Positions 1 through 64,000 of a DNA stretch of 64,000 nucleotides are shown here, piece after piece. Each line of letters begins with the position of its first letter. Positions within the stretch are counted from its first letter, which is position 1. Source of the stretch: Anaerolineae bacterium (GTDB taxonomy: Bacteria > Chloroflexota > Anaerolineae > Promineifilales > Promineifilaceae); the NCBI GenBank assembly GCA_023382655.1, contig JAHDWK010000004.1, positions 212,538 to 276,537 of the forward strand, given 5' to 3'. The position numbers and the translations under genes are program-made. The notes under the pieces are model-generated. The model ran no database searches and was not told where the DNA came from. It saw only the letters and a program-made list of their open reading frames with translations.

Positions 1-27
1 GAAGCCGGTGTAGACCCGTTAGGGAAA

Positions 28-1299
28 ATGGCCGCCTATCTGTCATTGGGGGGCGCTGCCTTATGGGCCTTTTTGCTGTTCCGCTGGCTGACGTTTGGCG
101 CGTTTGATTGGACGCCTTTGGGCGCAGAACTGGCGTTAGCCAATTGGCCGCCGATTGTGCCCTATGCCCTCTATGGCGGATTGTTGGTGGCCGATCTGGT
201 AGTAGGGTTGGCGTTGTTGCGGGGGATGAAATGGGCGCGTGCGGTGGGGTTAGTTACGGCCGTGCTCTTCATCCTTCTGGCTTTTAGCTATTTTCTGCTC
301 TGGCGCGAGTTTTGGGGGGCGCTGGTGATCCTGGGGTTGGCCTTGTTTAAGCTCTTGTTGCTCACCCGCCAGGCAGGCTGGTCGCTGGCTTATCCGGCTG
401 CGTTCTGGTTGGGCATCTTTTTTGTGGCGCCCATGCTGGTGGTCTTTGCGGTCAGTTTGGGCGAACGTACCCGGTTGGGTACCGTCATGTATCCGGCATT
501 TGCGCTGGATAATTTAGGCATTTACTTCAACGACTATTTACGCTTTTTTAGCCGGATCAGCGGTGAGTTTATCTACTTGCGTATCTTTAGCCGGTCACTA
601 TGGATTGCCATTCTCAACACGATCATATGTCTGGTAGTTGGCTATCCTTTTTCTTATTGGATTGCTCGCCGGCCAAAACAGTATCGGAGTATGCTCATTT
701 TCCTGGTTATGATCCCGTTTTGGACTAATTTTTTGGTGCGCACCTATGCCTGGATATTGATTTTGCGCGATTCTGGCCCCATCAACAATTTTTGGAGTAT
801 TACGCTGCACCAGCAGGCCCTTATGTTGGCCGACAACTCTGCTTTTTTTGCCTGGCTGGCCGAGGTCACTTCCCATAAACTGCCGCTGTTATTCAACCAG
901 CCGGCGGTCATGATGGGGCTGTTTTATGGCTTTTTGCCCTTTATGATCCTGCCCCTGTACAGCAACCTGGAACAACTCGATTGGAATTTATTGGAGGCGG
1001 CGGCCGATCTGGGAGCTAATGCCCGGCAAAGTTTTATGCGCATTCTGCTGCCGCTCTCCATGCCGGGCATTGTGGCCGGTTCCGTGATTGTGTTTATCCC
1101 TTCGTTGGGCGCGTATGTGACGCCCGATTTGATGGGTGGGGCCAGAGTTTCGTTACTAGGCAATTTGCTCCAACAACAGTTTATGACGGTGCGTAACTGG
1201 CCGTTTGGGTCGGCGATTGGCTTTATTATGATGGCCATTATGCTGGCGGCGACGCTGGTTTATTTCCGCACGCTGGCGAAGAATCAGCAATTGACGTAA
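28..1299 (+). CDS. potB: Spermidine/putrescine-type ABC transporter permease (PotB-like) with extra N-terminal membrane segments
   Basis: Inner-membrane permease of a polyamine-type ABC importer. The last ~300 residues match the PotB/MetI-fold family: several hydrophobic helices and an EAA loop around residues 325-350 (LLEAAADLGAN) that docks on the ATPase. The first ~120 residues carry about four further hydrophobic helices not found in usual PotB proteins of ~280-300 residues. The frame stays open to the left window edge, so the start could lie upstream, but AGGGA a few bases before ATG 28 and a stop in another frame at 11-13 (possibly the end of potA) support this start. It is followed by a second permease and a binding lipoprotein, so this is one operon. 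Substrate is inferred from family only. Confidence 0.88.
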   Translation: MAAYLSLGGAALWAFLLFRWLTFGAFDWTPLGAELALANWPPIVPYALYGGLLVADLVVGLALLRGMKWARAVGLVTAVLFILLAFSYFLLWREFWGALVILGLALFKLLLLTRQAGWSLAYPAAFWLGIFFVAPMLVVFAVSLGERTRLGTVMYPAFALDNLGIYFNDYLRFFSRISGEFIYLRIFSRSLWIAILNTIICLVVGYPFSYWIARRPKQYRSMLIFLVMIPFWTNFLVRTYAWILILRDSGPINNFWSITLHQQALMLADNSAFFAWLAEVTSHKLPLLFNQPAVMMGLFYGFLPFMILPLYSNLEQLDWNLLEAAADLGANARQSFMRILLPLSMPGIVAGSVIVFIPSLGAYVTPDLMGGARVSLLGNLLQQQFMTVRNWPFGSAIGFIMMAIMLAATLVYFRTLAKNQQLT

Positions 1300-1362
1300 A
1301 CCGTTATCCGTGACCCGTAAACCATCAACCGAAGTGGGATTACGAGTCACGAATCACGAACA
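1300..1362. repeat. Heptad-repeat intergenic array
   Basis: The gap between the two permease genes is filled by words of seven bases. On the left are ATCCGTG, ACCCGTA, AACCATC and AACCGAA; on the right are GATTACG, AGTCACG and AATCACG. The right-hand words are partly complementary to the left-hand ones, so the gap can fold into an imperfect hairpin. It belongs to the window-wide class described in the findings. Confidence 0.7.
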
Positions 1363-2205
1363 ATGAGTACCGTGACAACCGCCCCGCAAAAACCGAGTAT
1401 TTTGGCCGCGCCGCACCAGAAACGCGAGAGGGGCACGGCCGTGCGCGGCCGTCTGCTCACCTGGTTTGCTTATGGCGTTTTCCTCTTTCTCTATCTGCCC
1501 ATTTTGATTCTGATTATTTACTCTTTTAATGCCAACAGGGTTGTTGGCGTATGGACCGGTTTCACTATTGAATGGTACCGTGTGCTCTTCAATAACCAGG
1601 CGATGATTGACGCCTTTAAGGTGAGCATATGGGTGGCGACTTGGTCAACCTTGATCAGCACTATCTTGGGCACGCTGGCAGCCATTTCTTTGGAGCGGTA
1701 TCGCTTCCGGGGCAAGCTGCCTTTTGATGCGGTTATGTACCTGCCCATCATTATTCCTGACATTGTCATGGCGCTGTCGGCGCTACTCTTTTTTGTCATG
1801 GTGGCCGTGCCGCTCAGCCGCTACACCATTCTCATTGCCCATGTCGCCTTTAACATCTCCTTTGTGGCGGTGATTGTCCGGGCGCGGCTGGCGGATATGG
1901 ACCGCAATTTGGAGGAGGCGGCGGCCGATTTGGGCGCCAATGAATGGACGGCTTTCCGCCGCGTGACTTTGCCCCTACTCATGCCCGCTATCATTTCGGG
2001 GGCGCTGTTGGCTTTTACGCTATCCCTGGATGATTTTGTCATTACTTTTTTTGTGTCCGGGCCGGGATCTACCACGCTACCGGTGCGGGTGTATTCGATG
2101 ATTAAATTCGGCGTGACGCCAGAGGTTAACGCCATCTCGACGCTCATGCTGATTGGTTCAACATTTTTAGTGATCTTGTCGCTGGTATTACAGCGCAGAT
2201 CGTAA
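1363..2205 (+). CDS. potC: Spermidine/putrescine-type ABC transporter permease (PotC-like)
   Basis: Second membrane subunit of the polyamine-type importer, 280 residues, which is the usual PotC length plus a ~30-residue hydrophilic N-terminus. About six hydrophobic helices are visible, and the EAA loop near residues 185-205 (LEEAAADLGANEWTAFRR) marks the ATPase contact. It would pair with the upstream PotB-like protein to form the channel. The start ATG directly follows a heptad-repeat array that takes up the gap after potB, and no clear ribosome binding site precedes it. It stops 12 bases before potD. Family assignment is secure; the transported polyamine is not determinable here. Confidence 0.92.
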   Translation: MSTVTTAPQKPSILAAPHQKRERGTAVRGRLLTWFAYGVFLFLYLPILILIIYSFNANRVVGVWTGFTIEWYRVLFNNQAMIDAFKVSIWVATWSTLISTILGTLAAISLERYRFRGKLPFDAVMYLPIIIPDIVMALSALLFFVMVAVPLSRYTILIAHVAFNISFVAVIVRARLADMDRNLEEAAADLGANEWTAFRRVTLPLLMPAIISGALLAFTLSLDDFVITFFVSGPGSTTLPVRVYSMIKFGVTPEVNAISTLMLIGSTFLVILSLVLQRRS

Positions 2206-2217
2206 CGGAGGAAAGAG

Positions 2218-3360
2218 ATGAAGAAAAAATGGGTTATTTTATTGGTAACGGCCGTACTGTTCCTGGCGGCTTGCAGTGGCGGCCCGGGCGGTGGGCCAGA
2301 CACCGAAAGTAGTAGTGAAGAGGCGGATACGGCCGATGCCGCCCAATTAGCTGATGAACTAAGTGTTTATAACTGGGCCGACTATATTGACGAAGAATTG
2401 CTGGCCCAATATGAGGAGGAATATGGCGTCAGAATCATCTATGATACCTTTGCCTCAAACGAAGACCTCCTGGCGAAATTGCAGGCAGGCGCCACCGGCT
2501 ATGATGTGATTGTGCCTTCAGACTACATGGTTGCCCAGATGATCGAATTAGGGCTGCTGGCGGAAATAGATCTCGATGACATCCCCAACTTTGCCAACAT
2601 TGATGAGGATTTCAGAAACGCGCCCTTTGATCCGGACAACAGGCATTGTGTCCCCTATCAGTGGGGGACAACAGGCATTGCCTACCGTGCCGGTCATCCC
2701 CTTTTCACAGAAACCGCCCCCGATAGTTGGGCTTATCTGTTTGAGCCGGAATTGCTGGAGCAGTATGCCGAGGGCGGCATCAACGTTTTGAACGACCAAC
2801 GCGAGTTAATCGCGGCTGCCCTGTTTTACCTGGGACATTCACCGAATGCTACCGATCGTACCCAACTGGAAGAGGCGCGTGACCTGATCGCCCGCGCCAA
2901 GCCCTATTGGAAAACGTTTAACAGTGAGGATTATGATGATTCGCTCTTAATTGCAGATGAGGTGGTTTTGTCACAATCCTGGAGCGGTGATGCCGCCAAT
3001 GCCTATTGGTCAACTTATAGCGATGAAACAGAAGATGGTAACTGGTATTACGCCATTCCTAAAGAGGGGGCGGTGAAGTGGATGGATAATTTGTGTGTCA
3101 CGGCTTCCAGTGAAAAGGTAGAAACGGCCGTCCACTTCATTAACTATCTGCTGGATGCGGAAAATGGGGCCGCTATTACCAACTTTACCTATTACGCCAG
3201 CCCCAATGAAGCGGCTAAAGCCTATATCGAGCCGGATATTCTGTCCGATCCGGGCATTTACCCCCCACCTGAAGTAGAGGCTAATCTGCAATGGTTAACC
3301 GAATTAGGGGATGGTTTGTTTGTCTGGGATGAAATGTGGACGGCGATTAAGGGTCAGTAA
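2218..3360 (+). CDS. potD: Polyamine-type ABC transporter substrate-binding lipoprotein (PotD-like)
   Basis: Extracellular substrate-binding protein of the importer, 380 residues. The N-terminus has a lysine-rich start, a hydrophobic stretch and a lipobox ending in Cys19 (LAAC), followed by a Gly/Ser/Glu-rich tether, so it is a lipid-anchored protein. The mature part begins with LSVYNWADYI, the typical PotD/PotF opening, and contains the GYDVIVPSDYMV region of spermidine/putrescine-binding proteins. A strong ribosome binding site (GGAGG) lies 6-10 bases before the ATG. It is the third gene of the operon, after both permeases. The ATPase gene is not in the window and probably lies just to the left. 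Confidence 0.93.
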   Translation: MKKKWVILLVTAVLFLAACSGGPGGGPDTESSSEEADTADAAQLADELSVYNWADYIDEELLAQYEEEYGVRIIYDTFASNEDLLAKLQAGATGYDVIVPSDYMVAQMIELGLLAEIDLDDIPNFANIDEDFRNAPFDPDNRHCVPYQWGTTGIAYRAGHPLFTETAPDSWAYLFEPELLEQYAEGGINVLNDQRELIAAALFYLGHSPNATDRTQLEEARDLIARAKPYWKTFNSEDYDDSLLIADEVVLSQSWSGDAANAYWSTYSDETEDGNWYYAIPKEGAVKWMDNLCVTASSEKVETAVHFINYLLDAENGAAITNFTYYASPNEAAKAYIEPDILSDPGIYPPPEVEANLQWLTELGDGLFVWDEMWTAIKGQ

Positions 3361-3366
3361 ATAAAG

Positions 3367-3395
3367 AGTAGGGCGATTTTCAAAATCGCCCTACT
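3367..3395. terminator. Hairpin between convergent genes, likely bidirectional terminator
   Basis: A perfect 14-base inverted repeat, AGTAGGGCGATTTT and its complement, separated by one base. It ends in A/T stretches on both sides, so it could stop transcription of potD (+) and of the FHA gene (-), whose stop codon lies inside the right arm. The arm resembles the hairpin at 32325-32378 (GGCGATTTATCGCC), suggesting one repeat family. Confidence 0.75.
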
Positions 3396-4377
3396 CCAGG
3401 CTGAACTCAAAGGGGCTGGTTACTAAACGGGATAGGGGGAGAATAAAGGCGTCAATAAATGGCGCCAGATCGCTGGCCGGCAAGGTTGGCTGCAAAAATT
3501 CGACGATGCGGGTGGCTAACGGCCGTAATTGTTCCTGCCACTCAGGTTCATGGGTATCGGCCATATTGACCATTTCTAGATGTTCATCACGCCAACGTAA
3601 AACCCATTTCTCTAACAACGGCACAACATGGAATAGGCCAACCATCTGTACCTGAATGTGTGCGGCCTTTTCTTCTATCGAGGTCACATACATCGGTTCG
3701 GCTGTTTCTTGCCGGCAAGCTGCCCGCACTTCTTCCAACTGCTCCAGCGCTCGCAAGTAAGGCGCGACCCCCGTCAGTATGACACCAGGAGATAACACTC
3801 GCTCTGGCGCCGCCAGCGAGTTCACCAGTCGCAACGAAAAAGTCACCTGCTGACTGGTATTGGCAAGACCGGCGCAAAAAAGTAGCTTAAGCGGGCCAAG
3901 CCATATCTGGTCATCACTACGCAGTGGATAGCTCTGCCCCGGCGTCAGACGGCTACGGTTGAGCCAGGTACCATTGGTGCTGCCCAGGTCTTCAATAAAG
4001 TACGCATCATTTGCATAAAGAATCTGGGCATGTTGGCGCGAAATTCCTTGCGCCAGATCACCATATCGGGACATATCCAACACTAAGTTTTTGTCAGGTG
4101 CCGGATAATCCCGGCCAATGATTAATACGGGTTGATTCTTAAGGATAAGAGGTTCAGCAAAGTCAAGTATAAAAAGAGCAAACGAATCAGCAGGCAAATG
4201 CCCGATACGGTCAAGGCAATCGCCATCCTCCCGCTGCTGCATGGTCGCGGGGGCAGCGATGCTCATCGTTGTGAACGCGCCTGGTCTGTGGGCGATTAAT
4301 AACACCCCACAGTGGGCACAACGGATGGCATCTGGTTTATTCTTCCGCTGGCAGAATGGGCAAAATTTTGCTTCCAT
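3391..4377 (-). CDS. Zinc-ribbon plus FHA domain protein
   Basis: Probable phosphothreonine-reading adaptor of 328 residues. It opens with a CxxC...CxxC zinc ribbon (FCPFC, CAHCG). An FHA domain lies around residues 100-170, with the signature residues GRD, the SRxH loop (ISRQHA) and the LGSTNGT loop that bind phosphothreonine. The C-terminal half is unassigned. The gene is divergent from a Ser/Thr kinase-CHASE2 gene 150 bases away, so it may read that kinase's output, as FHA proteins commonly do. The ATG at 4377 is preferred; an in-frame TTG at 4386 is an alternative. A TATAAT-like box on the minus strand at 4415-4420 may be its -10 element. Confidence 0.85.
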   Translation of the reverse strand: MEAKFCPFCQRKNKPDAIRCAHCGVLLIAHRPGAFTTMSIAAPATMQQREDGDCLDRIGHLPADSFALFILDFAEPLILKNQPVLIIGRDYPAPDKNLVLDMSRYGDLAQGISRQHAQILYANDAYFIEDLGSTNGTWLNRSRLTPGQSYPLRSDDQIWLGPLKLLFCAGLANTSQQVTFSLRLVNSLAAPERVLSPGVILTGVAPYLRALEQLEEVRAACRQETAEPMYVTSIEEKAAHIQVQMVGLFHVVPLLEKWVLRWRDEHLEMVNMADTHEPEWQEQLRPLATRIVEFLQPTLPASDLAPFIDAFILPLSRLVTSPFEFSLE

Positions 4378-4460
4378 CTCTTTCAAACTCTTTCAAATTT
4401 CTCTTACTCTGACAATTATACTCTTTTTTGCGGCATACATTACATAATCAAATTTTACGG

Positions 4461-4466
4461 TATAAT
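4461..4466 (+). promoter_or_regulatory. Possible -10 box of the kinase-CHASE2 gene
   Basis: A TATAAT hexamer about 65 bases before the kinase ATG. No good -35 box is seen at the right distance. The gap also holds ATTATA at 4415-4420, which reads TATAAT on the minus strand towards the FHA gene, so the 150-base gap looks like a divergent promoter region. Confidence 0.45.
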
Positions 4467-4530
4467 CATCATCCTAATTATGGCTCGTTATTCTTGCGAT
4501 AACAATAAACAGGACGTATAGGTTTAGTGA

Positions 4531-7371
4531 ATGTTCACCACGCGCGATCTTACCAATGACAACCTGGAGCGCGGTTCCCAGATAGGTGACTATTCGCTGC
4601 TGGAATTAATTGGCCGAGGTGGAGAGGGGGTAGTGTGGTCTGCCTGGGACGGCCGTCGTCAGCGGGTGGTAGCCATGAAACTGGTTTCCACATTGGGAAA
4701 TGACCCCACGATGATGGCCATGGTTTCACGTGACTTTGAGCGTCAGGTTCATTTGCTGGCCAGTTTGGAACACCCCGGCATTTTGCCCCTTTATGAGTTT
4801 GGCTCCAACGAAACTTATTACTATTTTGTCATGCGTTACAATGCCACGGGTTCACTGGCAACCCGGCTGTTAGGCGGGCCGCTACCCGTGCCTGAGGCGC
4901 TTCCGATCATTGCGCAAATGGCTCATGCACTGAGTTATTTGCATGGTCTGGGAGTTGTTCATCGAGATTTAAAGCCGACCAATGTGCTGTTGAGCAGTGA
5001 TAACAAGGCATTCCTTTCTGATTTTGGTTTGGCCCGGCAACTTTCACAGGAAACAATGCCATTTCACACGGGTCGGGGCACAGGGCCATATGCTCCTTAT
5101 GAGCAGCACATCCATTTTTCCATGTCGCAGCAGTCGGACATTTTCAGTTTGGGGATTGTGGTTTATGAAATACTGACCGGCCATTTGCCCTGGGAAGGGT
5201 CGGCCTTTCTGGCTATTCAACAAAAACAAGAAGGGGCAGAATTACCGGACTTGCGTGAATCTGATCCCTCCTTGCCGGGCAGCCTGACGGCCGTGTTGCG
5301 CCGGATGACCGCATTTAGTTACCGTGAGCGCCCGGCTACGGCCGTTGATGCTCTCAATCTCCTCCTGACGGCCGTGCCTGATCTATCACCGACAGTCGCC
5401 CACACTTTGGGGGTGCCACCACGCCAGGTGGATGAAGCAGACCTGGCAGCCCAGGATGCGTTGTTTTTGCTCAATCTGTTTATGGTGGATTGGCAAAGCG
5501 ATGTGGAAGTATTCCCGGCGCGGCTGACACATCTGGCCCTCATTGATGCGGTTGTCAAGAGGAAAAGCAATTCGGTGCCCATCAATGAAAAGCAGGCAGC
5601 TTTTATGTTGCGCGGCGCCCTGACACATGATTATCAACTGGAGGAGTGGTGGCAGCAGGTGGCAGACCCAACGGTACGCACCCAAGTGTGTGTGGAGACC
5701 CTGCTCAGCGAAGATGACGCGGCCATTTCCCAAGCCCTCTCCCGTTTGCTCGATCTGATTAACCAGCAAGCTGCTTTTACTCTGGAACCAGCAGCCCAGG
5801 AGCGACTGCTAGAAATAGTCTCTGACGCCGAGAACCGGAAGGTGCGCCAAAACGGGATGCAAATTCTGGGGGCAACGCTACCTTCAGCCTCTCGCTGGCA
5901 AACGGTGGGTCTATCGCCTACTGGTGATGTGCGTCTGGCGGAACTGGCCCTGAGCGGTTCATCCCAGGCGCCCCAGGCGGCAGCTCTCATCGGACAGGTG
6001 CGGAGTGTCACGGCCGTAGAAACGATATTGGCAGCAGCGCCTGAACGAGATGTTCACGATGTCTTGCGGCAAATTCGGTTAGTAGCCGGTAGTTTGCCAG
6101 ATGTTGTGCCTGCCCGTATACGGTTCAAAGTGGGCGCCGCCCGACTGCGACAGCGCTATTTCAGCGACACCGAGACACTTTCAGTGCCACGAGCCGCCAT
6201 CGGATTATTGGCTGGCACCATCATGAGCATCCTGATGGTGTGGGGGCTGTTTTCCCAACCGGCGGCGCAGATGCAGGATATTTTGCTGTCACCCTATCCG
6301 GTAAGTGACATTATTACCCTGGTGACAGTAGATGATGCCACACTGGCGCGTTACGGCCGTTGGGATAGCTGGTCCCGCTCTCTTCATGCCGATTTGGTGG
6401 AACGTCTGGCAGCAGCCGAGGCGCGGGTAATCGCCTTCGATGTCATGTTTGATGCGGCTTCGGCGGATGCGGCGGCGGACGACCGTCTGTCCGCCGCAGT
6501 AGCCACGGCCGGGAATGTGGTGCAGCCGGTCTTGGGGCAGGGTGATGCCTATCATGATGTACCGGGCGCATTAAGGTTTGAGGAGCGCATTTTGCCTTAT
6601 GCGCCATTGTATACGGCTTCAGCCGCTGTGGGCCATACCAATATCCTGCATGATCAAGATGGATATGTACGACAGTTACCGACCGTAATGGCGGTGGGCG
6701 AAGAACGCCACCTCAGTCTGCCGCTGGCAGCATTACTGGTTTATTTACGTGGTAATGCATCGCTGCTGGATATTCCCACAGTTCAGGATGGCGTTTTCTC
6801 TTTTCTGGGTCGCCAAATCCCCGTGGGGCCATTGGGGGAGATGAGCATCTATTTTGCCGGGCCACCGGCGACGCCGGAGCAGCGGACGTTTAACATGGTC
6901 AGTTATATGGATGTATTGGACGGCCGTGTCCCCGATAATCTGTTCAAGGGCAAAATTGTGTTGGTGGGCATCACCGCCACTTCCGAACCGGATAGTTACC
7001 TGACGCCGGTCAGCCAGGGCCGCCCCATGTATGGCGTGGAAATCCTGGCTAATGTCATCGAAGCGATCTGGTCAGAACATTTTATTGTTCATCCTCGGCT
7101 CATAATCAGAATTGCTGTGTTATTAGTTTTGGGCGTCTTAACCAGCCTGGTTTGTGTGCGTCCGTGGGCGGGATTGTTCATGGCCGGTATTATAACGGTG
7201 TTTTATTTTGCATTTGCTATGTTTATGTTTGATTTCCGCGCCGTGATGCTAGATTTACTCTATCCATTTATGACCATTGCCTTGAGTTACGCCCTGGTGA
7301 TGGCCTTTCGTCTCTCGGCCGAGATCCGTCGTCGCCGACAAACATGGCCGTTGGAAGTCGTTGGTCAGTAA
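4531..7371 (+). CDS. Transmembrane Ser/Thr protein kinase with extracellular CHASE2 domain
   Basis: Receptor-type kinase of 946 residues. The N-terminal ~270 residues are a Pkn2-type kinase with the glycine loop (IGRGGEGVVW), the VAMK lysine, the catalytic HRDLKPTN near residue 143 and DFG near 164, so it should be active. A middle region of ~280 residues, probably helical, leads to a membrane helix near residues 550-575. A CHASE2 sensor domain (~575-860) follows, with the FDVMFD element, and three C-terminal membrane helices close the protein. CHASE2 usually senses an extracellular signal. The gene is divergent from an FHA protein and convergent with a FecR-type protein, and these could form one signalling unit. 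The ribosome binding site is weak. Confidence 0.92.
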   Translation: MFTTRDLTNDNLERGSQIGDYSLLELIGRGGEGVVWSAWDGRRQRVVAMKLVSTLGNDPTMMAMVSRDFERQVHLLASLEHPGILPLYEFGSNETYYYFVMRYNATGSLATRLLGGPLPVPEALPIIAQMAHALSYLHGLGVVHRDLKPTNVLLSSDNKAFLSDFGLARQLSQETMPFHTGRGTGPYAPYEQHIHFSMSQQSDIFSLGIVVYEILTGHLPWEGSAFLAIQQKQEGAELPDLRESDPSLPGSLTAVLRRMTAFSYRERPATAVDALNLLLTAVPDLSPTVAHTLGVPPRQVDEADLAAQDALFLLNLFMVDWQSDVEVFPARLTHLALIDAVVKRKSNSVPINEKQAAFMLRGALTHDYQLEEWWQQVADPTVRTQVCVETLLSEDDAAISQALSRLLDLINQQAAFTLEPAAQERLLEIVSDAENRKVRQNGMQILGATLPSASRWQTVGLSPTGDVRLAELALSGSSQAPQAAALIGQVRSVTAVETILAAAPERDVHDVLRQIRLVAGSLPDVVPARIRFKVGAARLRQRYFSDTETLSVPRAAIGLLAGTIMSILMVWGLFSQPAAQMQDILLSPYPVSDIITLVTVDDATLARYGRWDSWSRSLHADLVERLAAAEARVIAFDVMFDAASADAAADDRLSAAVATAGNVVQPVLGQGDAYHDVPGALRFEERILPYAPLYTASAAVGHTNILHDQDGYVRQLPTVMAVGEERHLSLPLAALLVYLRGNASLLDIPTVQDGVFSFLGRQIPVGPLGEMSIYFAGPPATPEQRTFNMVSYMDVLDGRVPDNLFKGKIVLVGITATSEPDSYLTPVSQGRPMYGVEILANVIEAIWSEHFIVHPRLIIRIAVLLVLGVLTSLVCVRPWAGLFMAGIITVFYFAFAMFMFDFRAVMLDLLYPFMTIALSYALVMAFRLSAEIRRRRQTWPLEVVGQ

Positions 7372-7385
7372 GGGCAGGATCATGA

Positions 7386-8600
7386 TTATTGGCAAGGACC
7401 AAGATAGTCGCCATGCGCCAGGTGCGCAGCTGCGGCGTCAGGTAACACCTGGAGGGTTTGATTCTGATCTGGATTGCCCGGCGAAACATGGCACAGGGTC
7501 ACCAGTTCTGGCGTGGCGGTTGGTGGTTCTGGGGACGGCGTGGCTGTGGGCAGCAGGGTAGCTGTGGGCAGTGGCTGTGGTGTGGCGGTAGCAGCCGTGG
7601 TCGCTGTGGGAGCGATTGCCGCCGTAGGGGAGGGTGCAGGTGAATTGGTTGGTGCGATAACCGGGGTGTTGGTGGCTACTGGCGGCGCGGTTGTCGGTGG
7701 GATCGTGGTTGGCAACCCTGGTAGGGTAACTGTGGGCAGGACGGCTGCCGGTAAAGTGGCTGTGGGCAAATTGTTCATTATCACCGGTGTAGGTGAAATG
7801 ATACCGGCGGTGACCGCCAGGGTTGGCGTGGCGGCGCTAAGGAGTGGGGCGCTAGGAGTGACGGAAGGAGGGACAGGCGTATCCGATGGTGTGGGCGTAA
7901 CAGTAGGTGGCGTGGTGGGTTGTGGGCGGGCAAGGCTGGTTGCCGTTGGGGCGGCCGGCTGCTCTGGGAGCGTCTGATCAGCCGGGAGTGCGGTTGTGGG
8001 TTGTGGCTGCACCTGCAATGGTTGGCCGACAACGGCCGTAACCATCTGTCCCCCGTTTACATCCACGAATGCTGTGCCCAGGGTTACACGCACAATCCCT
8101 TCGTCAACGCTTACCAGCGTGGCCGTTTCTGACAAAACTTCCACCGTAAACAATGTGCCGCGTACAGCGGCGGTGGAAGATGGTGTACTCACCCGGAAAT
8201 AATCATTAGCGCCCAATAACTTTACCACACGGTTTACCGTCTGGCCGGCCAGCAACTGCAACTGAACACGATATTCAGTCGGGGTGATACTCAACTCAGT
8301 TATCGCCAATTGGGTACCGGCAATCAGATCAACGGTGCTGCCATCATACAGGCGAAGCTGCCCAACGCCGCTATCTTGAGAAATAACATCCCCCTGGCTG
8401 ATGGTTGCTACGTTCCCGGCGCTGAGGGTGACGGCCGTGACCAAAGGCCAGACGCCAAAGCGGGTGCGGTTCTGGGTGACGGTGGCCTGGCCTTCAGAGA
8501 CGATCAGGGTGGCAACGGCCGTTTCCGGTTTAGCCAATACAGCTATGCCCGTAGCCAAAAGTAACAACCCTATCATGCCTATAATTAATAATCGGCGCAT
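7386..8600 (-). CDS. FecR-domain protein with Pro/Thr-rich stalk
   Basis: Exported protein of 404 residues. A short basic start and a hydrophobic segment (residues 4-23) form a signal peptide or membrane anchor. A FecR-like domain (~residues 50-180) contains the typical STAAVRGT motif. A long low-complexity stretch rich in Pro, Thr and Ala (~200-360) looks like a wall-spanning stalk. The C-terminal ~40 residues form a small motif with CHVSPGNP, AAHLAHGD and a final GPC, seen in many secreted bacterial proteins. It is convergent with the kinase-CHASE2 gene; FecR and CHASE2 domains are often neighbours in Cyanobacteria and Chloroflexota, so a shared signalling role is possible. The binding target is unknown. 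Confidence 0.85.
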   Translation of the reverse strand: MRRLLIIGMIGLLLLATGIAVLAKPETAVATLIVSEGQATVTQNRTRFGVWPLVTAVTLSAGNVATISQGDVISQDSGVGQLRLYDGSTVDLIAGTQLAITELSITPTEYRVQLQLLAGQTVNRVVKLLGANDYFRVSTPSSTAAVRGTLFTVEVLSETATLVSVDEGIVRVTLGTAFVDVNGGQMVTAVVGQPLQVQPQPTTALPADQTLPEQPAAPTATSLARPQPTTPPTVTPTPSDTPVPPSVTPSAPLLSAATPTLAVTAGIISPTPVIMNNLPTATLPAAVLPTVTLPGLPTTIPPTTAPPVATNTPVIAPTNSPAPSPTAAIAPTATTAATATPQPLPTATLLPTATPSPEPPTATPELVTLCHVSPGNPDQNQTLQVLPDAAAAHLAHGDYLGPCQ

Positions 8601-8722
8601 CAGTTTATCCCTAAGTTTTTGTGTAAGAGTGGTGGTTCAGGCTTGCCACCTATATCTAAATACTATACGCCTCAAATATTTCACTACTTCTGACGGTCTC
8701 TCGGTGCGGGTTGAACGGTTTC

Positions 8723-8751
8723 TTGACGGGCTGATGTGCCTGGGTTAGAAT
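8723..8751 (+). promoter_or_regulatory. Sigma70-type promoter upstream of ffh
   Basis: TTGACG (8723-8728) and TAGAAT (8746-8751) with a 17-base spacer. The start codon of ffh is about 110 bases downstream. The 264-base gap between the FecR gene and ffh holds no gene that I can see. Confidence 0.65.
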
Positions 8752-8864
8752 TTCCCGTCTTGTACACCAAGACCTGTCTGGCAGAAACACATTCTAAAGT
8801 TTACAGTACGATAACGGGTTTGATGGGTACCATCAACCCGTTTCATTATTCTGGGTAATATACC

Positions 8865-10205
8865 TTGTTTGAAACATTAGGCGAACGCCTGCAAACTGTT
8901 TTTGATGGCCTGCAACGTCGCGGCAAACTAACCGAAGCGGACGTGGATAAGGCTATGCGTGAAGTACGCCTGGCTTTGTTGGAAGCGGACGTGAACTACA
9001 AAGTGGTCAAGAGCTTTGTGGAACGGGTACGCGAACGGGCAGTCGGGCAGGAAGTGATGCGCAGTCTCACACCAGGCCAGCAGGTGGTGAAGATTGTCCA
9101 TGAAGAGCTGATTACCACATTGGGTGAACCAGGGCGATTGAACCTGGGGATGCAATCCCCGGCGGTGATTATGCTGGTGGGTTTACAAGGCGCCGGTAAG
9201 ACGACCATGGCCGGTAAGCTGGCGTTGCATTTGCGCAAACAGGGGCGACGGCCGTTGCTGGTAGCCGCTGATGTGTACCGCCCCGCCGCGATTAACCAGT
9301 TGCAAACGCTGGGCCGCCAGCTAGACATTCCGGTTTATGATGAAGGCCCGCAGGGCAATCCCGTCAAGGTTTGTGTCAACGGTATCAACCGCGCCAAAAG
9401 TGATGGCCTGACCACCGTTATTTTAGACACGGCCGGCCGCCTGAACATTGACGAAATGATGATGGACGAAATCCGCACCATCAAAAAAGCGGTCAATCCG
9501 GTGGAAATTTTGCTGGTCGCCGATGCTATGACAGGTCAGGAAGCGGTGCGAGTGGCCACTGACTTTAACCAGGCTGTGGAAATTACCGGCCTGATCATGA
9601 CCAAAATAGATGGTGATGCACGGGGCGGGGCGGCCATTTCCATGCGGGAAGTAACCGGTGTGCCCATCAAGTTCCTGGGTACAGGCGAGAAGTTGACCGC
9701 CATTGAACCATTTTATCCTGACCGCCTGGCCAGCCGTATTTTGGGCATGGGGGATGTGCTGACGCTGATTGAAAAGGCGCAGACGGAAATGGATCAGGAA
9801 GAGGCGGCCATAGCGGGCGAACGGCTGATGAAGGGGGAGTTTAACCTGGATGATTTCATGAAACAGATGCAGCAGTTACGCAAATTAGGCCCGCTGACGC
9901 AACTGATGGAGATGATTCCGGGTATTAACAAAATGACGCAGGGTGTGGACATGAGTACGGCCGAACAGGATTTGAAGCGCATTGAAGCCATTATCCAGTC
10001 CATGACGCCGCAAGAACGCCGTGATCCTAAAATCCTGAAAGCAAGCCGCAAGCGGCGCGTGGCCACCGGGTCGGGCACGTCGGTACAAGAAGTGAACATG
10101 CTGTTGAAGCAGTTCCGGGATATGCAAGATATGATGAAACAAATGCGCAAAGGGCGCGGCCGGGGTTTGGCTAATTTGCTTGGTGGCCGGTTCCCTGGTA
10201 TGTAG
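8865..10205 (+). CDS. ffh: Signal recognition particle protein Ffh (SRP54 GTPase)
   Basis: GTPase of the signal recognition particle, which delivers ribosomes making membrane proteins to FtsY; 446 residues, normal length. The N domain is followed by the G domain with GLQGAGKTT, the DTAGR switch and TKIDGDARGGAA, and by the Met-rich M domain with GxxPG (MIPGINKM) and an MQDMMKQMRKG tail that binds SRP RNA and signal peptides. The start is a TTG codon: FETLGERLQ directly after it is the usual Ffh beginning and no better ATG exists. It is followed by rpsP, khpA and rimM, the standard order in many bacteria. A likely promoter lies at 8723-8751. Confidence 0.97.
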   Translation: MFETLGERLQTVFDGLQRRGKLTEADVDKAMREVRLALLEADVNYKVVKSFVERVRERAVGQEVMRSLTPGQQVVKIVHEELITTLGEPGRLNLGMQSPAVIMLVGLQGAGKTTMAGKLALHLRKQGRRPLLVAADVYRPAAINQLQTLGRQLDIPVYDEGPQGNPVKVCVNGINRAKSDGLTTVILDTAGRLNIDEMMMDEIRTIKKAVNPVEILLVADAMTGQEAVRVATDFNQAVEITGLIMTKIDGDARGGAAISMREVTGVPIKFLGTGEKLTAIEPFYPDRLASRILGMGDVLTLIEKAQTEMDQEEAAIAGERLMKGEFNLDDFMKQMQQLRKLGPLTQLMEMIPGINKMTQGVDMSTAEQDLKRIEAIIQSMTPQERRDPKILKASRKRRVATGSGTSVQEVNMLLKQFRDMQDMMKQMRKGRGRGLANLLGGRFPGM

Positions 10206-10211
10206 ACTGTG

Positions 10212-10276
10212 GAGATTAGAGATGAGAGAGTGGCGATGGTCACACCCTCTCATCTCCAATCTCAAGTTTTTTGGAT
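10212..10276 (+). terminator. Heptad-built hairpin with T tract after ffh
   Basis: The arms at 10212-10228 and 10247-10263 (GAGATTAGAGATGAGAG and its near complement) are built of 7-base words. They are followed by a run of T around 10267-10272, so this can act as an intrinsic terminator or attenuator between ffh and rpsP. It is one of the window-wide heptad arrays. Confidence 0.6.
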
Positions 10277-10312
10277 GATTGTTTAAGAAAAGTTTGGAGA
10301 ATAAAAAAGATT

Positions 10313-10912
10313 ATGCTCAAAATTCGTTTGACTCGAACTGGTAAGAAAAAGCAACCTAGCTATCGGGTGGTGGTGGCGAATAAAGATTCAAAGCGTGACG
10401 GCCGTATCGTGGAACGCATTGGTCATTACAATCCCCTTATGCAACCGGCGGAGTATCGTATTCAGGAAGACCGTGCCTTATATTGGCTGAGCGTGGGCGC
10501 CCAACCCACCGACGCCGTGCGCCGCTTGCTGGAAAAACAAGGCACCATTAGCCGTTTGCAGCGTTTCCATGCCGGTGAATCATTGGATTCGTTGGTGGCA
10601 GAGTATACGGGTGAGCCGGACACGGCCGTAGCGACTGCAGAAGCGGTCACGGCATTCACACCAGAGGTCGTTGCGGAAACGGCCGTTATGGAAACGGTTG
10701 CCGAAGAAGCGGTTGCTGAAGAAGCGGTTGCTGAAGAAGCGGTTGCTGAAGAAGCGGTTGCCGAAGAAGCGGTTGCCGAAGAAACCACCCTCGCCGAAAC
10801 AGTTGATGAAGAGGTGACTGAAGAAGAATTGGCCGATGAAGCAGTGGCCGAAGAAGAGCCAGTTGCAGCAGAAGTAGCCGACGATGAAGAGACTGAAGGC
10901 GAAAGCGAGTAA
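10313..10912 (+). CDS. rpsP: 30S ribosomal protein S16 with a long acidic repeat tail
   Basis: Small-subunit ribosomal protein. The first ~85 residues are an ordinary S16 (MLKIRLTRTGKKKQPSYRVV, the GHYNP motif, then the domain with VGAQPTDAVRRLL). The normal protein would end near residue 90, but here ~100 further residues follow, almost all Ala, Val and Glu, with at least five copies of AVAEE. The start ATG at 10313 follows a GGAG site at about 10295; an upstream in-frame TTG lies in the leader and is less likely. The tail is encoded by a 15-bp tandem repeat and should be strongly acidic and disordered, which is unusual for an RNA-binding protein. It is followed 6 bases later by khpA. Confidence 0.95.
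   Translation: MLKIRLTRTGKKKQPSYRVVVANKDSKRDGRIVERIGHYNPLMQPAEYRIQEDRALYWLSVGAQPTDAVRRLLEKQGTISRLQRFHAGESLDSLVAEYTGEPDTAVATAEAVTAFTPEVVAETAVMETVAEEAVAEEAVAEEAVAEEAVAEEAVAEETTLAETVDEEVTEEELADEAVAEEEPVAAEVADDEETEGESE
10694..10783 (+). repeat. 15-bp tandem repeat in rpsP
   Basis: About five to six tandem copies of GCGGTTGCTGAAGAA with C/T variation in one codon, encoding AVAEE. The full units start at 10709 and run to 10783, after a degenerate first copy. The copies are nearly identical, so the number of units may vary between strains. Confidence 0.9.
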
Positions 10913-10918
10913 AACCTG

Positions 10919-11170
10919 ATGGCCGAGGACACAAGCGGCAGTAAGGCGCTGCTGGAATACATTGTCAAAAGCGTGGTAGACAACCCCGATGACGTGCAGG
11001 TGACAGAAGCCGGTCACGCCAGAGAAAAAATCTTGCAACTACAGGTAGCTGCGCCAGATATGGGGCGCGTCATTGGCAAAGGTGGCCGCGTGATCAACGC
11101 TATTCGCGCCTTGGTGCAAGTGGCTGCGGCCAAAGAAGGCGCGCAAGTTACGGTAGAAATTTTAGAGTGA
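10919..11170 (+). CDS. khpA: KH-domain RNA-binding protein KhpA
   Basis: Small RNA-binding protein of 83 residues with a single KH domain. The GxxG loop is present (VIGKGGRVINAIR, near residues 45-57). In other bacteria KhpA works with KhpB in RNA binding and cell-envelope control. It sits between rpsP and rimM, its usual place, starting 6 bases after rpsP and overlapping rimM by four bases, so translation is likely coupled. No strong ribosome binding site of its own is visible. Confidence 0.94.
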   Translation: MAEDTSGSKALLEYIVKSVVDNPDDVQVTEAGHAREKILQLQVAAPDMGRVIGKGGRVINAIRALVQVAAAKEGAQVTVEILE

Positions 11171-11736
11171 AAGAGCAAGAGGAAAGCCTCGTCCCACAGA
11201 CAGGTCAAGGCTCGGTGGCAAAAACCACTGAGCCTTCTTTTTTGACTATCGGGCTGGTGAGCAAACCCCATGGCGTGCGTGGTGAAGTGCGCGTCATTCT
11301 GCATACCGATGTGCCAGAGCGTTTTACCTGGTTAAAAGAGGTGTATGTGGGCCAGAACCCTTCCCGACTGGTGGCAGTGGAAAGTGCCCGCTTGCATCAG
11401 AATATGGTGCTGCTGAAGCTGGCCGGTTACGATGACCGGGAGGCCGCCGAGACGCTGCGCGGTGCGTGGCTGCAAGTGCCGGAAACGGAAGCCATTCCCC
11501 TGGACGAAGGGGAATACTTTTTGTACCAACTTGAAGGGTTGGATGTGGTCACGGATACGGATGAATGGTTGGGTAAGCTGGTGGGAGTGATTGAAACAGG
11601 CGCGAACAATGTGTTTCGGGTGGAGGGGCCACGTGGTGAAGTGTTGCTGCCGGACACCAGAGAAGTGATCCTGGACATTGATTTTGTAAACGGCCGTATC
11701 CTTGTTCATCTGCTATCCGGCCTGCTGCCTGACTAA
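11167..11736 (+). CDS. rimM: 16S rRNA processing protein RimM
   Basis: Ribosome maturation factor that binds S19 and helps assemble the 30S head; 189 residues. After a ~25-residue hydrophilic leader comes the RimM beta-barrel (LTIGLVSKPHGVRGEVRV) and then the PRC-barrel half (DEGEYFLYQLEGLDVVTD, ending in VNGRILVHLL). The start is GTG, overlapping the khpA stop codon as GTGA. In most bacteria trmD and rplS follow; here the next gene is dprA after an intergenic repeat, so the operon is split at this point. Confidence 0.95.
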   Translation: MKEQEESLVPQTGQGSVAKTTEPSFLTIGLVSKPHGVRGEVRVILHTDVPERFTWLKEVYVGQNPSRLVAVESARLHQNMVLLKLAGYDDREAAETLRGAWLQVPETEAIPLDEGEYFLYQLEGLDVVTDTDEWLGKLVGVIETGANNVFRVEGPRGEVLLPDTREVILDIDFVNGRILVHLLSGLLPD

Positions 11737-11743
11737 ATCCTTG

Positions 11744-11798
11744 ATCGGTGCTCGGTAGAATTCGGTTTACGGCTAACGGATCACGGTTTACGGCCGTG
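11744..11798. repeat. Heptad-repeat array between rimM and dprA
   Basis: Words of seven bases such as TTTACGG, CTAACGG, ATCACGG and TTTACGG follow one another, preceded by TCGGTGC and TCGGTAG. The last word runs into an ACGGCCGT octamer. It is similar in style to the arrays at 1300, 18386, 20962 and 28241. Confidence 0.7.
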
Positions 11799-11799
11799 T

Positions 11800-11828
11800 T
11801 TGCCTTGCGTCCAGCGTGATGATATGCT
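11800..11828 (+). promoter_or_regulatory. Promoter with -10 box next to the dprA start
   Basis: TTGCCT (11800-11805), a 17-base spacer and TATGCT (11823-11828). Only six bases separate the -10 box from the ATG at 11835 and no Shine-Dalgarno is present, so the transcript may begin at or next to the start codon. Confidence 0.5.
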
Positions 11829-11834
11829 CGTAAA

Positions 11835-12965
11835 ATGCCCGAAGAGAAGTATTGGTTGGGATTCAACCTGGTAAATGGCGTCGGCCCGGCCAAAGTGCAG
11901 GCGTTGTTGGACCATTTTGGCTCTCTGGCAGCGGCCTGGCAGGCGACAGAACTGCAACTGGCGCACATTGGTTTTGACCGGCGCACGATTCAGAATTTGC
12001 AGGAAACGCGCACGGCCGTAGATCTGGATCGCGCCTGGGAACAGGTGCAAACCGCCGATATTCACTTGCTTACCTGGGAATCACCTGGCTATCCACCTTA
12101 TTTGAAGGAGATACCGGCGCCGCCACCGCTGTTGTATGTGCAGGGTGAACTGCGGGAAGCCGACCGTTGGGCGGTGGCGGTAGTGGGTACAAGGCGGTTG
12201 ACGAGTTACGGCCGTCAGGTCACCCAAGATTTGGTAGCTGGTCTGGTGCATCACAACATTACCATTATCAGTGGGCTGGCGCGGGGGATTGATGCGGTGG
12301 CGCACAAGACGGCCGTGGAAATGGGTGGACGCACCATTGCCGTTCTCGGTTCTGGCCTTGACGCTATCTACCCGGCCGAGCATCGCCAACTGGCGCAAAG
12401 CATCGTCAACGGACATGGCGCGCTTATTTCTGAGTACGCTCTGGGTGTGCAACCAGAAGCTAAAAATTTCCCACCACGCAACCGTATCATCAGCGGTTTA
12501 TCACTGGGCGTCCTGGTCGTCGAGGCAGCTGAACGTAGTGGTGCGCTGATTACTACCAACTTTGCTGCCGAACAGAACCGGGACGTGTTTGCCGTACCGG
12601 GCAACATCAATAGTCCGGCCAGCAAAGGCCCCAACCAGTTGATTCAGCAGGGAGCCAGGCTGGTAACAGGCGTCGAGGATATTTTGGAAGAGTTGAACAT
12701 ATACATGGTGGCAGAGCATACGGCCGTGCAAATGGCCTTGCCGGAAACGGCCGAAGAAATTGCGCTCTATGCCCACCTTTCCAGCCAACCGGTACATATT
12801 GACGACCTCAGCCGGGCCAGTGGTCTGCCTACCGGTATGGTTAGCAGCACACTGACCATTATGGAACTTAAAGGCATGGTGCGCCAGGTGGGTGGCATGA
12901 ATTACATACTCTGCCGTGAACCAGACCCAGCCTATGAAATACAGTTATCAGAACCAAATGGATAA
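11835..12965 (+). CDS. dprA: DNA-processing protein DprA (Smf)
   Basis: Single-strand DNA-binding protein that loads RecA on incoming DNA during natural transformation; 376 residues. An N-terminal helix-hairpin-helix region (NGVGPAKVQALL) is followed by the Rossmann-like core with VGTRRLTSYGR, SGLARGIDAVAH, AVLGSGLD and the FPPRNRIISGLS nucleotide-binding loop, then RSGALITT. The C-terminal ~70 residues look like the DprA winged-helix domain. It may be leaderless (see the promoter at 11800-11828). It lies downstream of rimM, where trmD is often found, and 9 bases before manC. Confidence 0.96.
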   Translation: MPEEKYWLGFNLVNGVGPAKVQALLDHFGSLAAAWQATELQLAHIGFDRRTIQNLQETRTAVDLDRAWEQVQTADIHLLTWESPGYPPYLKEIPAPPPLLYVQGELREADRWAVAVVGTRRLTSYGRQVTQDLVAGLVHHNITIISGLARGIDAVAHKTAVEMGGRTIAVLGSGLDAIYPAEHRQLAQSIVNGHGALISEYALGVQPEAKNFPPRNRIISGLSLGVLVVEAAERSGALITTNFAAEQNRDVFAVPGNINSPASKGPNQLIQQGARLVTGVEDILEELNIYMVAEHTAVQMALPETAEEIALYAHLSSQPVHIDDLSRASGLPTGMVSSTLTIMELKGMVRQVGGMNYILCREPDPAYEIQLSEPNG

Positions 12966-12974
12966 TAAACGCTT

Positions 12975-14066
12975 ATGAAAATTGTCATCTTTGCCGGCGG
13001 CTCTGGCCGGCGGTTATGGCCCATCAGCCGCCAGAAATCACCTAAACAATTTGAGCAAATTATCGGCGATCAATCCACACTACAATTGGCCGTAGCGCGG
13101 GTACGCCATGTCTATGGTGCCGCCAACATCTTTATTTCCACTAACGAACAATACGTGGAGATTGTACGTGGGCAGCTCCCCGAAATTCCGCCGGATCAAA
13201 TCATTGGCGAACCAACCCGGCGTGACCTGGCGGCCGCCGTGGGGCTGGCGCTGGCCCATCTGTCTCACCATGCCACCAATGCCGACGAACCAGTTGCCAT
13301 TTTGTGGGGCGACAACTATATGGATCAGGTGGACAATTTCCGGACCGTTTTACAAACGGCGGAAACATTGCTGCTAAAAAAAGAGGCCAATATTTTTTTT
13401 ATCGGTGAGACGCCCCGTTTTGCCAATGAAAACCTGGGTTGGATTGGGTTGGGGCCGGAGAAAGGACGACTAGATGGGCAGCCGTATTATGGCTTCGAGT
13501 CGTTGACCTATCGGCCACCCCTGGCCGAATGCCGCCGTATGTTTGCCCAGGGCACACACGTCTGGAATACCGGTTACTTTGTGACAACTATTGGCTTTGT
13601 GCAGTCTCTCTACCGGCAGCAGCAGCCCCAGATGTGGAGGCAATTGACGCAGATTCAGGCAGCTATAGGCCAGGGCAATTATCAGGAGACGTTACACAAG
13701 ATTTATCCACAGCTTGATGTGATGAGTTTTGACGATGCCATTTTGCAGCACATTCCCGCGCACGAGGCATTGGTGCTGCACAGCGAAATGGGGTGGAGTG
13801 ATCCCGGTACATTGTATGCCCTAAAAGAAGCCATTAACCCAGACCCGGCAGCGAATGTGACGATAGGACTGGTAAAGGTGGCTGAGACCCAGGATTCTCT
13901 GGTTTATAACTATGAGCCGGACAAATTGGTGGCGGTTATTGGCCTTGAGGGGATGATTGTGGTAAATACGGGGGATGCCCTTTTGGTGGTACATAAAGAC
14001 AAGATTCCTTTGGTTAAGAAACTGGTTGATGGGCTGGATGGGACTGAATTGGAAAATTATAGTTAG
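12975..14066 (+). CDS. manC: Mannose-1-phosphate guanylyltransferase
   Basis: Makes GDP-mannose from mannose-1-phosphate and GTP for glycan synthesis; 363 residues, the short form without the fused isomerase domain. The nucleotidyltransferase signature FAGGSGRRLWPISR is at residues 6-19, followed by PKQF. The sugar-phosphate region contains LGWIGLG and HVWNTGYF, and MGWSDPGTLYAL lies near residue 275. The C-terminus carries the short beta-helix part (GLEGMIVVNTGDALLVVHKD). It begins 9 bases after dprA without a clear ribosome binding site, so coupling with dprA is possible. No other GDP-sugar genes are nearby. Confidence 0.93.
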   Translation: MKIVIFAGGSGRRLWPISRQKSPKQFEQIIGDQSTLQLAVARVRHVYGAANIFISTNEQYVEIVRGQLPEIPPDQIIGEPTRRDLAAAVGLALAHLSHHATNADEPVAILWGDNYMDQVDNFRTVLQTAETLLLKKEANIFFIGETPRFANENLGWIGLGPEKGRLDGQPYYGFESLTYRPPLAECRRMFAQGTHVWNTGYFVTTIGFVQSLYRQQQPQMWRQLTQIQAAIGQGNYQETLHKIYPQLDVMSFDDAILQHIPAHEALVLHSEMGWSDPGTLYALKEAINPDPAANVTIGLVKVAETQDSLVYNYEPDKLVAVIGLEGMIVVNTGDALLVVHKDKIPLVKKLVDGLDGTELENYS

Positions 14067-14072
14067 GGATTG

Positions 14073-14118
14073 GCGCTTAGAGATTGGAGATTGCTCTCAA
14101 TCTCTCATCTCTAGTCGC
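14073..14118. terminator. Heptad-built hairpin between manC and topA
   Basis: The arms at 14073-14093 and 14098-14118 pair over almost their full length and are built of 7-base words (TTAGAGA, TTGGAGA / CAATCTC, TCATCTC). A short T run follows at 14119-14122, just before the topA start. It could serve as terminator or attenuator. Confidence 0.6.
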
Positions 14119-14122
14119 TTTT

Positions 14123-16573
14123 ATGCTTATGGATGAAATTATAGGTTATTGTTTTAAGTGCAAAGAAAAACACCCGATGGTGAAACCGCAGGCGGAGTGG
14201 TCGGCGCATGGGGCGCCGGGAGTGCGCGGGACGTGTGCTAATTGCGGGGGCGGCATGTATAAGGCCATGCGGACGCCAGAACACGATGCTTTGCCCAAGC
14301 CGGAAAATATCAAACGCACACGCAAGACAGCGACGAGTAAAACAAAGAAGGGGGGGAAAAAGGGGGCGGCTAAGAAGGGCAGCGCAAAGGCGGCTAAAAA
14401 AACGGTGGGGCAAGGCACGGCCGTCTCCACTAAACCCGCTCCCCGCCGCAGTGGCAAACTGGTTGTCGTTGAATCCCCGGCCAAAGCCAAAACCATTGGC
14501 CGTTATCTGGGCAAGGGCTACACCGTTAAATCTAGTGTCGGCCATGTGCGGGATCTGTTGAAATCTCGGCTCAGTGTGGATGTGGATAATAATTTTGAGC
14601 CAGAATACCGCGTTTCCAACGACAAGCGTGATGTGGTGAAAGATCTGAAAGAAGCGGCAGCCCGCGCCACCGAAATCTACCTGGCGACTGACCCGGACCG
14701 TGAAGGGGAGGCGATTGCCTGGCATGTGCGCGAAGCGGCCGAAATGGACCCGGCGCGTACCCGACGGGTGGAATTCCACGAAATCACCAAACCGGCCATT
14801 CAAAAAGCGTTTGAGCATCCCCGTGATATTGATATGGATCGGGTGAATGCACAGCAAGCGCGGCGTATTTTGGACCGGCTGGTGGGGTACAAACTCAGTC
14901 CGCTGTTGTGGCGCAAGATTCACGGCCGTCTCTCGGCCGGGCGCGTGCAGTCGGTGGCGGTGCGGTTGGTAGTGGATCGTGAGCGGGAAATCCAACAGTT
15001 TGTCATCGAAGAATATTGGACGCTGGCGGCGGAATTGAGCCAACAGGAAATGGCGGGCAAACGGACACGGCCGTTTTTCATTGCCAAACTGTTCAAACTC
15101 AAAGGAGAAGACCCCGTTTTTCGTCAGCAGGCCGAGGTGCAACCCCATCTGGATACATTGGTAGATGCTGATTGGGTAGTAGGTGAAGTACGTCTGGGTA
15201 AACGCACACGCCGTCCAGCCGCTCCTTTTACCACCAGCACTTTGCAGCAGGAAGCGTCACGCCGCCTCAGTTATAACACTGACAAGACCATGCGCATTGC
15301 CCAGCAGTTGTACGAAGGCATTGACCTGAAAGACAATGAAGGCACGGTGGGGTTGATCACCTACATGCGTACCGATAGCGTGACCGTTTCGGCCGAAGCG
15401 CAGACAGAAGCGCGCACTTACATTAGCAAGCGATATGGCGCCGCTTATGTGCCGGTGAAACCACCGGAATACAAAACCAAAACAAAAGCAGCGCAGGAAG
15501 CGCACGAGGCTATCCGGCCAACTTCGGTGATGCATGTTCCTGCGGAAATAAAAGAGCATCTCAGCCGGGATCAATACCGGATGTATTCGCTCATTTGGGA
15601 TCGTTTTGTGGCCAGCCAGATGTCCCCGGCGCGGTATGATACGGTATCGGCCGATGTGTGGGCGGGGGACGAGAAAGTGGCAGCGGGAAAACGGCCGTAT
15701 CTCTTCCGGGCTACCGGCTCTACGCTGGAATTTCCCGGGTTTCTGGCGTTGTATGAAGAAAGCCGTCCTGAGGACCGCCCCGATGATGGCGAGAACCAGG
15801 TACCGGCGTCGCTGAAAACGCAGGAACAGTTGGATCTGCTCCGGCTGCTGCCAGAGCAACATTTTACACAACCACCTCCCCGGTTTAGTGAGGCGACACT
15901 GGTGAAGGCATTGGAGGAAAATGGCATTGGCCGCCCCAGTACCTATGCCAGCATTATCTCCACCATTCAGCAGCGCGGATATGTAGACCGCCAGGAGCGA
16001 CGGCTGACGCCCACAGAAACGGGCCAGGTTGTTAACGATCTGCTGGTGGAATACTTCCCGGATATTGTGTCGGTAGATTTTACGGCTCGCCTGGAAGATG
16101 AACTAGACAAGATTGCCGAAGGCGACCCCTGGACGCCGGTAGTGGGCAGTTTTTATGGGCAGTTTGTGGAAAAACTGGAAATTGCGGATGAATCCATCCC
16201 CAAAATTGATGTGCAGCGCGAACAGGAATTTGTGGGGCGTGACTGTCCCACCTGTGGCAGTCCGTTGGTGTATCGGGAAGGGCGGTACGGCCGTTTTATC
16301 GGTTGCAGCACTTTCCCTAAATGTCGCTACACGGAACAGCTTATTAAAGTGGTAGCTACCTGCCCACGCGGGGGACAGATTGTGGAGCGGCGCAGCAAAC
16401 GGGGCAAGGTTTTTTACGGTTGCAATCGTTACCCGGACTGTGAATGGCGCAGTTGGTATAAACCGGTGGCGGATACAAACGGTCATTGTGACGGGGTTCT
16501 GGTACAGCGCAGTGAGAGCAAAACAGAATGTGTGGCCTGTGCGTTGAAGGAAAACGTACCGGCCACAGCTTGA
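14123..16573 (+). CDS. topA: DNA topoisomerase I with N-terminal DUF5679 zinc ribbon
   Basis: Type IA topoisomerase that relaxes negative supercoils; about 816 residues. It begins with a DUF5679-like zinc ribbon (GYCFKCK...[13 protein letters not shown]), then a Lys/Ala-rich linker (~residues 65-110). The Toprim domain follows with [17 protein letters not shown] and [15 protein letters not shown]. The active-site Tyr is at about residue 414 in ITYMRTDS. The C-terminus has three zinc-ribbon modules; the second reads CPRGG and has lost one Cys. The ATG at 14123 (or 14129) is preferred to an upstream in-frame TTG at 14084, because that TTG lies inside the repeat hairpin. The N-terminal ribbon and basic linker probably add DNA contacts. 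Confidence 0.95.
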
Positions 16574-16605
16574 CAGGGTGACAAGGTGACGGGGTGACAA
16601 GGTGG
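16569..16605. repeat. Short tandem GGTGAC repeat
   Basis: Four near-copies of an eight-base unit (AGGGTGAC, AAGGTGAC, GGGGTGAC, AAGGTGG) between topA and the next gene. The GTG chosen as start of that gene lies inside the repeat, so the true start may be further downstream. Confidence 0.7.
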
Positions 16606-18069
16606 AACAAATCCATTGGTGCCCTTTATTGGCGTAAAAGGCTGATGGCCGTGGTTGTTCTGGCGCTGTTATTCTTGGCTGCCTGCCAGGATGTGACGCC
16701 AACGCCCATTCCGGCAACGGCGACTGTGCAAACAGATACGGCCGTGTTGCCCACGCTTGACCTGGCCCAAATTGCTCCCTCTGCCATGCCGACGCCATCC
16801 CCGATGCCTGTGGCCACAGACACGGCCGTGCCGCCACCCACTGCTACGACTATCGCTACAGTGGAACAGGTGATCGTTGCGCCAGCCTGCTTTTATACCT
16901 ACACCTTGTTGGAAACCAACACATCCCCTGGTAGTGTACTGTCACCGGGCGTTCCATTTTTGCAAACGTGGCGGGTGCGCAATGATGGCACATGCGCCTG
17001 GGGCGCCGGCGCCGCCTGGGTTTTTGCTGGCGGCGACCAAATGGGCGGCCCTGACCTGATCACCCTGCCGCCTGCCGGTCCAGGCCAAATCGTGGACGTG
17101 AACCTGGCATTGGGTGCGCCGCCAACCCCTGGTTTTTATACCGGATTCTGGCAGCCGCAGATGGCGGATGGGCTGATTTTGCAGCCACCATCGGCGGTGA
17201 GTATCAATGTGATCACACCCCAGGTGAGTGATACTCCTACGCCTTCAGTAGTGCTGCCCACGGCTACAGCCGTGCCGTCCACACCTACCGCTACACCCGC
17301 CATCTCCGGCTGGCGCGGCGAATACTTCAACAACCAAACTCTCTCTGGTGCGCCTGTTTTAGTGCGCGATGACCCGGAGGTCAACTTTAACTGGGGTACC
17401 AGTTCTCCCGGCGAAGGGCTGCAAAACGGCAACTTTTCCGTGCGTTGGACGCGCTCCATTTCCGTGCCGGGTGGCGTCTATCGTTTTTTGGCGCGCAGCC
17501 AGGATGGGGTGCGGGTTTGGGTAAATGGCACACTCCTCTTTGATGAATGGCGCAGTGGACAGAGTGCCACTTTTGAGAGTGAGATCACCTTACAGCCGGG
17601 CCAATTGCTGGATGTGCGCGTGGAGTATTATCATGCCTCCGGCCTGGCCCATGTGCATGTGTGGGCCGAACCCCAGACAAGATACCCCCAATGGCGCGGC
17701 GCTTATATCGCCGATCCCAATTTGCAGGGGCAGCCGGTACTCATCCGCAATGACCAGGATATTAACTTTGACTGGGGCACAGGCGCTCCGGCAGCGGGAA
17801 TGCCGGCGAATAATTTTTCGGTTATCTGGATTCGCACACTCTCGTTTATGACCAGCACCTACCGTTTTAATGCGGTTGTAGATGACGGGATGCGGCTGTA
17901 TGTGGATGGGGTACTGGTGATTGACGCCTGGCAGGATGGCACAGCGCGTCAGGTTTCGGGCACAGTTAACTTGTTGGGTGGACAGCATGATGTCACTGTT
18001 ACCTACTATGAAAGAGTAGATGTGGCACAAATTAGGATTTGGTGGGAGCCAGTTACTGGATTCGAGTAG
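16594..18069 (+). CDS. Lipoprotein with NBR1-like Ig domain and two PA14 domains
   Basis: Predicted cell-surface lipoprotein of up to 491 residues. A basic N-terminus and hydrophobic helix end in a lipobox with Cys31 (LAAC), followed by a Pro/Thr/Ala-rich tether. Residues ~105-195 resemble the NBR1-type Ig domain (LQTWRVRNDGTCAWG...GFYTGFWQPQMADG). Two tandem PA14-like domains follow (WRGEYFNN... and WRGAYIADP..., each with FNWGT/FDWGT and an RWTR or IWIR strand). PA14 domains usually bind carbohydrate. The GTG start lies in a short repeat; ATG 16645 is an alternative but would leave a poor signal peptide. No enzymatic domain is visible. Confidence 0.8.
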   Translation: MTRWNKSIGALYWRKRLMAVVVLALLFLAACQDVTPTPIPATATVQTDTAVLPTLDLAQIAPSAMPTPSPMPVATDTAVPPPTATTIATVEQVIVAPACFYTYTLLETNTSPGSVLSPGVPFLQTWRVRNDGTCAWGAGAAWVFAGGDQMGGPDLITLPPAGPGQIVDVNLALGAPPTPGFYTGFWQPQMADGLILQPPSAVSINVITPQVSDTPTPSVVLPTATAVPSTPTATPAISGWRGEYFNNQTLSGAPVLVRDDPEVNFNWGTSSPGEGLQNGNFSVRWTRSISVPGGVYRFLARSQDGVRVWVNGTLLFDEWRSGQSATFESEITLQPGQLLDVRVEYYHASGLAHVHVWAEPQTRYPQWRGAYIADPNLQGQPVLIRNDQDINFDWGTGAPAAGMPANNFSVIWIRTLSFMTSTYRFNAVVDDGMRLYVDGVLVIDAWQDGTARQVSGTVNLLGGQHDVTVTYYERVDVAQIRIWWEPVTGFE

Positions 18070-18080
18070 AATTGGGAATT

Positions 18081-18126
18081 GTAGCGACCGGAGATTGATC
18101 GATCTTCAATCGCAGATCGCTAGTCA
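18081..18126. repeat. Degenerate hairpin with heptad words
   Basis: An imperfect inverted repeat around GATCGATC. The right arm reads in seven-base words CAATCGC, AGATCGC and TAGTCAC. It lies between the PA14 lipoprotein gene and the 79-residue gene and may act as a weak terminator. Confidence 0.45.
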
Positions 18127-18145
18127 CAAACTATCTGGAGGCACA

Positions 18146-18385
18146 ATGAAACTCAAATTGATGAATGAACAAACCGGCCAAGTCATTGGCGAGGTGAACG
18201 AGGTAGAAATGCGTTTTTTGGTGGATATGTTAGAAGAGGAGTCGGTTGAAGACGCCGATTATTTTATCAACCAGGATACGATTGACATGTTGGAAGTCCG
18301 GGGTGGCGATCCGGAGTTGATCACTATATTGCGCCAGGCGGTGGGTGAGTCTGAGGGGATTGAGATCACCTGGGAACCTGCTTAG
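18146..18385 (+). CDS. Small acidic protein of unknown function
   Basis: A 79-residue soluble, acidic protein (MKLKLMNEQTGQVIGEV...ITWEPA) with no membrane segment and no motif I recognise. The start is supported by a good ribosome binding site (CTGGAGG) 5 bases before the ATG. It resembles other small conserved proteins with an internal helix (VEMRFLVDMLEEESVEDADYF), but I cannot name the family. It lies alone between two repeat-like gaps. Confidence 0.7.
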   Translation: MKLKLMNEQTGQVIGEVNEVEMRFLVDMLEEESVEDADYFINQDTIDMLEVRGGDPELITILRQAVGESEGIEITWEPA

Positions 18386-18440
18386 GATTTGTAGTCCGCA
18401 AACCGTAACCCGACTTTTACCGATTACGAATTACCGGTGA
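18386..18440. repeat. Heptad-repeat array
   Basis: Seven-base words AGTCCGC, AAACCGT and AACCCGA are followed by CGATTAC and GAATTAC, giving a partly self-complementary gap between the 79-residue gene and the DUF983 gene. Confidence 0.6.
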
Positions 18441-18446
18441 TGGCCT

Positions 18447-18794
18447 ATGCGCCTGAAAGCTATTCTGCGGCTTAAGTGTCCCCACTGCTGCCAGGGCCCG
18501 GTTTTCCGCAAGCCGTTTGTGATGTACCGTACCTGTGCGCAGTGTGGCATTGTGTATGAACGGGAGCGGGGTTATTTCATGATGTCGGTGTTTGTGGGTT
18601 ATGTGATGAGCTTTTTTGTGGTGATACCGGTGTTGATAGGGTTGTATATGACGATACGGCCGTCCTTAAATGGTTATCTCATTGGCGCGGTAGTAACCCT
18701 GGTGTTAGCTATTCCCTTGATTTTCCACTATGCACGGGTGATCTGGATGCATTTGGACGAATTGATGGATCCTCGACAGATACCCCCAACTTAG
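18447..18794 (+). CDS. DUF983 family membrane protein
   Basis: A 115-residue protein with the DUF983 layout. An N-terminal zinc-ribbon-like part carries CPHC and CAQCG, followed by two membrane helices (~residues 45-70 and 75-100) and a short cytoplasmic tail. The function of DUF983 is not known. No strong ribosome binding site is seen before the ATG. It is followed by two ACGGCCGT palindromes at 18800-18838. Confidence 0.85.
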   Translation: MRLKAILRLKCPHCCQGPVFRKPFVMYRTCAQCGIVYERERGYFMMSVFVGYVMSFFVVIPVLIGLYMTIRPSLNGYLIGAVVTLVLAIPLIFHYARVIWMHLDELMDPRQIPPT

Positions 18795-18799
18795 GGTGA

Positions 18800-18838
18800 G
18801 AAACGGCCGTTTGTCATCTGGGAAACGGCCGTTTGTCA
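18800..18838. repeat. Two tandem copies of an ACGGCCGT-centred repeat
   Basis: GAAACGGCCGTTTGTCA occurs at 18800-18816 and again at 18822-18838. Each contains the perfect 12-base palindrome AAACGGCCGTTT, and the two can also pair with each other. They lie just after the DUF983 gene. Confidence 0.85.
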
Positions 18839-18913
18839 CTTCCTCTTCCCATTGTTTTTCGGCATACTGCACGGTAGGTGTATTGGTTCTTTTTACTATG
18901 AAGGAGGCCAAAC

Positions 18914-19513
18914 ATGTCCGAAAAATATCAATTTACCCCCCCCGAACGAACGCCATACATGGCTTATTTTGAAGATGGCTTGTGGGACATATGGCTCGGT
19001 TTGCTGTTGCTGGCATTGGGCATGAGCTATTTGTCTGCGGAGTTCAGTATCCTGATTATTTTCCTGGCGTTGGCAGCGCCGTTTATGTGGGAGGCCAAAC
19101 GCCGTATTACCGTGCCCCGGCTGACCCCTATGCGGTATACGGCCGCCCAATTGGCCGCAGATGAACGGCGCAAGGGTATCCTTTTAGCCGCTGCCACTGT
19201 GGTGTTGTTTGCGGGTATCCTGCTGTTTATCGCTGCTGTATATAGGCCAACACTGGCTGCCTGGTTGGGGCAGTTTAACGGCTTGCCTTTGGGTATTTTG
19301 TTGGCGGTGGGGGTAGGGTTGGTCGGTTACTTTTACCGGGCGCTGAACTGGGCCGTCTATGCTTTTTTGCTCATGGCGTTGACATTTGCCGCTGCCTGGT
19401 TTGGTTTATCGTTTATCGGGTGTATCTTGTTGGCTGGTCTATTGATTTTGGTATCAGGCGTAGGGCTGCTGGCCCATTTTTGGCAGCAACATGCGCCTCT
19501 TGCTTTTTCGTAA
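18914..19513 (+). CDS. Membrane protein of unknown function
   Basis: A 199-residue integral membrane protein with about six hydrophobic helices in three pairs (around residues 25-60, 93-110, 122-150, 155-190). The N-terminus is hydrophilic (MSEKYQFTPPERTPYMAYFEDG). A strong ribosome binding site (GAAGGAGG) precedes the ATG. I recognise no family or catalytic motif. It is the first of several membrane proteins in this stretch (DUF2085, DUF4126 and Yip1 follow), but there is no evidence that they act together. Confidence 0.75.
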   Translation: MSEKYQFTPPERTPYMAYFEDGLWDIWLGLLLLALGMSYLSAEFSILIIFLALAAPFMWEAKRRITVPRLTPMRYTAAQLAADERRKGILLAAATVVLFAGILLFIAAVYRPTLAAWLGQFNGLPLGILLAVGVGLVGYFYRALNWAVYAFLLMALTFAAAWFGLSFIGCILLAGLLILVSGVGLLAHFWQQHAPLAFS

Positions 19514-19602
19514 GGCGTCACAGATAGCGGCATACGTAAGAGGTAGTGTAATCCAACGCGAGCCAGGTTGAGCCACCTCTCGCCCGGTATGGTCTGTATA
19601 CG

Positions 19603-19631
19603 TTGTAATGCCTGGTGGGGGAGCGTATAAT
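19603..19631 (+). promoter_or_regulatory. Sigma70-type promoter before the GPDxY repeat protein
   Basis: TTGTAA (19603-19608), a 17-base spacer and TATAAT (19626-19631). The gene starts at 19711, leaving a leader of about 70 bases. The gap 19514-19710 holds no gene. Confidence 0.65.
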
Positions 19632-19710
19632 TTCACCCTGACTGAACAACAGATGAGAAGCCTGCATCCCGGTGCGCCGGGTATGGGTTTTTATGCGCAG
19701 GAGTTTTAAC

Positions 19711-20103
19711 ATGGCAAAAATATACAGGCATCTGAATAACGCCCCCGATTCTTATGTTGGCAAAATTGATCCGACGGACGGCCGTGTCTATAGCGAACGT
19801 TTTGGCCCGGATGAGTATATTGGCCGGGTGGATTATGAGAAAGGAGAAGTTCACGCCCACAGAACAGGCCCGGACGAGTATTTAGGCCGCGTGGATGACG
19901 AGCACCACATCTTTGCTCATCAATTTGGCCCAGACGATTATGTGGCGAGCGTGACAGAAGATGGCAAGATTTACCGGCACGTAAGAATGGGGCGGGATAC
20001 ATATGTGGGGCGCATGGAAGAGATGCGCCACCCGGTGGAAGCGGCTGCCGCCTGGTTTTTATTTCTTTCACTGGCGCTCGATGAGCCAGCCGAGACGGCT
20101 TAA
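19711..20103 (+). CDS. Protein with tandem GPDxYxGxV repeats
   Basis: A 130-residue soluble protein made mostly of five imperfect repeats of ~20 residues with the pattern GPDEYIGRVDYEKGEVHAHR, each probably a beta hairpin. Copies begin near residues 9, 29, 49, 69 and 89, and the last is the most degenerate. The C-terminal ~25 residues are hydrophobic (AAAAWFLFLSLAL), perhaps a short membrane or packing helix. A good ribosome binding site (AGGAG) precedes the ATG and a promoter lies at 19603-19631. I do not recognise a named family. The gene ends directly against the next ATG (DUF2085), so the two are probably co-transcribed. Confidence 0.75.
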   Translation: MAKIYRHLNNAPDSYVGKIDPTDGRVYSERFGPDEYIGRVDYEKGEVHAHRTGPDEYLGRVDDEHHIFAHQFGPDDYVASVTEDGKIYRHVRMGRDTYVGRMEEMRHPVEAAAAWFLFLSLALDEPAETA

Positions 20104-20961
20104 ATGACGTCGCCGAAAAAGACGGCCGTCTGGCTAAACAATTGGCGCGGGCATTTTGGACGTTGGACATGGCTCTTGGTGGTGGTGGCAGCGATATGGA
20201 TGATGGCCTTTTATGCTGTAACTGATCCTACGGCCGTACCCCATGACCATCTCTTAAACGGAGCCGATTGGATGGGCGCCGCCCTTTGTCACCGCATTAC
20301 GGAGAGATCGTTTACCATTTACGGCCGTCAATTCCCTTTATGTGCCCGCTGTACCGGCATGTATTTGGGCGCGTTCCTGGTGTTCCTGACACTATTGCTG
20401 GCCGGCCGGGCGCGTTGGAGTGAATTGCCCCGCCTGCCCATCTTGCTGACGCTGCTTGCCTTTATCGGCATTATGGGGCTGGATGGGGTCAACTCTTACA
20501 CGCACTTTTTCCCAGGGTTTCCGCATGTGTATGAGCCGCGCAACTGGCTGCGGTTACTGACGGGAATGGGCGCAGGGTTGGCTATGGGGTTGTTATTGTT
20601 TCCGGTGCTGGGGCAAACAGTATGGGCGGAAACCTGGCGGCGACCGGTCATTGACAATTTTCGGGAACTGGTGGGAATGATGTTGGTGGCGGGCACGGCC
20701 GTTTTGCTCGTTCTCAGCAACCAGCCCACTATCTTGTACGTACTGGCGTTGGCCAGCGTGGCCGGGCAACTGCTGGTGCTGATGGGTATCAACGCTGTTT
20801 TGTTGTTGGTGCTAATGCGGCGTGATGGACGGGCACAGCGGTGGCGCGATGTGGTTGTACCTTTAATCATTTGTCTTATCATGGCCATTGGGCAGTTAGG
20901 TGTCATCACCTTTGTTCGCCTGCAAGCCTTTGGCACCATTGCCGGGTTTCCCGGCCTTTAA
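20104..20961 (+). CDS. DUF2085 family membrane protein
   Basis: A 285-residue membrane protein. The DUF2085 signature lies near residues 60-90: LCHRITERSF followed by FPLCARCTGMYLGA, with conserved Cys and His residues that look like a metal or haem site. About six membrane helices are visible. The family has no known function. The ATG follows the stop codon of the preceding repeat-protein gene without a gap (TAAATG), so translation is coupled. Confidence 0.85.
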   Translation: MTSPKKTAVWLNNWRGHFGRWTWLLVVVAAIWMMAFYAVTDPTAVPHDHLLNGADWMGAALCHRITERSFTIYGRQFPLCARCTGMYLGAFLVFLTLLLAGRARWSELPRLPILLTLLAFIGIMGLDGVNSYTHFFPGFPHVYEPRNWLRLLTGMGAGLAMGLLLFPVLGQTVWAETWRRPVIDNFRELVGMMLVAGTAVLLVLSNQPTILYVLALASVAGQLLVLMGINAVLLLVLMRRDGRAQRWRDVVVPLIICLIMAIGQLGVITFVRLQAFGTIAGFPGL

Positions 20962-21025
20962 TGTCGTAATCCGTCACCCGTGGGCCACTACCCATGATTT
21001 TATTCGGTTTACGACTTACAAAAAT
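20962..21025. repeat. Heptad-repeat array
   Basis: The gap between the DUF2085 and DUF4126 genes contains seven-base words (ATCCGTC, ACCCGTG, GGCCACT, ACCCATG on the left and TCGGTTT, ACGACTT on the right) that are partly self-complementary. Confidence 0.6.
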
Positions 21026-21039
21026 CGGAGAGGAGCAAT

Positions 21040-21615
21040 ATGTTAAACATTATCAGCGCATTTGGTTTGGCCGGGGCCTCTGGCCTTAACGCCTATATCC
21101 CGCTGCTGATTGTGGCGGTGGCAGCCCATTATCCTTTGGGTGATCCCGTCCTTAAACTGACGGAACCGTACAATATGTTGGGGGAGTGGTGGGCCATCGT
21201 TATTATTTCCATTCTGCTGATTATCGAAATGCTGGTGGATAAGATACCAGCCGTGGACAGTCTAAATGATGGTATCCAAACTTTTATTCGGCCGGCGGCG
21301 GGCGCTATTTTGTTTGCCGCCAACGCCAATCTGATTACCGATATGCATCCGGCAGTAGCCTTGCTCGCCGGTCTATTGGTAGCCGGTGGTGTCCATACTG
21401 TTAAGATGACCGCACGGCCTGTTGTGACGGCCGCAACCGCGGGGACGGGGAATTGGGCGGTGAGTTTGGTGGAGGATGTAACGGCCGTCATCATCACGCT
21501 GCTGGCAATTTTTGTGCCCATCCTGGCGGCTATTTTGTTCATTATTGGCGGGATAGCGGTGATACGCTTCATTCGTCGCCGCCAGCAGCGCAAGCGTTAC
21601 CCTTTCCTGGCCTAA
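21040..21615 (+). CDS. DUF4126 family membrane protein
   Basis: A 191-residue membrane protein with the DUF4126 pattern: FGLAGASGLNAYIPLL at the N-terminus, then VDKIPAVDSLNDGIQTFIRPAAGA, then several membrane helices and a basic tail (RRRQQRKR). The family occurs across Chloroflexota, Actinobacteria and Cyanobacteria; its function is unknown. A ribosome binding site (GAGAGGAG) precedes the ATG. Confidence 0.85.
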   Translation: MLNIISAFGLAGASGLNAYIPLLIVAVAAHYPLGDPVLKLTEPYNMLGEWWAIVIISILLIIEMLVDKIPAVDSLNDGIQTFIRPAAGAILFAANANLITDMHPAVALLAGLLVAGGVHTVKMTARPVVTAATAGTGNWAVSLVEDVTAVIITLLAIFVPILAAILFIIGGIAVIRFIRRRQQRKRYPFLA

Positions 21616-21667
21616 ATCAGGTGATTAATCTGGAAACAACTCTGGTATTCTCTGAAGGAGGCAAACG

Positions 21668-22201
21668 ATGATTGAAAGAATTATTGGTGTTCTTAAGCTG
21701 GATGTAGCAACATATGAGGCCATTGAAGCAGACGAAAATGCGACTATGCAAGCGGCCATTGTGGTGGCGGTGGTCGCAATCGTGGGTGGCGTTCTTGGCG
21801 GCGCTATTAGCTCTCTGGTGGGTGGTAATTTCCTGGGCACACTGGTATACACCCTCTTGAGCGCTTTTATTGGATGGTTGGTCTGGTCGGCGACTACCTA
21901 TTTTGTGGGCACCAGCCTGTTTGGTGGTCAGGCAACCATGGGCGAGATGTTGCGTGTTTTGGGTTTTGCTCAAGCGCCGGGTATTTTAGCCATTATCCCC
22001 ATCTGTGGGAATTTTATTGGATGGATATGGACGTTGGCCTGTACGTTTATTGCCATTAGGCAAGGGCTTGATCTGGATAATACAAAGGCACTTTTGACGG
22101 CCGTTATCGCCTTCGTGGCTGTTGTGATCGTCTCATTTGTCATCGGGGCCATATTGAGCGCTCTTGGCCTTTCGGTTTCCGTGGGCTTGGGTGCATTGTA
22201 G
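21668..22201 (+). CDS. Yip1-domain membrane protein
   Basis: A 177-residue protein with about five membrane helices and a Yip1-like pattern: an N-terminal helix (MIERIIGVLKLDVATYEAIE), a G-rich membrane segment, the LGFAQAPGIL motif near residue 97 and WTLACTFIAIRQGLD. Yip1-type proteins in bacteria are not characterised in detail. A good ribosome binding site (GAAGGAGG) precedes the ATG. The gene ends just before a strong hairpin. Confidence 0.82.
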   Translation: MIERIIGVLKLDVATYEAIEADENATMQAAIVVAVVAIVGGVLGGAISSLVGGNFLGTLVYTLLSAFIGWLVWSATTYFVGTSLFGGQATMGEMLRVLGFAQAPGILAIIPICGNFIGWIWTLACTFIAIRQGLDLDNTKALLTAVIAFVAVVIVSFVIGAILSALGLSVSVGLGAL

Positions 22202-22222
22202 GTTTATAGACTTAATTGCCAC

Positions 22223-22266
22223 AACTTAACGAGCCATCTCTCACCAAGGGGATGGCTCGTTAAGTT
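22223..22266. terminator. Hairpin terminator after the Yip1 gene
   Basis: A perfect 16-base inverted repeat (AACTTAACGAGCCATC and its complement) with a 12-base loop. No long T tract follows, so termination is inferred from position only. Confidence 0.6.
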
Positions 22267-22282
22267 ACGGGAGATTTTATGT

Positions 22283-22780
22283 GTGGAAACGCTTGACCGC
22301 AGAAAAGGGTATCTTTCCTGTACTTTTATGGTGTTGGCATTTATTTTGCCGATACTTGGGTTTGCCGTAGGTTGGGGGCGCTGGGATGCTCAGACCGGGA
22401 TCATAGTAGGTGGGGGCATATTCGTGTTGCTAATGGGTACGGCCGTGCTCATTGCCTTCACCATCGAAAATCTTAGCTGGCTCTTCACCTTCCTTCCCTT
22501 GCTCTCTAGCTTCCTTTACACCATCGCTCCTGACTTCGTTCCAGGCCCCGTAGAAGATGCCGCCGTGGTTGCCGTCGGCGCTTTTTTCACCCTTACCCTG
22601 TTGGTGAAAAAGGTAGCGCCCAGTTATCTGCTGCTGGCAGTGCTTGTCACTGGCTTATATGCTTGGTTTGGCCGTGAATGGCTCCCCGGCATGGTGGATG
22701 AGCTGGCGCTGTTCCTTGTTGTCTTACTGCTGGGTTTTATCGTACACCGCAATTATCGTCACCGTTTGCCAGAAACGTAA
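22283..22780 (+). CDS. Membrane protein of unknown function
   Basis: A 165-residue protein with about five hydrophobic helices and a short basic C-terminus (HRNYRHRLPET). The GTG start is chosen because CGGGAG lies ~9 bases upstream and the overlapping ATG at 22280 is quickly stopped in its frame. No motif points to a function. It is convergent with the dynamin-like gene, ending eight bases from that gene's stop. Confidence 0.7.
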   Translation: METLDRRKGYLSCTFMVLAFILPILGFAVGWGRWDAQTGIIVGGGIFVLLMGTAVLIAFTIENLSWLFTFLPLLSSFLYTIAPDFVPGPVEDAAVVAVGAFFTLTLLVKKVAPSYLLLAVLVTGLYAWFGREWLPGMVDELALFLVVLLLGFIVHRNYRHRLPET

Positions 22781-22788
22781 CGCTTGCT

Positions 22789-24546
22789 TCAACCTTCATC
22801 TGTCAGTGCTTTAAGCTTTAGCTGTGCCTGTAAGCCGACGATGTGGGCTTCTAACTCTGTCAGCTCGTTTTGTTGGCTGGTTAGTTTGTCATTTTCGGCG
22901 CGGACAAAACGGGCAAAGGGGGCGATAGTATCTTCAATGCGCTGTGTGCCTCGCCGCATTTCCCGGTCAAACTGCTCGGTGAGGCTGGTAACCAATCGCT
23001 GGCGCATCTCTGAAACTTTCGTTTCCAGTTCTATTTTGGCTTTCCGTTTACGCGAGGGCAGGATGAGAACACCAACGGTAGCCAGGGTGATACCGGCAAT
23101 GATGCCGGTGATGTCAAACATGGAAGCGGTGATGCCCCCGGCCAGGACTGCGCCCAGCGTGGCTACAGAAGCCACACCCGCGATACCGGTTCCGGCTACG
23201 GCCGTGCGCGCCGCTTCGGATAAGTGGGCAGCTTCTCGCTCTTTGTCATAGCTGTCTACCGCGCGATGAGTGGCGGTGCTGATGGAATCGAGCAGGCGGG
23301 CGCGGTCGTAGGCCAGTGCGCCATCTTTGGGACCACCCTGCCCGACAATGCGATTGTTGTGGCTCTCTTTGCGTTGGGCCATGTGGTCGGCAACGGCCGT
23401 CCACTGGCGTAAATCCTGCTCCACCATCCAATCCACCAGTTCACTCACGCGGCGTTCAATTTGGGCGGGTGTGTCCGCCACCACTTGTTCCTCAAAGGCA
23501 CTCTCCACCTTTTTGGCGCGTACCAGATCGGGAATTCGTCCGAGGCGAATCATTTCATCGAAGAACTCGTACCCCCGTTTTTCCATCTGGTAGAGCGTGT
23601 TGTCAATTTCGCTCATGCGCGCCTGGAAGTTGCGCTGCATGTCGTCATCGTAGTAGACCATTTGCCTTTGAATGTCATCGAGCAACCGCTGGTCGGTTTG
23701 CAGCGAATCCAGGTCATGGCTGATGCTGTCTAGCTGTTGGCGCGCCAATTTAAGGCCTACACCCAGGGGATTGAGCAGTTTCAGACGGAAACGGCCGTCA
23801 TCATCCAGCGTGTCATGAATAAATGTTTCCAGCGCCTCAAAACCGCTCTCTACCCAAAGTTGTGGCTTGCCCGCCTTAGCCTCTTTTGCCTGCCGCGCCG
23901 ATACCGCAAACAGACCGGAGATTTCCCCTACCAGGCTGTTGGCCGCCTGTGTCACAAAGTCTATCACCTGTTCCCGTTCGGCCACTTCGGGCAAAATATC
24001 TATCTTATTGATCACCAGTACGATCTTTTTGCCCCAATCCCGAATCCGGCTCAGGAAAGCTCGCTCACTCTCTGTAAACGGGCGGTCGGCCGAGGTAATA
24101 AACAGCACCAGGTCACTACGGGGGATAAAGTCGGCCGTTAATGCTTCGTGTTCGCGCATAATGGCATTGGTACCCGGCGTATCCACAATGCTGATTTTTT
24201 GCAGCAGTTCAAACGGCGCTGTTTTGATCCACACTCCTTTGGGGCCGGGAATTTGCGCAGCCAGTTCACCATGCTTTAGTAAATAAATTTGGCTGGTGGT
24301 AGGTGTAACCCCTTCTTCTTGGAGTGGATGACCCAGCAGGGCGTTGATGAAAGCCGACTTGCCGGCATTAAACTCCCCGGCGATTACCAACAAGAACAGG
24401 TCATCTAACTGGCGGATAGAGTCGGCCAGGGTTGCACGGTCTTGTGGCGAAGCGTCTGCATTCGCCAACACGTCGCGTAAGTGACCGAGTATGTCGCGGG
24501 CGCGGTTGAGAATTTCTTCTTGTTCAGGAGTCAGAATGGCTTTCAT
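22789..24546 (-). CDS. Bacterial dynamin-like GTPase
   Basis: Membrane-remodelling GTPase of the dynamin superfamily, 585 residues. The GTPase domain has G1 (GEFNAGKSAFINALLG, ~residues 57-72), a Thr-containing G2 (TPTTSQ), G3 (DTPG) and G4 (NKID). A long helical region follows, then a paddle-like membrane segment (~residues 440-495, with AGTGIA...AGITLATVGVLILP) and a C-terminal coiled coil. Bacterial relatives (BDLP, LeoA, DynA types) act at membranes in envelope stress or phage response; which applies here is unknown. The gene stands alone, divergent from a NUDIX gene. Some bacterial dynamins work as pairs, but no partner is nearby. Confidence 0.9.
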   Translation of the reverse strand: MKAILTPEQEEILNRARDILGHLRDVLANADASPQDRATLADSIRQLDDLFLLVIAGEFNAGKSAFINALLGHPLQEEGVTPTTSQIYLLKHGELAAQIPGPKGVWIKTAPFELLQKISIVDTPGTNAIMREHEALTADFIPRSDLVLFITSADRPFTESERAFLSRIRDWGKKIVLVINKIDILPEVAEREQVIDFVTQAANSLVGEISGLFAVSARQAKEAKAGKPQLWVESGFEALETFIHDTLDDDGRFRLKLLNPLGVGLKLARQQLDSISHDLDSLQTDQRLLDDIQRQMVYYDDDMQRNFQARMSEIDNTLYQMEKRGYEFFDEMIRLGRIPDLVRAKKVESAFEEQVVADTPAQIERRVSELVDWMVEQDLRQWTAVADHMAQRKESHNNRIVGQGGPKDGALAYDRARLLDSISTATHRAVDSYDKEREAAHLSEAARTAVAGTGIAGVASVATLGAVLAGGITASMFDITGIIAGITLATVGVLILPSRKRKAKIELETKVSEMRQRLVTSLTEQFDREMRRGTQRIEDTIAPFARFVRAENDKLTSQQNELTELEAHIVGLQAQLKLKALTDEG

Positions 24547-24669
24547 AGACTGCCTATTGTGAAGGAAAGTGAATAAGTGTCAAGTGTTCCGGCGAACCGT
24601 TGCCTACATGAGAACCGGATTTGATCTGCCTGCCAGTTACGGCCGTTTTTGTTATACTGCGCGGCTGCA

Positions 24670-25152
24670 ATGCACATACCACAGGCATGGAAGCAGCAAA
24701 TGGCCCGGTGGATGCAGATTCCCGGCGCACAAAGGTTGATGGTGTGGGTTATCCATCTGCTAGTGCCCCGGCATCTGATGGGCATTAACCTGGTGGTTGT
24801 GAATGATCAAGGGCAAATTTTACTGCTCAAGCATGTGTTTCACCCCTATGCGCCGTGGGGTTTGCCCGGCGGTTGGCTGAACCGGGGTGAAGACCCAAAA
24901 GAGTGTGCCTTGCGGGAATTAAGGGAAGAGACGGGGTTAACGGCCGTGTTAGACCGGGTGCTTGTTCTACAGCGCAGCGCAGAATTGTCTCAAATCAATG
25001 CGGTTTATCTGGCATTTGCCCAGGCAGGAACCATGCAATTGAGCAGCGAGATTATGGAAGCCCGCTGGTTTGAGCCAGAGGCGCTGCCCGAACCGCTGAC
25101 CACCATTACCAGGCAGGCAATTGTAACGGCCGTTACCCACCATTCACCATGA
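24670..25152 (+). CDS. NUDIX hydrolase
   Basis: A 160-residue hydrolase of nucleoside-diphosphate-linked compounds. The full NUDIX box is present around residues 75-100: Gly, five residues, Glu, seven residues, then RELREETGL. The substrate cannot be told from the box. The N-terminal ~45 residues are hydrophobic and basic. The start ATG has no Shine-Dalgarno, and a TATACT box lies 11 bases before it, so the transcript may have almost no leader. The last codon overlaps the next gene (ATGA), so the two are translationally coupled. Confidence 0.88.
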   Translation: MHIPQAWKQQMARWMQIPGAQRLMVWVIHLLVPRHLMGINLVVVNDQGQILLLKHVFHPYAPWGLPGGWLNRGEDPKECALRELREETGLTAVLDRVLVLQRSAELSQINAVYLAFAQAGTMQLSSEIMEARWFEPEALPEPLTTITRQAIVTAVTHHSP

Positions 25153-26627
25153 ACCGACGATCAACCCCTGGCGCGGGCCAATGGCTCACTGTCACCTTAC
25201 TTGTCGCCGCCAGTATCTTCCTGCTGGTTAAGCTCTTTCAGTATGCCACCGTTCGCAGCAACTATCCCACCGGTCTGGTGATTGCCGGAGTAGAAGTGGG
25301 AGGGCTGTCGAAGCAGCAAACCGGCGAAGTATTAACCAATCAATTCATTGAAGCACCCATTTTCATCTATTATGACGACGAACGTTTTGAAATCAGCCCC
25401 AGCCAGGCCAAATTCCAGTTAGACCTCACAACCATGCTCAACCAGGCTGACTATGAACGCGCCCAGCAAGATTTTTGGGCCGGCTTCTGGGGATTCTTGT
25501 GGGGTCGTCCGGTGGAAGTAAACCCCGTGCCCATTGCCGCCACCCATGACCGTGAAGCCTTGCGGGATGTTCTGTTGGATATTGCTACGCTGATGGACAA
25601 GCCTTCCCAACCGCCACAGCCGGTGCCCCAGAGCTTCAGCTTTCAATATGGCGAAGCCGGTACACGCACCGATATTGAAGCCAGTTTTGCTGACGTGGAA
25701 GCTGCTCTTTACCGACCTGCCAACCGCGAATCACGCCTGGTGGTGCGGCCTGGTCAGGCAACACCACCGGAGAAAAACCTGCTGGTGCGTTTGTTAGTCA
25801 ATAGCCTCCAGGATTTTGAGCAGTTGCATGGTGGCGTAGCCAGCATGTTCATTATGGATTTATCCACCGGCCGTGAGATTGCCATCAACGAAAAAACGCC
25901 TATGTCCGGCATGGATATGCTTAAGGTGCCCATTGTGCTGGAGATGTACCGGATATTGGATCAACCACCCACATTAACACAGCGGCAGCACATCTCCCAT
26001 ACGTTGGCGGCCACGCAAGACAACAACAGCGCCAATGAATTGCTCAAAATTATTAGCGGTCAGGATGATGCTTACCTGGGTGCACAGCAGGTGACGAACT
26101 CTATGCAGCAGCTAGGGTTGAAAAATACCTTTATCACGGCGCCTTATGATGAGGATCCCCGTCCGGGTTCGCCCCGCCCGGAAACTGAGGCCAACACAGC
26201 CGAAGATGTGCGTACCGTTCCTTCACCTTACATCCAAACAACGGCCGAAGACATGGGCACACTGCTTTCCATGATTTATTATTGTGCGGAAGGAGCGGGG
26301 GGGGTATTCACGGCCGTATACCGTGACGCTATCACCACCGACGAATGTAAAACCATCCTCGCTTTTATGACCCAAAATGACATCGGCAGTCTCATTCAAG
26401 AAGGTGTACCGGCCCAGATACCCATCGCCCATCGTCATGGCTGGATTGCCGATACACATGGCGATGCCGGTATTGTCTATTCACCTGGCGGTGACTATGT
26501 GATCGTGCAATTCTTGTATAAACCCAACTGGCTGGAATGGGAAGTGAGTTCACCATTGTTGGCTAACATGTCTCGCGCCACCTATAACTACTTTAACTTT
26601 GATGCTCCTTTTTTAGGAACTAATTGA
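25149..26627 (+). CDS. Serine beta-lactamase-like protein, catalytic Ser replaced (paralogue 1)
   Basis: Membrane-anchored protein of 492 residues. An N-terminal helix (~15-30) is followed by a VanW/PG-binding-4-like domain (~40-200, GVEVGGLSKQQTGEVL), then a class A beta-lactamase-like domain (~210-480). The helix that should carry SxxK reads SGMDMLK, so the aligned nucleophile is Asp256, with Lys259 kept. The second motif is NSAN and the KTG position reads RHGW. It is probably inactive or has another role in peptidoglycan sensing. A close paralogue with SILK follows at 26675. The ATG overlaps the NUDIX stop. Both paralogues share the HGDAGIV and PGGDYVIV region, so they are clearly homologous. 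Confidence 0.85.
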   Translation: MNRRSTPGAGQWLTVTLLVAASIFLLVKLFQYATVRSNYPTGLVIAGVEVGGLSKQQTGEVLTNQFIEAPIFIYYDDERFEISPSQAKFQLDLTTMLNQADYERAQQDFWAGFWGFLWGRPVEVNPVPIAATHDREALRDVLLDIATLMDKPSQPPQPVPQSFSFQYGEAGTRTDIEASFADVEAALYRPANRESRLVVRPGQATPPEKNLLVRLLVNSLQDFEQLHGGVASMFIMDLSTGREIAINEKTPMSGMDMLKVPIVLEMYRILDQPPTLTQRQHISHTLAATQDNNSANELLKIISGQDDAYLGAQQVTNSMQQLGLKNTFITAPYDEDPRPGSPRPETEANTAEDVRTVPSPYIQTTAEDMGTLLSMIYYCAEGAGGVFTAVYRDAITTDECKTILAFMTQNDIGSLIQEGVPAQIPIAHRHGWIADTHGDAGIVYSPGGDYVIVQFLYKPNWLEWEVSSPLLANMSRATYNYFNFDAPFLGTN

Positions 26628-26633
26628 GAGAGC

Positions 26634-26669
26634 AGAGATGAGAGATCGTCCAATCTCCCATCTCTTTTT
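26634..26669 (+). terminator. Heptad-type hairpin with T tract between the two paralogues
   Basis: AGAGATGAGAGAT (26634-26646) pairs with ATCTCCCATCTCT (26653-26665) with one mismatch, followed by TTTT. It looks like an intrinsic terminator; the repeat units are 7 bases long. Confidence 0.65.
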
Positions 26670-26674
26670 CACCT

Positions 26675-28243
26675 ATGCTCAAATCCATTCAAAAACTCCT
26701 TACCGGTATCCTGCTTATGCTGCTGCTGCTATTTTTAGGCTACCAGGCACTGCAATATTGGCTGGCGCAAGATCGGTTGCCGGCCGGATTAACCATTGCC
26801 GGTATAGATGTGGGCGGCCTGAACCAGGAAGAAGCCACTGCCCAGATACAACAAGTTTATAACGCGCCATTGGTTCTTCACCATCAATCCGAGCAGGTAG
26901 CCATCACGCCGGCCGAAGTTGGTTTTGCTCTGGACATGGAGCCGATGCTGGCTGAAGCAACAGCCTATCAATCGCAGTTAACCTTCTGGCAAGGGTATGT
27001 ACAATTTGTGTTGGGTCGCTCGTTAGAACCGGCCACTATCCCCTTGCAGGCCAGTTATGACCAGGCGGCGCTGCGCCAACAACTAGAGACAGTCGCCTCT
27101 TACCTGGACAAACCGGCCACATTGCCCCGACTGTTAGTGGCCGAGGGTGATTATGAACCCGGCCAACCGGGTTATGTCACCGATATTGAAGCCAGCCTGC
27201 CGCTGGCCGAGACGGCGCTTTTCCAGGCAAAACCAGAAGCGCGTCAGGTCAATCTGGTGTTACAAACCCAGGAGCCGGAGGAATTGAACATCCACGTGTT
27301 GGAAGAACAATTGCGGCGCGAATTAGAACGCGCCAGCAGCCGGGGACTGTTTGGTAGTATGTTTGTGATGGATTTGCAGACAGGTGAAGAGGTGAACATC
27401 AATGCGGATGTGGTAATGTCGGGTCTGAGCATCTTGAAGATCGCTATTTTTATTGCAGCTTATCGCGCTTTAGACCAGGCGCCCAATGAATATGAGCAGG
27501 GGTTGTTTTACAGCACGGCCGTGCAGTCCAGTAATTACAGCGCTAACCAACTGCTGCATATTGTTGCCGGCGAAAACAATACATATGAAGGTGCAGCCCA
27601 ACTTACCGAATTCGTGCAGCGGTTGGGGCTGGTTAATACTTTCATGGCGATACCTTATGATGCTGCCTTTGTGGACAGCCGTCCCCAAACTTACGTTACG
27701 CCCGCCAACTCTCAACCAAACATTCTTACCAACCCGGATATAGCCCGCCAGACGACCGCCGAAGATGTGGGAACATTGCTCTCCATGCTCTATTACTGTT
27801 CTAAGGGCGGCGGCGCCTTGTTAGCCATTTATCCCAACCAAATCACCCCGGCTGAGTGCCAGGCCATCATTGACGTGATGATCTTGAATACTGAGGGTAA
27901 TCTTATCCGCCTGGGAGTGCCTGAAAATGTGCCGGTTTCACACAAACACGGCTGGGGTGACAACCTGACTCATGGTGATGCTGGTATTGTGTTTACTCCG
28001 GGCGGCGATTATGTGATTGTCACTTATTTACACCAAAATGAAGGTTTTATTCTCTCAGATGTGAGTTTCCCCATATTGTGGGAGTTGTCGCGGCTGACCT
28101 ACAATTATTTTAACTATACTGACCCCTACCTGGATGACCCCATGATTCGGGCAGAGGCCGCCGCTCTGGAACGGGAGCAGGCTCTCGCTACAGCCACCGC
28201 TCAGGCGTTGGAGGCGGAAGCACCAGCGACGCCGGAACCGTAA
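26675..28243 (+). CDS. Serine beta-lactamase-like hydrolase with VanW-like N-domain (paralogue 2)
   Basis: Membrane-anchored protein of 522 residues with the same architecture as its neighbour: an N-terminal hydrophobic helix, a VanW/PG-binding-4-like domain (GLTIAGIDVGGLNQEEATAQI) and a class A beta-lactamase-like domain. Here SxxK is intact as Ser252-Ile-Leu-Lys255, NYSAN is the second motif and KHGW replaces KTG. A Glu/Ala/Thr-rich tail (~500-522) is additional. It is likely a D-Ala-D-Ala-type serine hydrolase or a peptidoglycan-binding protein; lactamase activity is not implied. Its stop codon is the first word of a heptad array (28241-28289). Confidence 0.88.
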   Translation: MLKSIQKLLTGILLMLLLLFLGYQALQYWLAQDRLPAGLTIAGIDVGGLNQEEATAQIQQVYNAPLVLHHQSEQVAITPAEVGFALDMEPMLAEATAYQSQLTFWQGYVQFVLGRSLEPATIPLQASYDQAALRQQLETVASYLDKPATLPRLLVAEGDYEPGQPGYVTDIEASLPLAETALFQAKPEARQVNLVLQTQEPEELNIHVLEEQLRRELERASSRGLFGSMFVMDLQTGEEVNINADVVMSGLSILKIAIFIAAYRALDQAPNEYEQGLFYSTAVQSSNYSANQLLHIVAGENNTYEGAAQLTEFVQRLGLVNTFMAIPYDAAFVDSRPQTYVTPANSQPNILTNPDIARQTTAEDVGTLLSMLYYCSKGGGALLAIYPNQITPAECQAIIDVMILNTEGNLIRLGVPENVPVSHKHGWGDNLTHGDAGIVFTPGGDYVIVTYLHQNEGFILSDVSFPILWELSRLTYNYFNYTDPYLDDPMIRAEAAALEREQALATATAQALEAEAPATPEP

Positions 28244-28289
28244 TCCGTGATCCGTCACCCGTTATCGGTGGTCGGATTAGGGATCACGA
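28241..28289. repeat. Heptad-repeat array overlapping a stop codon
   Basis: Seven consecutive 7-base words: TAATCCG, TGATCCG, TCACCCG, TTATCGG, TGGTCGG, ATTAGGG, ATCACGA. The left words (..CCG) and right words (CGG..) are partly complementary. The first word contains the TAA stop of the upstream gene. Confidence 0.8.
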
Positions 28290-28306
28290 AAAGGAATAGA
28301 AAAAAG

Positions 28307-29281
28307 ATGGAATACAGAAGATTGGGACGCACTGGTCTGAAAGTTTCGACGATTTGTTTAGGTACGATGCAGTTTGGCTGGACGGCCGATAAACAGACAT
28401 CCTTTGCGATCATGGACACGGCCGTAGCCCACAACATTAACTTCTTCGATACGGCCGATGTTTACTCTCGCTGGGCCGAAGGCAACCCCGGTGGCGTCAG
28501 CGAACAGATCATAGGTGAATGGCTGGCGACCGGGCCTATACCACGAGACCAACTGATCCTGGCCACCAAAGTGCGCGGCCAGATGGGCAGCGGCCCCAAT
28601 GACAAAGGACTGTCGCGCCATCACATCTTGAACGCCGTGGACGCCAGTCTGCGGCGTTTACAAACCGACTACATTGACCTGTACCAGCTTCACTCCCCCG
28701 ATGCCGAAACGCCGCTGGACGAAACCCTGCGTGCCCTGGATGACCTGGTGCGGGCGGGCAAAGTGCGTTATGTGGGCTGTTCCAACTATCCCGCCTGGTT
28801 GCTGACAAAGTCCCTATGGGTCAGCGACGTGCAGCGCCTGGTACGCTTTGATAGTTTGCAACCCCATTACAACTTGCTGCACCGGGCCGAATTTGAAAGA
28901 GAATTGGAAGCGGTGTGCCGTGACCAGGGCATAGGTGTTATTCCCTACAGCCCACTGGGCGCTGGTTTCCTCACCGGCAAATACCGCCGTGACACGGCGC
29001 TGCCAGAATCCGCCCGTGCCGGTGGCGTGCAAAAACGGTATATGAACGAACAGGGTTTTGCCACCATTGACAAATTGGAGGAGATCGCCCAGGCGCATGA
29101 TGCCACCATTGCCCAGATGGCCATTGCCTGGGTGCTGGCCAACACGGCCGTGACCTCCGCCATCATCGGCGCCAACTCCATCTCCCAACTAACCGACACC
29201 CTGCGTGGTGCAGAAGTACAGCTTACCGCTGCCGAAAAAGAAGCGTTAGATGCTCTTACCGCCTGGCAAAACGCTGGTTGA
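28307..29281 (+). CDS. Aldo/keto reductase
   Basis: NADPH-dependent oxidoreductase of the aldo/keto reductase superfamily, 324 residues. The N-terminus has the usual YRRLGRTGLKVS start. The catalytic tetrad is consistent with Asp (FFDTADVYSRW), Lys (ATKVRG) and His (LYQLHSPD). The C-terminal NADP region has IPYSPLGAGFLTGKYR and AIIGANSISQL. It most resembles the YajO/AKR11-12 type. The ATG follows AAAGGAA about 10 bases upstream and the heptad array. The substrate is unknown. It runs into the phosphoesterase gene without a gap. Confidence 0.92.
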   Translation: MEYRRLGRTGLKVSTICLGTMQFGWTADKQTSFAIMDTAVAHNINFFDTADVYSRWAEGNPGGVSEQIIGEWLATGPIPRDQLILATKVRGQMGSGPNDKGLSRHHILNAVDASLRRLQTDYIDLYQLHSPDAETPLDETLRALDDLVRAGKVRYVGCSNYPAWLLTKSLWVSDVQRLVRFDSLQPHYNLLHRAEFERELEAVCRDQGIGVIPYSPLGAGFLTGKYRRDTALPESARAGGVQKRYMNEQGFATIDKLEEIAQAHDATIAQMAIAWVLANTAVTSAIIGANSISQLTDTLRGAEVQLTAAEKEALDALTAWQNAG

Positions 29282-29295
29282 CAGGCAAAGTTCAA

Positions 29296-30117
29296 ATGGA
29301 CAAACATTACTTACGTGGCAAAATGCAGAGTGCCCAGACCAGGCTGATGCAGCGATTGGGCCGCCAGCGCTTTGCCGCCGATCAGTTTGAGATTGTCTCT
29401 TTGCCCGTGAGAATTTCCGGCCTTGACCCGGCTTTTACCGGCTACCGGCTGGTGCAGGTGAGCGATATTCATCTGGGAAACTGGGTCACGGCCGAGCGCT
29501 GGCAAGGCATTGTGCGGCTGATCAATGCCCAAGAGCCAGACACTATTGCCCTGACCGGCGATTTTATCTCTTATGTGCTGGATGGGGTGCTGGATGATCT
29601 GGCTGCCGGTCTGAGCCGGTTGCAGGCGCGTGATGTGATTCTGGCGGTCATGGGCAACCATGATCATTGGATGGATGTGGGACGAGTGCGGCAGACGTTG
29701 GCGGCGAGTGGCGTGATGGAATTGCAAAACAGCGTTTATACGTTGCGGCGGGACACGGCCGTGTTGCACATTGCCGGGGTGGACAACATTACCGTCAAAG
29801 CAGATGATCTGCCGACGGTGTTAGCCGCGCTGCCACCTGATGGTCCGGCCATTTTGTTGGCGCACGAACCGGATTTTGCCGAAACCAGCGCCGCTACCGG
29901 CCGTTTTGCTTTGCAGCTATCCGGCCATTCTCATGGCGGTCAGGTGGTGCTGCCCAGAGTTGGGCCAATGCGCGGGCCGTTGTTTAAGCAATACCCCAAC
30001 GGCCGTTACCAGGTGGGTCAGATGGTGCAGTATACCAATCGCGGCGTCGGTACGAATGCTATCCGCCTGCGCTATCGTTGTAAACCGGAAATTACGGTGA
30101 TTACGCTTTATCCATAG
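29296..30117 (+). CDS. Calcineurin-like metallophosphoesterase
   Basis: Metallophosphoesterase of 273 residues, YkuE-like. All metal-binding motifs are visible: DIHLG, GDFIS, GNHDHW and GHSHGGQ, with a long spacer typical of the membrane-associated phosphoesterase group. The substrate may be a lipid or nucleotide; it cannot be decided here. The ATG at 29296 is chosen; a TTG at 29278 overlapping the upstream stop is an alternative start. It is probably co-transcribed with the aldo/keto reductase gene and is convergent with the next gene. Confidence 0.88.
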   Translation: MDKHYLRGKMQSAQTRLMQRLGRQRFAADQFEIVSLPVRISGLDPAFTGYRLVQVSDIHLGNWVTAERWQGIVRLINAQEPDTIALTGDFISYVLDGVLDDLAAGLSRLQARDVILAVMGNHDHWMDVGRVRQTLAASGVMELQNSVYTLRRDTAVLHIAGVDNITVKADDLPTVLAALPPDGPAILLAHEPDFAETSAATGRFALQLSGHSHGGQVVLPRVGPMRGPLFKQYPNGRYQVGQMVQYTNRGVGTNAIRLRYRCKPEITVITLYP

Positions 30118-31161
30118 TTATGGAATAATGTTGTACGCTAACGTATCCAGATAAAACAAATAAATATAGCCCAACAACAGCAACAGCCAGCCAATGACCT
30201 GCACGATGTCCAGCAGCGTAATCCAGGAAACGGAGAAGTTATCCTGAACGGCGCGCATAATGGACTCCATAGTCTCCAGCTTTTGTTTCACGTTGGTTTT
30301 CCACTCATCTAAATACAATTCATCCGACATAGTGCGGTATAACTGCGCCGTGTACCAATCGCCAATCATCAACAATTTCTGGTCAATCCGTTCAAAATCC
30401 AATAGCAACGCCAGCCGTTCCTGAATCACCTGCTGTACCGTGCGGCGTAGCTGCACCGGGTTGATCATCCGCCTCCGCCCGGTGGTAAACTGTTCGCGCA
30501 CATAGGCCAGCCGTTCATCAATCCGTTTGTCCAGCATCCGGTAGCGCAGCAGTTGGTAAATGGCTACCTTCACTACTTCAATATCAGACTGGAAGTCGCC
30601 ATCGGGGGCCATGATAATGCCGCCTTCCCAATCCACAATGGTTAAATCCCGCTCGGAATAGTGCAGCCGCGACACCAGCGAACTGGCAGCATCTTCAGCG
30701 CTGAGTTTTTCGCGTTGTGAGCGCAGCAAACCGGCCAGTTCACTCATGGCCTGCTCAATGAACAAATCGGGCGACATACCCACTTCCTGGATCATCAGCA
30801 AGAAATACTCTTCCCATAAATCAGTCGCCAATACCTCGGCGGGCAGCAGTAAATTGCGCAGAGATTCTTTCAGCCGTTCCACTAATTGCAGCGTGACGCT
30901 GCTCAACATGTCGCTAATGGGGAAACGACATTCAATGATTTGTACGCTTTCCTCAAAAAGCTGGGGCTGCACGGAGACATGGACGCCTTCCAACTGCACG
31001 GCCGTTGCCGTCAATAACCGCATGTCCAGGTCAACCGGTTGAAAATAGGGCGCTTTGTTCAACTGCTGCTGCGGTACCTGCACCCAGGTTTCATCTATCT
31101 TATCCATGGGAAACGCCAGCAAAAAACAGACCTGTGCCTGGGGGGGGAGTTTTTCAGTCAT
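30118..31161 (-). CDS. Tail-anchored protein of unknown function, weakly like RMD1/DUF155
   Basis: A 347-residue protein, soluble for ~310 residues and ending in a hydrophobic helix pair (DIVQVIGWLLLLLGYIYLF). The middle has helical regions with many acidic and basic residues (DKRIDERLAYVREQF) that loosely recall the RMD1/DUF155 (YagE) family, but the signature is not clear enough to assign it. A short N-terminal beta-rich part precedes. It lies after the TPR-like gene on the same strand; the two are separated by a heptad hairpin, so co-transcription is uncertain. Confidence 0.65.
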   Translation of the reverse strand: MTEKLPPQAQVCFLLAFPMDKIDETWVQVPQQQLNKAPYFQPVDLDMRLLTATAVQLEGVHVSVQPQLFEESVQIIECRFPISDMLSSVTLQLVERLKESLRNLLLPAEVLATDLWEEYFLLMIQEVGMSPDLFIEQAMSELAGLLRSQREKLSAEDAASSLVSRLHYSERDLTIVDWEGGIIMAPDGDFQSDIEVVKVAIYQLLRYRMLDKRIDERLAYVREQFTTGRRRMINPVQLRRTVQQVIQERLALLLDFERIDQKLLMIGDWYTAQLYRTMSDELYLDEWKTNVKQKLETMESIMRAVQDNFSVSWITLLDIVQVIGWLLLLLGYIYLFYLDTLAYNIIP

Positions 31162-31176
31162 AGCTAAGGGGCATAA

Positions 31177-31211
31177 AGAGATGGGGAGATTGAATCAATC
31201 TCCTCATCTCT
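31177..31211. terminator. Heptad-type hairpin
   Basis: AGAGATGGGGAGATTG pairs with CAATCTCCTCATCTCT with one mismatch around a tiny loop (AATC region). It lies between two minus-strand genes; there is no long T tract. Confidence 0.55.
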
Positions 31212-31217
31212 CAATTA

Positions 31218-32282
31218 CTATTCTTCCTCATCAAACGGCGGATTAGAAAACGGCGGATTAGAAAACCGCTGTAAAAAGAACTGCTTTAACCAGGCCAGAT
31301 GATCCGGATCATCAATTTCCAGCAGTAAGTATTGCACCCACGCCGGGAAATCGCTGATAGTCACATCACCCCGTTCCAGCTTGTCCAGATAGCTCCAATC
31401 TACACGAGAAGCCTGCGCCGCTTCCACCGGCGCCAAATCGGCCAGCGCCTCCTCCACCCGTGCCACCAGTTCCGTTTCAACCGGCGGTGGCAGGGCAAAA
31501 TCAGCCGGCAATTTGTCCATATCCGGCGGCATGTAAGGCAACGGTTGCATATACATGTCCTCATCGGCCGCAAAGTCAGAATCTATCTGGCGCATCATAT
31601 GGCGGTAACGACGGCCGTCTTCCTGACCGCGTGGTGGTATCCAGGGAATCTGCTCCTGGTGGTCGCGCCACCAGCGCACCTCCGCCCAAAAGCGACGCGC
31701 CTCCTCGTCGTGTGGAAATTGGCTCAATAACTCTGCTAACACCTCCGCCGATTCCGCAAAGAAACCCTGGTCGGCATACAAATCAGCCACCCATAACATC
31801 ACCGCACGCGGTCGTGTCGTCCGCTTAATAGCCTCTTGAAAAATAGGCCAGGCTATCTCGCTGCCCCGTGTTTCCCCCAGCAAATAATCTTGCAGTAGTT
31901 GGTCACGCCCCTCCTCTAGCATTTCTTTCACATCAGACGGGCATACATCCTCCGGGTCAATTGTGTCGTTATATGCCCGGTACTGCCCCTCCCAACGGCA
32001 CATCCCCCGGAACGAGAAAGCCAATCGCCGCCGCTGCTGCCAGGCACGATCATCCCACTCATCAATCGTGCGGCCAATCGCCTTCCGGTTATCTCGAATC
32101 ACCCAGGGGTCATTAAATGCTTCCAGCACCAGATCGCTGGCCTCCTGGCAGTTGGGGAACAGCGCCAGAATCTCATAGCAGATGGCCGCCGCATCCGGGG
32201 CGGTGAAGTCATCTTCGGCCAGCAGAGCGCGGGCTTCGCTCAACATGCGGTACACATAATCAGGGTAAGTTCGGTCACTCAT
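31218..32282 (-). CDS. TPR-like repeat protein of unknown function
   Basis: A 354-residue hydrophilic, helix-rich protein. The N-terminal part (EARALLAEDDFTAPDAAAICYEILALFPNCQEASDL) and the middle (AVMLWVADLYADQGFFAESAEVLAELLSQFPHDEEARRFW) resemble tetratricopeptide repeats, so a protein-binding role is likely. The C-terminus holds a short repeated FSNPP, encoded by two copies of a 15-bp repeat at 31235-31264. A strong ribosome binding site (AGGAGGA) precedes the ATG. It is divergent from the kinase-ATPase-TPR gene and could be linked to it. I do not recognise a family. Confidence 0.72.
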   Translation of the reverse strand: MSDRTYPDYVYRMLSEARALLAEDDFTAPDAAAICYEILALFPNCQEASDLVLEAFNDPWVIRDNRKAIGRTIDEWDDRAWQQRRRLAFSFRGMCRWEGQYRAYNDTIDPEDVCPSDVKEMLEEGRDQLLQDYLLGETRGSEIAWPIFQEAIKRTTRPRAVMLWVADLYADQGFFAESAEVLAELLSQFPHDEEARRFWAEVRWWRDHQEQIPWIPPRGQEDGRRYRHMMRQIDSDFAADEDMYMQPLPYMPPDMDKLPADFALPPPVETELVARVEEALADLAPVEAAQASRVDWSYLDKLERGDVTISDFPAWVQYLLLEIDDPDHLAWLKQFFLQRFSNPPFSNPPFDEEE

Positions 32283-32324
32283 GCTTATTCCTCCTGCCGC
32301 TGCCCATTATACCTACAACCGTTC

Positions 32325-32378
32325 GTAGTAGGCGATTTATCGCCTTTTGCTGACGGATGGCGATAAATCGCCTACTAC
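32325..32378. repeat. Perfect 20-base inverted repeat before the kinase gene
   Basis: GTAGTAGGCGATTTATCGCC at 32325-32344 pairs with its exact complement at 32359-32378 around a 14-base loop. Each arm also contains GGCGAT..ATCGCC, itself a palindrome. It shares words with the hairpin at 3367-3395. It lies in a divergent gap. Confidence 0.85.
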
Positions 32379-32386
32379 AAACAGGG

Positions 32387-32392
32387 TATAAT
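32387..32392 (+). promoter_or_regulatory. -10 box immediately before the kinase start
   Basis: TATAAT lies eight bases before the ATG at 32401, with no Shine-Dalgarno. Transcription would start at or next to the start codon, so the mRNA is probably leaderless. No good -35 box is visible. Confidence 0.6.
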
Positions 32393-32400
32393 CTCTGTTT

Positions 32401-35400
32401 ATGACGCCGCTGTTGCAAAATCGTTACCAATTGGTAGAACCCATCGGGCATGGTGGGATGGGGGTGGTTTACCGTGCCCTGGATCGATTGGCCGGGCAGG
32501 AAGTGGCCTTGAAATGGGTGATGGAACGGGAGGGGGTAGCAGAGCAAGGGCATTTCACCCGCCGCCTGGCCCTGGCCCAAGAATTCCAACTACTCGCCGG
32601 GCTGCGCCACCCGCACATCATCAGCGTCCTCGATTACGGTTTTGACGCCGACCAGATGCCCTTTTTCACCATGGATTTGCTGCCTGCCGCCCAAACCATC
32701 GTCGAGGCAGGCCACCATTTAACCCTGTCCGAACAAATCACCCTCATCATCCAGATGTTGCAAGCCCTTACCTACCTGCACCGGCGCGGTGTGCTTCACA
32801 ATGACCTCAAACCGGCCAATGTGTTGGTGGTGGATGGGCAGGTGAAATTGCTTGATTTTGGCCTGTCGGCGGCTGCCGGGCAAAGTTCGGGCGGGGCCGG
32901 CACCTGGGCTTACATGGCCCCGGAAGTGATGCGCGGTGGTTCAACCGGGCACAACCTCTACAGCCCTGCCAGCGATCTGTTTGCTGTGGGGGTGATGGCC
33001 TATGAAATGGTGGTGGGCCAACGGCCGTTCCCCACCATTGCCGCCGTCCTCACCCGCGAAACAGACCTGGCTCCCTTGCCGGACAATGATCAACTGCGGG
33101 CTGTTTTTTCCCAACTGCTGGCGCCTGACCCGGCGCGCCGTTTTGCCAGCGCCCCCGATGTCATCTATGCCTTGTGCCAGGCCACCGGGCGTACCCTACC
33201 GCCGGAAAGCCAGGCGATCCGCGAAAGTTTCTTGCAGGCCGCCCAATTCACCGGCCGCCACGCCGAAATGCAGCAACTAAACAGTTTGCTGGCCGCTGCC
33301 ATTGCCGGGCATGGCGCAGCCTGGCTCATTGGCGGGGAGAGCGGTGTGGGCAAGTCTCGCCTGTTGCATGAACTGGTGGGGGCGGCTTTGGTGCAGGGCA
33401 TGTTGGTGCTGCGCGGCCAGAGTTTACGCGAAGGCGGCGCGCCCTATACGCTCTGGCACACGGCCGTGCGCCGCCTCCTGTTGGCCGCCCCACTGGATGA
33501 CCTGGAAGCCGGGCTGCTGGCTGCCGTAGTCCCTGGTCTGGAACGGCTGCTCGACCGGCCCATTCCGGCTGTGGCCCTTGATCCCCCAACCTTCCAAAAG
33601 CAGTTGCCCATCACCGTTACTGCCCTCTTTCGTCGCCAGCGCCAGCCGGTGCTGCTGCTGTTAGAGGATTTGCAGTGGGCGCGGCCAGAAAGTCTGGCGC
33701 TGCTGGCAGAGCTGGCGGCGGTCGCTACGCAGTTGCCACTTCTCATTCTGGGCGCATATCGCGATGATGAAGTGCCAGACCTGCCTGCTCGTCTGGGTGA
33801 TCTGCCGGTTCTTAAAATTGGCCGGTTACAGGAGGCGGAGATCGGCCAATTGTGTCTGGCGATGTTGGGCGAGGCCGGTTACAGTCCGACGCTACTGGCC
33901 TATCTGCAAAAAGAGAGCGAGGGTAACGCTTTTTTCCTGGTGGAACTGGTGCGGACGCTGGCCGAGGCAGCCGGGCAGCTTGATCAGGTTAGTCAGGTGG
34001 TGTTGACGCCCGGTTTGCTGACCGGGGGGGCGCGCCAGATTGTGCAGCAGCGGTTGAGCCACCTGACCGGACCGGATCGGGCGCTGCTGCGGCAGGCGGC
34101 GGTGCTGGGGCGGGAAATTGACGTGCCTTTATTGCGGACGCTTTTCCCGTCGGCCGATGTGTTGGGCTGGCTGAACCGGTGCGCGGAAACGGGCGTCCTC
34201 GATGTGCAGGAGGATCGCTGGCGTTTTGCCCATGATAAGCTGCGCGATGGCCTGCTGGCCAACCTGGCGGAAACGGAGCGACGCCGGCTGCACCGGCAGG
34301 CCGCTCAGGCGATGGCCGCCATGTACACGGCGGATCGCCATCGCGCGGCTGCCCTGGCTTACCATTGGTGCATGGCCGACGAACCGGAGCGGGAACGGCC
34401 GTATGCCATTCTGGCCGGTGAACAAGCCCTGGAAAGCAGCGCCTTTCAAGAGGCGGTAAACCATTTCCAGCGTGTTTTGCAGATTGGCCCTTCGCTGCCC
34501 GAAAGAGCGCTTGTGGCGCGCAAAATTGGGCGCAGCCTTTTTGGCCTGGGTGATTATCCTGCCGCCGAAGGCCATTTGCAGCAAAGTCTGGCGCTGTATC
34601 AGCAGTTGGGTGATGGGGCGGGTATGGCGCGCGCGCTGTTCCACCTGAGCAACGTGGCCCATGCCCTGGGCGCCTATGAGCAGGCGAAGGTGTACGGCCG
34701 GCGCAGCCTCACGCTGGCCCGCCAGATCAATGACCGCCCGGACATTGCCCGCGCTCTCAGCAGCCTCGGCGCGGCCGAATATCGCCTGGGTGAAAATGAC
34801 GAAGCGTTGCGCCATCACCGGCAAAGTCTGGAGATGGCTACGCAACTGGATGACCAGTGGCTGATGGCCCGCTGCCTGAACAGTCTGGGCAATGTTTATT
34901 ACCAGTTAGGCGACTATACACAGGCGGCGCCTTGTTACCAGACTGCCCTGGAATTGGGGCAGATGCTCAACAATCGGCGCGGCATCAGCATGGCGCTCAA
35001 CAATTTGGCGCTTATTGCCGAGCGGCGGGGCGATTACCAGACCGCCCGGCAGTATCATCAGGAGAGCCTGCGCCTGAAACGGGAAATTGGCGACCGCGCC
35101 GGGATCAGTATTTCGCTCACTAATTTGGGTGTTATCGCGTTTGCCATTGGTGATTATCACGAGTCGGGACTTTACCTGCGCGAAGGGTTGGACATTTGCC
35201 GCGAAATTGGCGATACCTATGGCGTGGCTTTGTGCTTGAGCAACCTGGGGGATGTGGAGACGGAGTTGGGGCGGTATGCGGTGGCACGGCCATTGTATCG
35301 GGAAGCGCTGCAAATGAGTGTAAGCATCCAGACGATGCCGTTGGTAATGACCGTTTTTATCAGCGCTGTGCCCATGTTCATCCGCCAACAGGAGTATGAG

Positions 35401-35574
35401 GTGGGACTTAAGCTGCTTGGTTTTGCCCAGGCGCAGCCGGCCACCGATGGGTATGACCATGAGCGGATAGAGAAATTTTTGGCGGAAGTGCGTACGGCCG
35501 TTAGTGATGAGGGTGAGATGGCGTTGGGTGACGGCCGTGTGCTCACTTTAGCACAGGCGCAGGCGTTGTTATAA
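32401..35574 (+). CDS. Ser/Thr kinase fused to AAA ATPase and TPR array
   Basis: Large signalling protein of 1057 residues. The kinase (~1-260) has GHGGMGVVY, the LKW lysine, the loop HNDLKPAN (Asn where Arg is usual, Asp kept), DFGL and APE (YMAPEVM). A P-loop ATPase (~280-620) follows with GGESGVGKSRLL and a Walker B region (LLLLEDLQWARPE), like the AAA_16/STAND type. The C-terminal ~450 residues are TPR repeats (several with LGDYTQA or RGDYQTA motifs). The usual reading is a regulator that integrates ligand binding by the TPRs. A near-leaderless start is likely (TATAAT at 32387). No output gene is evident nearby. Confidence 0.9.
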   Translation: MTPLLQNRYQLVEPIGHGGMGVVYRALDRLAGQEVALKWVMEREGVAEQGHFTRRLALAQEFQLLAGLRHPHIISVLDYGFDADQMPFFTMDLLPAAQTIVEAGHHLTLSEQITLIIQMLQALTYLHRRGVLHNDLKPANVLVVDGQVKLLDFGLSAAAGQSSGGAGTWAYMAPEVMRGGSTGHNLYSPASDLFAVGVMAYEMVVGQRPFPTIAAVLTRETDLAPLPDNDQLRAVFSQLLAPDPARRFASAPDVIYALCQATGRTLPPESQAIRESFLQAAQFTGRHAEMQQLNSLLAAAIAGHGAAWLIGGESGVGKSRLLHELVGAALVQGMLVLRGQSLREGGAPYTLWHTAVRRLLLAAPLDDLEAGLLAAVVPGLERLLDRPIPAVALDPPTFQKQLPITVTALFRRQRQPVLLLLEDLQWARPESLALLAELAAVATQLPLLILGAYRDDEVPDLPARLGDLPVLKIGRLQEAEIGQLCLAMLGEAGYSPTLLAYLQKESEGNAFFLVELVRTLAEAAGQLDQVSQVVLTPGLLTGGARQIVQQRLSHLTGPDRALLRQAAVLGREIDVPLLRTLFPSADVLGWLNRCAETGVLDVQEDRWRFAHDKLRDGLLANLAETERRRLHRQAAQAMAAMYTADRHRAAALAYHWCMADEPERERPYAILAGEQALESSAFQEAVNHFQRVLQIGPSLPERALVARKIGRSLFGLGDYPAAEGHLQQSLALYQQLGDGAGMARALFHLSNVAHALGAYEQAKVYGRRSLTLARQINDRPDIARALSSLGAAEYRLGENDEALRHHRQSLEMATQLDDQWLMARCLNSLGNVYYQLGDYTQAAPCYQTALELGQMLNNRRGISMALNNLALIAERRGDYQTARQYHQESLRLKREIGDRAGISISLTNLGVIAFAIGDYHESGLYLREGLDICREIGDTYGVALCLSNLGDVETELGRYAVARPLYREALQMSVSIQTMPLVMTVFISAVPMFIRQQEYEVGLKLLGFAQAQPATDGYDHERIEKFLAEVRTAVSDEGEMALGDGRVLTLAQAQALL

Positions 35575-35582
35575 AACGGTAT

Positions 35583-35615
35583 AGACCTGACAGGTTTCCG
35601 AAACCTGTCAGGTCT
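35583..35615. repeat. AGACCTGACAGGTT hairpin, copy 1
   Basis: AGACCTGACAGGTTT and its complement are separated by CCG; each arm contains ACCTGACAGGT, itself nearly palindromic. The same unit recurs at 40776-40832 and 54813-54847. It lies between the kinase gene and the GH13 gene and could act as a terminator, but no T tract follows. Confidence 0.85.
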
Positions 35616-35636
35616 GAAGATTTGTTGGAGGAAACC

Positions 35637-37115
35637 ATGATTCAAACCCCAGAATGGGTAAAAGATGCTGTTTTTTACCAGATATTTCCTGACCGTTTTG
35701 CCAAGAGCGAACGTGTGCCCAAGGGCCGCCTGGTTCCCTGGACAGCGCCGCCGCCGGACAAGGGCTACCAGGGCGGCGATCTGTTAGGCATTGTGGAGCG
35801 GCTGGATTATTTGCAGGATTTGGGTATCACCGCCATTTACCTGAACCCCATTTTTCAATCGGCCTGCAACCACCGTTATCACACGCATGATTATTACCAG
35901 GTAGACCCCATGCTGGGCGGCGACGCGGCGCTGCGCGAACTGGTAGGGGCGGCGCATAAACGGAACATCCGCATTGTGCTGGATGGTGTTTTTAACCATG
36001 CCAGCCGTGGCTTTTTCCAGTTCAACGATATTTTAGAACAGGGCAAAGCGTCGGCTTATATTGACTGGTTTACGATTACGGGTTGGCCGCTGCACCCGTA
36101 TGATATGAAGAAACCGCCGAATTATCTGGCCTGGGTGGGGCTGCGCGACCTGCCCAAAATTAACACGGATAATGCGCAGGCGCGCGAATTTTTGATGCAG
36201 GTAGCGGAGTATTGGGTACGTGAGTTTGAAATTGACGGCTGGCGGCTGGATGTGGCTGCGGAAATCACCACGCCCGGCTTTTGGGAGGAGTTCCGGCAGC
36301 GGGTAAAGGCGATTAACCCGGAAACGTACATTGTGGCCGAAATCTGGCATGAGGCTAAACGCTGGTTACAAGGGGACATGTTTGACGCCACTATGAATTA
36401 TGAATTTACGGGGCCGGTAATTGCCTTCTGCGGCGGCGACCGGGTAAGTGAGGTACTGGTGAAGGGGCGCGATTATAAGCCCCATCCGGCGATTGATGCG
36501 GTCGGCTACGGCCGGGCCATCCACCGTTTGTTTGGTCTGTATGATTGGAATGTGACCCAGGTGCAGCTTAACTCCCTGGACAGCCATGACACAGCCCGTC
36601 TGCTTTCTATTGCGCGTAGTGATGAAGGTACAGTAAAACTAGCAACTCTACTCCAAATGACTTACCCCGGTGCGCCCTGTGTCTATTATGGCGACGAGAT
36701 CGCCATCCGCGGCTCCACCAACACCGAAGAACCCTTCCATGACCGGGAGGCGCGCTGGACGTTCCCCTGGCAGGATGAGAGCCAGTGGGATAAGGAGATG
36801 CTGGCCTATTTTCAAGAGGTCATTGCCCTGCGCCACGCCCAACCGGCGCTGCGGCGGGGTAGTTATCATGAGCTATATGCCCAAGGTGAGGTTTATGCTT
36901 TTGCCCGGCAGTTGGCGGATGAGGTGGTGGTCACGGCCGTGAACGTGGCTACCCAACCACACCCCGTTACCATATCAGTTAAAGGGATGCTGGCTGAGGG
37001 GGAGAGGCTACGGCCGTTATTTGGCAAGTTACTTGGCAGTGCTCACGGCGTGGTAGTGCGCGACGGCCTTATCCAGATAACGTTGCCTCCCCGTTCAGGC
37101 GTTGTGTTGAGGTAA
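35637..37115 (+). CDS. GH13 family alpha-glucanase (cyclomaltodextrinase/neopullulanase-like)
   Basis: Alpha-amylase superfamily glycoside hydrolase, 492 residues, predicted cytoplasmic because no signal peptide is present. It begins VFYQIFPDRFAKS, as in GH13 subfamily 20-type enzymes. The barrel motifs are in order: the region with NHRYHTHDY, DGVFNH, then DGWRLDVAAE with the nucleophile Asp, the acid Glu in VAEIWHEA, and LDSHDTAR near residue 320. It lacks the extra N-domain of neopullulanases, so it may act on maltodextrins. The ATG at 35637 follows TTGGAGGAAACC, a strong ribosome binding site. No sugar transporter is close by. Confidence 0.92.
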   Translation: MIQTPEWVKDAVFYQIFPDRFAKSERVPKGRLVPWTAPPPDKGYQGGDLLGIVERLDYLQDLGITAIYLNPIFQSACNHRYHTHDYYQVDPMLGGDAALRELVGAAHKRNIRIVLDGVFNHASRGFFQFNDILEQGKASAYIDWFTITGWPLHPYDMKKPPNYLAWVGLRDLPKINTDNAQAREFLMQVAEYWVREFEIDGWRLDVAAEITTPGFWEEFRQRVKAINPETYIVAEIWHEAKRWLQGDMFDATMNYEFTGPVIAFCGGDRVSEVLVKGRDYKPHPAIDAVGYGRAIHRLFGLYDWNVTQVQLNSLDSHDTARLLSIARSDEGTVKLATLLQMTYPGAPCVYYGDEIAIRGSTNTEEPFHDREARWTFPWQDESQWDKEMLAYFQEVIALRHAQPALRRGSYHELYAQGEVYAFARQLADEVVVTAVNVATQPHPVTISVKGMLAEGERLRPLFGKLLGSAHGVVVRDGLIQITLPPRSGVVLR

Positions 37116-37142
37116 TTGGGCAGTAATTGCCCAATTACCAAT

Positions 37143-37628
37143 TTACCCCACGTCCACTGCTACCCGGCCACGTGCTTTATCCGGCTGGCGCATTTCTATG
37201 AGCGAGACGCCGACACCGTAGGTGATGAATTCGCCTGCGGGTTTTACCTGGATGACGGCCGTGTTTGCCATCACATCTCTATCCTGTTCCAGCCCGCGAA
37301 AGAGGGGTTGGAATGCAGTCGCCGGTAAATCGGCCGGGGTGAGAACAGTTGCTTCCCCGGAAAAGGTGATGGTCGCCGCCGGAATTTTGACCCAGGGCAT
37401 GATGGGGATGCGCTTATGAATGGGCACGGTCAACGATACATGTGGGTTTTGGCTGATGTGGCGTACTTTCCAGGCTGATTTTTGCGAGCTGATGAGCAGG
37501 GTACGGCCGTGCACCACATACACCACCCCCACTGTGCGCGCCTCTCCCTTTGCTGTCACTATGCCCAATACGGCAAAAAGCTGCTTCTCTATTTCCTGCC
37601 AAACATCTTGTGAATTAAGATTGATCAT
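37143..37628 (-). CDS. Pyridoxamine 5'-phosphate oxidase-like FMN-binding protein
   Basis: A 161-residue protein with the split-barrel fold of the PNPOx family: GIVTAKGEARTVGVVYVVHGRTLLIS, KVRHISQNPHVSLTV, then ITFSGEATVL. Members use FMN or F420 or bind haem; the choice is not visible here. It follows the DUF4188 gene with an ATGA overlap (start and stop share bases at 37625-37628), so the two are translationally coupled. The operon is likely controlled by the upstream TetR repressor (operators at 38150-38164 and 38806-38820). Confidence 0.85.
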   Translation of the reverse strand: MINLNSQDVWQEIEKQLFAVLGIVTAKGEARTVGVVYVVHGRTLLISSQKSAWKVRHISQNPHVSLTVPIHKRIPIMPWVKIPAATITFSGEATVLTPADLPATAFQPLFRGLEQDRDVMANTAVIQVKPAGEFITYGVGVSLIEMRQPDKARGRVAVDVG

Positions 37629-38122
37629 ATCGTTACCTCTGTTGTAGCTACCGCTGTTTGCAGCCGTTTGCGAGCGGTGTGATAGCCGCCGACCACCGGC
37701 ATGTGTTCCACCACCGCGCCCAGACCAAAGCGGGGCATATTACCATACACACATTCATACTTCTCTGGCTCCACCAGGTAGGTTTCATGCCAGATGCCCA
37801 CACTGCCATCAGCGCCCACCGCCTGGTTAAACTGTTTCCAGGCGGCCAGATGGGGGTCTGAGGGATTACGGGCAAACGTCTCCAGGTCATCAAATGAACG
37901 CCAATAAGAGACCAGCAGGGGCATCCGCCAGGCGACAAAATTGTGCCCACCCAGAAATCCTTTTTCCGGGTGTTTGTATAGTGTCGTCAACATTTGGGGC
38001 ATGGCGCGGGCTACCGGCAGCCATTGGCGCACGGCCGTCAGCCGGTTGATGCGCATTCCAATCAAGAAAACGACAAACGGATCGTTGGTTACGGCCGTGT
38101 ACCGGCCAGCAAATATCTGCAT
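37625..38122 (-). CDS. DUF4188 domain protein
   Basis: A 165-residue protein with the DUF4188 pattern: an N-terminal AGRYTAV segment, FVVFLIGMRINRL, PLLVSYWRSFDDLETFAR and GIWHETYLVEPEKYECVYGNMP. It resembles the dimeric alpha-beta barrel fold of antibiotic-biosynthesis monooxygenases, so a small oxygenase or stress-related role is possible. The ATG at 38122 follows GGAGG, so I prefer it to an earlier in-frame start. It is overlapped by the PNPOx-like gene. A TetR-type operator (38150-38164) lies about 28 bases upstream. Confidence 0.85.
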   Translation of the reverse strand: MQIFAGRYTAVTNDPFVVFLIGMRINRLTAVRQWLPVARAMPQMLTTLYKHPEKGFLGGHNFVAWRMPLLVSYWRSFDDLETFARNPSDPHLAAWKQFNQAVGADGSVGIWHETYLVEPEKYECVYGNMPRFGLGAVVEHMPVVGGYHTARKRLQTAVATTEVTI

Positions 38123-38149
38123 CACAAACCTCCAAACTATAATCAATTT

Positions 38150-38164
38150 CCGAACATCGTTCAG
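38150..38164. promoter_or_regulatory. Operator candidate for the neighbouring TetR, upstream of DUF4188
   Basis: CCGAACATCGTTCAG differs at two of fifteen positions from the palindrome CCGAACATTGTTCGG (38806-38820), which lies upstream of the tetR gene itself. The pair suggests one regulator controlling both transcripts. Confidence 0.7.
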
Positions 38165-38179
38165 TCATTGCTAAAAAAA

Positions 38180-38785
38180 TTATACCTGTGCCAAACCATG
38201 CACCAGTGACCGCAGCGCCTCCGGATCGGCCGTGTCATAGTCAATGGGGTGGTGCGTCAGGTACGTTAGCCGCAGCATAGCAATGCCATGTACCATAGCC
38301 CAGGCGGTATATGCCATTTCCAACGTAGCGTAGCCGGGGCGTGGTTGGAAAACGCCTTCAGTTAGCCCGCGTTCAATGGCCGCCAGCAAAATGGTGAAAG
38401 ATGAACCACTCTCCTGCACCTGTTCCGGTGTGCCCACAAAAGCGGGATTGGTAAACATGAGCCGGTAATAATCAGGGTTGTGCAGGGCAAACTGGATGTA
38501 GGCAAGGCCAATGGCGATGAGGTAATCGTGGGCCGGCAGGGTGGGGTCAACGGCCGTCATCGCCTGTGTCAGGCGTTCATGCCCTTGCCAGCACACGGCC
38601 GTGATGATCTCTTCCTTACTGCCAAAGTATTCATACAAGCCTGCCGGGCTGTAATCAATGCGGTCAGCGATGGCGCGGATGGACAAAGCATCCGCCCCTT
38701 GCTCATTGATAATGTGCCGGGCCGCCTCTAGAATCGCTTCTTTGATGCGCAGGTGTCGTCTTTCGCGTGGCGTCAATTCATCCAT
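38180..38785 (-). CDS. TetR family transcriptional regulator
   Basis: A 201-residue repressor. The N-terminal helix-turn-helix (~residues 25-60) reads DALSIRAIADRIDYSPAGLYEYFGSKEEI, a classic TetR DNA-binding domain. The rest is the ligand-binding TetR C-domain with WAMVHGIAMLRL. The ATG at 38785 has GAGG upstream; an in-frame TTG at 38791 is an alternative. It lies upstream of DUF4188 and the PNPOx-like gene on the same strand. A perfect 15-base palindrome just before the gene (38806-38820) is a probable autoregulatory operator. The inducer is unknown. Confidence 0.92.
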   Translation of the reverse strand: MDELTPRERRHLRIKEAILEAARHIINEQGADALSIRAIADRIDYSPAGLYEYFGSKEEIITAVCWQGHERLTQAMTAVDPTLPAHDYLIAIGLAYIQFALHNPDYYRLMFTNPAFVGTPEQVQESGSSFTILLAAIERGLTEGVFQPRPGYATLEMAYTAWAMVHGIAMLRLTYLTHHPIDYDTADPEALRSLVHGLAQV

Positions 38786-38805
38786 TGCCAAACCTCGATA
38801 GTTTA

Positions 38806-38820
38806 CCGAACATTGTTCGG
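38806..38820. promoter_or_regulatory. TetR autoregulatory operator candidate
   Basis: CCGAACATTGTTCGG is a perfect palindrome with seven-base arms, located 20 bases before the tetR start codon. A 13/15 match lies at 38150-38164 upstream of the next genes in the same direction. Confidence 0.75.
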
Positions 38821-38866
38821 ATTATGGCGTACATTTTGGGATTTGTCAAGAGGCAACAATTTTGAT

Positions 38867-40669
38867 TTATACAGGCCAGAGAAATTGTGCCAGGAATATC
38901 GTCACCAGGGCAATGAGCAGTGTTAATGGTGTGCCCACCTTCAGAAAGTCAGAGAATTGGTAACCACCCGGCCCGTATACCAATAGATTGCCATGATGAC
39001 CAATGGGCGTCAGGAAGGAAGCCACAGCGGCTACGGCGACTACAACTACATATGGTTGCGGTCGTTGGCCCAAAGCTAAGGCCAGGGCTATGGCCACCGG
39101 CCCCAATAGTACCACTGTTCCCGCATCAGACATCATTTGGGTAACGATAGCAGCAGCGGCAAAAAGCAAAAACAAGATAAGGGTGGGGGGCCAATGAGCC
39201 ACAAAAGTATACAGTGCATTGGCGAGGAAGTCGGCCGTGCCTGTATTTTGCATGGCTAACCCCAGGGGCACAACACCGGCAATGAACACGTAGATGCGTG
39301 TATCTATGGCACGATAGGCTTGTTGGGGGGACAGGCAGCCGGTGAGCACGGCCGTTGCCGCCCCTGCCAACAGAGCAATGACCACCGGTATCACACCAAA
39401 AGCTGCCAAAAGAATGCTACCCACCAATATGAGCGCCGCCAATGATGCTTTGTGGCGCATAAATGGTTCCCCGCGAAAAGGAACCAGCATCAAAAACGAT
39501 TTCATCCGTTCCAAACGGGTAATAGCCATTTCATCGCCGAACAGCAGCAGCACATCCCCCTCGTGTAAGCGTACACGGGAAAGCTCGGCGCGCAACCAGG
39601 CGCTGCGCCGCCAGATTCCCGCCACAATCACCCCATAGGATTGTCGGAAATCAATCTGACCAATTGTGCGTCCGACAAATTCAGAACCGGGCGCAACCAC
39701 AGCCTGAACTAACTGCTGGGCTCCATTTTTGGCGACGGCGGTCCCATCTTCGTTTTTGTATTTGACAACAGGGTGCAGGGCAATACCTGGCTCTTGTTGA
39801 ATAGTAGCCAGTTCATCAGGCGTGGTGCGCACGAGTAATACATCGCCAGCCTGTAGCCGCTGGCGCTGGTACGGCCGTGGCTGGGCACGGCCGTTACGCA
39901 GCCAGCCGGTCAATTGAAACCGATTGCTGATCTTTTTTTCCAGTTCGGCCACAGTCTGGTCTATAAAAGCCGACTTTTCGGGGATGACCAGCTCGGTGTA
40001 ATACCCATTCAATTGAAAACGCTCTTCCGCGCCATTTTGACCACCCGGGCGCGCCGGCAGCAAAAATCGTCCGGCAACCAGGATGAAGGCGGTGCCGATG
40101 ACGGTAATGGCAATGCCAATGGGGGCAATCGAGAAAATGCCCAAACCTGGTTCTCCCGCTTGCCGCAAGATGCGGTCAGCAATGAGAAAAGCGGGAGCGC
40201 CCAAAATGGTGATGGTTGTGCCCAGAGAAGCGGCCAAGGACATAGGCATGAGCAATTGAGAGGCGGGGATCTTATGGTCTCGGCTTAATTTCAAGGTAAC
40301 GGGCAGCATCACGGCCGTAATGGTCAGGTGATGAGTAAAGGCGGACAAGGCGGCTACGGCCGTCATAATCACCGCAATCATGCGCTGATAATGCCGCCCC
40401 GCCAGACGGCCAATCCACAACCCCAACCTATCGGAAAGGCCGGTTGTGTACATGGCGCCGCTCAGCACAAAAATGGCGGCAGCCACAATCGCCGGTTCGC
40501 TGCCAAAACCGGATAGGGCCTCTTCAGGCGAAAGAATACCGGTAATGGCGAGACAGATAATGATGAGTACGGCCGTCAAATCAATACGGATTCGCTCCGT
40601 CAGAAGCAATATAGACGCGCCAACTAAAATGACCAGCAAGGTCACCTGGGTAACAGTGAATCCGAACAT
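38867..40669 (-). CDS. SLC13/DASS-type permease with two TrkA-C domains
   Basis: A 600-residue anion/sodium-type transporter. The N-terminal half has about six helices (LTAVLIIICLAITGILSPEEALSGFG), followed by two regulatory TrkA-C (RCK-C) domains near residues 220-300 and 310-390 (VPEKSAFIDQTVAELEKK and APGSEFVGRTIGQIDF). The C-terminal half has more helices, ending in LTPIGHHGNLLVYGPGGYQFSDF. This is the SLC13-like layout with inserted TrkA-C, typical of sulfate or dicarboxylate permeases; the substrate is unknown. Upstream (40696-40887) lie a hairpin, the AGACCTGACAGGTT repeat and a tandem repeat. Confidence 0.9.
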   Translation of the reverse strand: MFGFTVTQVTLLVILVGASILLLTERIRIDLTAVLIIICLAITGILSPEEALSGFGSEPAIVAAAIFVLSGAMYTTGLSDRLGLWIGRLAGRHYQRMIAVIMTAVAALSAFTHHLTITAVMLPVTLKLSRDHKIPASQLLMPMSLAASLGTTITILGAPAFLIADRILRQAGEPGLGIFSIAPIGIAITVIGTAFILVAGRFLLPARPGGQNGAEERFQLNGYYTELVIPEKSAFIDQTVAELEKKISNRFQLTGWLRNGRAQPRPYQRQRLQAGDVLLVRTTPDELATIQQEPGIALHPVVKYKNEDGTAVAKNGAQQLVQAVVAPGSEFVGRTIGQIDFRQSYGVIVAGIWRRSAWLRAELSRVRLHEGDVLLLFGDEMAITRLERMKSFLMLVPFRGEPFMRHKASLAALILVGSILLAAFGVIPVVIALLAGAATAVLTGCLSPQQAYRAIDTRIYVFIAGVVPLGLAMQNTGTADFLANALYTFVAHWPPTLILFLLFAAAAIVTQMMSDAGTVVLLGPVAIALALALGQRPQPYVVVVAVAAVASFLTPIGHHGNLLVYGPGGYQFSDFLKVGTPLTLLIALVTIFLAQFLWPV

Positions 40670-40695
40670 GGCTCAGCTCTGCTCCTTTATAGAAA

Positions 40696-40744
40696 AGAGG
40701 AACTGAAAGAACCAGCAAACCATCCTGATTCCTTCAGTTCCTCT
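40696..40744. repeat. Inverted repeat in the leader of the SLC13 gene
   Basis: AGAGGAACTGAA (40696-40707) pairs with TTCAGTTCCTCT (40733-40744). It lies before the minus-strand SLC13 start codon, so it may be a leader hairpin or the end of an upstream terminator. Confidence 0.6.
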
Positions 40745-40775
40745 AACTCTCAAAGTAAGCGTTCAGTCCCTCTGG

Positions 40776-40832
40776 AGACCTGACAGGTTTTTGGCCTGCA
40801 CAATTTGAACTGGTAAAAAACCTGTCAGGTCT
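40776..40832. repeat. AGACCTGACAGGTT hairpin, copy 2
   Basis: AGACCTGACAGGTTTTT and its complement AAAAACCTGTCAGGTCT flank a 23-base loop. The arms match the copies at 35583 and 54813. Confidence 0.85.
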
Positions 40833-40853
40833 GAACGGTTACCTCTCAAACTC

Positions 40854-40887
40854 CACTCTCCTCAGGTGAGCACTCTCCTCAGGTGAG
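40854..40887. repeat. Tandem 17-base repeat upstream of SLC13
   Basis: CACTCTCCTCAGGTGAG occurs twice in a row. CTCAGGTGAG is a near palindrome, so two adjacent regulator sites are possible. It sits in the gap upstream of the SLC13 gene and downstream of the fasciclin gene. Confidence 0.6.
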
Positions 40888-40930
40888 TCCACCTGCTTCA
40901 TTTTGTTACTCACAAACGGAGAGGGTGGTG

Positions 40931-41917
40931 TTAAGGTACAGGCACCCTCTCTACCACATGGATGATGCCGTTTGCCGCCACAATATTGAATTCGGTGAGT
41001 GGCTGACCATTAATTTGCACCTGCGCATCTTCGTTTATGCTCACAAACAACGGCCGTCCCTCTACCGTGGGGATGTACTTATCTGTGGCAATCTGGTTTA
41101 TGCCCAACAGGTCATTAACCAGCAGGTAAGAGACGAAGGTTTCCGGGTCTGCCTGCATGTCGGCCATCAACTCTTCAGACAGCAGGGCAAAGGCAGCGTC
41201 AGTGGGCGCAAAAACTGTATGCGTTTGCCCCAGATCAGCCAGCGCCTCCTCCAGGCCGGCCGACTCGGCCAGTGCCAGGAACGTTGTGAAACGGCCGTCA
41301 TCCGTCAGCACTTCGTCAAGTGTTTCCCCCCGTGAGCCTTTGTCCGCCGTGATCAGTGAGTTCACCGGTGGCAATAACAGCGCATCCACAATGTGGATAA
41401 TCCCATTTTCGGCTTCAACGTCCGTGGTTATGATTTTGACCACGTCGTTCAGCATAATTTCGCCACCTTCTACGCTAATGGCCACATGTTCGCCCAACAG
41501 CGTGGGCATGGTGCTGAAATTCGCCAGGGCCGGACTATTATATTGACCGTTGACGATGTGATAGAGCAGGATGTCCGTGACGGTGGCGTCCGCAGTGGTA
41601 GCTAAGGCGTCAAATGTGGCCAGCGCCGTATTGGTCGGGGCAAAGACCGTAAACGGCCCGTCTTTTGCCAGATTGTCCGCCAGTCCGGCTGCTTCAATAA
41701 GCGTTTCAAAATCACTCAATTGGTCACGAGACCCCACGACATCCATGAGATTTTGGGCCATTTCTGGCTGTGTCTCGTCTACCTGCGATTCGTCCGTTTC
41801 CCCCACACCCGTTTGGAAAGCGGGCGCGGCGGCCACCGGGCTTGAGCCTTTGCTAATGGCTCCCCCCATGAACAAAACAGCAACCAACAGAAGTAAAAGT
41901 ATTTTTTTCGTTTGCAT
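40931..41917 (-). CDS. Secreted protein with two fasciclin (FAS1) domains
   Basis: An exported 328-residue protein. The signal peptide (MQTKKILLLLLVAVLF...) probably ends at VAAAPA. Two FAS1 domains follow (~55-185 and ~195-325), each with the FAPTN or FAPTD motif and an ending IIHIVD or IIHVVE segment. FAS1 domains mediate adhesion or surface interaction. The ATG at 41917 has AAGGAG eight bases upstream, so it is preferred to an upstream in-frame GTG. It lies after the PRC/BON gene on the same strand, and the 56-base gap between them holds palindromic ATTGG-type sequences. Confidence 0.9.
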   Translation of the reverse strand: MQTKKILLLLLVAVLFMGGAISKGSSPVAAAPAFQTGVGETDESQVDETQPEMAQNLMDVVGSRDQLSDFETLIEAAGLADNLAKDGPFTVFAPTNTALATFDALATTADATVTDILLYHIVNGQYNSPALANFSTMPTLLGEHVAISVEGGEIMLNDVVKIITTDVEAENGIIHIVDALLLPPVNSLITADKGSRGETLDEVLTDDGRFTTFLALAESAGLEEALADLGQTHTVFAPTDAAFALLSEELMADMQADPETFVSYLLVNDLLGINQIATDKYIPTVEGRPLFVSINEDAQVQINGQPLTEFNIVAANGIIHVVERVPVP

Positions 41918-41982
41918 GGTACACACTCCTTGTGTGGATTGGCGCCAATCTCGCCGATTGAACCAATTTCACACACAATCAC

Positions 41983-42900
41983 TTATAACTGTTCAACCGT
42001 CAGATCGTTGATCACTTTGATCACGCCTGGCTGGTGGCTGGCAATCACCTCCGCCACTTCGCGGGTTTCCCAATCCGGCGCTGCCCCTGTGAGCGTAATG
42101 ATCCCGTGCTCATTGATGACATCAATCACGGCCGTTTCCGTTCGCAGATCAGACATCAGGGCGGTTTCTACGGCCGTTGCTACCCGATCATCTTGCCTCA
42201 CAGGCGCCATTTCCTCATCGGCTTGCCACAACTCAGGCGCATCCGGGTTTTCTGTGCTTCCCGCCGGAGCCGTAGAGAATTCAGGGAAGTCGCCGATTTC
42301 CGCGTCGGCGACCAGTAGATGAATGCCCTGTTCGCTCAGGGTTTGCACATAGTGAATGGGTATGATGTACTGTTTGGGCAACAAAGCGCCTTGTGTCACA
42401 ACCAGATATTCAATCTGGCAATACCGCACACCATTAACAGTGATGAGATGGCTCAAGTGACCAATACGGCCGTCCAGCCCATACACAGTCACCTTATTTC
42501 CCAGTACGATTTTGTCATCGGGCACTCCCTGACGTACTTTTTCCTTTACCGTGGCCACCTCGGCTGTGGTTGGCATTAATGGCGTGCCCGCCGTACCAAT
42601 GATGGCACTTCCCTGGATGGGCGTTGCCCAACTCTGCTCGCCCCGTTCCACTACCATCTCACTAAACGGGGGATACCCGGCCAGTTCCTGGCAGCCAACA
42701 GTCAGACGAATTCCCATAGCTGTGGCCTTTTCCACGTGAGAAACAGGTACCACTACGCTCTGTTTGAACAATAAGCCGCTTTCCAGGATGGCATCGGTAA
42801 TACACCAACTCTCCGGTTCCACTACCAGCCGGGCCAGATGACCACAGGGTGTGTCACGGCCGTAGACCTCAGCGCCAAACTTAAAGTCAAAACTTTTCAC
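41983..42900 (-). CDS. PRC-barrel and BON domain protein
   Basis: A 305-residue protein. Two PRC-barrel-like segments lie near residues 5-70 and 130-200 (KFGAEVYGRDTPCGHLARLV and LGNKVTVYGLDGRIGHLSHL). A BON domain occupies residues ~240-303 (ETALMSDLRTETAVIDVINE...ITLTGAAPDWETREVAE), a fold that binds phospholipid or peptidoglycan surfaces. No signal peptide is visible. The GTG start is supported by a very strong ribosome binding site (GGAGGTGACCT). It may work at the envelope and is probably co-expressed with the fasciclin protein. Confidence 0.82.
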   Translation of the reverse strand: MKSFDFKFGAEVYGRDTPCGHLARLVVEPESWCITDAILESGLLFKQSVVVPVSHVEKATAMGIRLTVGCQELAGYPPFSEMVVERGEQSWATPIQGSAIIGTAGTPLMPTTAEVATVKEKVRQGVPDDKIVLGNKVTVYGLDGRIGHLSHLITVNGVRYCQIEYLVVTQGALLPKQYIIPIHYVQTLSEQGIHLLVADAEIGDFPEFSTAPAGSTENPDAPELWQADEEMAPVRQDDRVATAVETALMSDLRTETAVIDVINEHGIITLTGAAPDWETREVAEVIASHQPGVIKVINDLTVEQL

Positions 42901-43135
42901 AGGTCACCTCCAGTCCAGGTTAAGAGTGCAAATCGTCAAAATCGTCACCTTAACTTGTTCTAGTTGTTGTTTACACCAATAGCTTTTCGTGTACACGCCT
43001 GATCGTTTGCTAGATGACCAGGACGCCAGCGCAGCCATCAGCATAACAAGAACAGCGCGCCGCTGTCTTGTATCTGGATACAGAACGGAGATATGGATTC
43101 GGGTTATGTATTGGGGAAAAGGAAAGAGTGTGGTA

Positions 43136-43813
43136 TCAGGCAGATGGAGGGGAGCACACGGCCGTGTCGTTCAACAAAGCCGCATAAGCTGTGGCTTCCC
43201 AGCGGTTATTAACGCCCAATTTTTGCAGCACACTATGAACGTGGTTTTTGACCGTACCCAGTTCAATTGTTAGGTGTTCACAAATTTCCTGGTTACTTAC
43301 TCCCCCGCCAATCAACGCCAACACCTCGCGTTCACGTGGCGTCAGATCTGCCAGTTTCGTGGCATCGGGATTCAGGCCCATTTCCGCGTGTAGTTCTGCC
43401 AGCTTTGCCACGCGGGACATCAGCGCCGCAATCACGGTTGGTGAAGCCAGCGCTTCACCCTGGGAGACGGCCCGAATATTCTTCAGTAGTTCTTCCATCG
43501 AATCATCTTGCAGAACATAGCCATCTGCACCGGCTTCTACACATTGCAAAATCACTTCCTCAGAGTGGGGCAGGCCCATCACCAATACTTTGGCCGTCAC
43601 TTCTGCCTTGCGCAGGGTTTTGGTCAAGGCCATCATGCCGTCATCAGGTCGAGAAGAGCACACCAGTACGACATCACAAGCGCCGGCTTTCTCCAAAGCA
43701 ATGGCGTCTGTGGTGGCCGTGCCTACTATTTGAATGTCTGGCTCCTGACGCAGGGCGGCGGCAATCACTTTGCCAAAGACGCGCGCCTCGTGTACCACAA
43801 GCAAACGAATCAT
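43136..43813 (-). CDS. NarL/LuxR-type response regulator with degenerate receiver
   Basis: A 225-residue DNA-binding protein. The C-terminal LuxR helix-turn-helix (~residues 155-215) is intact: LTPREREVLALIGGGVSNQEI...LGTVKNHVHSVLQKLGV. The N-terminal domain has the receiver fold but lacks the phosphorylation residues: the acidic pair reads His8-Glu9, the phospho-acceptor position is Cys52 (VVLVCSSRP), and the conserved Lys is Gln (YVLQDD). It therefore probably acts without phosphorylation, by ligand or partner binding. The ATG at 43813 with AAGGAG is chosen over an upstream TTG. No histidine kinase is nearby. Confidence 0.85.
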   Translation of the reverse strand: MIRLLVVHEARVFGKVIAAALRQEPDIQIVGTATTDAIALEKAGACDVVLVCSSRPDDGMMALTKTLRKAEVTAKVLVMGLPHSEEVILQCVEAGADGYVLQDDSMEELLKNIRAVSQGEALASPTVIAALMSRVAKLAELHAEMGLNPDATKLADLTPREREVLALIGGGVSNQEICEHLTIELGTVKNHVHSVLQKLGVNNRWEATAYAALLNDTAVCSPPSA

Positions 43814-44038
43814 CAAAGCTCCTTAATCCTCATCCCTGCCAATCCAGCGCGCAGATTAAATGCTGGATGAACTCAAGATAAGCCAACGGTAAATACAAGC
43901 TGAACAACAAATAAGATAGCATCCCAATTTAGATGGCAGCATTATAGGCGGATTTATATCATTTTTCTAGTTTCAGGCAGGCACAAGATATAGCTGACGA
44001 GGGAATGCAGTGTATCTGCGGTCTATATCCATCGTGAT

Positions 44039-44070
44039 GCACGGCCGTACCGGTAAAGGTACGGCCGTGC
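44039..44070. terminator. ACGGCCGT-built hairpin after the PEP-CTERM gene
   Basis: GCACGGCCGTACC and its complement GGTACGGCCGTGC flank GGTAAA (44039-44070). Each arm contains an ACGGCCGT palindrome. It lies about 20 bases downstream of a minus-strand gene; no T tract is seen. It could act as a terminator. Confidence 0.6.
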
Positions 44071-44090
44071 TATTTGGGGGCAGAGTGGCC

Positions 44091-46973
44091 TCAAGCCAAC
44101 GGCCGTAACCCCCCTACCAGCCGATTTCTCCGGGCATACCAGGCCAGCATCACCACAGCCAGCCCCATGAGCAGCCATTCTTCGGGCTCCGGCACACCGG
44201 TTACCGTTAGTTGCTCCTGCGTGGTTTCACCCACCACCTCAAACTCACGCTCAAAGCGGTCAGGATCATCTTCCAGATTATCCAACATCCGCTGCTGCCG
44301 CTCTTCCACCAGCACGATCATAGAGGAGTAAGGGGTGACAATACCCTGTTCAGTGGCAATGGCGTGCAACCCATCCAGCACGGCCAGATCGCTCAGAGCG
44401 CCATGCTGTTTTTGCATCTCGGCCAGGATGAGGCGGCGGCCGGCCAGGGCGGCAAAACCATCTGTAGCCTCATGGGTTTCCAGGGCCACCGAGAGCATAT
44501 CGGCCGTTTCGGTGGGCATAACGGCCCAGGTGTACCCATCGGCTACATCCACCGTGACACCCTCGGCCTGGCTGGTCTGGATGAAGACTTGCCGCGCCAA
44601 TGCCTCGTCTATGCTGGCAGCGCTGCCGCCGCCGCTGGCCTGGATGGCCTGCAATGTGGCGTCATCATATCCCAGCGGAAACTGCCCGCCGACATGGATC
44701 ATCCAGAGTGGCGCAGGGGGTGTGGTGGGGGCACGGCCGTCAAAACTCAGCCCAAAACCCGACCCATCCGTAATGACCAGGATCGCATCATATGTCTGCC
44801 CGGCATATAAATCTTCAAATTGCAGCAGCAAGTCGCCTGCATTCTGACCGCCATAATAGACGATCTCCTGGCCCACGACCTCGGCCAGGGGCACAACAGC
44901 GGGCGCTTCGCCTCGGAATTCAGAAGACGTGAGGTAGACATCTACCGTGCCGCCCCAGGCGCCAACCTGGGCCAACGCTTCTTGCACAAGTTGATCGTCC
45001 CTGACCATACTGCGTGACCGATCCAGCACCACGGCCAGCGATAAACTGCCATCCGCTTGGGGCAGGCTCTCTGCCATTATGGGCTGGGCAATGACCGAAT
45101 GACCATCAGGCAAATCTACACGGTGGCCTATAGGTTGGGGCAGTCCTAGAGCCGGTGCTGATGCGGGCAGCCAGGTGCGTTTATCGGCGTCCATAGGTTG
45201 ACCGTTAACCAGGCGCACACTGTCACTGTCCCAAAACAGATTAAATTGCTTAGCCAGATAAGGCAGGGGCCAGTTGTGCCCGTCGGCCATGACGCGGTAG
45301 GTGAGCCACAGGTGCAGCGGCGGCGCGCCGCTGAGAACGCTGTGGGCCAGCTCGTTATCCCATGTCTGGTTCATCGGCGGAATGGGGAAGACGCGCAGCC
45401 GATATTGGCCGGGGCCAATTTGTTCCAGCAAAGCCGGGTCTACCTGTCGCTGTACTTCCTGGCGATAAACGGCCTGGGCCGCGCCCCGGGGGGCCACACG
45501 GAAGGGGAAGCGGACGTCGCGGTTGTCGGTATTACCCAACCAGACGCCGGTGAGCACGGCCGTTTCCGGCAGCGAAAAGAAATAAATCACCTCCTGCCGT
45601 TGCGTGGTCTGGTTTTCATACGCTTCGTACAACTCCACGTCTGCCCAATCACCATGTTCAGTAACGCTGATCTCCTGGCGTGCCAGATAAACTTCGCGGT
45701 CATCCACGGCCTGCCAGCCGGCGCGCGCCTGATCCATCATCCAGGTGGAACGCACAGCGGCGACCACCGACTCCTTTTCGCCTTCGTTAATTGGTTGGTC
45801 GAAGAACTCTTCGTATAGCGCCGCAGCTTTGCCCGGCTCTTCCCGGAACACGCGGTTATCCCAATGATTGAACGAGACATAGCTGCCGACGGGCTGGTAG
45901 AGCAGGGGGCTGACCAATCCTTCATACCAACGCTGCACCCCCGCCGCCTGCCGATCATCGAGGCTGAATGCCTGGGTATACAGATCGCTGATGTGATCCA
46001 TTTCGCCCTCGGCGCTGAGATAGCGGTGTTGCGCCAGGTAAGCATTCAACAGCCCGGCGCGGATGGCTTCTTCCTGTTCTAATAAGGCTGCCGCTTCGTC
46101 TTCTGTGGCCGGTGGTTGCTCCAGCAAAGCAAAAGCCTGCTGCTGCGGCTGCCGGTTGATCTGGACAATGGCAAAAATGAGCAGGGCGATGACGGCCGTA
46201 CTCAAGGCCACAGCACGCGGTTGGCTATATTGCCGGGTGAGCGCCTGAATGCCCCGCCACCAGGCACGGCCGTAAATAATCGGCACCGCAATGGGCATGA
46301 GTACAAACAGGGTGGCGGTATAAGCCAACTGCACCATGCCCAACAGCATAAACGGTACCCAGATAAACGCTTGCAGATAAGCATCCTGCAACATTTCCAC
46401 GAAGCTGCGGATGACCTGCCCCAGATTGGCAACGGTATCCCACACCCACTGTCCGATAAGGGCGGCGATGGGCAGCGCATAAAAGGCAATCCACAAACTG
46501 GCATAGACACCAACCACCAGCAAGATGCTGAGGCCAATGACCCGCAGATGGGTCAGCGCCGGGCCACGTTGGTCAATACGCCGGTCGAGCAGTTGCCACA
46601 GCAGCACACCCAGGCTGAATATACCGGCGGTCAACATCAACGTCACAACGGGGGTGGCGTCACGAATGAGGAAAAAGCGCACCGCCAGCATCAGCATGAG
46701 CGGCCCTTCTACACCGTAACCCAGGGCAAAGAGCTTGTGCGGTTCATGGCGCAGCACAGTCAACCCTAAAATCACACACAATAGGGGAATGGCAGCCAAC
46801 ACCGCCCCATACACCAGAAATTGCACCGGGATGCTGCCGGCACGCACGGCCGTGACCATCTCTACCATCACCGTTGGTGCAAAACCAATGACCATAAATG
46901 CCAGAAAAATGGCGTTCCACGACCAGAAGAGAAAATAGCTCCAGGTACGTGTGTCGGTTATATACTTTTTCAT
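44091..46973 (-). CDS. PEP-CTERM integral membrane protein with VIT/VWA domains
   Basis: A ~960-residue protein. The N-terminal ~300 residues have seven or more hydrophobic helices. A VIT-like region (~400-520, beginning ARQEISVTEHGDWADVELYEAYENQTTQRQ in two pieces) and a VWA domain near residue 650 (VVLDRSRSM, the MIDAS motif) follow. The C-terminus reads VPEPEEWLLMGLAVVMLAWY then ARRNR: a PEP motif, a helix and a basic tail, which is the exosortase sorting signal. The ATG at 46973 has AAGGAG. It lies directly after the exosortase gene on the same strand, so it is likely the dedicated substrate. It resembles the TIGR02921-type PEP-CTERM membrane proteins (inference). Confidence 0.85.
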   Translation of the reverse strand: MKKYITDTRTWSYFLFWSWNAIFLAFMVIGFAPTVMVEMVTAVRAGSIPVQFLVYGAVLAAIPLLCVILGLTVLRHEPHKLFALGYGVEGPLMLMLAVRFFLIRDATPVVTLMLTAGIFSLGVLLWQLLDRRIDQRGPALTHLRVIGLSILLVVGVYASLWIAFYALPIAALIGQWVWDTVANLGQVIRSFVEMLQDAYLQAFIWVPFMLLGMVQLAYTATLFVLMPIAVPIIYGRAWWRGIQALTRQYSQPRAVALSTAVIALLIFAIVQINRQPQQQAFALLEQPPATEDEAAALLEQEEAIRAGLLNAYLAQHRYLSAEGEMDHISDLYTQAFSLDDRQAAGVQRWYEGLVSPLLYQPVGSYVSFNHWDNRVFREEPGKAAALYEEFFDQPINEGEKESVVAAVRSTWMMDQARAGWQAVDDREVYLARQEISVTEHGDWADVELYEAYENQTTQRQEVIYFFSLPETAVLTGVWLGNTDNRDVRFPFRVAPRGAAQAVYRQEVQRQVDPALLEQIGPGQYRLRVFPIPPMNQTWDNELAHSVLSGAPPLHLWLTYRVMADGHNWPLPYLAKQFNLFWDSDSVRLVNGQPMDADKRTWLPASAPALGLPQPIGHRVDLPDGHSVIAQPIMAESLPQADGSLSLAVVLDRSRSMVRDDQLVQEALAQVGAWGGTVDVYLTSSEFRGEAPAVVPLAEVVGQEIVYYGGQNAGDLLLQFEDLYAGQTYDAILVITDGSGFGLSFDGRAPTTPPAPLWMIHVGGQFPLGYDDATLQAIQASGGGSAASIDEALARQVFIQTSQAEGVTVDVADGYTWAVMPTETADMLSVALETHEATDGFAALAGRRLILAEMQKQHGALSDLAVLDGLHAIATEQGIVTPYSSMIVLVEERQQRMLDNLEDDPDRFEREFEVVGETTQEQLTVTGVPEPEEWLLMGLAVVMLAWYARRNRLVGGLRPLA

Positions 46974-46988
46974 CAGTAGCTCCTTTTT

Positions 46989-47039
46989 GTCATTGGTCAT
47001 TAGTCATTTGTTTATGACCAGTGACCAATAACCAATGAC
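46989..47039. repeat. Heptad hairpin between exosortase and its neighbour
   Basis: ATTGGTC, ATTAGTC, ATTTGTT on one side and TGACCAG, TGACCAA, TAACCAA on the other form complementary 7-base words. It lies in the short gap between the exosortase gene and the PEP-CTERM gene. Confidence 0.75.
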
Positions 47040-48568
47040 TATTTCAAATAATTATCTACCGCCTCATGCAGCGCCAGATACAATTGCCGCACCTCGTCAT
47101 CATGCGGCTGCACAGGGCCATCAAACAGAATAGAAACCAGCACCCAGGGTTCGCGCTCCAGGGAGGCATCGGCCCAGATGCGGGCGCCGTAATCATCGGT
47201 GGTGCGGGTGGCGGATTGGAACCAGTAGGCGGCGGTATAAAGTTGACGCTGCTCACCTTTACCCAGTGTCACCAGGCGCAGCGGGAACTCCGGCGACACC
47301 AGGTGTGGCTGGGAACTGTCCAGCGTCAGGCCATACACTTCAAAACATCTTTCCGGGCGGTGGTGTGCCCGCCATGTCTGGCTGGTGATCAGGATCATCG
47401 TGCCACTAACCTCACCCCATTGCCAGCGCAGCCGTTCGGCCGTAGCCGCGCCATCACGGGTGAGCCATTCGGTTTCGTCGGGTTTCAGTGGCAGCGGTTC
47501 TACCTGTAATACAGCAGGAAAGTGCCAGGCGGGGGCCACGGCCGTCAGCCCTGTTTGGGGCCGGGAAGTATAGAGTGGGATCATGACCAGGATGGCGGCA
47601 ATGAGAAAGATGGAGAAGTGGGTGGAAATCGGCGATTGGTCATTGGTGATTGGCTGGCTGACGATGGGTAAATCTCTATTCTCTACTCTCCGATCTCCTA
47701 CTCGCCACAGCAACACGGCCGTCGCGCACACCACCACAAATCCCAACACGCCCAACGGCACGTGCAGCATTTCTGCCAACAGCGTCCAGCCCATCACCTG
47801 GCCCACCAGCACCAGAATGGCTACGCGGGCAAAGTTAGCCACAAAAAGCAGGGGGATAAACAGCAGCAGCACCAGGAACCAGCGCCGGTTTAACGGCCGG
47901 GCCTCCACCCAGGTGGCTGCCAGCAAAAACAACATGCCCGTCCACAAACTCTTAACGCCGCTGCACGGCAGGTCAACCTGCGACACGCCATTTTCAAAGA
48001 CCAGGATGGTATCTACGCCGATGGAATGCACGCCGACGGCCGTTAATCCCTGCCGTACCAATTCCGCCGTTAAAATGCGCATGGGGTAGCCGACAAACGT
48101 TTGCAGATGCTCACCAAACGGCAGGACGCCAATCAGCAGCAGCATCGCCGGTAAACCTTGCCGCCAGCGCCCCGGTGATAACCACAGCCCCAACAAGCCA
48201 TAACTGGCAACACCAAAGAGACAGGCAGCCAGCATGTTTATGTCCAGGAAGCGCTCCACCAACAAATAGGCCACCGAGCCACCCAATGCCAGCGCCAGGG
48301 GCAGGCGACGCGGTACGGGGGCGGCATCGGGTTGGGGCCGGATACCTTCACGCTGCATTTGCAGCCCAATCAGCGCCAGCACCGCCACCAATACAATCTG
48401 GTTCAGGCGGAAATCTTCGCGCTGAAAAATAACTTGCAGATAGTTAAAAATGGGCAGATAGAGCCACAACCAGAGAAGCAGGATGAGCAGGTTCAAGCCC
48501 AGTTGCGGCCAGCGCCAGGTACGGGCCTGGACAGAGAGGGAGGACACCAGGTTTGTCATGGTATCCAT
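47039..48568 (-). CDS. Exosortase fused to an EpsI-like domain
   Basis: A 509-residue membrane protease/transpeptidase of the exosortase family. It has about eight to ten hydrophobic helices. The catalytic Cys is in DLPCSGVKSL, the conserved Arg in NFARV and the His in LHVPLG. The C-terminal ~200 residues resemble the EpsI domain (HRPERCFEVYGL). The linker (~residues 290-312) is encoded by a heptad-repeat array (47634-47705), read in frame. It is followed by the PEP-CTERM gene, which carries its likely substrate. I do not assign the exosortase subfamily. The ATG at 48568 has no clear ribosome binding site; ATG 48559 is also possible. Confidence 0.88.
   Translation of the reverse strand: MDTMTNLVSSLSVQARTWRWPQLGLNLLILLLWLWLYLPIFNYLQVIFQREDFRLNQIVLVAVLALIGLQMQREGIRPQPDAAPVPRRLPLALALGGSVAYLLVERFLDINMLAACLFGVASYGLLGLWLSPGRWRQGLPAMLLLIGVLPFGEHLQTFVGYPMRILTAELVRQGLTAVGVHSIGVDTILVFENGVSQVDLPCSGVKSLWTGMLFLLAATWVEARPLNRRWFLVLLLFIPLLFVANFARVAILVLVGQVMGWTLLAEMLHVPLGVLGFVVVCATAVLLWRVGDRRVENRDLPIVSQPITNDQSPISTHFSIFLIAAILVMIPLYTSRPQTGLTAVAPAWHFPAVLQVEPLPLKPDETEWLTRDGAATAERLRWQWGEVSGTMILITSQTWRAHHRPERCFEVYGLTLDSSQPHLVSPEFPLRLVTLGKGEQRQLYTAAYWFQSATRTTDDYGARIWADASLEREPWVLVSILFDGPVQPHDDEVRQLYLALHEAVDNYLK
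47634..47705. repeat. Heptad array inside the exosortase coding sequence
   Basis: Ten 7-base words in a row: GATTGGT, CATTGGT, GATTGGC, TGGCTGA, CGATGGG and, after two bases, AATCTCT, ATTCTCT, ACTCTCC, GATCTCC, TACTCGC. The words are the same kind as those in the gaps at 14073, 26634 and 46989. On the coding strand they encode a linker of 24 residues without breaking the frame. Confidence 0.85.
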
Positions 48569-48596
48569 TGTAGTTTGGTTGACGGGGGATTACGCG

Positions 48597-48614
48597 ACGG
48601 CCGTGTAACGGCCG
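48597..48614. repeat. Two adjacent ACGGCCGT octamers
   Basis: ACGGCCGTGTA and ACGGCCGTGTA follow each other nine bases apart, in the gap upstream of the exosortase gene. Confidence 0.8.
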
Positions 48615-48729
48615 TGTAACAGTTTGGCGCTGTTTCCCCCCTCATCATAACGAATGGCATCCGGGTGATCTACGCGCAGCAAAACAGGCGGCGCCCCCAC
48701 ATTGCTCCCATCAAAAGAAGAAGTGAGAG

Positions 48730-48773
48730 GAAACGGCCGTTTTGAATCCATTTTAGATGGTCACGGCCGTTTC
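48730..48773. repeat. Inverted pair of ACGGCCGT octamers
   Basis: GAAACGGCCGT (48730-48740) and ACGGCCGTTTC (48763-48773) are inverted copies with 22 bases between them. They lie downstream of the minus-strand binding-protein gene and could form a terminator-like hairpin. Confidence 0.7.
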
Positions 48774-48800
48774 TTTGCGTTCAATCCGGTTATTTGTTGA

Positions 48801-50849
48801 CTACTCGGGCGTCTGGTCAATCGCCCGGTCAATCAACGATTGCGGCAGCTCGATGCCCTGGGCTTCGGCCCCGGCGCGGTTAATGAAGGTGTCAAAGACG
48901 CCAACCCGTTGAATATCGGTGGTGGCGATGTCCAGCGTACCATCCAGGAAAGCGACGGCCATTTCACCTGCCTGACGGCCGTCTTCCGCCAAAGATGCAC
49001 CCAAAGCCACTGCCCCACCCTTTGCCACCGTAGGAATATCGTTGGTGATGATGGGAATACCGTATTCATTAGCCACCTGCACCACCGCCTCCGAACCGGA
49101 AGCGACCGTGCTGTCTTGTGTGAAGTAGAAGAAATCTATGTCCAGGCCAGCTAACGATTCGGCGGCTGTGCGGATTTCGGAACTGTTGCTCACCGTAGCA
49201 ATTTCCAGCGTAATGCCGCGCTCATCGGCAATTGCCTGGACGGCTTCTGTCTGGGCTACTGAGTTCGCCTCGGCCGGATTGTAGAGGAAGCCAATCGTAG
49301 TCGTATCGGGATTGATTTCCAGCATTGTGTCGAAGGTTTCCTCCAGCGGCGGGAAGATTTGCGAGCCGGTCATCCAGGCCGGGTGATCATCCGGCGCGGT
49401 GGCGATGCCGGCCGCGTAGGGATCGGTAACGGTGGTGAAGATGATCGGAATTGGTTCGGCCATGTCCTGTGTGGCGTTCAGGGCGGCCTGAGCAGCCGGG
49501 GTACTGGTGGTGACAATGAGATCAACATTCTCATCAATGAACTGCTGGGCGATAGTGTTCAGGGTGGCAATATCCCCTTCAGCATTGCCACGAATGATGG
49601 TCAGATTTTCACCTTCCACATAGCCACCTTCGGCCATCGCCTCAATAAACGATTCCTGCACCAGTTCCAGGGCCGGGACAGAGGCAATAACCATCATGCC
49701 AATGGTGAATTCGCCTTTCTCTTCTTCTGTTGGTTCGGCACTACCTTCAAAGTCGGCCGGGGTTTGGTCAATGGCTCGCTCAATGAGGGATGCAGGCAGT
49801 TCGATGCCCTGCGCACTGGCCCCGGCGCGGTTGATGAAGTAGTCGAAGACGCCCACACGCTGGATGTCGGTGGTAGCCAGGTCAATCTCACCATTCAGGA
49901 AAGCAACGGCCATTTCACCGGCCACACGGCCGTCTTCCCGTAAAGAAGCACCGACAGCCGCCGTACCACCTTTGGCTACCGTGGGAATATCATTGGTGAT
50001 GATGGGAATGCCATTGTCATTCGCTACCTGGACGACAGCTTCGGAGCCAGAGGCCACGGTGCTATCCTGCGTGAAGTAGAAGAAATCTATGCCCAAACCA
50101 GCCAATGATTCGGCGGCCGTGCGGATTTCAGAACTGTTGCTTACTGTAGCAATTTCCAGTGTAATGCCACGCTCATCCGCAATTTGCTGGACGACCTCTG
50201 TCTGGGCAACAGAGTTGGCCTCGGCCGGATTGTAAAGGAAACCAATGGTGGTCAAATCGGGGTTGATTTCCAGCATTGTGTCAAAGGTTTCTTCCAATGG
50301 CGGGAACATTTGCGAGCCGGTCATCCAGGCCGGATGTTCGTCCGGGGCCGTGGCGATGCCGGCGGCATAGGGGTCGGTGACGGTAGTGAAGATGATGGGG
50401 ATGGGGTCGGCCATGTCTTGCGTGGCGTTCAAGGCGGCCTGGGCGGCCGGGGTGCTGGTAGTGACGATGAGATCAACCCCTTCGTCAATGAATTGTTGGG
50501 CAATGGTGTTCAGGGTGGCAATATCCCCTTCGGCATTGCCACGAATGATGGTCAGATTTTCTCCTTCAACATAGCCACCTTCAGCCAGGGTTGCGATGAA
50601 TGATTCCTGCACTGTTTCCAGAGCGGGGATAGGGGCGATGACCATCATGCCGATAGTGACATCTTCTGTGCCTGCTTCTGCTTCTTCCATCTCTGGCTCT
50701 TCAGTTGGTTCGGCGGGGGCGTCCGTGGGTTCTACGGCCGTTTCCGATTCTGTGTCCGGCGATTCGGTTGTTGACGGCGAACTACAGGCTGCCAGGAACC
50801 AGAGAAGCGCCATACCAATGAACAACAAACGGGGATATTTCTGCTTCAT
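48801..50849 (-). CDS. ABC transporter substrate-binding lipoprotein with two tandem binding domains
   Basis: A 682-residue surface lipoprotein. The signal peptide ends in a lipobox with Cys22 (FLAAC), followed by a Glu/Thr-rich tether. Two nearly identical domains of the ABC_sub_bind type (TrpX-like) start near residues 63 (DVTIGMMVIAP) and 380 (FTIGMMVIAS), with a repeat length of 317 residues. Shared segments include GGYVEGENLTIIRGNAEGD, VTTSTPAAQAAL and YNPAEANSVAQTE. The family normally has one domain of ~300 residues, so this is a two-headed protein. The matching ATPase and permease lie upstream on the same strand. AAGGAGAAGGAA before the ATG is a strong ribosome binding site. Confidence 0.9.
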   Translation of the reverse strand: MKQKYPRLLFIGMALLWFLAACSSPSTTESPDTESETAVEPTDAPAEPTEEPEMEEAEAGTEDVTIGMMVIAPIPALETVQESFIATLAEGGYVEGENLTIIRGNAEGDIATLNTIAQQFIDEGVDLIVTTSTPAAQAALNATQDMADPIPIIFTTVTDPYAAGIATAPDEHPAWMTGSQMFPPLEETFDTMLEINPDLTTIGFLYNPAEANSVAQTEVVQQIADERGITLEIATVSNSSEIRTAAESLAGLGIDFFYFTQDSTVASGSEAVVQVANDNGIPIITNDIPTVAKGGTAAVGASLREDGRVAGEMAVAFLNGEIDLATTDIQRVGVFDYFINRAGASAQGIELPASLIERAIDQTPADFEGSAEPTEEEKGEFTIGMMVIASVPALELVQESFIEAMAEGGYVEGENLTIIRGNAEGDIATLNTIAQQFIDENVDLIVTTSTPAAQAALNATQDMAEPIPIIFTTVTDPYAAGIATAPDDHPAWMTGSQIFPPLEETFDTMLEINPDTTTIGFLYNPAEANSVAQTEAVQAIADERGITLEIATVSNSSEIRTAAESLAGLDIDFFYFTQDSTVASGSEAVVQVANEYGIPIITNDIPTVAKGGAVALGASLAEDGRQAGEMAVAFLDGTLDIATTDIQRVGVFDTFINRAGAEAQGIELPQSLIDRAIDQTPE
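48804..50666. repeat. Internal duplication of the binding-protein gene
   Basis: The segments encoding the two domains are direct repeats offset by 951 bases, shown for example by TCATCCAGGCCGG at 49370 and again at 50321. Many third-codon positions differ, so the duplication is old enough to have diverged at the DNA level while the protein stayed close. Confidence 0.85.
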
Positions 50850-50962
50850 TTCCTTCTCCTTTTTCTTGTTGGAAGGCTCATCTTGTAATGATCACTTCCA
50901 TTTGTGCAGAGGTGGCGCGGTTAACACAGGCCAATGCCCCTGACACATATATAAACCTGATT

Positions 50963-50996
50963 AGATTGGTTCAATCTTTGGAGATTGAACCAATCT
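50963..50996. terminator. Hairpin between ATPase and binding-protein genes
   Basis: AGATTGGTTCAATC and GATTGAACCAATCT pair perfectly around the loop TTTGGA. It lies just after the ATPase gene end and before the binding-protein leader, both on the minus strand. It may lower or stop transcription between them. Confidence 0.6.
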
Positions 50997-51007
50997 GGCC
51001 TCTGCTA

Positions 51008-51805
51008 CTACTCCGAGAGCAGCAGTTCATCATCCATGAGTGCTTCATGGCGCACTTCACTGAACTTATCTACCAGACCTTGTACTGTCAGGCCAAGCCT
51101 TTCTTCCTGTGAAAGGTCCAGAACTAACTCTCCCTTGTGGAGCATGAGGGTGCGTGTGCCGTAGGTTAACGCTTGCTGCATGTTGTGGGTGATCATTAAG
51201 GTGGCGAGCCGTTGTTCTTTAATCACCGTTTGCGTACTTTCTAAAATGCGCACGGCCGTTGCCGGGTCTAGTGCGGCCGTGTGTTCATCCAAAAGCATTA
51301 GTTTTGGAAAGGAAAGGGAAGCCATGAGTAGGGTCATCGCCTGGCGTTGCCCACCGCTGAGCAAAGCAACTTTGTCATCCAGCCTTTTTTCCAGGCCCAG
51401 GCCAATTGGCTCCAATAAATCTGCTAATTTTTGGCGACGTACACGATTCACCCCCAGGCGCAGCCCTAATTTTTGTGTGCGCAGCATGGCCAGGGACATA
51501 TTTTCAGCAATGGTCATATTCGCGGCTGTGCCGTGAAATGGATTTTGAAAGACACGACCAACAAGTGATGCTCGTTTGTACTCAGGCCAGTTGGTGACAT
51601 CAATGTCATCGAGGAGGATACGGCCGTGTGAAGGTTTGAACTCCCCGGCGATGGCATTAAACAGTGTGCTTTTGCCTGCGCCGTTACTGCCAATAACGGT
51701 CACAAATTCTTCGTTTTGCAGGCGCAGGTTTATCCCTCTAAGGGCATAGACCTGATTAATCTCACCTTCATTGAAAATTTGGTGCAAATTATCAATCTGT
51801 AACAT
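51008..51805 (-). CDS. ABC transporter ATP-binding protein (TrpZ-like)
   Basis: A 265-residue ATPase. The Walker A is GSNGAGKST (~residues 37-45), the signature is LSGGQRQAM and Walker B is LMLLDEHTAALDP. An AXMT-like loop (NMTIAENMSLAMLR) is typical of the TrpXYZ-type family of ABC importers. It shares one base of overlap with the permease stop codon (TGATG), so it is translationally coupled. The binding protein is separated from it by a hairpin. Tryptophan or tyrosine is the known substrate for the Streptococcus family member; it is not proven here. Confidence 0.92.
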   Translation of the reverse strand: MLQIDNLHQIFNEGEINQVYALRGINLRLQNEEFVTVIGSNGAGKSTLFNAIAGEFKPSHGRILLDDIDVTNWPEYKRASLVGRVFQNPFHGTAANMTIAENMSLAMLRTQKLGLRLGVNRVRRQKLADLLEPIGLGLEKRLDDKVALLSGGQRQAMTLLMASLSFPKLMLLDEHTAALDPATAVRILESTQTVIKEQRLATLMITHNMQQALTYGTRTLMLHKGELVLDLSQEERLGLTVQGLVDKFSEVRHEALMDDELLLSE

Positions 51806-52884
51806 CAGCCCGCCCCCCGCTTCTTTCTAAAATTGGTTAACCAGAGGACGATGAGGACGAGCAAAGCAGTGGCTAACTTGACATCGGTGGCCTCCACGCG
51901 GAGCGTTTCGCCCGATGGCAACGTAATCTTCAGACTCAGCGCCGCCGCAATGGCAATCCTGTAAATAATCATGCCAATGATGGCGGACAGGGTAGCCAGG
52001 GGGATGGTTTTGGGACGAATAATCGTTTCACCCACAATAACCGCCGCCAAACCAGAGATGATCAGCCCCAGCCCCATATTGACATCGGCAAAGCCCTGGT
52101 ACTGGGCCATGATTGCACCCGACAAGCCGACCATTGCGTTGCTAATGGTTACACCCAAAATGATGAAGGTGTTGGGGTTGCGCCCCAAGGCTCTGACCAT
52201 CTTGTTGTTGTCCCCGGTGGCCCGCATGGCCATGCCCATTTCTGTTTTGGTGAACCAGTCAAAAAGTAGTTTGCACACGATGACGATGACACCGACGATG
52301 AGGATGGTAAGCAAATTACTGGCATACCGGATGGCATCTTCGCCAAAGCGGGTGGCGATAAATGCTTTGAACCCATCGGCAAAGGGGGAAAAGATGGTTT
52401 CCGTATTCAGCAGAGGGATGTTAGAGCGCCCCATAATGCGCAGGTTGATGCTGACCAGCCCGGTGGCGACGATGATAGAAGCGAGCAAGCTGTGAATTTT
52501 GAACCTGGTGGCAATAACGGCCGTGATCGCCCCAAACAACGCCCCGGCCAATAACGCCACCGGTAGTGTCAGCCAGGGTGAGTAGCCAGCCGTCAACATC
52601 ACGGCCGCCACGGCCGCGCCCAAAGGGAATGTGCCATCAATGGTCAAATCGGGAAAATCGAGAATGCGGAAGGTAATGTAAACACCCACACCTACCAAAG
52701 CCAGACAGAGGCCGGTAGCGACGGCCCCTAACCAAACCCCCATTGACCTGACCCCGCCAAAGGCGAACAGCGCCAGAATAATAGGCAGGATAACGACCAA
52801 TATTGGCGTCCAGCGGGATTGCAACAGCTTTGTCAGCCAGCTTGATTGCTTCTGGACGGGGTGGGAAGTGCTGGTTTCGCTCAT
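51805..52884 (-). CDS. ABC transporter permease (TrpY-like)
   Basis: A ~359-residue permease. After a hydrophilic N-terminus come about eight to nine hydrophobic helices. The family signature region is FRILDFPDLTIDGTFPLGAAV, and the C-terminal part has LGLIISGLAAVIVGE. This belongs to the TrpXYZ family of ABC importers. The ATG at 52884 has AGGAA about seven bases upstream; an in-frame start at 52905 would overlap the preceding SDR gene. It lies 13 bases after the SDR gene, so the two may be co-transcribed, although their functions look unrelated. Confidence 0.88.
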   Translation of the reverse strand: MSETSTSHPVQKQSSWLTKLLQSRWTPILVVILPIILALFAFGGVRSMGVWLGAVATGLCLALVGVGVYITFRILDFPDLTIDGTFPLGAAVAAVMLTAGYSPWLTLPVALLAGALFGAITAVIATRFKIHSLLASIIVATGLVSINLRIMGRSNIPLLNTETIFSPFADGFKAFIATRFGEDAIRYASNLLTILIVGVIVIVCKLLFDWFTKTEMGMAMRATGDNNKMVRALGRNPNTFIILGVTISNAMVGLSGAIMAQYQGFADVNMGLGLIISGLAAVIVGETIIRPKTIPLATLSAIIGMIIYRIAIAAALSLKITLPSGETLRVEATDVKLATALLVLIVLWLTNFRKKRGAG

Positions 52885-52897
52885 ACAGATTCCTGAC

Positions 52898-53665
52898 TTA
52901 TGCACCTACAGAAGTGCCGCCATCTACAAATAGAGTTTGCCCGGTGATGTAAGACGCTTCTTTTGAAGCGAGAAAGGCGTGAACGGCCGCAATTTCTTCC
53001 GGCTCGGCAAAGCGGCCAAAGGGAATCCCTTTGAGCAGGTTTGCCACGATCTTTTCGGGAATGGTTTTGGTCATGTTGGTGTTGACGCCGCCAGGAGCAA
53101 CGCAGTTGACGGCGATGCCATACCTGGCCCATTCTAGCGCCAATGTGTTGGTTAAACCGATAATGCCCGCTTTGGAGGCGGCATAGTTTGCCTGGCCGAT
53201 GTTACCTAAAGCGGCAATGGAGGCGGTGTTGACGATACGGCCGTAGCCCGCGGCAATCATGGGTACGGCGGCCAACTGGCAGCACAGCCAGGTTCCTTTG
53301 AGATTCACCGCCAGAACGGCATCCCACTTATCGTCAGACAGGTAGTAGGCCTGGCCCTCTTTGACGCGGGTGGTGAGACCGTCGCGGGTGATGCCGGCGT
53401 TGTTGACGAGTACGGTGAGCTTGCCGTAGGTGGCTACGGCCGTGTCCACCATCCGCTGCACATCATCGCGGGAAGCCACACTGCCGACAACCACAGTCGC
53501 CGCGCCCCCGGCTGCCTCCACCTGCTGTTTTGTTTCGGCCAGGCCCGCTTCATCCAGGTCGGTAATCACCACCCGCGCGCCTTCTTTGGCAAAGCGCACG
53601 GCCGTGGCCCGCCCAATCCCATTGCCCGCGCCGGTAATCATGGCTACGTCATTTTTTAGCAGCAT
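52898..53665 (-). CDS. Short-chain dehydrogenase/reductase (FabG-like)
   Basis: NAD(P)-dependent oxidoreductase of 255 residues. The cofactor motif TGAGNGIG is near residues 11-18, NNAG near 90, and the catalytic Ser-Tyr-Lys is present in SIAALGNIGQANYAASK. It ends with the usual GQTLFVDGGTSVGA. The family acts on 3-oxoacyl or 3-hydroxyacyl compounds. It lies 7 bases downstream of the MaoC gene on the same strand, so both probably act on acyl-CoA or acyl-ACP substrates in the same pathway. Confidence 0.93.
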   Translation of the reverse strand: MLLKNDVAMITGAGNGIGRATAVRFAKEGARVVITDLDEAGLAETKQQVEAAGGAATVVVGSVASRDDVQRMVDTAVATYGKLTVLVNNAGITRDGLTTRVKEGQAYYLSDDKWDAVLAVNLKGTWLCCQLAAVPMIAAGYGRIVNTASIAALGNIGQANYAASKAGIIGLTNTLALEWARYGIAVNCVAPGGVNTNMTKTIPEKIVANLLKGIPFGRFAEPEEIAAVHAFLASKEASYITGQTLFVDGGTSVGA

Positions 53666-53672
53666 TTGGTCC

Positions 53673-54122
53673 TCATCCTCCTTGACGCTTCATCAACTGC
53701 GTCCAAACCATATCCACCACTACTTCATCCCGCTGGTTGAACACCCTGGCCGCCAGCTTCACAATACCCCGGTCCGCTTTTGAAGTCTCCCGCTTTTCGA
53801 TCACTTCCATTTGCAAGCGGACGGTATCGCCAAATTTAACCGCGCCCTTGTATTTGATGTTTTGTTCCATGAGGGCGATGGTCGTTCCGGCCATCAAGCC
53901 GGTCATATTGGCCATGCCGGTGGAAATGGCTACGGTTAACATGCCATGGGCAATACGTTCACCAAAAGGGGTGTTCCTGGCGGCCTCTGCATCCGTATGC
54001 AACGGATTGAAGTCGCCGGAAAGCCCAGCAAAAGTGACCACATCCGCCTCGGTGATGGTACGCGCCTGCGTATCGTAAATTGCGCCTAATTCAAACTCTT
54101 CATAGGTTAACCCACGTCCCAT
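53673..54122 (-). CDS. MaoC-like (R)-specific enoyl-CoA hydratase
   Basis: A 149-residue MaoC-type dehydratase. The hot-dog fold signature is DFNPLHTDAEAARNTPFGERIAHGMLT (catalytic Asp and His), near residues 35-60. It hydrates enoyl-CoA in fatty-acid or PHA metabolism. The ATG at 54122 has AAGGAG six bases upstream, so I prefer it to an earlier in-frame start. The SDR gene follows after 7 bases. Upstream is a TetR gene on the same strand, beyond a perfect 17-base hairpin. Confidence 0.92.
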   Translation of the reverse strand: MGRGLTYEEFELGAIYDTQARTITEADVVTFAGLSGDFNPLHTDAEAARNTPFGERIAHGMLTVAISTGMANMTGLMAGTTIALMEQNIKYKGAVKFGDTVRLQMEVIEKRETSKADRGIVKLAARVFNQRDEVVVDMVWTQLMKRQGG

Positions 54123-54143
54123 CTGGTCTCCTTCATACATAGC

Positions 54144-54183
54144 CACGAATTTCACGAATGGGTGTTCATTCGTGAAATTCGTG
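54144..54183. terminator. Perfect 17-base hairpin between tetR and maoC
   Basis: CACGAATTTCACGAATG and its complement flank GGTGTT. It can weaken read-through from tetR into the maoC-SDR genes. The arms contain a nine-base internal period. Confidence 0.7.
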
Positions 54184-54191
54184 CATTTGAA

Positions 54192-54791
54192 TTAAGAATT
54201 TGTTGGCTTTTCAATGCCGTTGAAAAAGAGGCTGACAATCGAGTCAGCCATCTCTTCCGGGCCGCCTAAACGTTCACGGCCGTATTCATGCAAGGACACC
54301 TCCACCACAGCCACATGTTGCCAGGATAACAGGCGGGCATCCATAGAGATAATCTCACCATTTGCCATCCCCTCACTCAAGAGCAATTCTATCTGCCCCG
54401 GCAGTGCGGCCTGGTAAGCGCGGATCAATTCCGTCCGCACTGGCTCCTCAAAAACATTGATATTGCGGCGTATGGAACGCATAATGGCCAGTGACTCAGG
54501 GGTTAACCGCAAAAAGCTGGCCAGGGAAAGGTATAGACGGTTCCGGCAGCCTTCTCCCCGGCTTTTGTGCAGTGAGTCCTGAATCGTCTCTTTCACTTCG
54601 GCTAGACACCGGTAAATCGTCTGTAAATATAGATCTTCTTTCGTCGCAAAATGGTGGTATAAAGCACCTTTGGTCACACCAGCAACTTCCGTTATTTCCC
54701 GCAAAGAAACGTCAGCATATTGTTTCTCGGTGAAAAGTGTCCTGGCGGCATCTAAGATATTGTTGATTGTGGCAACAGACCTGTCTTGCAT
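54192..54791 (-). CDS. TetR family transcriptional regulator
   Basis: A 199-residue regulator. The helix-turn-helix (~residues 25-55) reads YADVSLREITEVAGVTKGALYHHFATKEDLY. The C-terminal ligand domain is of the acyl-type TetR kind in context (unproven). It is divergent from an acyl-CoA ligase gene and upstream of maoC and SDR on its own strand. A palindrome ACCGGCCAGCCGGT lies next to the ligase promoter (54913-54926) and is a likely operator. The inducer may be an acyl-CoA. Confidence 0.92.
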   Translation of the reverse strand: MQDRSVATINNILDAARTLFTEKQYADVSLREITEVAGVTKGALYHHFATKEDLYLQTIYRCLAEVKETIQDSLHKSRGEGCRNRLYLSLASFLRLTPESLAIMRSIRRNINVFEEPVRTELIRAYQAALPGQIELLLSEGMANGEIISMDARLLSWQHVAVVEVSLHEYGRERLGGPEEMADSIVSLFFNGIEKPTNS

Positions 54792-54812
54792 TCATCCCTT
54801 CTTGAACTATTT

Positions 54813-54847
54813 AGACCTGACAGGTTCTGTGGGAACCTGTCAGGTCT
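54813..54847. repeat. AGACCTGACAGGTT hairpin, copy 3
   Basis: AGACCTGACAGGTTC and GAACCTGTCAGGTCT flank a short loop (TGTG plus flanking G). It is in the divergent gap between tetR and the acyl-CoA ligase gene, close to the tetR start. Confidence 0.85.
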
Positions 54848-54874
54848 TGAGAGAATCAGTTCGTCACTTTTGAT

Positions 54875-54902
54875 TTGATTCTGGGGAAATGTGCTGTATA
54901 AT
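54875..54902 (+). promoter_or_regulatory. Promoter of the acyl-CoA ligase gene
   Basis: TTGATT (54875-54880), a 16-base spacer and TATAAT (54897-54902), with TG two bases before the -10. The start codon lies at 54964, so the leader would be about 55 bases. Confidence 0.7.
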
Positions 54903-54912
54903 GTGCATAAAA

Positions 54913-54926
54913 ACCGGCCAGCCGGT
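54913..54926. promoter_or_regulatory. TetR operator candidate at the ligase promoter
   Basis: ACCGGCCAGCCGGT is a palindrome with six-base arms (ACCGGC and GCCGGT), centred about 17 bases after the -10 box, just past the expected transcription start. It would fit a TetR-type repressor encoded by the divergent gene. Confidence 0.6.
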
Positions 54927-54963
54927 ATGTTTTATAGTAGCATGAACTAAATAACACGTCAAG

Positions 54964-56526
54964 ATGATGCATATAACCCAGGGATTAAAACGAGCAGCGC
55001 TTGTCAATGGGCCAGGCATTGCCACCATTGATGGGGAACGCCGGCACACCTGGCACGAGTTCGCCGACCGTGTAGCCCGGCTGGCCGGGGCATTAATCTC
55101 GTTGGGGCTAAAAACAGATGACCGCGTGGCCATATTGGCGCTCAATAGCGACCGGCATCTCGAGTATTACTTTGCCACCATTTGGGCTGGCGGTATTTTT
55201 GTCCCACTCAACACCCGGCTGGCGCCGCCGGAAATAGGCAGCATCCTCACCGATGCCGGCGCCCATATTTTGGTCATTGATGACGCGCTGCAATCGCAGT
55301 TGGCTAACATAGCAGACCATACCACAATACCTGAACATATCATCTTTGCCGGGGAAGGAGAACCTGTTGCCGATCTCATTCAACACGAAGCCTTTTTAAG
55401 CACCTCTGCGCCCGTTCCCGATGCGAACCGAGGTGGAGATGATGTGGCCACCATTATTTATACGGGCGGCACGACGGCATCACCAAAAGGTGTCATGCTC
55501 ACGCATACCAACGCCGTCAGCAATGCGTTGTCTTCGCTGGCAATTTTGTATGATGGCGATCCCTGGACGTACCTGCACACCGCGCCCATGTTCCATATTG
55601 CCGACTGTCAATGGAACACCGGTGTGACCATGTTAGGCAGCACCCACGTTTTTGCCAAAAAATTTGTGCCCCAAGAGATGCTGGAGCTTATCAGCCGCCA
55701 CCAGATAACACACACCGCTTTGGTGCCCACCATGATCAATATGTTATGCCAGGTACCCCATGTGGAATCGTATGATGTGTCCAGTTTGCGGAAGGTGAAC
55801 TTCGGCGGTTCTTCCATTGCCCCGGCCGTGATCAGGCGAGCGCGACAAGTGTTCCCTAACTGCCACTTCATTCAGGGGTACGGGCAGACGGAGACGTCGC
55901 CTAATATCGCCATGTTGCTGGATAAATACAATACAGATGAAGGGCCGTTTGCAGGCAAAATTGAGTCGGCCGGGCAGCCGGTGTTCGCTATGGAAGTGAG
56001 AATTGTGGACGTCAAAGATGAAGAAGTGCCGCGTGGGATCGCTGGCGAGATTACCACCAAAGGCCCACATGTGATGCGCGGCTACTGGAACAAGCCGGAG
56101 GAAACCGCCTATGCGCTGCGCGGCGGCTGGATGCACACCGGGGATGTTGGCTATCTTGACGAGGATGGTTTTATCTTTATTGTAGACCGGCTCAAAGATA
56201 TGATCATTAGCGGCGGCGAAAACATTTATTCAACGGAAGTGGAGCATGTCATTTACCAGCATACGGCCGTTGCCGACTGTGCCGTCATTGGCGTGCCGCA
56301 TGAAAAATGGGGAGAGACTATACATGCCATTGTTGTGCCTAAAAAGGGAGCTGACCTGACAGAAGAGGAAGTGATGAATTACTGCCACCAGCATCTTGCC
56401 GGCTATAAGTGCCCGCGCAGCGTCGAGATTCGCCTGGAACCCTTACCAATGAGCGGCGCCGGCAAGATTCTGAAAAAGGTTTTGCGCGCGCCATTTTGGG
56501 CAGACAAAACACGCCAGATCAACTAG
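54964..56526 (+). CDS. Acyl-CoA synthetase (AMP-binding ligase)
   Basis: ATP-dependent acyl-CoA ligase, 520 residues. The AMP-binding P-loop is YTGGTTASPKGVM near residue 162. The second motif, GYGQTETSP, and the hinge TGDVGYLDEDGFIFIVDRLKDMI (in two pieces, near residues 400-420) are intact. The C-terminal Lys (GAGKILKKVLR) is present. The substrate is likely a fatty or other carboxylic acid. It is divergent from a TetR gene and is probably repressed by it. An ATG-ATG start follows a weak ribosome binding site. The amidohydrolase gene follows. Confidence 0.94.
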   Translation: MMHITQGLKRAALVNGPGIATIDGERRHTWHEFADRVARLAGALISLGLKTDDRVAILALNSDRHLEYYFATIWAGGIFVPLNTRLAPPEIGSILTDAGAHILVIDDALQSQLANIADHTTIPEHIIFAGEGEPVADLIQHEAFLSTSAPVPDANRGGDDVATIIYTGGTTASPKGVMLTHTNAVSNALSSLAILYDGDPWTYLHTAPMFHIADCQWNTGVTMLGSTHVFAKKFVPQEMLELISRHQITHTALVPTMINMLCQVPHVESYDVSSLRKVNFGGSSIAPAVIRRARQVFPNCHFIQGYGQTETSPNIAMLLDKYNTDEGPFAGKIESAGQPVFAMEVRIVDVKDEEVPRGIAGEITTKGPHVMRGYWNKPEETAYALRGGWMHTGDVGYLDEDGFIFIVDRLKDMIISGGENIYSTEVEHVIYQHTAVADCAVIGVPHEKWGETIHAIVVPKKGADLTEEEVMNYCHQHLAGYKCPRSVEIRLEPLPMSGAGKILKKVLRAPFWADKTRQIN

Positions 56527-56584
56527 CACTATAGTTGTTCACCCCAAAGAACGCAGAAAGCGCAAAGGAGAAAAGGGAAGAATA

Positions 56585-57424
56585 ATGAAGGCAATTGATA
56601 TTCACGTTCACGTACCTGACCCCCCAGGCCATCCGGCAGCGAAAGAAAAAGAGGATATGGCCGCGTATTTTGGCATGAAAGATTTGCCCAAAACGCCGGA
56701 AGCGCTCTACGAAAAATACAAGGCTTTGGACATTTTGGGGGTTATCTTTTCTATTGATGCCGAAACAAATACCGGCGTTCCGTACATTGGCAATGATTAC
56801 GTAGCCGCAGTGGCGCAACAGTATGCCGACCAATTTATCGGTTTTGCTTCGGTAGACCCGTGGAAGGGAAAAACGGCCGTGCAAGAACTCCAACGCGCCG
56901 TCAAAGAATTGGGATTACGTGGCTTAAAGCTACATCCCACCACCCAGGCATTTTTCCCCAATGATCCCCAATTTTATCCGCTGTGGGAGGCGTGCGCTGA
57001 TTTAGGCATTCCTGTGCTGTTTCATTCCGGGCAAACGGGTGTTGGCGCTCGTGAACCGGGTGGGGGTGGCTTTAAGCTCAAATATTGCCAGCCGATTCCT
57101 TATATTGATGATATTGCCGCCGATTTTCCCACGTTGACCATCATTATGGCTCATCCAGCCGTACCCTGGCAGGAAGAACAACTTTCGGTGGCCCTGCACA
57201 AGCAAAACGTGTACATTGACCTGTCTGGCTGGTCGCCTAAGTATTTCCGCCCGATTTTGCAGCAATATATGAAGTCACTGCTGCAAGACAAGGTACTGTT
57301 TGGTTCCGATTATCCGGTATTGATGCCCGAACGGTGGCTAAAAGATTTTGAAACGCTGGAACTAAAAGACGAAGTCCGCCAGAAAATTTTATTGGACAAC
57401 GCCCGTAAAATCCTCAACTTATAA
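56585..57424 (+). CDS. Amidohydrolase family 2 (ACMSD-like) metal-dependent hydrolase
   Basis: A 279-residue TIM-barrel hydrolase or decarboxylase. The N-terminal HVH (DIHVHVP), LKLHP, FHSG, MAHPAVPW and the C-terminal FGSDYP motif with its metal-binding Asp are all visible, which places it in the amidohydrolase 2 group. Members include decarboxylases and lactonases. It follows the acyl-CoA ligase gene by about 60 bases, a gap with another AAAG/GCAAAG-type repeat, and is probably co-transcribed. The substrate is unknown. Confidence 0.85.
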   Translation: MKAIDIHVHVPDPPGHPAAKEKEDMAAYFGMKDLPKTPEALYEKYKALDILGVIFSIDAETNTGVPYIGNDYVAAVAQQYADQFIGFASVDPWKGKTAVQELQRAVKELGLRGLKLHPTTQAFFPNDPQFYPLWEACADLGIPVLFHSGQTGVGAREPGGGGFKLKYCQPIPYIDDIAADFPTLTIIMAHPAVPWQEEQLSVALHKQNVYIDLSGWSPKYFRPILQQYMKSLLQDKVLFGSDYPVLMPERWLKDFETLELKDEVRQKILLDNARKILNL

Positions 57425-57679
57425 AAGTTGCATCACGCCGGCAACTGAGAAAGCAAGTGACCACTAAGCCCAGAGAATTGCCAAAAAATAACCGTACATA
57501 TTTTGGACGTATGTACGCACAATCCCACGATTACAGGTTTATTTAGCACCATCGCCAGACCCACCTCAAATCAGCCTGTGGACTGATGTGCCACATCTTA
57601 TCTACGCCTACACTCTCCTTAACAAGCAAGATTACTGCATCGGATGATTGTCAACATCGTTCGGCAAAGGAGTTAGTGA

Positions 57680-58609
57680 ATGGACAGGCAGTTCGTTTCC
57701 TCTGAGTTCATTTTGGAAACCCGCAATCTCAGCAAATCGTTTGGCGCGGTCACGGCCGTACACAATCTTAATCTCCGGGTGCGCGCCGGCGAAGTGTTTG
57801 GCTTTCTCGGCCCGAACGGCGCCGGCAAAACCACCACTATTGGCATGATGTTGGGGCTGATTGCCCCCAGCGCTGGGGAAGTGCGCTTGTTGGGCACAGC
57901 CGTGACCCCGGCCCATACCGCCGCCCTGCGGCAAGTGGGCGCGCTGGTGGGCACCCCTGCCCTGCTGCCCTACCTCAGCGGTCGTGACAACCTGCGCCTG
58001 CTGGCCCACCTCTACGCCGATGTGAACCAGGCACGCATTGATGAAATGCTGGCCCTGGTGAAAATGAACGACGCGGCCGACCGCAAATTGCACACCTACT
58101 CTACGGGCATGAAGCAGCGGCTTGGTCTGGCGGCTGCCTTGCTCCACCGCCCCAGGCTGGTAGTGCTAGACGAGCCAACCAACGGACTTGATCCCGCCGG
58201 TATGCGTGAGGTGCGCCAGCTTATCCGCCAACTGGCCGATGACGGCATCACCGTCTTCCTCAGCAGCCACCTGCTGCACGAAGTGGAGCAGGTATGTGAC
58301 CGCATCGCCGTCATCAACAAGGGGCAAATTGTGACCCAGGGCGCGGTGATGGATCTCGTCGGCCAGACACAGCAGACAGTCAAATTGCGAGTAGCCTCCC
58401 CGGCCAACGCAGCGACGGCCCTGCAAGCCCTGGATGACGTGGTCGAAATTCAGACCAACGGTGCATATTTGCAAGTGATTGGCGTCGCACCCGAAGCAAT
58501 CGTGGCGCACCTGGCGCAGCACAGTATTTACCCCAGTGAACTCACCTCTCGCCACTCTGACCTGGAAGATGTTTTCCTGGCCCTGACCAGCAGTGAGGAG
58601 AAAGTGTGA
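57680..58609 (+). CDS. ABC transporter ATP-binding protein (drug/peptide exporter type)
   Basis: A 309-residue ATPase with Walker A GPNGAGKTT (~residues 47-55), signature YSTGMKQRL and Walker B VVLDEPTNGLDP, plus an H-loop. The C-terminal ~90 residues are the extra domain of the CcmA/BcrA group. It pairs with the permease that follows, and then with a histidine kinase and response regulator, the layout of antimicrobial-peptide or lantibiotic resistance transporters. AAAGGAG lies seven bases before the ATG. The 255-base gap upstream holds nothing I can name. Confidence 0.93.
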   Translation: MDRQFVSSEFILETRNLSKSFGAVTAVHNLNLRVRAGEVFGFLGPNGAGKTTTIGMMLGLIAPSAGEVRLLGTAVTPAHTAALRQVGALVGTPALLPYLSGRDNLRLLAHLYADVNQARIDEMLALVKMNDAADRKLHTYSTGMKQRLGLAAALLHRPRLVVLDEPTNGLDPAGMREVRQLIRQLADDGITVFLSSHLLHEVEQVCDRIAVINKGQIVTQGAVMDLVGQTQQTVKLRVASPANAATALQALDDVVEIQTNGAYLQVIGVAPEAIVAHLAQHSIYPSELTSRHSDLEDVFLALTSSEEKV

Positions 58610-58617
58610 CACGATAT

Positions 58618-58650
58618 AAAAGTTCAACTTTTTCAAAAAGTTGAACTTTT
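58618..58650. repeat. Hairpin in front of the permease ribosome binding site
   Basis: AAAAGTTCAACTTTTT and its complement flank a single C. It ends just before GGAAGGAG of the permease gene, so it could hide or expose that site, or terminate read-through from the ATPase gene. Confidence 0.65.
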
Positions 58651-58665
58651 GGAAGGAGCAACCGC

Positions 58666-59547
58666 ATGTTTAATCAGATGATTCGTATTGAACAACAGAA
58701 GTTAACCCGGCGCGCTATGTTTTGGGTAGAGCTGGGACTAATGGCCGCCGTCATCCTCATGGTCATCCTTTTTACCTTTTTCGTGAAACAGATGCTCGAC
58801 AGTGGCGTTTCCGAAAGCGGCGCTTTTCGTGTGGAAGGGATGGATGGCGCACAGGCACAGGCGCTGCTCACCTGGCCGATGAGCTTTTTGCAGATATTGA
58901 GTGTGGCCGGCTCCTGGGGCAGCTTTTTGCTTATTGTCCTTAGCGGCGCATTGACGGCGCAGGAGTATGGCTGGCGCAGTTTTCAGCTTTGGCTGAGCCG
59001 GGGCGTGCCCCGTTGGAGCGTGATGGTCGCCAAGTTCACGGCCGTTACCCTGGCGGCGGTCTTGTTGGTGGGCACGGCCGTTCTCCTGGGTGGGCTGCTC
59101 ACCGGTATCCTCAGCGCCGTCTACCTGCCGGAAATTCCATTTACGGCCGTGAACTGGGGTTATCTGGCCCTGTCCGTTCTGGCCGTCACCTACAGTCTGC
59201 TGCCTTATGCCGCGCTGGCCATGCTGCTGGCTGTTGCCAGCCGTTCCACCGCTCTGACCATCGGTGGGGGCCTGGCCTTCGTCACCCTGGTGGAGCCGTT
59301 AGCCATGCAATTGTTGCCCATGTTGGGTGATGGCGGCGCGGCCCTGGTGCGCTACTTCCCGGCTGCGGTGGCGCAGGTAGCCAACAATCACTTCATTACC
59401 CAAATTGTCAATGACACGGCGAGCGCATCAGCAACCACTACCGGGCCTATGATGCCCATCGCAGCCGTTCTCCTGCTGGGCGTCTATACGGTGGCGGCAT
59501 TGGGTACAGCCGTGGCCCTGTTCCAACGGCAGGAATTGGGTGGCTGA
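58666..59547 (+). CDS. ABC-2 type permease
   Basis: A 293-residue membrane protein with about six helices: one near residues 20-40, a pair around 65-85, and four more until residue 285. The pattern (QEYGWRSFQLWLSRGVPRWSVMVAKFTAV) is common in ABC-2 permeases that follow BcrA-type ATPases. A good ribosome binding site (GGAAGGAG) precedes the ATG. Its stop codon is followed by a long inverted repeat (59551-59636). Confidence 0.88.
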   Translation: MFNQMIRIEQQKLTRRAMFWVELGLMAAVILMVILFTFFVKQMLDSGVSESGAFRVEGMDGAQAQALLTWPMSFLQILSVAGSWGSFLLIVLSGALTAQEYGWRSFQLWLSRGVPRWSVMVAKFTAVTLAAVLLVGTAVLLGGLLTGILSAVYLPEIPFTAVNWGYLALSVLAVTYSLLPYAALAMLLAVASRSTALTIGGGLAFVTLVEPLAMQLLPMLGDGGAALVRYFPAAVAQVANNHFITQIVNDTASASATTTGPMMPIAAVLLLGVYTVAALGTAVALFQRQELGG

Positions 59548-59550
59548 GCG

Positions 59551-59636
59551 TCATCCAGCAGTGCCAGGCAAAGGCTGTACGACATTGGTCAATCAAAATG
59601 GTTCTGCCGCTTGCCTGGCACTGCCCGGTTGGATGA
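59551..59636. terminator. Long inverted repeat between permease and kinase
   Basis: GTGCCAGGCAA (59561-59571) pairs with TTGCCTGGCAC (59611-59621), and outer arms TCATCCA and TGGATGA (59551-59557, 59630-59636) extend the stem. It covers the gap and part of the open frame upstream of the kinase start, so translation from ATG 59669 rather than from earlier starts is more likely. Confidence 0.65.
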
Positions 59637-59668
59637 CGAAAAATCAAACCTACGTTACCCTATCCCCC

Positions 59669-61153
59669 ATGAAACGGCTGGCACGTCTTTTTACCCCCTT
59701 TCAACGGCTGCAATGGCGGCTGACCCTCTCCTACACCCTGGTCACAACCGGAGCGCTCCTGGTTGTGGAACTGCTCTTGTTCACCTTCATTTTTTTCTTG
59801 CTTGGCTCCGATATGCTGGCAGGCATTATGGCGCAGGCCATGCAAAACGAACTGGCCCCTGCCGCCCGCCCATACCTGGCCCAGACGCCGCCAGATGTGA
59901 GCGGGCTGCAAGCATGGGCCGAGTCGCTGATAGACACCCAAACACAACTTTCGCCCACCGCTGGCGTTCAGGAGACCACCAGCCTGCGCCTGGGGCAATT
60001 CCGCATGAGTGACGCCGAACAGCAACTATACGTGCTGGCCCCTGACCTCAGCCTGTTGGCGCAGGCTCCGCATACGCCAATGGCTGTAGGTGAACCATGG
60101 TTGGCCGCTGAGTTCCCCGATAGCGCGGTGCTCTTGCAAACCGCCCGGCAAGGCAGCCAGGTAATTGCCCAGGGAGAAAACGAGGCACAATTGGTGGCAT
60201 TGCCAATTCTCAGCGAAGAAGGCGTTTTGTTAGGCCTCCTTGTGCTCGTGTTTCGCATCCCACTTCTACATAGTGAGTTTTTGCGACCAATCTTACAAGC
60301 CACGGCCGCCAGCCTCATTCCCATTACCATAGCGACGGCCCTTATTGGTACGGTGTTTGGTTATCTAACGGCGCGTAACCTCACCCGCCGCATCCGCCAT
60401 GTGGCTAACGCCGCCGATGCCTGGAGCCAGGGGGATTTCAGCGTGGCCAGCCATGATAACGCTGGTGATGAATTAGGCCAGCTAAGCCGCCGTCTCAACC
60501 GCATGGCGGAACAACTACAGAATTTGTTGGAGGCACGGCAGGAATTAGCCGCGGTGGAAGAGCGTAATCGCCTGGCCCGCGACTTGCATGACTCGGTAAA
60601 GCAGCAGGTGTTTGCCACTACCATGCAGTTAGCGGCGGCGCGGGCCCTGCTCACCAGCGACGCCCGCGCCGCCGGACAACATCTGGTGGAAGCGGAACAG
60701 TTGGCGCGGCAGGCGCAGCAAGAGCTGACCGGGTTGATTCAGGAATTACGCCCGGTGGCGCTGGCCGATCGGGGGCTGGCGGAGGCGCTGCAAACGTATG
60801 TGGCTGATTGGGGGCGGCAGACGCAGATTGAAGCGACTGTGCGGGTGCAGGGCGCACGGCCGTTGCCCCTGCCCACCGAGCAAACCCTCTTCCGCGTGGC
60901 CCAGGAAGCGCTGGCAAATGTCACCCGCCACAGCCAGGCGCGCCGGGTTGATCTGCATCTGACGTTTAGCGACACGGCCGTGACCCTCACCATTCACGAC
61001 GATGGCCGAGGTTTTGTACCAGAAGCAGCTAATACCGGCCTGGGGCTGGCCAGTATGCGCGAACGGATGGCGGTGATTGACGGCCGTTTCACCATCCACA
61101 GCACACCGGGTAAAGGGACAACAGTGGTAGCGGAAGTGATGTATGATGCGTGA
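59669..61153 (+). CDS. Membrane histidine kinase, NarL-type
   Basis: A ~494-residue sensor kinase. Two membrane helices (~residues 15-40 and 200-225) flank a ~160-residue extracytoplasmic part. A HAMP domain follows (~235-290), then the HisKA_3 dimerisation helix with the phospho-accepting His in ARDLHDSVKQQ, and the HATPase domain with NVTRHSQA, DDGRGF and GLGLASMRERM. It lies downstream of the exporter and before its response regulator, so it probably senses the exported drug or peptide. The ATG at 59669 is preferred; an open frame upstream (from 59540) passes through an inverted repeat. Confidence 0.9.
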   Translation: MKRLARLFTPFQRLQWRLTLSYTLVTTGALLVVELLLFTFIFFLLGSDMLAGIMAQAMQNELAPAARPYLAQTPPDVSGLQAWAESLIDTQTQLSPTAGVQETTSLRLGQFRMSDAEQQLYVLAPDLSLLAQAPHTPMAVGEPWLAAEFPDSAVLLQTARQGSQVIAQGENEAQLVALPILSEEGVLLGLLVLVFRIPLLHSEFLRPILQATAASLIPITIATALIGTVFGYLTARNLTRRIRHVANAADAWSQGDFSVASHDNAGDELGQLSRRLNRMAEQLQNLLEARQELAAVEERNRLARDLHDSVKQQVFATTMQLAAARALLTSDARAAGQHLVEAEQLARQAQQELTGLIQELRPVALADRGLAEALQTYVADWGRQTQIEATVRVQGARPLPLPTEQTLFRVAQEALANVTRHSQARRVDLHLTFSDTAVTLTIHDDGRGFVPEAANTGLGLASMRERMAVIDGRFTIHSTPGKGTTVVAEVMYDA

Positions 61154-61171
61154 CCAGAAATCTCACGCATC
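61144..61171. repeat. Inverted repeat overlapping the kinase stop codon
   Basis: TGATGCGTGA (61144-61153) and TCACGCATCA (61162-61171) are complementary; the kinase stop TGA is in the left arm. The right side continues with seven-base words (TCACGCA, TCATGCA). Confidence 0.65.
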
Positions 61172-61192
61172 ACGCATCATGCAGGAAAAACG

Positions 61193-61849
61193 ATGATCAC
61201 AGTGATGTTAGTGGACGATCATAAAGTCGTGCGCCAGGGAGTGCGTGCTTTTTTGCAGACGCAGCCGGATATGGAGATTGTGGCCGAGGCAGAAAATGGG
61301 CAAACGGCCGTGACGCTGGCCGCCGAATATGCGCCCGATGTGGTGCTGATGGATTTGATCATGCCCGGTGGTTTGGATGGCGTGGCCGCCACGCGGCAGA
61401 TCAAGCAGGCCAGCCCGCGCACCCAGGTCATCGTCCTCACCTCCTATCACCAAGACGAACACATTTTCCCGGCCATTCGCGCCGGGGCGCTTTCGTATAT
61501 TTTGAAAGATGTCGAGCCGGGGGACTTGGCAACGGCCGTACGCCAGGCCGCGCAGGGGGAAGCCGTGCTGCATCCCCGTGTGGCCGCACGGGTGGTGCAG
61601 GAACTTGCCGGGCAGCGGTCAGATACACTCAATCCCTTCACCGAGTTGAGTGAACGAGAACTGGAAGTGCTGAAACTCATCGCCGCCGGTCTGAGCAACA
61701 GCGACATTGCCGCAAAACTGGTGATCAGCGAAAAAACGGTGAAAAGCCACGTCAGCAACATCCTGAGCAAATTGCACCTGGCCGACCGGACGCAGGCGGC
61801 GGTGTATGCCTGGCGCGAAGGCATCATGCGCCGTGATGAAAAAGGATGA
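61193..61849 (+). CDS. NarL/LuxR-type response regulator
   Basis: A 218-residue regulator with an intact receiver: Asp8-Asp9 pair (VDDHK), phospho-acceptor Asp in VVLMDLIMP near residue 55, Thr (VLTSY) and Lys (YILKD). The C-terminal LuxR domain (LSERELEVLKLIAAGLSNSDIA...VKSHVSNILSKLHL) is complete. It follows its kinase by 39 bases and should activate the ABC exporter operon. A contrast is the degenerate receiver at 43136-43813. Confidence 0.95.
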   Translation: MITVMLVDDHKVVRQGVRAFLQTQPDMEIVAEAENGQTAVTLAAEYAPDVVLMDLIMPGGLDGVAATRQIKQASPRTQVIVLTSYHQDEHIFPAIRAGALSYILKDVEPGDLATAVRQAAQGEAVLHPRVAARVVQELAGQRSDTLNPFTELSERELEVLKLIAAGLSNSDIAAKLVISEKTVKSHVSNILSKLHLADRTQAAVYAWREGIMRRDEKG

Positions 61850-61893
61850 GGCGTGATACGTGATGCGTGACCAGAATGGTTTCACGTATCGCT
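61850..61893. repeat. Heptad-type repeat before the recombinase gene
   Basis: Words GCGTGAT, ACGTGAT, GCGTGAC are followed by a complementary TTCACGTATCGC. The array lies in the gap between the response regulator and the recombinase gene. Confidence 0.6.
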
Positions 61894-61918
61894 TGTAGGC
61901 CATCCCGCCGTAACCCGG

Positions 61919-61924
61919 TATACT
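61919..61924 (+). promoter_or_regulatory. -10 box next to the recombinase start
   Basis: TATACT lies six bases before the ATG at 61931 with no Shine-Dalgarno, so the transcript would be leaderless. No good -35 box is visible. Confidence 0.5.
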
Positions 61925-61930
61925 TGCCAC

Positions 61931-63079
61931 ATGAGTGACAGCAACTCACTGGTTTCCCCAGAAAATCAATCTGCATCTCCCGTTTCCTACACACCGCTGG
62001 CTGAGGCCGGGCGGCTGGCCAACCAGATTGCCGGGCAGGCCGTCTTTACCCGCTACCTCAGTGAAAAGTCAGCCAATACGCTGAAACGCCACGGCCGTGA
62101 CCTGGAACTGTTCGCCGAATATCTGCTGGATGTGGGCATCATGCCCGAAGATGGCGCTGATTTCCAGACCAGCCCCCTCGCCTGGCGCGGCGTTACCTGG
62201 GGATTGGTAGAAGGGTTTGTGCAATGGTTACTGCGCCAGGGTTACGCTATCTCGTCGGTGAACGCACGTCTCTCTACGGTCAAGGTCTATGCGCAGTTGG
62301 CCGCCCGCGCCGGCACGCTGGATCAGCAGGAAGGGCTGCTCATCCAGACCGTGCGCGGTTTCTCCCGCACGGCACAGTTGAACGTGGACGAACAGCGTCC
62401 GCAAACACGCATTGCCGATGTCACCTACGCCTACAAACCGGAAGGTCAACAACGCAGCGTCGTTGTGGAACGCCGCTCCACCAAAAAAGCGGAGCCAACC
62501 ATCCTAACGCCGGCACAGGCTGAGGCATTAAAACGGGTGCAAAACCATTCACCACAGGCGTGGCGGGATGCCCTGCTGATGTGCCTGCTGCTGGATCATG
62601 GATTGCGCGCCAGTGAAGTGGCGCTGCTGAAAGCCGAGAACTTTGACCCAGATGGTGGCACCTTTACCTTTTACCGCCCCAAAGTGAAGGGCACCGCTCA
62701 CGAATGGACGACACATACTCTGTCGCCCGCTACTTACCCCGTGCTGCGCCATTACCTATCTGGGTTTTATCCGCCCGCCTTACGGCCAGACGGGGCGCTG
62801 ATTTTAGCAACAACACGTCTGCTCAAAAATGGCGAAGGGGGACAACTGCTCGGCGAGCCACTGAACCGGGTACGCATCAGCGAGCGGGTGGCCTGGTTGG
62901 GGCGGCAGGCAGGCATTATGCCCCTGTCGGCGCATGACTGCCGCCACTACTGCGCCACCCAAATGGCGCGGATGGGCTATGGCGTGGATGAGTTGATGGC
63001 TTGGTTTGGTTGGACAAATGCCCAAACGGCCGTGCGCTACATCGCCACCGCCGAAGTCCAAACTCGTTACAAAGGATAA
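61931..63079 (+). CDS. Tyrosine recombinase (XerC/XerD or phage-integrase type)
   Basis: A 382-residue site-specific recombinase. An N-terminal SAM-like core-binding domain (~25-160, LSEKSANTLKRHGRDLELFAEYL) precedes the catalytic domain. The first Arg is in DHGLRASEVALL, the HxxR box in HDCRHYCATQ, the Trp replaces the second His (FGWTNAQTA) and Tyr is in VRYI. The length is larger than XerC. Neither an att site nor other phage genes are seen, so a housekeeping or chromosomal role is as likely as mobility. It precedes queA by 18 bases. The start may be leaderless (TATACT at 61919). Confidence 0.9.
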   Translation: MSDSNSLVSPENQSASPVSYTPLAEAGRLANQIAGQAVFTRYLSEKSANTLKRHGRDLELFAEYLLDVGIMPEDGADFQTSPLAWRGVTWGLVEGFVQWLLRQGYAISSVNARLSTVKVYAQLAARAGTLDQQEGLLIQTVRGFSRTAQLNVDEQRPQTRIADVTYAYKPEGQQRSVVVERRSTKKAEPTILTPAQAEALKRVQNHSPQAWRDALLMCLLLDHGLRASEVALLKAENFDPDGGTFTFYRPKVKGTAHEWTTHTLSPATYPVLRHYLSGFYPPALRPDGALILATTRLLKNGEGGQLLGEPLNRVRISERVAWLGRQAGIMPLSAHDCRHYCATQMARMGYGVDELMAWFGWTNAQTAVRYIATAEVQTRYKG

Positions 63080-63097
63080 AACTACCACATCTTGAAT

Positions 63098-64000
63098 ATG
63101 AAAACCCGCGATTTCGATTATGAACTACCACCGGAATTGATTGCGCAACGGCCGTTGCCGCAACGAGATGCCAGTCGTTTGCTGGTATTACACCGGGCCG
63201 ACGGCCGTATCGAACACCGCCAATTTACCGATATTCAGGACTATCTGCGCCCTGGCGATGTGCTGGTGGTGAATAACAGCCGGGTGATACCGGCCCGGCT
63301 GTACGGCCGTAAAACCAGCGGCGGCCAGGTGGAAATACTGCTGCTGTCCCCATTGGACAATACACGCTGGCAGGCGCTGGTTGGTGGCAAGCGTCTCCAC
63401 GAAGGCACAGAAATCCACATTACCGGGCACGATGGTAAAGAAACGACATTTACGGCCACGGTAACGGCCGTGTTGGCTGGGCCGCGCCGCGAAATACAAT
63501 TTAGCCAGCCCATTCAGGACTATCTGGACGAATTAGGACATACTCCCCTACCTCCTTACATCCACGAACCATTGGCCGATGTGGAGCGGTATCAAACCAT
63601 CTTCGCCCACCCACCCGGTTCGGCGGCGGCGCCAACGGCTGGTTTGCATTTTACGTCTGATCTTTTATTGGCTATGCGCAATCTAGGCATTATTTTGGAA
63701 ACTGTCACCTTGCATGTGGGGCTGGACACATTCCAACCGGTGGCGGCAGAATATGTCGTTGATCATACCATTCACAGCGAGTGGACCAGCCTTACGCCGG
63801 AAACAGCGCGGCGCATCAATGAGGCTAAACTGGCGGGCGGGCGCATTATGGCGGTGGGCACAACGGCCGTACGTACCCTGGAAACAGCTGCCTGCCGCAG
63901 CGCCGGCATCACCGGCAGTCTGCAAACCATCAGCCAGCGGGACGCAGGCCGCGGTGCGGCTGGGGAAACAAGTAATCTCTGTCCCTGGCGGCCAGTGATG
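63098..64000 (+). CDS. queA: tRNA queuosine synthase QueA (SAM:tRNA ribosyltransferase-isomerase), 5' part
   Basis: Adds the ribosyl group from S-adenosylmethionine to 7-aminomethyl-7-deazaguanine in tRNA. The window holds 301 codons; the gene continues beyond the right edge with no stop. The start MKTRDFDYELPPELIAQRPL is typical, followed by DVLVVNNSRVIPARLYG, LDELGHTPLPPYI, the GSAAAPTAGLHFT motif and VGTTAVRTLE. The usual GLGTF reads GLDTF here. The reading frame is open throughout, so no frameshift is needed. It is likely co-transcribed with the recombinase gene. No ribosome binding site stands out. Confidence 0.93.
   Translation, partial: MKTRDFDYELPPELIAQRPLPQRDASRLLVLHRADGRIEHRQFTDIQDYLRPGDVLVVNNSRVIPARLYGRKTSGGQVEILLLSPLDNTRWQALVGGKRLHEGTEIHITGHDGKETTFTATVTAVLAGPRREIQFSQPIQDYLDELGHTPLPPYIHEPLADVERYQTIFAHPPGSAAAPTAGLHFTSDLLLAMRNLGIILETVTLHVGLDTFQPVAAEYVVDHTIHSEWTSLTPETARRINEAKLAGGRIMAVGTTAVRTLETAACRSAGITGSLQTISQRDAGRGAAGETSNLCPWRPVM

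Follow-up and report, generated by a model that had tools for sequence, protein, structure and literature searches.

An in-frame heptad tract in the interdomain linker of a Chloroflexota exosortase O, a probable member of a genome-wide class of short tandem-word arrays

In a 64,000-nucleotide stretch of an Anaerolineae genome (hereafter the window), the linker between the two domains of exosortase O (XrtO) is encoded by a degenerate tract of 7-bp words. The array itself is confirmed, and we consider it probable (about 0.78) that it is an in-frame member of a genome-wide class of heptad arrays and works by the mechanism proposed below. Comparison of sister sequences makes the expandability of these arrays a well-supported reading, and their dispersal between loci, from a small shared dictionary of words, is suggested.

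The heptad tract of xrtO

The host gene is a full-length XrtO member in which only the linker sequence is special: TIGR04489 scores 385.9 bits against a cut-off of 250 and is matched over model positions 1–450 of 451. An N-terminal exosortase domain with eight transmembrane segments (PF09721, residues 31–289) is fused to a C-terminal EpsI-like domain. The features of the gene are as follows.

47039–48568, minus strand: xrtO, exosortase O gene, 509 aa (open reading frame, TIGR04489 and PF09721)
47631–47705, minus strand: in-frame degenerate heptad array in the interdomain linker, residues ~288–312 (VGDRRVENRDLPIVSQPITNDQSP), lag-7 score 11/14
47671–47709, minus strand: sub-array 1, coding strand GAGTAGG/AGATCGG/AGAGTAG/AGAATAG/AGATT, of the GAGATT/AATCTC type
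47630–47655, minus strand: sub-array 2, coding strand GCCAATC/ACCAATG/ACCAATC/GCCGATT, of the GTCATTGG type

Ten 7-base words of two kinds had been noticed at 47634–47705 in a sequence-only reading of this DNA, and the sequence bears this out with about nine or ten imperfect words: the coding strand carries the words of sub-array 1, then 15 non-repeat bases, then the words of sub-array 2. The words also recur in gaps as that reading had claimed, those of sub-array 1 at 14073 and 26626 and those of sub-array 2 at 46985, and TCATTGGTCATT occurs 51 times in the genome versus 0 for its reversed control. The length of 72 bases, a multiple of three, had been remarked on as well; since the ends of the array are fuzzy, 72 = 24 × 3 carries no weight, and we reject it as evidence.

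Tandem Repeats Finder detects only 47635–47653 in the tract, while a lag-7 scan extends over 47631–47691 at 11/14, a score that is matched by no other scan window in the gene and that stands out from codon-shuffled versions of the linker at p = 0.002–0.004. Across the 64 kb, 10 sites score like the xrtO array at lag 7 versus 2–5 at other lags. Support from this score on its own is modest, and the case for the array rests on the shared words, the genome-wide context and the homologues. In the AlphaFold2 model, pLDDT falls below 50 at residues 294–311, between helices at 262–289 and 316–332, in agreement with the earlier description of a hydrophilic linker between the exosortase domain and the EpsI-like part. 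The words had been said to "replace" coding sequence, which is apt, as there is almost no net gain in length (456 residues versus 450 XrtO model positions). We propose that the tract encodes a spacer that is disordered and for which no function is apparent.

A hairpin in the linker DNA was considered and rejected, folding having given no significant structure (z −0.34). Recent copying of the linker from another locus was also rejected: no near-identical copy of the tract was found elsewhere in the genome, and matches were confined to short words (best E 0.03). Rfam gave no match to the window. Beside xrtO, positions 48801–50849 encode a protein whose two halves are near-identical, lie in tandem and are similar to an ABC substrate-binding protein.

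The same linker in XrtO homologues

The earlier reading had asked whether homologues lack the linker. The alignment gives a hydrophilic linker at this interdomain site in all 25 homologues examined, similar in length with and without arrays, and the xrtO array thus did not lengthen the protein but occupies, or overwrote, an old linker. The earlier proposal that the array "was inserted or grew" inside the gene therefore holds in part: in-frame arrays in tolerant linkers do gain and lose units, but XrtO offers no clear insertion.

Four homologues (L037, L042, L048 and L067) have unrelated 7-bp arrays at this same linker (p ~0.0005–0.0015, codon shuffle). The three closest sisters (L031, L032 and L034) have 8-bp arrays of the GAGATT/CATCTCC type (p at most 0.0025), sharing the word type of sub-array 1 at an 8-bp period, and L033, sister to their clade, has a linker without an array. 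Judged from these sequences, the array in the XrtO linker has changed unit length within the genus. At least four changes in array presence are required on the XrtO tree, or five if unit length is counted, the trees used here being quick ones and the genome samples partial. Linkers of array-free lineages lack comparable lag-7 scores and are unrelated in sequence; the same linker protein without 7-bp periodicity, which the earlier reading had named as evidence that would count against it, was looked for in other genera and none was found. The contig of L048 (JAAUTF010000092.1) is labelled Candidatus Gracilibacteria, yet its XrtO is ~50% identical to those of Chloroflexota and has AATTCAG heptads in the linker; the contig is probably misbinned.

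Arrays elsewhere in the window

The following arrays, the first three of them intergenic and none assigned to a strand, could be followed into sister species (G001 to G005).

46985–47039: heptad hairpin in the gap between xrtO and the next gene, GTCATTG words, loop CATAAACAAATG, z = −5.9 as single strand
14062–14115: GAGATTG/CAATCTC heptad hairpin, found at this position in five sister species, the number of units differing among them
26620–26668: GAGATGA/CAATCTC heptad hairpin, site shared by G001, G002 and G003, not by G004 and G005
28230–28275: GTAATCG/GTGATCC heptad array, with longer GTAATCGG arrays at this site in G001 and G003 and none in G005
10205–10235: GAGATTA heptad array, with a hairpin array in G004 and another short hairpin instead in G001, G002 and G003

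At the site next to xrtO, three species have hairpins built from different words (GTCATTG, GTCACCC and GTCACTC; orthologues in G003 and G002), the loop is reversed in G002, and no hairpin is present in G004 or G005. The 14062–14115 hairpin is one heptad shorter in each arm in G003 than in G001 (−7/−7), and it is kept because one unit is gone from both arms.

Four sister species retain, in altered form, an octad array at 16571–16604 (TGACAAGG/TGACAGGG); such 8-bp arrays make up a second class of the repeats. Inverted TCACGCA arrays at 61161–61186 and 61847–61872, separated by ~660 bp, stand on either side of a gene for a NarL-type response regulator, and the downstream site is free of arrays in the aligned loci of G002 and G003. 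Positions 3368–3394 hold a GTAG-type REP-like palindrome (GTAGGGCGATTTTCAAAATCGCCCTAC), and in sister species similar GTAG...CTAC hairpins stand in place of heptad arrays at the orthologous positions. The ~75-bp imperfect palindrome at 59557–59640 (CAGTGCCAGGCAA...TTGCCTGGCACTG) has dozens of similar copies in sister genomes (query 15553–15636) and is unrelated to the heptads, being a dispersed element of MITE/REP-like kind. A coding stretch at 10691–10857 contains 15-bp tandem repeats, ~6 copies of GAAGCGGTTGCCGAA and then GAAGAAGTGGCCGAA.

Genome-wide abundance and placement

In 0.8 Mb of the host genome, 143 arrays were found at lag 7 versus 1–5 at control lags 4, 5, 10, 11 and 13, and lag 8 was also raised, with 72; by extrapolation, the genome holds more than 1000 tandem-word arrays of 7 and 8 bp. 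Although 85–90% of the sampled DNA is coding, most arrays are intergenic: in the 0.8 Mb plus the window, 102 lie between genes, 29 (~20%) inside genes and 15 across gene ends, with genes called by a home-made simple codon model on which some of the in-gene arrays depend. The 195 array arms fall into 56 word classes, the top eight of which account for 60%; random intergenic 7-mers, by comparison, gave ~175 classes and 9%. Dominant classes include AATCGGT, AATCCGT, ACTGCTC and ACGCATC. Arrays are typical of most genera of the host family and absent from most other families tested in 40-kb samples, and their words vary by genus; one congener, G005, has no arrays in its sample. The commonest word occurs as a triplet in 15 of 396 genomes of the host class, most densely in the host family.

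Hairpins are formed by 35% of intergenic arrays, 11% of controls and 7% of in-gene arrays, and arrays are not enriched between convergent genes. Because 7 (and likewise 8) is coprime to 3, a word without TAA, TAG or TGA is open in all three frames, while one containing a stop is closed in every frame given at least three exact units in a row. Among arms open on one strand only, 21 in-gene arms are open on the coding strand versus 4 on the other; intergenic arms (30 versus 38) have no bias relative to the reference strand. Few hairpins are thus expected inside genes, where the reverse word would be closed.

A search for a driver gene gave no candidate that separates array-rich from array-poor genomes among PF01797, MutS and SbcD. 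The Y1/REP transposase PF01797 was rejected as driver, being present in 16 of 19 genomes, rich and poor alike. Loss of MutS or SbcD was rejected as cause: both are in nearly all genomes of either kind, and a repair defect therefore does not explain the arrays.

Arrays in aroE, uvrA and other genes

Hosts of in-gene arrays include the genes for shikimate dehydrogenase (AroE), UvrA, the glutamate synthase small subunit and RecG. An inter-strand loop of AroE measures 9–10 residues in many relatives without arrays, and up to 23 in others, compared with 15–44 (mostly 18–44) where heptads are present. The words there are ATTACCG/TCACGCA in the host genus, AATCTCC in the next, and GACTGGA, CATTCGT or GAAGATT elsewhere. 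In the structural model, pLDDT is below 50 at residues 103–134, the array loop, and mostly above 90 in the remainder. AroE is a case of true insertion, filled with different words in different genera, and UvrA repeats the pattern: at ~95% overall identity to its nearest sisters, its array loop spans 83–105 residues between fixed motifs in the host genus versus ~46 in array-free relatives. Arrays lie in frame in disordered loops, and the same loops have been independently re-occupied with different words and unit lengths.

Single-unit changes between sisters are seen in aroE, in both arms of the intergenic hairpin described above and in uvrA, all from between-species comparison with one genome per species. 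One heptad has been lost and one base added between aroE of G000 and G001 (−7/+1), and the reading frame is kept because the one offsets the other. The uvrA of G003 (L151, C537) shifts frame inside its heptad/octad array, apparently one unit short of G001, which may reflect either a true contraction or a collapse in assembly. These changes agree with the earlier suggestion that the arrays are expandable. Arrays are also present at sites, including sites in genes, where relatives have none.

Proposed mechanism and alternatives

We propose that arrays arise in, or are copied into, mainly intergenic gaps, often as word/reverse-word hairpins. Whole units would be gained and lost through replication slippage, as the indel patterns suggest, and words would be homogenised by template switching within hairpins, to which the paired-arm and loop-reversal changes point, and probably also by exchange between arrays, given the shared dictionary. 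Arrays landing in genes would persist, presumably as neutral passengers, only where an unstructured linker or loop tolerates them and the coding-strand word is free of stops. In xrtO the tract would have taken over a pre-existing linker, and in aroE and uvrA short loops would have been enlarged. Two points count against this scheme: the array in xrtO is degenerate, and no significant hairpin is formed by its DNA. A bolder version, in which a lineage-specific activity writes, copies and rewrites 7- and 8-bp words from a small genus-specific dictionary at more than 1000 sites, in-frame loops of core enzymes included, is rather unlikely; if true, such an activity would differ both from a transposon and from a classical SSR process, which is confined to a single locus at a time.

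The matched removal of a unit from each arm, which preserves a hairpin, the frequent folding of intergenic arrays and the presence of other hairpins at the same sites in sisters would all suit functional RNA hairpins (terminators or mRNA stabilisers), with genic arrays as leftovers of fused or extended genes. This account is possible but doubtful, as the aroE and uvrA arrays sit in mid-gene loops and not at gene fusions, and convergent-gene gaps are not enriched. The arrays had also been called "mobile", a claim that we do not uphold, and a mobile REP/RPE-like family that a transposase inserts between genes and, keeping the frame, inside them is unlikely. Such a family could account for the small shared dictionary, for arrays that are present in one species and missing from the orthologous site in another, where a GTAG-type REP hairpin sometimes stands instead, and for an intragenic location already known for REPs in uvrA (PMC3733652). 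However, the arrays have no fixed ends, no target-site duplication was seen, the xrtO tract is without near-identical copies, PF01797 fails to discriminate between rich and poor genomes, and unit changes within arrays and switches from 7 to 8 bp are untypical of transposition.

It is very unlikely that the arrays serve to tune the host proteins as switches of phase or length variation. Gain or loss of a 7- or 8-bp unit does shift the frame, as in the one frameshifted uvrA, but that case is explicable by assembly collapse, in-gene arrays are nearly all in frame with changes compensated as in aroE, and the hosts are unrelated housekeeping genes. It is more improbable still that XrtO has a protein linker of the ordinary kind, evolving fast and low in complexity, with a 7-bp period by chance. 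All homologues do have a variable hydrophilic linker and the window's array is weak when taken alone, but codon selection cannot make a 7-bp DNA period, the shuffling tests disfavour chance both in the window and in the four homologues with unrelated heptads, array-free lineages show no similar lag-7 scores, the sisters have 8-bp arrays, and the words match the genome dictionary. We thus retain the reading of the xrtO tract as an in-frame member of the genome-wide class.

Relation to known repeats and significance

In several bacteria, heptamers have been recognised as the most frequent of the long simple repeats. The closest relatives of the arrays described here are the cyanobacterial heptamer repeats, the heptads of the Nostoc trnL intron and the intragenic REP/RPE elements.

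Heptameric repeats (STRR) with the words GGGGATT in Nostoc, where about one-third are intragenic, and GGGAATC in Xanthomonas are likewise dispersed 7-bp tandem units, mostly intergenic, with a lineage-typical word and lengths that vary between close relatives (PMC4692102), and the Chloroflexota arrays share a 7-bp period far above other periods. They differ in having many coexisting words, word/anti-word hairpins and 8-bp arrays, and in re-occupying the same protein loop with different words across genera; none of GGGGATT, GGGAATC or TAACTGA is the dominant unit in the host genome. The last of these is the Beggiatoaceae heptamer, a single word in dispersed direct repeats shared unevenly among lineages (PMC4679880), typically just upstream of start codons; its descriptions mention neither hairpin arms nor the occupation of loops within genes. 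In the P6b stem of the Nostoc trnL(UAA) group I intron, a heptad hairpin of class NNTGAGT has repeatedly been replaced by TDNGATT, with paired-arm indels (PMC4476775). A hairpin at a tolerant site, word-class replacement and indels in both arms are common to both systems, although P6b is a structural RNA site and the Chloroflexota arrays occupy linkers of protein-coding genes as well as numerous gaps between genes.

Rickettsia palindromic elements and intragenic GTAG/CGTC REPs form short in-frame insertions in unrelated genes, uvrA included (PMC10969869, PMC3733652), and the Chloroflexota arrays similarly lie in frame in unrelated genes (aroE, uvrA and others) at sites compatible with function. 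Those elements have defined palindromic units and ends, whereas the heptad tracts vary by unit number and word, and neither a palindromic unit with conserved ends nor a RAYT/Y1 transposase that discriminates carriers was found for them. In the literature searched, we found no description of such repeats in Chloroflexota, nor of the present combination, in which one and the same protein loop is occupied again and again by arrays that differ in word and unit length.

The Chloroflexota arrays offer a comparative system in which close relatives differ in the words and unit lengths found at orthologous sites, in genes of known structure; because these sites are differently occupied, gain, word replacement and unit change can be counted directly. 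Throughout this Chloroflexota group, these repeats fill gaps and also occupy loops of essential genes, aroE and uvrA among them, changing in length and wording while the gene usually remains unbroken, and they show a route from non-coding repeats to protein sequence in core enzymes (AroE, UvrA and an exosortase).
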